Source of the DNA: Candidatus Aegiribacteria sp.
GTDB taxonomy: Bacteria > Fermentibacterota > Fermentibacteria > Fermentibacterales > Fermentibacteraceae
Length of the DNA stretch: 13,777 bases
Assembly (NCBI GenBank): GCA_021107345.1
Contig: JAIOSX010000174.1
Span: forward strand, 1-13,777
Reading direction: 5' to 3'
The notes below the pieces were generated by a model, which was not told the origin of the DNA, ran no database searches, and worked only from the letters and a program-made list of their open reading frames with translations. This document shows positions 1 to 13,777 of the stretch, piece by piece; position 1 is the first letter of the stretch; every line of letters starts with the position of its first letter. A program made the position numbers and the translations under genes.

Positions 1-44
1 ACTTGAGTAGTTGTATGGAAAATATGCATTTGGGAGGAAATTGT

Positions 45-1169
45 ATGAAATGCCTGTTAACTGTTTTCGGTTGTCTCATTACTGTACTTTCAGGATGCGG
101 TGGAAACGGTCAGAAACCCGTAAGTGTTCAGGATATGCCGGTGCTTCCGGTGGATACCCTTCAGGCGGTTCTTGAAATAGGAGTTGAGCTGGGGGATTCT
201 ACGAACACCTTCGGTGCCATAATCAGCACGGTTATCGACCGGAGGGGCAGGATTCTTGTGCTTGATCAGGTTGCTTCCTGCATGAAGGTCTACGACAGTA
301 ACGGAAATTACCTCCGGCAGATTTCAAGACATGGCAACGGTCCGGGCGAACTGGTCATGCCCTGGGGGATGTTTCTGATGTCCGATGGCAGGCTCATGGT
401 GCTTGACCCGGGAAAAAAGGGATTCGTGGTTTTCGATGATTCGCTGCAATTTGTAGAGGAGATCGGCCTGTGGCCACAAAACCCTCCGTTCCAGGGAACT
501 CCCCTTTCAGAGAATCGGTATGTTGGTTACAAAATCGGTACTGACATGACCGATGGGGGAATCGTAATGAATCGCCGTGTAGCATTATACACATATGGAG
601 AGGAAGAATGGGATCTGATCCTCTGGCAGGATTCCATAGAAGCAAGCATGAATGAAATAATGGAAAATCCATCCATGTTCCTTATCGATATGCTTGATCC
701 TCTCAGTATCGGTGGAAACGGTTCCGACAGGATCTATTTCTCCCTCAAGGATGGTGAGGAGTATCGAATAACTGGCTGGAATCCGGAGGGGGAGGAAATT
801 CTCAGCATTTCAATGGATCTGGCTCCGGTGGAAAAGACACCTGCTGAAATCGCCGCTGAAAGCACCTACGTAACCAACTACATCAGCAGGATGAGCGGTG
901 GGGGAGGTTTTCCCTTTGAATTCGAACCTGATCCATTCAAGGATATGGTTATCGGCGTTAATATCGGACCTGATGGCAACCTGTGGGTAAGGCGCGGTAC
1001 AGTCAATACACCCTTTTTTGATATCTTCGATACGAACGGCAACCTTCTGCATCACACCATATTCCCCTGTGACGGCTGGAGCTGGAAAACAAGTGTCTCT
1101 CAGGAAGGCATTCTTGCGTGGGAGGAAGACCCCGAAGAGGGTTATCAGGTACTGTACTTACTGGAGTAG
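45..1169 (+). CDS. Six-bladed beta-propeller lipoprotein
   Basis: Predicted lipoprotein of 374 residues. The ATG at 45 is chosen because GGGAGG lies at 32-37 with good spacing and because it starts directly with a signal peptide: MK, a hydrophobic stretch, then lipobox LSGC with the lipidated Cys at residue 18. After a short linker, repeated beta-strand segments of NHL/6-bladed-propeller type follow. These include 'DRRGRILVLD' (about residues 65-74), 'VYDSNGNYL' (82-90) and the family hallmark HGNGPGE (96-102), with further blades such as 'DGNLWVRRGT' near the C terminus. Proteins of this style are common and mostly uncharacterised in FCB-group bacteria. No enzymatic motif is visible. It probably sits on a membrane leaflet facing the periplasm and may bind a ligand or partner protein. 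It converges with the GGDEF gene only 26 nt downstream, and no terminator hairpin is visible between them. Confidence 0.85.
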   Translation: MKCLLTVFGCLITVLSGCGGNGQKPVSVQDMPVLPVDTLQAVLEIGVELGDSTNTFGAIISTVIDRRGRILVLDQVASCMKVYDSNGNYLRQISRHGNGPGELVMPWGMFLMSDGRLMVLDPGKKGFVVFDDSLQFVEEIGLWPQNPPFQGTPLSENRYVGYKIGTDMTDGGIVMNRRVALYTYGEEEWDLILWQDSIEASMNEIMENPSMFLIDMLDPLSIGGNGSDRIYFSLKDGEEYRITGWNPEGEEILSISMDLAPVEKTPAEIAAESTYVTNYISRMSGGGGFPFEFEPDPFKDMVIGVNIGPDGNLWVRRGTVNTPFFDIFDTNGNLLHHTIFPCDGWSWKTSVSQEGILAWEEDPEEGYQVLYLLE

Positions 1170-1195
1170 TTCGCACAAGTGATGGAGAAGGATTA

Positions 1196-4100
1196 CTACG
1201 TGTTGAACTTAGCCAGCCATTTCTTTGCGTCAAGTTTAGTGAATATTTCAAATGACTGCCTGGTTCTTTCATCAGCCTCGGTTTTATTACCCAATTCCCC
1301 GAACATCAAACCCTGGTAGTAATAAACCTTGGCAAGCATGAACCTTTCCTTAAGCTCCTCGAATTGCGACAATGACCTGTTGAAACTGGATTTTGCTGTG
1401 TTGAAGTCCCCATCTTTAAGAGATACCCGACCCTCAAGGTAGAATGCTGCAGCCTGTATTTCCTTTGAATCGAATTCTTTCAGAAGAGATAAGAGTTCTT
1501 CCAGCTGTTTTCTGGCGTGAACTGTGTCTCCTTCTTCCAGAGAAAGGGTCGTTGTTGCTGTCAGTAATGAAGCAGTCAGTAGTTTTGACTTTAAATCCTT
1601 CAGAATTTCTTCAGCTTTAGTAAAGCAATCCCTGGCATTGTGAATATCACAATTCTCAAGATAAGCCCTGCCTTTTCGAATGTAGCATTTAGTGAGTCCG
1701 TCCGGATCGGGTGTTTCCTTATAAATTCTTATCGCATTTTCAATTATATCGATCGCTTTCTTGATATTCCCATGTCTGGCATACATTTCTCCAAGATTAA
1801 GGAAACATCCGGCTTCATTGACCTTATCTCCTGTTTCTCTGTACTTTTCCAGGGAATTGCTCAGGTATTTCTGAGCATTTTCATAATCTCCCGTAAGTAT
1901 GCAGATGCAACCAAGATTATTACACGTGATTGCTTCAGCTCTGCGATTCCCGATGGCTTTTATGATACTCATTGCTTTGCGATACAATTCAATAGCTCCC
2001 GTGAAATTCCCTCTGTAGTATTTGATATTCCCTGTATTTACCAGTGAAGCTATCTGACCTGCTTTGTCGCCTACTTTCTTACTGATACTCAGGGATTCAT
2101 CGTAAAGCTTCAATGCCTTTTTATATTCACCCATTCCAGTATAGGATGAGCCCATTCCGTTCAATGCATTCATTTCAATCTTATGCAGAGAATGCTTCCG
2201 TACTATTTTCAGAGAACGCTGGAAGTATTCAATAGAAATCTGGTATTCGCGAAGCATTCGCTTCCCGACGGCGATTCTTGTAAGACTGGATGCTTCACCT
2301 CTGATGTTCTTTACTTTTCTGTATATCCTGAGTGCGCTTTCAGCGGTTTCCACTGCTTTGTCATACAGCGAGATATCCTTGTAAACCCTGCTGATTTCGA
2401 TAAGACTATCAGCCCTGTCTACAAGATTCCCCGTTTTTTCCGAATGAACAATCGCCTTCTCAAGATCAGCTATGGCAAGATCGTTTTCTCCTATCAGATT
2501 GTATACGGAAGAACGGTTTCTCAGGCATTCAGACAGTCCTGGTTCAGTATCAGCATTTTCGGAAGATTCCAGAGTGTCTATTGCCCTTGTGTAAAATCTG
2601 ATGGCATCCCGGCTGGCATAAGCGTATTTAGCTCTGTCTCCCGCAATAATACTGAATTCAACCGCCTTTTCGTGATCACCGCATTGATAGAAATGATACG
2701 AGAGCTCCTCGACAACTTTCTCAATATTTCCACTGTTCAAAGAGAGTAGTTTCTCACCCACTCCATGATGAAACCGACTCAACCTTGTTTTGCTCATACG
2801 GTTGTATATTATTTCTCGAACAATATCCTCGGAAAATACGTAATGCTCCCCATTTCCCTCTGAAAGCAGCCTTTTCTCAAGAATCTCGTCCAGATGATCA
2901 AAAAGCTGCCCCTCGTTAATCCCTGTTACTTCATGGAGAAATCTGAAGCTGAATGCTCTTCCTATAACGGAGGCATGCTCCAGAAGAGAGTAGGCTCTAT
3001 CACTAAGTTTCTCCAGTTTTCTTTCGATTACGCCTTCTACTGAATAAGGAATCGTCTTTGCTGAACTTTCATCAAACTCATATTCACTTCCGTTCCAGTT
3101 CAGAGCACCATCATCCTTAAGAGATTTCAGCAGTTCTTCTATGAAAAACGGGTTGCCCCCGGTTTCTCTGTAAATGTACTCGGTAAGTTCTGGTGAAGAT
3201 TCCGTATCTATGATAGATGAGATAATCGTGGTAACTTCGTGTTTGTCCAGAGGTTCAAGAGTAATTTTCTTCATGAGGTTCTCACGAGCCATGGAATGCA
3301 GAACATTCTGAAAAGCACTGTGTTGAATCTCTTCAATCCGATAGACCAGTATGAATAGAATGGGTTTGCTTCGAAAAGCTCTTACAAGGTAGTGAAGAAG
3401 CTCAAGTGAATTTTCATCCGCCCAGTGAATATTATCAATACAGATGAACAAAGGACCATTCGCGATCTGAAGTTCAAGGAATTTCCTCACACCTTCGAAG
3501 AGTCTGAATCTGTCGACCATCAGAACTTCTTTGCCTTCTTCCACAGGCCTTTTAAGAATTTCAGGGACGATCTTGGCAAGCTCTATCTGATAAACCCTGG
3601 GAAGTTTATCAAAGTGTTGCTCATCCTGCATGAAGACTAGAAAACGAAGAACTTCCCTGAATGGGTAATAGGGAATGGAACGGGTCGTGGTCGACAGATT
3701 GCTGCATATGAATATTGTCTTCTCTTGAGACCTGGCAAGTGACAATTCTTGAAATAGTCGAGTTTTTCCGACACCGGTTTCACCGCTGATACAGACCGCT
3801 TCTCCCCTGAGGGAGAGAACGGATTCTACTATATCCTCCAGCATTGACAGCTCTGAAGATCGTCCGATCAGCTCAACGGCAGGAATGATCAGGCTCTTCT
3901 CAAGAAGGGCTCGGATTCCAATACGATCCCTGCCATGCCTTTTCGCGCTGTATAGATTTTTATCGGCAATATTGAAAAGGGGAAACCAGTCATTACCATC
4001 TTCAGGACAGGAGGCAATGCCAATGCTCATTGTCAACCTGATTTGTGCAAACTCCCTTGACCGGCATTGCTCAATAAATCGTTGAGAAATTCTGCATGCC

Positions 4101-4408
4101 AGTTTGAAATTGGTTTTGGGTAGAAGACATATGAATTCATCTCCACCATAACGGAATACTGAATCATCCTGCCTGATGATATCCTCTAAAAAGGATGAAA
4201 ATTGAACAAGTACCGAATCACCCATTGAATGCCCGTATGTGTCGTTTATATTTTTGAAATGGTCAAGATCAAGAAGTAAGATTGACAAAGGACTGCTTTC
4301 CCGGCAGGCTTTCTGTAAAGACTCAGGACCTTTTATGTTAAGATATCGTCGGTTATAAAGCCCACTCAGATCATCAAGATATTCCCTTTTCATCTCAATA
4401 TTCTTCAT
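1196..4408 (-). CDS. GGDEF diguanylate cyclase fused to AAA ATPase and TPR repeats
   Basis: A 1070-residue cytoplasmic signalling protein with no membrane segment. Residues about 10-165 form a complete GGDEF domain. It has the 'LSGLYNRRYL' entry motif, metal-binding D47 in 'DLDHFKNINDTYGH', the active-site GGDEF at 88-92, and the inhibitory c-di-GMP site RxxD at R79-D82, exactly five residues before GGDEF. It should therefore make c-di-GMP from GTP with product inhibition. Residues about 178-480 are a MalT/AAA_16-type ATPase, with Walker A GETGVGKT (209-216), Walker B 'FICIDNIHWAD' (321-331) and the conserved 'TGGNPFFIEELL' (416-427). From about 560 to 1065, a long run of TPR helices follows, with many A/G-x3-A/Y-x4-A patterns. 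The fold order resembles class III adenylyl cyclase-AAA-TPR and LuxR/MalT regulators, but a GGDEF takes the output position. The TPRs presumably sense a protein or small ligand; that is inference. An AAGGA lies 12 nt upstream of the ATG; a second in-frame ATG is at codon 6. Confidence 0.93.
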   Translation of the reverse strand: MKNIEMKREYLDDLSGLYNRRYLNIKGPESLQKACRESSPLSILLLDLDHFKNINDTYGHSMGDSVLVQFSSFLEDIIRQDDSVFRYGGDEFICLLPKTNFKLACRISQRFIEQCRSREFAQIRLTMSIGIASCPEDGNDWFPLFNIADKNLYSAKRHGRDRIGIRALLEKSLIIPAVELIGRSSELSMLEDIVESVLSLRGEAVCISGETGVGKTRLFQELSLARSQEKTIFICSNLSTTTRSIPYYPFREVLRFLVFMQDEQHFDKLPRVYQIELAKIVPEILKRPVEEGKEVLMVDRFRLFEGVRKFLELQIANGPLFICIDNIHWADENSLELLHYLVRAFRSKPILFILVYRIEEIQHSAFQNVLHSMARENLMKKITLEPLDKHEVTTIISSIIDTESSPELTEYIYRETGGNPFFIEELLKSLKDDGALNWNGSEYEFDESSAKTIPYSVEGVIERKLEKLSDRAYSLLEHASVIGRAFSFRFLHEVTGINEGQLFDHLDEILEKRLLSEGNGEHYVFSEDIVREIIYNRMSKTRLSRFHHGVGEKLLSLNSGNIEKVVEELSYHFYQCGDHEKAVEFSIIAGDRAKYAYASRDAIRFYTRAIDTLESSENADTEPGLSECLRNRSSVYNLIGENDLAIADLEKAIVHSEKTGNLVDRADSLIEISRVYKDISLYDKAVETAESALRIYRKVKNIRGEASSLTRIAVGKRMLREYQISIEYFQRSLKIVRKHSLHKIEMNALNGMGSSYTGMGEYKKALKLYDESLSISKKVGDKAGQIASLVNTGNIKYYRGNFTGAIELYRKAMSIIKAIGNRRAEAITCNNLGCICILTGDYENAQKYLSNSLEKYRETGDKVNEAGCFLNLGEMYARHGNIKKAIDIIENAIRIYKETPDPDGLTKCYIRKGRAYLENCDIHNARDCFTKAEEILKDLKSKLLTASLLTATTTLSLEEGDTVHARKQLEELLSLLKEFDSKEIQAAAFYLEGRVSLKDGDFNTAKSSFNRSLSQFEELKERFMLAKVYYYQGLMFGELGNKTEADERTRQSFEIFTKLDAKKWLAKFNT

Positions 4409-4430
4409 AAGAACTGATATTCCTTACGGA

Positions 4431-4493
4431 GAGGGTCGGAGAGGGACGGAGGTAATTAAAAAATCTAATTACCTCCGTCCCTCTCCGTCCCTC
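4431..4493. repeat. 28-bp near-perfect inverted repeat (hairpin or REP-like element)
   Basis: The left arm (4431-4458) and right arm (4466-4493) are reverse complements over 28 bp with a single mismatch (the t at 4436). They flank a 7-nt loop, AAAAATC on the + strand. Each arm contains two tandem 10-bp units of the form GAGGGwCGGA followed by GGTAATTA. On the - strand it lies after the stop of the small membrane protein (4503) and ends 22 nt before the ATG of the GGDEF gene. No T-run follows the stem, so it is not a standard intrinsic terminator. It could be a REP/REPIN-like dispersed repeat, a miniature transposable element, or an RNA leader hairpin that limits read-through. No second copy was seen in this window. 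Confidence 0.9.
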
Positions 4494-4502
4494 CCATCTC
4501 TT

Positions 4503-5177
4503 TTACCAGGCGCTGCCCTGGTTGTCCGCCATGTAATAGACCGGCATAACCAGATCCACCAGATCAGCGTATTCTTCCGGTTTTCTTTTCTTTCCAAAAT
4601 TAGTCATAATGGCATTGCCGTTCATTTCAACTGTCTTGAAGGATTTCTTATGCTGAAGCAGGTGCTGTCTGAGTTCAGGCCCTACGATCTGTGGTGTGCG
4701 TACTTCATCGCCTTTCAGAACAAAAGCTTTTGAGAACTCCGGATCTTCATCAAAGTTTATATCCTGAGCGCCAAACTTATTTCCAACCCAGTCAAGCAAT
4801 GCCATCTGCCTTCTCAGAAAAGTCCTGGGAAGATCCAGTCCTTCCTTCTCCAGAATACAGATTGTCTGTCTGTAGGTTTTTGATGTCCGGTTTCTGCCTG
4901 TATGGCTGTGTACTGTATACTGATAATCGGCAAGATGGACTGTAACACCCTCCGATTCCCATTCAAGATGGTTCCTCATCTTCCTGCTTGATCCTGTGTT
5001 GAAAAGCTGGAAGGGTAAGTTAGAGAAAAGGGTTGAACCTTTAGGTGTAAATCTGGCACCAAGCCTCTGAGCAATCCCTTCCCAGGCGGCTGTCCGCTTC
5101 TTACCCATCATTACCACTGTCCAGATGCCGATACCTATTATCGCAAAAACAATAATTATTGGAGCTGCCTGTGACAT
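4503..5177 (-). CDS. Membrane-anchored protein of unknown function
   Basis: A 224-residue protein I cannot assign to a characterised family. The ATG at 5177 follows a strong AAAGGAG site. Residues about 5-25 form one hydrophobic helix (PIIIVFAIIGIGIWTVVMM), followed by basic residues KKR, which suggests an N-in anchor with... the bulk possibly on the cytoplasmic side. The soluble part begins with 'WEGIAQRLGARFTP' (about 32-45) and has several short beta-rich segments, e.g. 'GVTVHLADYQYTV', and Arg/Thr-rich stretches. I recall similar hypothetical proteins with an 'RLG.RF' start in diverse bacteria, but none with a known role. No catalytic motif is evident. The 3' end is followed by the long inverted repeat and then the GGDEF gene on the same strand, so the two may share a transcript. 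It is divergent from arfB. Confidence 0.82.
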   Translation of the reverse strand: MSQAAPIIIVFAIIGIGIWTVVMMGKKRTAAWEGIAQRLGARFTPKGSTLFSNLPFQLFNTGSSRKMRNHLEWESEGVTVHLADYQYTVHSHTGRNRTSKTYRQTICILEKEGLDLPRTFLRRQMALLDWVGNKFGAQDINFDEDPEFSKAFVLKGDEVRTPQIVGPELRQHLLQHKKSFKTVEMNGNAIMTNFGKKRKPEEYADLVDLVMPVYYMADNQGSAW

Positions 5178-5280
5178 GAAAACTCCTTTCCTTTTCTGTA
5201 TTGTACTACATATTCCTTAATGCAAGATGATACTTCGATGGTAAAGGGTCAAGGATGATATACAAAAGAGTATTGCAGTG

Positions 5281-5712
5281 ATGATAGAAATAACAGGATC
5301 AATAAAAATACAGGAAGATGAACTCGAATTCGATTTTGTTCATTCGGGAGGCCCCGGTGGGCAGAAGGTTAACAAAACAGCATCCGCGGTAGTAATGAAA
5401 TTCGATATACGGAACTCACCCTCCCTTCCGGAGGAAGTAAGGAAACGCCTTGAGGAAATATGCGGCAACCGTGTGAACAGGAAAGGTATTCTGGTAATCC
5501 ACGCCAGGCAGCACCGCTCACAGATAAAAAACAGGGGAAGCGCTGTAAACATGCTGATCAAACTTATTAGAAAGGCTTCTGAAATTCCGGTGAAAAGGAA
5601 ACTGACAAAGCCTTCAGCAGCATCTGAGAAGGATAGACTGGCGGAAAAGAAAAGACGTAGTCTTCTGAAGAAAAACAGAAATTACATGCCTTCAAAGGAA
5701 GACTATGAATAG
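5281..5712 (+). CDS. arfB: ArfB-type peptidyl-tRNA hydrolase (ribosome rescue)
   Basis: A 143-residue class I release-factor-like protein that should hydrolyse peptidyl-tRNA on stalled ribosomes. The GGQ catalytic motif is at residues 26-28 in 'HSGGPGGQKVNKTAS'. Counted from the ATG at 5281, this is the same position as in E. coli ArfB (YaeJ), so this start is preferred over the adjacent GTG at 5278. The conserved 'VNRKGILVIHARQHRSQIKNR' region appears around residues 64-84. The C-terminal ~40 residues are rich in Lys/Arg (PVKRKLTKPS...KKRRSLLKKNR), matching the tail that ArfB inserts into the empty mRNA channel. There is no codon-recognition domain, as expected for ArfB rather than RF1/RF2. 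The shine-dalgarno signal is weak (AAAAGAG at 5264-5270). It lies 74 nt upstream of selD on the same strand and may be cotranscribed with it. Confidence 0.9.
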   Translation: MIEITGSIKIQEDELEFDFVHSGGPGGQKVNKTASAVVMKFDIRNSPSLPEEVRKRLEEICGNRVNRKGILVIHARQHRSQIKNRGSAVNMLIKLIRKASEIPVKRKLTKPSAASEKDRLAEKKRRSLLKKNRNYMPSKEDYE

Positions 5713-5786
5713 CTGTTCCCAGTTGCAGGCTTTTGTATATTTCGGCTGCAGGTATTAAATACCAATATCCTATGAAATGAGATGAT

Positions 5787-7007
5787 TTGCCAGATTTCAA
5801 GCTTTATACAGGAGAAAATTGTCCATGTCCCTCCGACTGTAAAAGACGGGGAAAATGTTCGGAATGCATAGCATTTCATCATGACAGGCACCAGCAGACC
5901 TACTGCGAATTTCTCCAGGAGAAACTGCAGTGCGGCGGTATTCCCCAGCGTTCGCTTCCATCAGGTAAAGAGATAAGGCTGACGGAGTACGGCCCCTGCG
6001 CCGGTTGAGCAGGCAAACTTAACCCGACCAGGCTGGCCGGGATACTTGAAAAACTGCCTCTACCCGATTCACCCAACCTTATTGTCGGGATGCAGACGAT
6101 GGACGATGCGGGAGTATACAGGCTTACCGACGAGATAGCCCTCGTTCAAAGCGTTGATTTCTTCTTCCCTATAGTAGATGATCCAAGAAGTTTCGGAAGG
6201 ATAGCAGCCGCAAACAGCCTTTCGGATATCTGGGCTATGGGAGCCAGAGCAATTACGGCGATGAACCATCTGGCTTATCCTGCGGGGAAGATCCCGCCTG
6301 AAGCGATCGAGGAACTTCTTACAGGGGCTGCGGAAAAACTTCATGAATCAGGTGTGGTTCTCCTGGGCGGACACACCATGGAACAGGAGGATTTCTGTTA
6401 CGGTATGAGCGTAACAGGAATTACAAACCCCCGAACAGCCCTTACGAATGACAATGCAAAACCGGGAGACCTGATAATCCTGACAAAACCTATCGGTACG
6501 GGAGTTTGCTGCGATGCCATGATGAATGGCGGTCTGAACTCGGAGCAGTTCAACGCTTTCGTTTACTGGATGGAACGGCTGAACAAGTACGCCTCCGAGA
6601 TAATACAGAGGTTCGATGTAAGCTGCCTGACAGATGTTACAGGCTTCGGCCTTCTGGGTCATTCGCTACCCGTAGCCAGGAATGCTGGAGTCAGGATAGT
6701 GATAAATTCGAAAGATGTACCGCTCCTGCCGGGCCTGCCCGGTCTACTTGACAAATTCAATCCAAAGGGCGTCTGTAAGTGTTCTGACTACGTTGACCCT
6801 TTCCTGAAAATCGGGGAAAACGTTGACAGAAAATATTATTCACTGTTCGCCGAAGCCCAGACTTCCGGAGGACTGCTTGCAACCGTCAGGCAGGATCAGG
6901 CGGATGCCCTTGTTAAAACCCTCAGGGAACACGGGGATACCGAAGCAGCCATAATCGGACATGTTCAGAAGATGGATGATCCATCCGTACTGCTTGAACT
7001 GATATGA
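5787..7007 (+). CDS. selD: Selenocysteine-containing selenophosphate synthetase with Cys-rich N-terminal domain
   Basis: SelD makes selenophosphate from selenide and ATP, the selenium donor for selenocysteine. The frame is open from TTG 5787 to 7007 except for one TGA at 6006-6008. Around it the protein reads 'IRLTEYGPCAG-U-AGK', which aligns with E. coli 'IRLTQYSHGAG-C17-GCK': the UGA sits on catalytic Cys17, and the essential Lys20 is kept. Downstream SelD motifs are intact: 'MDDAGVY', 'DFFFPIVDDPRSFGRIAAANSLSDIWAMG', 'LLGGHTME', 'DVTGFGLLGH' and 'AQTSGGLL' (given here as separate short motifs). Read through, it has 406 residues with Sec at 74, longer than the usual ~345. The extra N terminus carries C12, C14, C18, C24, C27, H31 and C40, a pattern I associate with small DUF6485-like Cys-rich proteins. 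TTG 5787 is the only usual start codon between the upstream in-frame stop (5778) and the UGA, with no strong ribosome site. Without Sec decoding this would be mis-split into a 73-residue fragment and a SelD lacking its active site starting at 6090. Confidence 0.92.
6006..6041 (+). promoter_or_regulatory. UGA Sec codon with candidate bacterial SECIS hairpin
   Basis: The in-frame TGA at 6006-6008 is followed by a stem: CCCG 6023-6026 pairs with CGGG 6038-6041, an A-C mismatch follows, then CC 6028-6029 pairs with GG 6035-6036. The apical loop AGGCU is at 6030-6034. The loop starts 22 nt after the UGA, inside the range known for bacterial SECIS elements that bind SelB. The loop resembles the AGGUCU loop of E. 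coli fdhF in having A-G-G first. The stem is seen in the sequence; SelB binding is inferred from its position and from the SelD context. Confidence 0.65.
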
Positions 7008-7741
7008 ACTGTCCAAAATGCGGACATGAACAAAATGATGAAAACAACGAATGTGTCCGATGCGGATTAATCTTCAGCCAGTACAAACCTTTGGATTACG
7101 ATAGGATACTGATAAGATCACCTTTCAATGAGACTGAAAAACGGTCGCCGCTAAAGCGCATTTTCAATTATATGTTCCACACAAAAGATGAAATTGAAAT
7201 CGTGTACTTCATAGGAAGGCTCATCGTTTTCATTTTCCTCTTCATCTGGAGCATTAAGTTCCTTCAGTGTTCCATCGAAAGCAACTATGTAGGAAAATCC
7301 TTCCTGCATCTTGTTAACCTGCCTTTCCATGAAGCGGGACATATTGTTTTCAGGCCTCTGGGCAGAGTTATGCATTCCCTTGGTGGAAGTCTGGGGCAGG
7401 TTATCATGCCATTGATCTGTACCCTTGTCCTCCTGATCAAGACCCGTGACACTTTCGGTGCCTCCATAGGTCTGTGGTGGATGGGAGAAAGTATACTGGA
7501 CATGGCTCCATATATAAATGACTCAAGATCAATGAGTCTTCAGCTTCTCGGTGGTAATACTGGCGCTTCATCCCCGTACGGTTTTCACGACTGGAATTTC
7601 ATACTTACCGAGTTGAATCTGCTCAGGCATGATCACCTGATTGCAAACATTGCGGCCACAGGAGGTAAGCTGATTATTTCCTTATCCCTTATTTGGGGAG
7701 CAATACTCCTGTTCAGGCAGTTCAGAAGACTGAAAATGTAA
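7004..7741 (+). CDS. Zinc-ribbon membrane protein with HEAGH (M50-like) motif
   Basis: A 245-residue integral membrane protein. It opens with a zinc ribbon (C3-x2-C6 ... C17-x2-C20: 'CPKCGHEQ', 'CVRCGLIF'). This is followed by a hydrophilic linker and a first membrane segment at about 65-88. The motif FHEAGH (108-113) then gives an HExxH zinc site at the edge of a membrane region, as in site-2-protease-like M50 proteins. More hydrophobic segments lie at about 128-147 and 218-238, with conserved-looking 'GLWWMGESILDMAPY' and 'HDWNFILTELNLL' between them. The classical M50 NPxxxDG third-ligand motif is absent; the D166 or H195-D196 region could supply it. The ATG overlaps the selD stop as ATGA, so translational coupling is very likely and a link to selenium metabolism is possible. 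Peptidase activity is not proven by the motif. Palindromes downstream (7765-7779) are the only terminator-like feature after the gene. Confidence 0.85.
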   Translation: MNCPKCGHEQNDENNECVRCGLIFSQYKPLDYDRILIRSPFNETEKRSPLKRIFNYMFHTKDEIEIVYFIGRLIVFIFLFIWSIKFLQCSIESNYVGKSFLHLVNLPFHEAGHIVFRPLGRVMHSLGGSLGQVIMPLICTLVLLIKTRDTFGASIGLWWMGESILDMAPYINDSRSMSLQLLGGNTGASSPYGFHDWNFILTELNLLRHDHLIANIAATGGKLIISLSLIWGAILLFRQFRRLKM

Positions 7742-7764
7742 ATCTTCGACAATCTCCGAAGCGT

Positions 7765-7779
7765 CAGCATCTGATGCTG
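7765..7779. other. Short palindrome between convergent genes
   Basis: CAGCATC (7765-7771) and GATGCTG (7773-7779) are exact reverse complements around one base, giving a 5-bp stem with a 5-nt loop in RNA. It lies 24 nt after the stop of the zinc-ribbon membrane protein. It is followed by no clear T-run, so at best it is a weak terminator or a pause site. Confidence 0.35.
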
Positions 7780-7801
7780 TTCAGGATACTGATTACTATT
7801 C

Positions 7802-7828
7802 AAAAGATATCACCGGATAACCGATATC
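7802..7828 (-). terminator. Possible terminator overlapping the FG-GAP gene stop codon
   Basis: On the - strand, GATATC (7828-7823) and GATATC (7811-7806) form a 6-bp stem around an 11-nt loop, followed by TTTT (7805-7802). The stem spans the stop codon at 7812-7810. The stem is AT-rich and the T-run short, so this is a weak candidate for ending FG-GAP transcription before the convergent gene. Confidence 0.3.
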
Positions 7829-9183
7829 CTGCGGCTTAATACAGTATCTCCCCTTCTGAGATGTACCAGGTATATACCTGTGGCTAACTCTGAAACGGGA
7901 ATTCTGTGAACACCACTGCATGCATCCTCCATGATACTCAGAGCCAGCCTGCCTGATACATCGAAGATGCACGCAGAAACATTGCAGTTATCATTTACTG
8001 AAAACTCCATGGTGAAGGATCCGTTTGAAGGATTTGGAACTGTTATCAATGAAGTGAGGTATCCCCCCGCTGTTTCACTTTCCTCGACTGATGTGAAACC
8101 AGTATTCTCCCACCATGTTACTGCGTTAAGATTGTATGCGCAGGATACTATATCTATCCTGTCATCTCCGTTGATATCACCTGCGGCTACAGGGATAGCT
8201 CCATCATATTCAGTATCTATGTGGTTCATCGTGAATGACATGCTTCCATTATTCTCAAGCCATGATACGTCATTATCGTTGTACGCCGCGCAGGCGATAT
8301 CCAGATCGCCATCGCCATCCAGATCCGCGGGACTGACAAATGTGGGCCAATCGTAATTATCCGCTATTATGTGCTTTGTGAAATCCTGCAATCCACCATT
8401 CTCGTACCAGGCTATCATGTCCGCAGTTCTTGCCGTTGCGACAATATCTTCATCACCGTCATTATCGAGATCCCGGATAATAACAATGTGCGCACCATCG
8501 AAGCTTCCATCCACAATGTGTCCTGTGAAGCTGCCACTTCCATCATTTTCGAACCATCTGATCTCATCCGCAAGCCTGTAGACAACAGCAACATCCAGGT
8601 CGCCATCACTATCGATGTCACCGGGATACGCGGTCCAGGGTCCATCGACATCATCCGAGATTACCCATTCGGTAAAGTTCTCTGACCCATCGTTCTCAAA
8701 CCAGCATACAAGGTCGTCATCAAACGAGACGGCGATCAGATCAATATCGTTATCACCATTCATATCACCAGCGTATACCGAGTGGACACCCGCGAAACTG
8801 TCGGATATCAGATGTTCAGTGAAAACTTCCTCTCCACTGTTCTCCCACCATTCGATGGTATCGGATCCGTTGGATGATGCTACAATATCTATATCACCAT
8901 CACCATCGATATCTTCCGACTCCACGAATATGGCACCTGTGAACCCGTCATCGATGGTATGCATGCTGAACGAGCCGCCTCCGTTCTCCCACCATGAGAT
9001 CCCGGAATTCCAGGCAGCTCCGAGGATGTCCAGATCGTCATCTTCGTCGATGTCTACAAGTTTCACCGAAATAGCTCCCGAAAATGAATCCGTGATCATA
9101 TGCTTCAGCCAGCCTGCGGATAATTCGGAGAATATGGGCCACATGAACAGTATAGCAAACAATGTAACAGCCAGGTATTTCAT
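7810..9183 (-). CDS. Secreted seven-bladed FG-GAP/VCBS propeller with T9SS sorting tail
   Basis: A 457-residue exported protein. The ATG at 9183 follows AAAGGAG with 6-nt spacing. Residues 1-23 are a signal peptide (MKYLAVTLFAILFMWPIF...). Seven FG-GAP blades fill about 27-362, each with a calcium loop DxDxDGDxD. These begin at residues 44, 91, 140, 189, 238, 287 and 336, so the period is 49 residues after the first blade. Each blade ends in a 'WWENxG/WFENDGS' turn. Residues about 380-457 are a type-A T9SS C-terminal domain ('VPNPSNGSFT', 'FDVSGRLAL', 'ELATGIYLVHL', basic end). The protein should cross the outer membrane by the type IX system, bind calcium, and stay at or leave the cell surface. 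Its ligand is unknown. The last blade is less regular (DINGDDRID). The long + strand open frames opposite it come from the repeated GAT/GAC codons and are not genes. Confidence 0.93.
   Translation of the reverse strand: MKYLAVTLFAILFMWPIFSELSAGWLKHMITDSFSGAISVKLVDIDEDDDLDILGAAWNSGISWWENGGGSFSMHTIDDGFTGAIFVESEDIDGDGDIDIVASSNGSDTIEWWENSGEEVFTEHLISDSFAGVHSVYAGDMNGDNDIDLIAVSFDDDLVCWFENDGSENFTEWVISDDVDGPWTAYPGDIDSDGDLDVAVVYRLADEIRWFENDGSGSFTGHIVDGSFDGAHIVIIRDLDNDGDEDIVATARTADMIAWYENGGLQDFTKHIIADNYDWPTFVSPADLDGDGDLDIACAAYNDNDVSWLENNGSMSFTMNHIDTEYDGAIPVAAGDINGDDRIDIVSCAYNLNAVTWWENTGFTSVEESETAGGYLTSLITVPNPSNGSFTMEFSVNDNCNVSACIFDVSGRLALSIMEDACSGVHRIPVSELATGIYLVHLRRGDTVLSRRISVIR
8098..9105 (-). repeat. 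Seven tandem 147-bp coding repeats (FG-GAP blades)
   Basis: The DNA for residues 27-362 is a tandem array of seven units. From the second calcium loop on, the spacing is exactly 49 codons (147 bp). Conservation is at the protein level: Asp positions of the loop and the aromatic-Glu-Asn turn. At the DNA level the units have diverged, so the array is old rather than freshly duplicated. Confidence 0.85.
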
Positions 9184-9210
9184 GATATCTCCTTTCGTAA
9201 CAACACATTC

Positions 9211-9287
9211 AGTTATTAGTATATGTTATCTGTGTATTGCAAATTACTTTTGTTATTTGTATATAGCAAATAATATTTATTCGTCAA
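9211..9287 (-). promoter_or_regulatory. FG-GAP gene promoter with two or three operator-like repeats
   Basis: On the - strand, -35 TTGACG (9287-9282) and -10 TATATA (9265-9260) are separated by 16 nt, a good sigma70-type promoter. It predicts a start near 9253 and a leader of about 70 nt. A palindrome, TTATTTG-n7-CAAATAA (9253-9273), is centred on the -10 box. A second copy of the same 22-nt unit (18 of 22 bases identical) lies at 9224-9245, just downstream of the predicted start, 27 bp from the first. A third partial copy (GTTATTaGTATAT) starts at 9212. This arrangement is typical of a repressor site. The adjacent TrmB-type regulator is the obvious candidate, but binding is inference. Confidence 0.65.
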
Positions 9288-9361
9288 GTACCGGAAACCG
9301 ATTAAGACATTTCCTGAAATCAAATTCGGTGATTATTCCGGATTATGGAATTAAGGGTAAA

Positions 9362-10204
9362 TCAGTTATCCTGTTTTCTGAGGACATTCATCAGAGCATC
9401 CTTGCCGGAGTCACTGTAACCCCATCGGGTCCAGAGTCGGAGAAGCTCCGCTCTGATATCATCCAGTGAGTACTTCTCTTCCCCCATCATCATACTGATT
9501 CTGTAGAACAGGGTCTTGATCATGTAGCCCCGATACATGCAGGGGGCAATGAAATTTCTGCTCCATACACCATTGATAAGCGATCGCATGTCTCCTGACA
9601 TGAACGACACCAGATACTCCATCTTGTCAGTAATAAGAACCAGCAGATCGCCCTCCCATCCCTCGGTAACGCTGCTTATGAATTCACATCCATGTATACT
9701 CATAGGTTCACGGCCGTGAAGCAGAACGCTCACACCCCGTTCGGCAGCCGCCCGGAAATATCCGGACAGATGATCTATTGGTTGGTTATCCGCATCAACG
9801 ATAATTGTTTCTCGGGCATTCTCTATCATTTCCTGAGCCCTTGCCAGAACCTGATGAACAGTCGAAAGCTTGTATACACCTTCCTCTGACCGGGGTTTTT
9901 GAGTCCTTTCCAGGCCCTTCTCTATTTCATCGGCGAGCATCTCCAGTCTGCGGCTTCTCTGAATGACCTGTTCCCTTACCGGTACAGCGGTAAACGTTCT
10001 GCTCCTACTTCCCTCGTCAGCAAGTATCGCTCCTTTGATTACAAGAGAATCAAGCGCTTTGTAGGTATTGGGAGCAGGTTTGCCAAGTACCTGCGAGATC
10101 CTGTAGCCGGTGCTGTCAGGTTCGGCAAGTACAGTCAGGTACGCCTCAGCTTCAAGCCCGGAGAGACCCAGCTTCATCAATAGGTATTCCAGAGAATTGC
10201 TCAA
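9362..10204 (-). CDS. TrmB-type winged-helix transcriptional regulator
   Basis: A 280-residue regulator. It starts at TTG 10204, preceded by GGAG with 10-nt spacing; the next in-frame ATG is codon 10, inside the conserved 'LLMKLGLSGLEAEAYLTVL' start of the family. Residues about 5-75 are the TrmB winged helix-turn-helix, with the recognition helix near 43-58 ('PAPNTYKALDSLVIKGAI'). A coiled-coil linker follows (about 78-104). The rest resembles the phospholipase-D-like effector domain of TrmB proteins ('RETIIVDADNQPIDHL', 'YFRAAAERGVSVLLHG'). TrmB proteins usually respond to sugars in archaea; the bacterial ones are little known. It lies 178 nt upstream of the FG-GAP gene on the same strand and probably controls that promoter, its own, or both. 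No other target is visible. Confidence 0.88.
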   Translation of the reverse strand: MSNSLEYLLMKLGLSGLEAEAYLTVLAEPDSTGYRISQVLGKPAPNTYKALDSLVIKGAILADEGSRSRTFTAVPVREQVIQRSRRLEMLADEIEKGLERTQKPRSEEGVYKLSTVHQVLARAQEMIENARETIIVDADNQPIDHLSGYFRAAAERGVSVLLHGREPMSIHGCEFISSVTEGWEGDLLVLITDKMEYLVSFMSGDMRSLINGVWSRNFIAPCMYRGYMIKTLFYRISMMMGEEKYSLDDIRAELLRLWTRWGYSDSGKDALMNVLRKQDN

Positions 10205-10252
10205 ATTTGCCCACTCCAGACATTTATGATGATGATTGAAAACAATTAACAG

Positions 10253-10298
10253 GTTACTATTTCAATGAGGTAATAACAATCGTCTGAGAAATAGTCAA
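10253..10298 (-). promoter_or_regulatory. TrmB-type gene promoter with overlapping palindrome
   Basis: On the - strand, TTGACT (10298-10293) and TATTAC (10275-10270) are 17 nt apart, a good sigma70-type promoter about 60 nt before the TTG start. An imperfect inverted repeat, GTTATT...AGTAAC (10277-10253), covers the -10 box and predicted start. Its GTTATT half-site is the same as in the repeats before the FG-GAP gene, which is compatible with autoregulation but short enough to be chance. Confidence 0.5.
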
Positions 10299-10383
10299 GA
10301 AGGGACTTGTGATTCCCACCTTGCCTGTATTGCTTAGCAAAGGATGTTCGAATCCGTGGAGAGACATCGAATGAAAGCTTGAC

Positions 10384-12021
10384 TTAATCGCGCCGGGCTA
10401 CAGTTGATGAATCGATTGTAATCCATACGCCGCCGTAACCAAAGGCGTGGATCATCCCGTCTGATGCTAGTATGATCGAATCACATTCCTCAATCTTGCC
10501 GCCGTCTTTAACGCTTGCAGCATGAATTGATACGTCTCCTGCAGCTGAGATTTTCTGAATCTCGAACCTGTCATGCTTCTTCTCCATAAGAACAAAAGCT
10601 TCCCCCTCGCTATTGGCAACTGGTCTACCCCAGGTACTTCTGCCGGGAAGTTTAACGGAAAACCTCATGTTTCCATCTGTATCGAAGGCGGCCAATCTAT
10701 TGTAATCAAGCAGATAAAGCGAGCCATCCGGTCCGGACGCCATTTCAACGTAGGCATCTTTAAGTTTCTCAGGGCGGTCTACGATACCATCAAGATATGG
10801 AATATAACCCTTCTGTGAAGCTTTGGAATAGAATCCGAAAAGACGGGCAAAAAAGCCGGGTTTCTTCTCCTCTGCTTTCTCCTCTGCTTTTTCCACGGGC
10901 TTCCATAGCATCAGGGGATTACCTTCCCGGTCAAAGCGCAGGAATTCCAGGTAATAGCCATCGTCCGTATTACGTGATTTAAGAAGCATGATGCTTCCAT
11001 CGGGAAAAGATGTCATCCCCTGAACCTCATCCATATTGAGAGGCTCCACTAATTTACCGCTTACTTCCTCATTCTTTTCAGCGCCCTTTATGACGCCGGT
11101 GACTGAACCATCCTTAAGAGATATGGAATAGAGGTCCATCCTGTTCTCATGCATTATCAGGACGTTACCGTCACAATCAGCAACCGGTCCGGGAACACAA
11201 TCTTCAAGGTCGCATTCCAGCTTCAGATCATCCCGCCTCCAGACCTCTGTTCTGTCAGGCCTGAGGCAGGTTAATATCGGCATTTCTCCGTTATCGTTAC
11301 AAACGATCAGGCATACACCCCCATCCCCGGCGGGGACACCTTCAAAGACTTCCCCCTCCCAGCCGAAAGGCCTGCTGCTGTAATTGAACAGAAAGTACCA
11401 GCGAATCGATTTCCGAACGGGGTGAAGGATCTTCCACAGATCATCGGGAAGGTGAACTTCAGTATCACAGAATCTGCACGTCTCAGTTCTGTTCCTCCCT
11501 TTTACGATGAGGCTTCCTCCGCAGTTTGGACATTGCAGAGCTACTGGATTACTTGAATTCTCTACCTGAAGTTCCTCGCCCTCTCCCCTTCCGGGAATCA
11601 GAGAAGTCTCTTCACCGATAAGCACAACGATCCCGGAAAACTCACCATCGTAGATATACGGGAGTTTACGGATGAACGTCCTCTCTCCTGTATCTGGATG
11701 AGACAAGTATCCGTCCTCAAGATGTTTCAGTATCTCCTCAACAGGGATATCATCCTTAGTTCCAGAATATCTGGGGTTCAGCCTTCCATACTCAATCCTG
11801 TAATTGAAACTTCCGAACACTGTGGAGCTGGAACCCTCGCCCTCCTCACTATGAGGTGCTTCCTCAATAGCATCATCCAGAACGGTCTTCCAGTGATCAA
11901 CCGTGAGGTCGTGATCCGTGCCGCATGCAGGGCACCTGAGACTTTCGACCAAGGCATTCATGGGTATATAGCTGTCGCAATCGGGGCAGGTGAAACCCGC
12001 CTTGATACATATCCCTATCAT
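10384..12021 (-). CDS. Double zinc-ribbon protein with C-terminal propeller-like domain
   Basis: A 545-residue protein that I do not recognise as a named family. The ATG at 12021 is preceded by AAGGGA. There is no signal peptide or clear membrane helix. Two zinc ribbons are visible: C12-x2-C15 with C30-x2-C33 ('CPDCDS', 'CPACGT'), and C164-x2-C167 with C182-x2-C185 ('CPNCGGSLIV', 'CRFCDTEV'). Between them lies an acidic linker (about 52-66) and a beta-rich stretch. After 'LPDDLWKILHPVRKSIRWYF' (191-210) the C-terminal ~330 residues repeat 'DGSxxLL / FDTDGN' strands of NHL/propeller type. Within these is an insert with KAEEKAEEKK and the amphipathic 'GFFARLFGFYSK', which could touch membranes. 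It seems to be a cytosolic scaffold or sensor; the function is unknown. It lies 121 nt after phoU on the same strand and 179 nt before the TrmB-type gene. Confidence 0.85.
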   Translation of the reverse strand: MIGICIKAGFTCPDCDSYIPMNALVESLRCPACGTDHDLTVDHWKTVLDDAIEEAPHSEEGEGSSSTVFGSFNYRIEYGRLNPRYSGTKDDIPVEEILKHLEDGYLSHPDTGERTFIRKLPYIYDGEFSGIVVLIGEETSLIPGRGEGEELQVENSSNPVALQCPNCGGSLIVKGRNRTETCRFCDTEVHLPDDLWKILHPVRKSIRWYFLFNYSSRPFGWEGEVFEGVPAGDGGVCLIVCNDNGEMPILTCLRPDRTEVWRRDDLKLECDLEDCVPGPVADCDGNVLIMHENRMDLYSISLKDGSVTGVIKGAEKNEEVSGKLVEPLNMDEVQGMTSFPDGSIMLLKSRNTDDGYYLEFLRFDREGNPLMLWKPVEKAEEKAEEKKPGFFARLFGFYSKASQKGYIPYLDGIVDRPEKLKDAYVEMASGPDGSLYLLDYNRLAAFDTDGNMRFSVKLPGRSTWGRPVANSEGEAFVLMEKKHDRFEIQKISAAGDVSIHAASVKDGGKIEECDSIILASDGMIHAFGYGGVWITIDSSTVARRD

Positions 12022-12142
12022 AGATGTCCCTTCATGTTGACAGTATATGGATTATCATATTCAAAAAACAGTTCAGGTATTAAACCATGCACCTATCAGT
12101 TCCTGTAAATAAGAATTCAATAGGTTCAAGATAGGCGGACTT

Positions 12143-12796
12143 TCAGCTCATGTCCACCACTTCACCGGTACAGAGGTAGACGACGCGTTCACATATATTG
12201 ACAACCCTGTCCCCGACTCGCTCAAGGTTATGGGCTGCAAAGGTCAGCAGCATGGCATCTGCCATTCTTTCCGGGTTCTGCATTACATGTGTAATCAGTT
12301 CCCTGTAAACCTGTTCGTATAGCAGGTCAATTTCAATATCCATTGCGGGCAGCTTCTCAGCAATTGAGATATCACGGTCAAGGAATGCTTTAATGGACAG
12401 ATTGAGCATTTCACATGCCTTTTCCTGCATCCGGGGGATATTTATGAGGGGTTTCACATGCGTTCCGGGAGGAATCTTGCTGTTTATCACCGCTATGCCC
12501 TTTGCATAGTCGGCAATTCTTTCAAGCTCCATTGCTATTTGCATGGTTGCGAAGAGAAAGCGCAGGTCACCCGCTACCGGCTGCTGAGTCGCAATAATAT
12601 TCAGACACTGTTCCTCGATATCATGGCACTGAAGATTGATATTCTCATCGTTCAGAATAAGCCCCTCACCCTCGCTGAACTGTCTATCCTTGAGAATCCT
12701 GACTGATCTATCAAGGGCATTCTCCGCCATCCTTGAGAGTATGAGCAGTTCTTCTCTGAGACTGTTCATTTCCGCTTCATAAGTTTCTCTGACCAT
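12143..12796 (-). CDS. phoU: Phosphate transport regulator PhoU
   Basis: PhoU, 217 residues, the usual length. It links the Pst transporter to the PhoR/PhoB system and limits phosphate uptake. It is all-helical with two three-helix bundles, and both metal-binding ExxxD motifs are present: E92-D96 in 'ELERIADYAKGIA' and E192-D196 in 'NLERVGDRVVNICE'. The 'IATQQPVAGDLRFLFATMQIA' segment (68-88 or so) is the strongly conserved PhoU core. The ATG at 12796 follows a GAGGAGAG site in the 15-nt gap after pstB, so it is in the pst operon. No good terminator is seen after it. Confidence 0.96.
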   Translation of the reverse strand: MVRETYEAEMNSLREELLILSRMAENALDRSVRILKDRQFSEGEGLILNDENINLQCHDIEEQCLNIIATQQPVAGDLRFLFATMQIAMELERIADYAKGIAVINSKIPPGTHVKPLINIPRMQEKACEMLNLSIKAFLDRDISIAEKLPAMDIEIDLLYEQVYRELITHVMQNPERMADAMLLTFAAHNLERVGDRVVNICERVVYLCTGEVVDMS

Positions 12797-12811
12797 TATT
12801 CTTTCTCTCCT

Positions 12812-13594
12812 CTATCCGAATCTGCCGGAGATATAATCTTCCGTTCTGCTGTCAACCGGATTTGTGAACATTTCTTTTGTTGGGCCGAATTCAATCAGAT
12901 TTCCGGATCTTTCCAGATCAGTGAGCAGAAAAGCCGTGAAATCCGACACCCTTGCGGCCTGCTGCATGTTATGAGTTACAACCACGATGGTATACTTGCT
13001 TTTAAGCTTCTCCATGAGTTCTTCTATTTTCAGAGTGGCCACCGGATCAAGTGCGGATGCAGGTTCATCCATCAGAATAACCTCAGGTTCCACGGCAAGT
13101 GCCCTTGCTATACAGAGTCTCTGCTGCTGTCCACCGGAAAGGGAGAATGCCGACCTGCCAAGATCATCCTTCACTTCATCCCAGAGAGCCGCGTCCCTGA
13201 TACTTTTCTCGGCAATCGCCGCCAGCTTCGACTTATCCCTGATCCCATGAATACGAGGACCATACGCGACGTTATCAAATATAGATTTGGGGAACGGATT
13301 TGGCCGCTGAAAGACCATTCCCACCTTCCTGCGGAGATCAACAACATCCTGGGAATAGATATCTTCCCCATCTATCAGAATACTTCCCTCTGTTCTCATA
13401 TTGCCAATAAGATCGTTCATTCTGTTGAAGCTTCTGATCAGAGAACTCTTGCCGCACCCGGAGGGACCTATTATCGCCGTTATCCTGTTTACGGGTATAT
13501 CCATGCTTATGCTGTTCAGGGCTTTAAAATCTCCGTAAAACAATGAGTAGTTGATAGTCTTCATTACCTTCTTACCTGTCATGTTGAAAGCCAT
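12812..13594 (-). CDS. pstB: Phosphate ABC transporter ATP-binding protein PstB
   Basis: PstB energises phosphate import through PstA/PstC. It has 260 residues, normal for the family. Visible motifs: Walker A GPSGCGKS (43-50), Q-loop Q96 in '[12 protein letters not shown]', signature LSGGQQQR (152-159), Walker B '[12 protein letters not shown]' (172-183, catalytic E177) and switch H208 in '[10 protein letters not shown]'. 'RPNPFP' is the PstB-specific stretch. The start is uncertain: ATG 13594 overlaps the pstA end by 16 nt, and ATG 13582 would give a 4-nt ATGA overlap. Both lack a clear ribosome site, which fits translational coupling. Operon order is pstA-pstB-phoU. Confidence 0.97.
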
Positions 13595-13777
13595 CTTGAT
13601 ACGGTGTTGATTACCAGATTAAGTAGAATTATCAGTACGACCAGAACAGCACCTGTCGCAAGAGCCTTATCAAATGCCCTGGTTTCCATGGCAAGATAGT
13701 AAACATGAAGAGCCATGGTCCTGCCACTGGACATGAGAGAAGTAGGGGTTCTGTAACTTCCACCCAGAGTAACATAG
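13579..13777 (-). CDS. pstA: Phosphate ABC transporter permease PstA, 3' end only
   Basis: The last 65 residues of a protein that runs off the right edge. It ends in the typical PstA C terminus: '[20 protein letters not shown]', then one hydrophobic helix (about 20 residues, [14 protein letters not shown]) and a short basic-polar tail 'TVSRWLST'. 'LHVYYLA' matches the PstA 'LPVxIYxLA' region. The stop TGA (13581-13579) overlaps the fifth codon of pstB. The 5' part, and any pstC and pstS, lie outside the window. Confidence 0.85.

Follow-up and report, generated by a model that had tools for sequence, protein, structure and literature searches.

A selenophosphate synthetase with a predicted catalytic selenocysteine and a conserved N-terminal, DUF6485-like cysteine-rich domain in Candidatus Aegiribacteria

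Introduction

Selenophosphate synthetase (SelD) uses selenide and ATP to produce selenophosphate. In Candidatus Aegiribacteria sp., a selD gene presents an in-frame UGA codon where the catalytic cysteine would be expected, and 73 codons stand in front of this UGA. Two questions follow, namely whether the UGA is read as selenocysteine (Sec) and what the preceding 73 residues are. The gene lies on contig JAIOSX010000174.1, in a stretch of 13,777 nucleotides that was analysed as a whole and is hereafter called the window. An initial annotation of this DNA had already proposed a Sec-containing SelD, treating the 73 residues as a mere fragment left by the interruption of the gene. In this work the locus was compared with its relatives, and the features that emerged are collected in Table 1.

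A single reading frame extends across the UGA codon

The reading frame continues in phase across the TGA, as initially proposed, being open on both sides of it, and U74 falls within the string IRLTEYGPCAG-U-AGK. The residue number hinges on TTG 5787 as the start codon, an in-frame TGA being present just upstream at 5778-5780. Alignment of the read-through protein to SelD families, suggested with the initial annotation as a check, gives a consistent picture: residues 64-371 score 323.2 bits on the SelD model TIGR00476 (cut-off 125), and the closest solved relatives by sequence are the SelDs of E. coli (3u0o, E 6e-56) and Aquifex (2yye, E 1.7e-51). In the alignment to 3u0o, U74 stands over a Cys and K77 over a Lys, which we take to be the catalytic Cys17 and Lys20; this agrees with the earlier proposal of a Sec at the catalytic Cys position and a retained Lys. 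Moreover, the AlphaFold2 model of the whole protein (pLDDT 86.4, pTM 0.83) retrieves 2yye_B in a Foldseek search (E 4.5e-36, TMt 0.90), that is, a SelD fold, and a Pfam scan of the whole protein returns AIRS and AIRS_C alone.

Table 1. Features of the selD locus, in window coordinates
Feature	Position	Strand	Basis
selD read through UGA, 406 residues (Cys-rich domain and selenophosphate synthetase)	5787..7007	+	TIGR00476 match, alignments, structure
selD start TTG (tentative) and stop TGA	5787 (start); 7005-7007 (stop)	+	five relatives align from residue 1
N-terminal DUF6485-like domain, CPCPx2Cx5Cx2C...H...TYC; borders approximate	5805..5930	+	invariant residues, hhalign
CxxU motif Cys71-Ala-Gly-Sec74 (Sec predicted), SelD active-site loop	5997..6008	+	Cys invariant in 37 rows
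UGA codon for predicted Sec74, catalytic Cys position	6006..6008	+	TGA in 50/50 fused relatives
SECIS-like stem-loop (putative)	6023..6041	+	stem 6023-6030 with 6034-6041, loop GGC 6031-6033, covariation
Shortened ORF called as SelD by gene callers, 305 aa, without active-site loop	6090..7007	+	ATG 6090; database copy P0002

Both parts of the frame evolve as protein. Against relatives L001-L005, dN/dS amounts to 0.09-0.20 before the UGA and 0.045-0.10 after it, with dS near saturation for L004 and L005; these values are well below 1, and purifying selection acts on both sides of the codon. In addition, the catalytic codon is TGA, and never TAA or TAG, in all 50 fused loci, distributed over 43 genomes, although these loci are kin rather than 50 independent events and were found with a profile that holds the active-site letters and thereby favours the TGA class. 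The set consists of L117-L146 (n=30), L268-L279 (n=12) and eight loci from other phyla (L170-L172, L195, L196, L225, L255 and L256); it comprises every match that reached the end of the profile, minus L194 and the tandem copy of L142, both of which are without the domain, and includes L278, whose frame breaks further on. Since every one of the 50 fused loci has TGA at that position, conservation of the in-frame UGA is more than chance. Among unfused SelD loci (L011-L080, n=70), the pattern applied gave a clear catalytic codon in 57, with 32 TGA and 25 TGC or TGT, and left 13 without a call.

A conserved cysteine-rich domain precedes the UGA

The view of the 73 residues as a fragment has to be abandoned: they evidently form a Cys-rich domain that is conserved, shares the frame of SelD and is remotely related to DUF6485. 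Six cysteines (12, 14, 18, 24, 27 and 40) and His31 characterize this domain; C12, C14, C24, H31 and C40 are invariant in 37 aligned rows, while C18 and C27 are found in at least 90% of them, and the pattern CPCP..C.R.G.C..C..[FY]H......T.C is common to relatives L001-L010.

The relationship to DUF6485 passes through standalone relatives of the domain, encoded at 12 loci of the same phylum, nine of which were aligned together with two database proteins. The family model PF20095 (DUF6485) is matched by 10 of these 11 standalone rows, with a best E of 5e-8 and the first row exactly at the 24-bit cut-off, and hhalign pairs the fused domain with the standalone alignment at a probability of 98.7% over 38 columns. 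None of 11 fused N-terminal domains matched PF20095 at E up to 10, in a search in which HMMER filters drop most weak matches. The fused domain is thus best described as DUF6485-like and, by these profile comparisons, not as a member of PF20095; the label was chosen because the domain itself falls short of the family model and is linked to it via standalone intermediates.

No model of Pfam or NCBIfam covers the front domain, nor was an NADH dehydrogenase-like or NifS-like domain matched in the 73-residue front. Names such as Sod_Fe_N, US29, Integrin_B_tail, SBP_bac_6 and hit_Bd0108, which appeared with a best E of 0.0022, were discarded as weak matches that reflect the composition of a stretch rich in Cys and His. 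Modelled alone, the domain folds into two helices with a mean pLDDT of 66.9, rising to 74-86 in blocks across residues 11-50, and Foldseek returned no PDB match for it; the term DUF6485 likewise had no match in the literature search. As a separate observation, four 63-residue database proteins (P0200, P0201, P0204 and P0205) are close in sequence to the fused domain (e.g., LYQG.NCPC...GEQTYCE), end in CPS or CSS and are without the SelD active-site letters.

Is this domain translated as part of SelD? As a start codon TTG 5787 is weak, and some unfused SelDs begin close before the Sec codon, as in L011, where the upstream open stretch measures 33 codons. One may then think of a SelD that starts after the Cys-rich domain and takes in no more than the final residues ahead of the UGA, the domain being a separate product of the same frame. 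We regard this as very unlikely, as no stop intervenes between domain and UGA in any of the 50 fused loci and the gene caller's start in most database fronts is a Met shortly before the domain.

A covarying stem-loop behind the UGA

The initial annotation placed a hairpin 22 nt after the UGA. A covarying hairpin does exist in that region; however, its stem begins 14 nt after the UGA (6023), and it is the GGC loop that is reached after 22 nt. Across 45 distinct sequences, the window included, the stem 18-25/29-36 is paired in 90.6% of cells. Double changes occur in five of the eight stem pairs, in 53 cells versus 19.3 in shuffles. The covariation score is 0.381 compared with 0.092 in shuffled alignments (0 of 500 shuffles), and does not exceed 0.080 with a slid partner, a control that is flattered because these very sequences had been folded to obtain the structure. 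Pairs 18:36 and 21:33 connect third codon positions, wobble to wobble, with CG, GC and UA all present at both; therefore, the protein does not force the pairing. Left unguided, RNAalifold recovers the same helix minus pair 22:32, which is an A-C mismatch in the window and unpaired in 15 of the 45 sequences.

The loop reads GGC in 29 rows, GGU in 10 and otherwise in 6, one of which (ACC) is without G; a G within a small apical loop is a feature of bacterial SECIS elements in the portion of PMC1088965 available to us. L172 and L196 fit the hairpin poorly, with 5 of 8 pairs each. In the window alone the stability of the hairpin is unremarkable (z = -0.15 over 48 nt and -1.48 over 29 nt), and an Rfam scan gave nothing at the gathering threshold. 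In other words, the support for this candidate element comes from covariation.

These data bear on the simplest reading of the locus, in which the UGA is an ordinary stop and the locus has two products, a Cys-rich protein of 73 residues and a SelD-like protein that is shortened and starts at ATG 6090. Gene callers do treat the codon in this way, and the short product may be made when selenium is low. Nevertheless, the shortened SelD would be deprived of both the catalytic residue and the Lys, active-site letters and purifying selection run across the UGA, and the invariable choice of TGA is accompanied by a covarying hairpin. As a full account of the locus, an ordinary stop is extremely improbable.

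Selenocysteine machinery in close relatives

The closest loci derive from metagenome-assembled genomes (MAGs) of Candidatus Aegiribacteria and Candidatus Fermentibacteria; among the best 80 of at least 588 loci, identity to the SelD of the window is 94% for L001, 89% for L002 and L003, and 78% for L004 and L005. The genomes of L001-L010 all contain selA and selB over the curated cut-offs (10/10 each, with 1/14 and 2/14 in control genomes, respectively). With 150 candidates scored per genome, the tRNA-Sec model exceeds its cut-off in 8 of the 10 and in 5 of the 14 controls; the two weakest of the eight matches were dismissed, being identified by ARAGORN as tRNA-Ser, and the same program confirms tRNA-Sec(UCA) in 6 of the 10 genomes. 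When the tRNA-Sec of one relative was used as a DNA query, 38 of the phylum's 42 genomes gave a match; it covered all 97 bases in 36 genomes and was partial in two, one of which is G001, the nearest genome. The other four genomes gave none, and as these are MAGs such absences mean little. On a side note, contigs C6 and C244 of G007 (L081, L091, L097, L103, L105 and L115) hold two sets of selA, selB and tRNA-Sec, either real or due to a mixed bin.

Sec decoding is thus supported by gene content for close relatives only, and the earlier statement that the organism itself decodes Sec holds within that reach. The two findings named at the outset as contrary to this reading, a lack of selA, selB and selC and an unrelated sequence before the stop, did not appear in the kin, where all three genes are present and the front is conserved. 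Because the UGA occupies the catalytic position in 50 fused relatives, a covarying stem-loop follows it and selA, selB and tRNA-Sec occur in kin, the assignment of this SelD as a putative selenoprotein is supported. Reassignment of UGA in this lineage to a different amino acid is scarcely credible: no point in its favour was found, TGA serves as the stop codon of 4 of the window's 11 main ORFs, including selD, and the kin possess tRNA-Sec(UCA), selA and selB.

Distribution and history of the fusion

Within the phylum of G001 the domain is matched in 40 of 42 genomes, and in 35 of the 42 it is fused to a Sec-SelD. Seven of these 35 genomes have two fused SelDs; in G034, G035 and G037-G041 (L117, L118, L120, L121, L126, L129 and L135, together with L268-L272, L275 and L276) the two fused Sec-SelDs of each genome fall in separate branches. 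Outside this phylum the fusion was found in eight genomes belonging to four other phyla (3/392, 2/167, 1/387 and 2/82), counts that include the entry genomes and are lower bounds, since two of the four were sampled searches in which no more than 15 candidates per genome were scored. All fused SelDs carry CAGU (CxxU) with Sec, a motif that is not confined to fusions, being present also in the unfused L011, L028, L077, L079 and L194.

In a tree of 79 SelDs, built with a quick method and SH-aLRT support only, 49 of the 50 fused rows group in one branch with support 100. Two SelDs, L011 and L142b, are located inside this branch and are without the domain, while L172 is placed outside. A history in which the fusion arose once and was never lost is rejected (p 0.0007), given the positions of L011 and L142b. 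For L172, the tree suggests a second, independent fusion; forcing it together with the other fused rows costs 2.7 log units and is not rejected (p-AU 0.39). Locus L142 itself, in G016, contains tandem Sec-SelDs with UGAs at 342 and 1714 on the plus strand, the first with a long Pro/Glu-rich open front and the second fused. SelD records from plasmids number 167, all below 60% identity.

The gene is split in protein databases

It had been anticipated that standard annotation would break the gene into a 73-residue piece and a SelD without its active site, and this is what the database copies display. At E up to 10, a profile of the domain retrieves 98 short database proteins, 90 of which also pass 1e-3. 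Judged by their protein ends, 85 of the latter, 57-100 residues long, terminate in CAG, the residues that immediately precede the UGA in the gene. Three of the eight weaker matches also end in CAG and are without the domain. Since gene callers cut at the UGA, the short front is filed as a "hypothetical protein", and the 24 database SelDs aligned from this group, of 302-335 aa, all start downstream of that codon; the database copy of the shortened ORF of the window, P0002, has 305 aa and is 100% identical to it. A full-length protein with this front and a sense codon was also sought, using search words from the window alone, and the one candidate did not match; with such search words and a profile that includes the active-site letters, distant Cys forms could be missed.

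Genomic neighbourhoods

A connection between the domain and SelD is also observed in another lineage, in the form of adjacency. Specifically, L184 (MAG G057, the single genome of its class in the set analysed and of the same phylum as G006, a Phycisphaerae bacterium) contains at 1456-2707 on the minus strand an unfused Sec-SelD with CxxU (FAKCAGUAGK) and, 4 nt after its stop, a DUF6485-like gene. The two elements are thus fused in one lineage and neighbours in another, the latter being a single case. Among 102 loci from other searches, only two had a sel gene, L184 being a real adjacency; the other, L194, was rejected as a domain neighbour, as its SelD was matched via its own active-site letters and is without the domain. 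The flanks examined around 70 unfused selD loci contained no DUF6485-like domain, in a search run with a positive control. Eight in-frame TGAs of profile matches were read as possible Sec codons and turned out to be stops after short standalone proteins.

Other observations weigh against a selenium role for the family at large. Standalone DUF6485 genes are widespread, exceeding the cut-off in 182 of 395 genomes of one phylum, and the family is matched also in Methanocaldococcus jannaschii and Thermotoga maritima. Of the 12 standalone DUF6485-like genes from the home phylum, most adjoin genes for a phosphofructokinase and a HAD hydrolase.

As for the surroundings of the fused gene, neighbour clusters recur in part of the loci. 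In the window, a gene for the alternative ribosome rescue hydrolase ArfB (NF006718, 150.5 bits) occupies 5278-5712 on the same plus strand, 74 nt upstream of selD, and its cluster c5 is present in 10 of 34 clustered loci. Downstream, the ATG of the gene at 7004-7741 (+) overlaps the selD stop (ATGA 7004-7007); its product, by eye, has a zinc-ribbon-like start and a HEAGH motif, gave no Pfam match, and corresponds to cluster c12, found in 7 of 34 loci. Elsewhere in the window, inspection by eye points to a GGDEF/AAA/TPR-like protein of 1070 aa at 1196-4408 (-) and to PhoU-, PstB- and PstA-like genes at 12143-13776 (-).

Comparison with known selenophosphate synthetases

A Sec-containing SelD is not new in itself, as the initial annotation acknowledged, and the Sec form with UxxK is listed in the available part of PMC9312934. 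With the known Sec-SelDs (TIGR00476; PMC9312934, same part) the protein of the window shares the enzyme family, the predicted Sec at the catalytic Cys position and UxxK (U74-A-G-K77), while it differs in the additional N-terminal Cys-rich domain and in the Cys three positions before Sec (CxxU).

According to the sections of PMC2398784 and PMC4561486 at hand, reported bacterial SelD fusions involve NADH dehydrogenase-like (Ndh) or NifS-like domains, always at the N-terminus, and a Cys-type SelD except in Geobacter sp. FRC-32; in protists, PMC4561486, as far as its available text goes, describes a methyltransferase fusion and a long extension in Plasmodium. Within the same extent of PMC2398784, all Ndh-SelD fusions have CxxC in the active site, a motif rare in single-domain SelDs (<5%), and NifS-SelD has CxxU. 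The protein described here resembles Ndh-SelD in its N-terminal fusion and in the second Cys three before the catalytic residue, whereas the partner there is NADH dehydrogenase-like and the motif is Cys/CxxC instead of Sec/CxxU. The NifS-SelD of Geobacter sp. FRC-32 is alike in N-terminal fusion, Sec and CxxU; its partner, in contrast, is a Cys sulfinate desulfinase that delivers selenium, two prokaryotic instances being reported, one with Sec (PMC2398784 and PMC4561486, in the parts cited above). The fused SelDs of this group thus repeat with another partner the combination of a fusion and a second Cys three before the catalytic residue.

Standalone DUF6485 (PF20095) proteins have in common with the fused domain the CxCx3-4C...GxCxxC..[FY]H...C pattern; the fused domain is without the C-terminal part of the standalone members examined and is joined to SelD. 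Finally, TIGR04369 (oxidoreductase/SelD-related fusion protein, fusion_not_SelD) matches the SelD-like part with 127 bits, far under its cut-off of 700, and no oxidoreductase part was found in the protein of the window.

A DUF6485-like-SelD fusion is absent from the literature searched, which included the accessible text of PMC5322559, PMC13188914, PMC12013277 and PMC9312934 and excluded supplements (for example, that of PMC4561486 on fusions) and subscription journals. The novelty therefore lies in the Cys-rich domain fused before the UGA, that is, in another kind of SelD fusion.

A possible role for the fused domain

Altogether, the locus very probably gives rise to one polypeptide that comprises a DUF6485-like domain, a linker and a Sec-SelD, in which the domain most likely would bind metal and assist selenium supply or CxxU reduction. 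That one fused protein is made we infer from the single frame, the Sec codon, the covarying hairpin and the machinery in kin; metal binding and the supply of selenium or electrons by the domain are suppositions. The product would be arranged as an N-terminal Cys-rich domain, a short linker and a selenophosphate synthetase with catalytic Sec, the latter being inserted at the UGA with the help of the stem-loop, SelB and tRNA-Sec. Since SelD makes selenophosphate, a Sec-containing SelD would depend on its own activity to be made. The six cysteines and His31 might coordinate a metal beside the mobile Sec loop, where C71 and U74 of the CxxU motif could form a selenenylsulfide. By analogy with what is supposed for the Ndh and NifS partners, the domain could supply or hold selenium, or keep the C71-U74 pair reduced; an NADH oxidoreductase, for instance, has been suggested to reduce a selenium compound for SelD in the available text of PMC2432076.

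A serious possibility, even if not a probable one, is that the Sec-SelD is real and the domain is a structural or regulatory appendage, such as a metal site for folding or contact, that takes no part in the supply of selenium or electrons. DUF6485 is indeed a common family, no selD, selA or selB was found beside standalone DUF6485 genes in 33 loci (six genomes and one sampled phylum, with flanks of about 1.5 kb), and the two SelDs without the domain inside the fused branch could be explained in this manner. On the other hand, retention of the domain in 35 of 42 genomes, the constancy of its cysteines and His31, and the gene directly behind an unfused selD in L184 are less expected of an appendage, and the other bacterial SelD fusions, in the parts of PMC2398784 and PMC4561486 mentioned, join redox or selenium-donor domains.

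The position of the UGA also raises the idea of a selenium-gated switch, by which one gene would yield either of two useful products; we consider this unlikely. If it were true, ample selenium would lead to read-through and fused SelD, and scarce selenium would end translation right after the complete Cys-rich domain; the free domain, which is similar to the DUF6485-like proteins that stand alone in this phylum, would then have a job of its own, e.g., to scavenge selenium or metal, or to hold it, for the SelD still present.

Conclusions

Returning to the reading that we favour, a fused protein with a domain that serves SelD, two consequences can be drawn. The first concerns an annotation blind spot: every fused copy found is interrupted by its own UGA and turned into a short unknown protein and a SelD without active site, so that surveys of domain fusions based on annotated proteins would miss the fusion. 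The second concerns selenium metabolism, as the route by which selenium reaches SelD in the cell is incompletely known according to the available text of PMC13188914. As a module attached to the Sec loop across most of a phylum, the domain would represent a direct lead to a selenium-supply partner for SelD.
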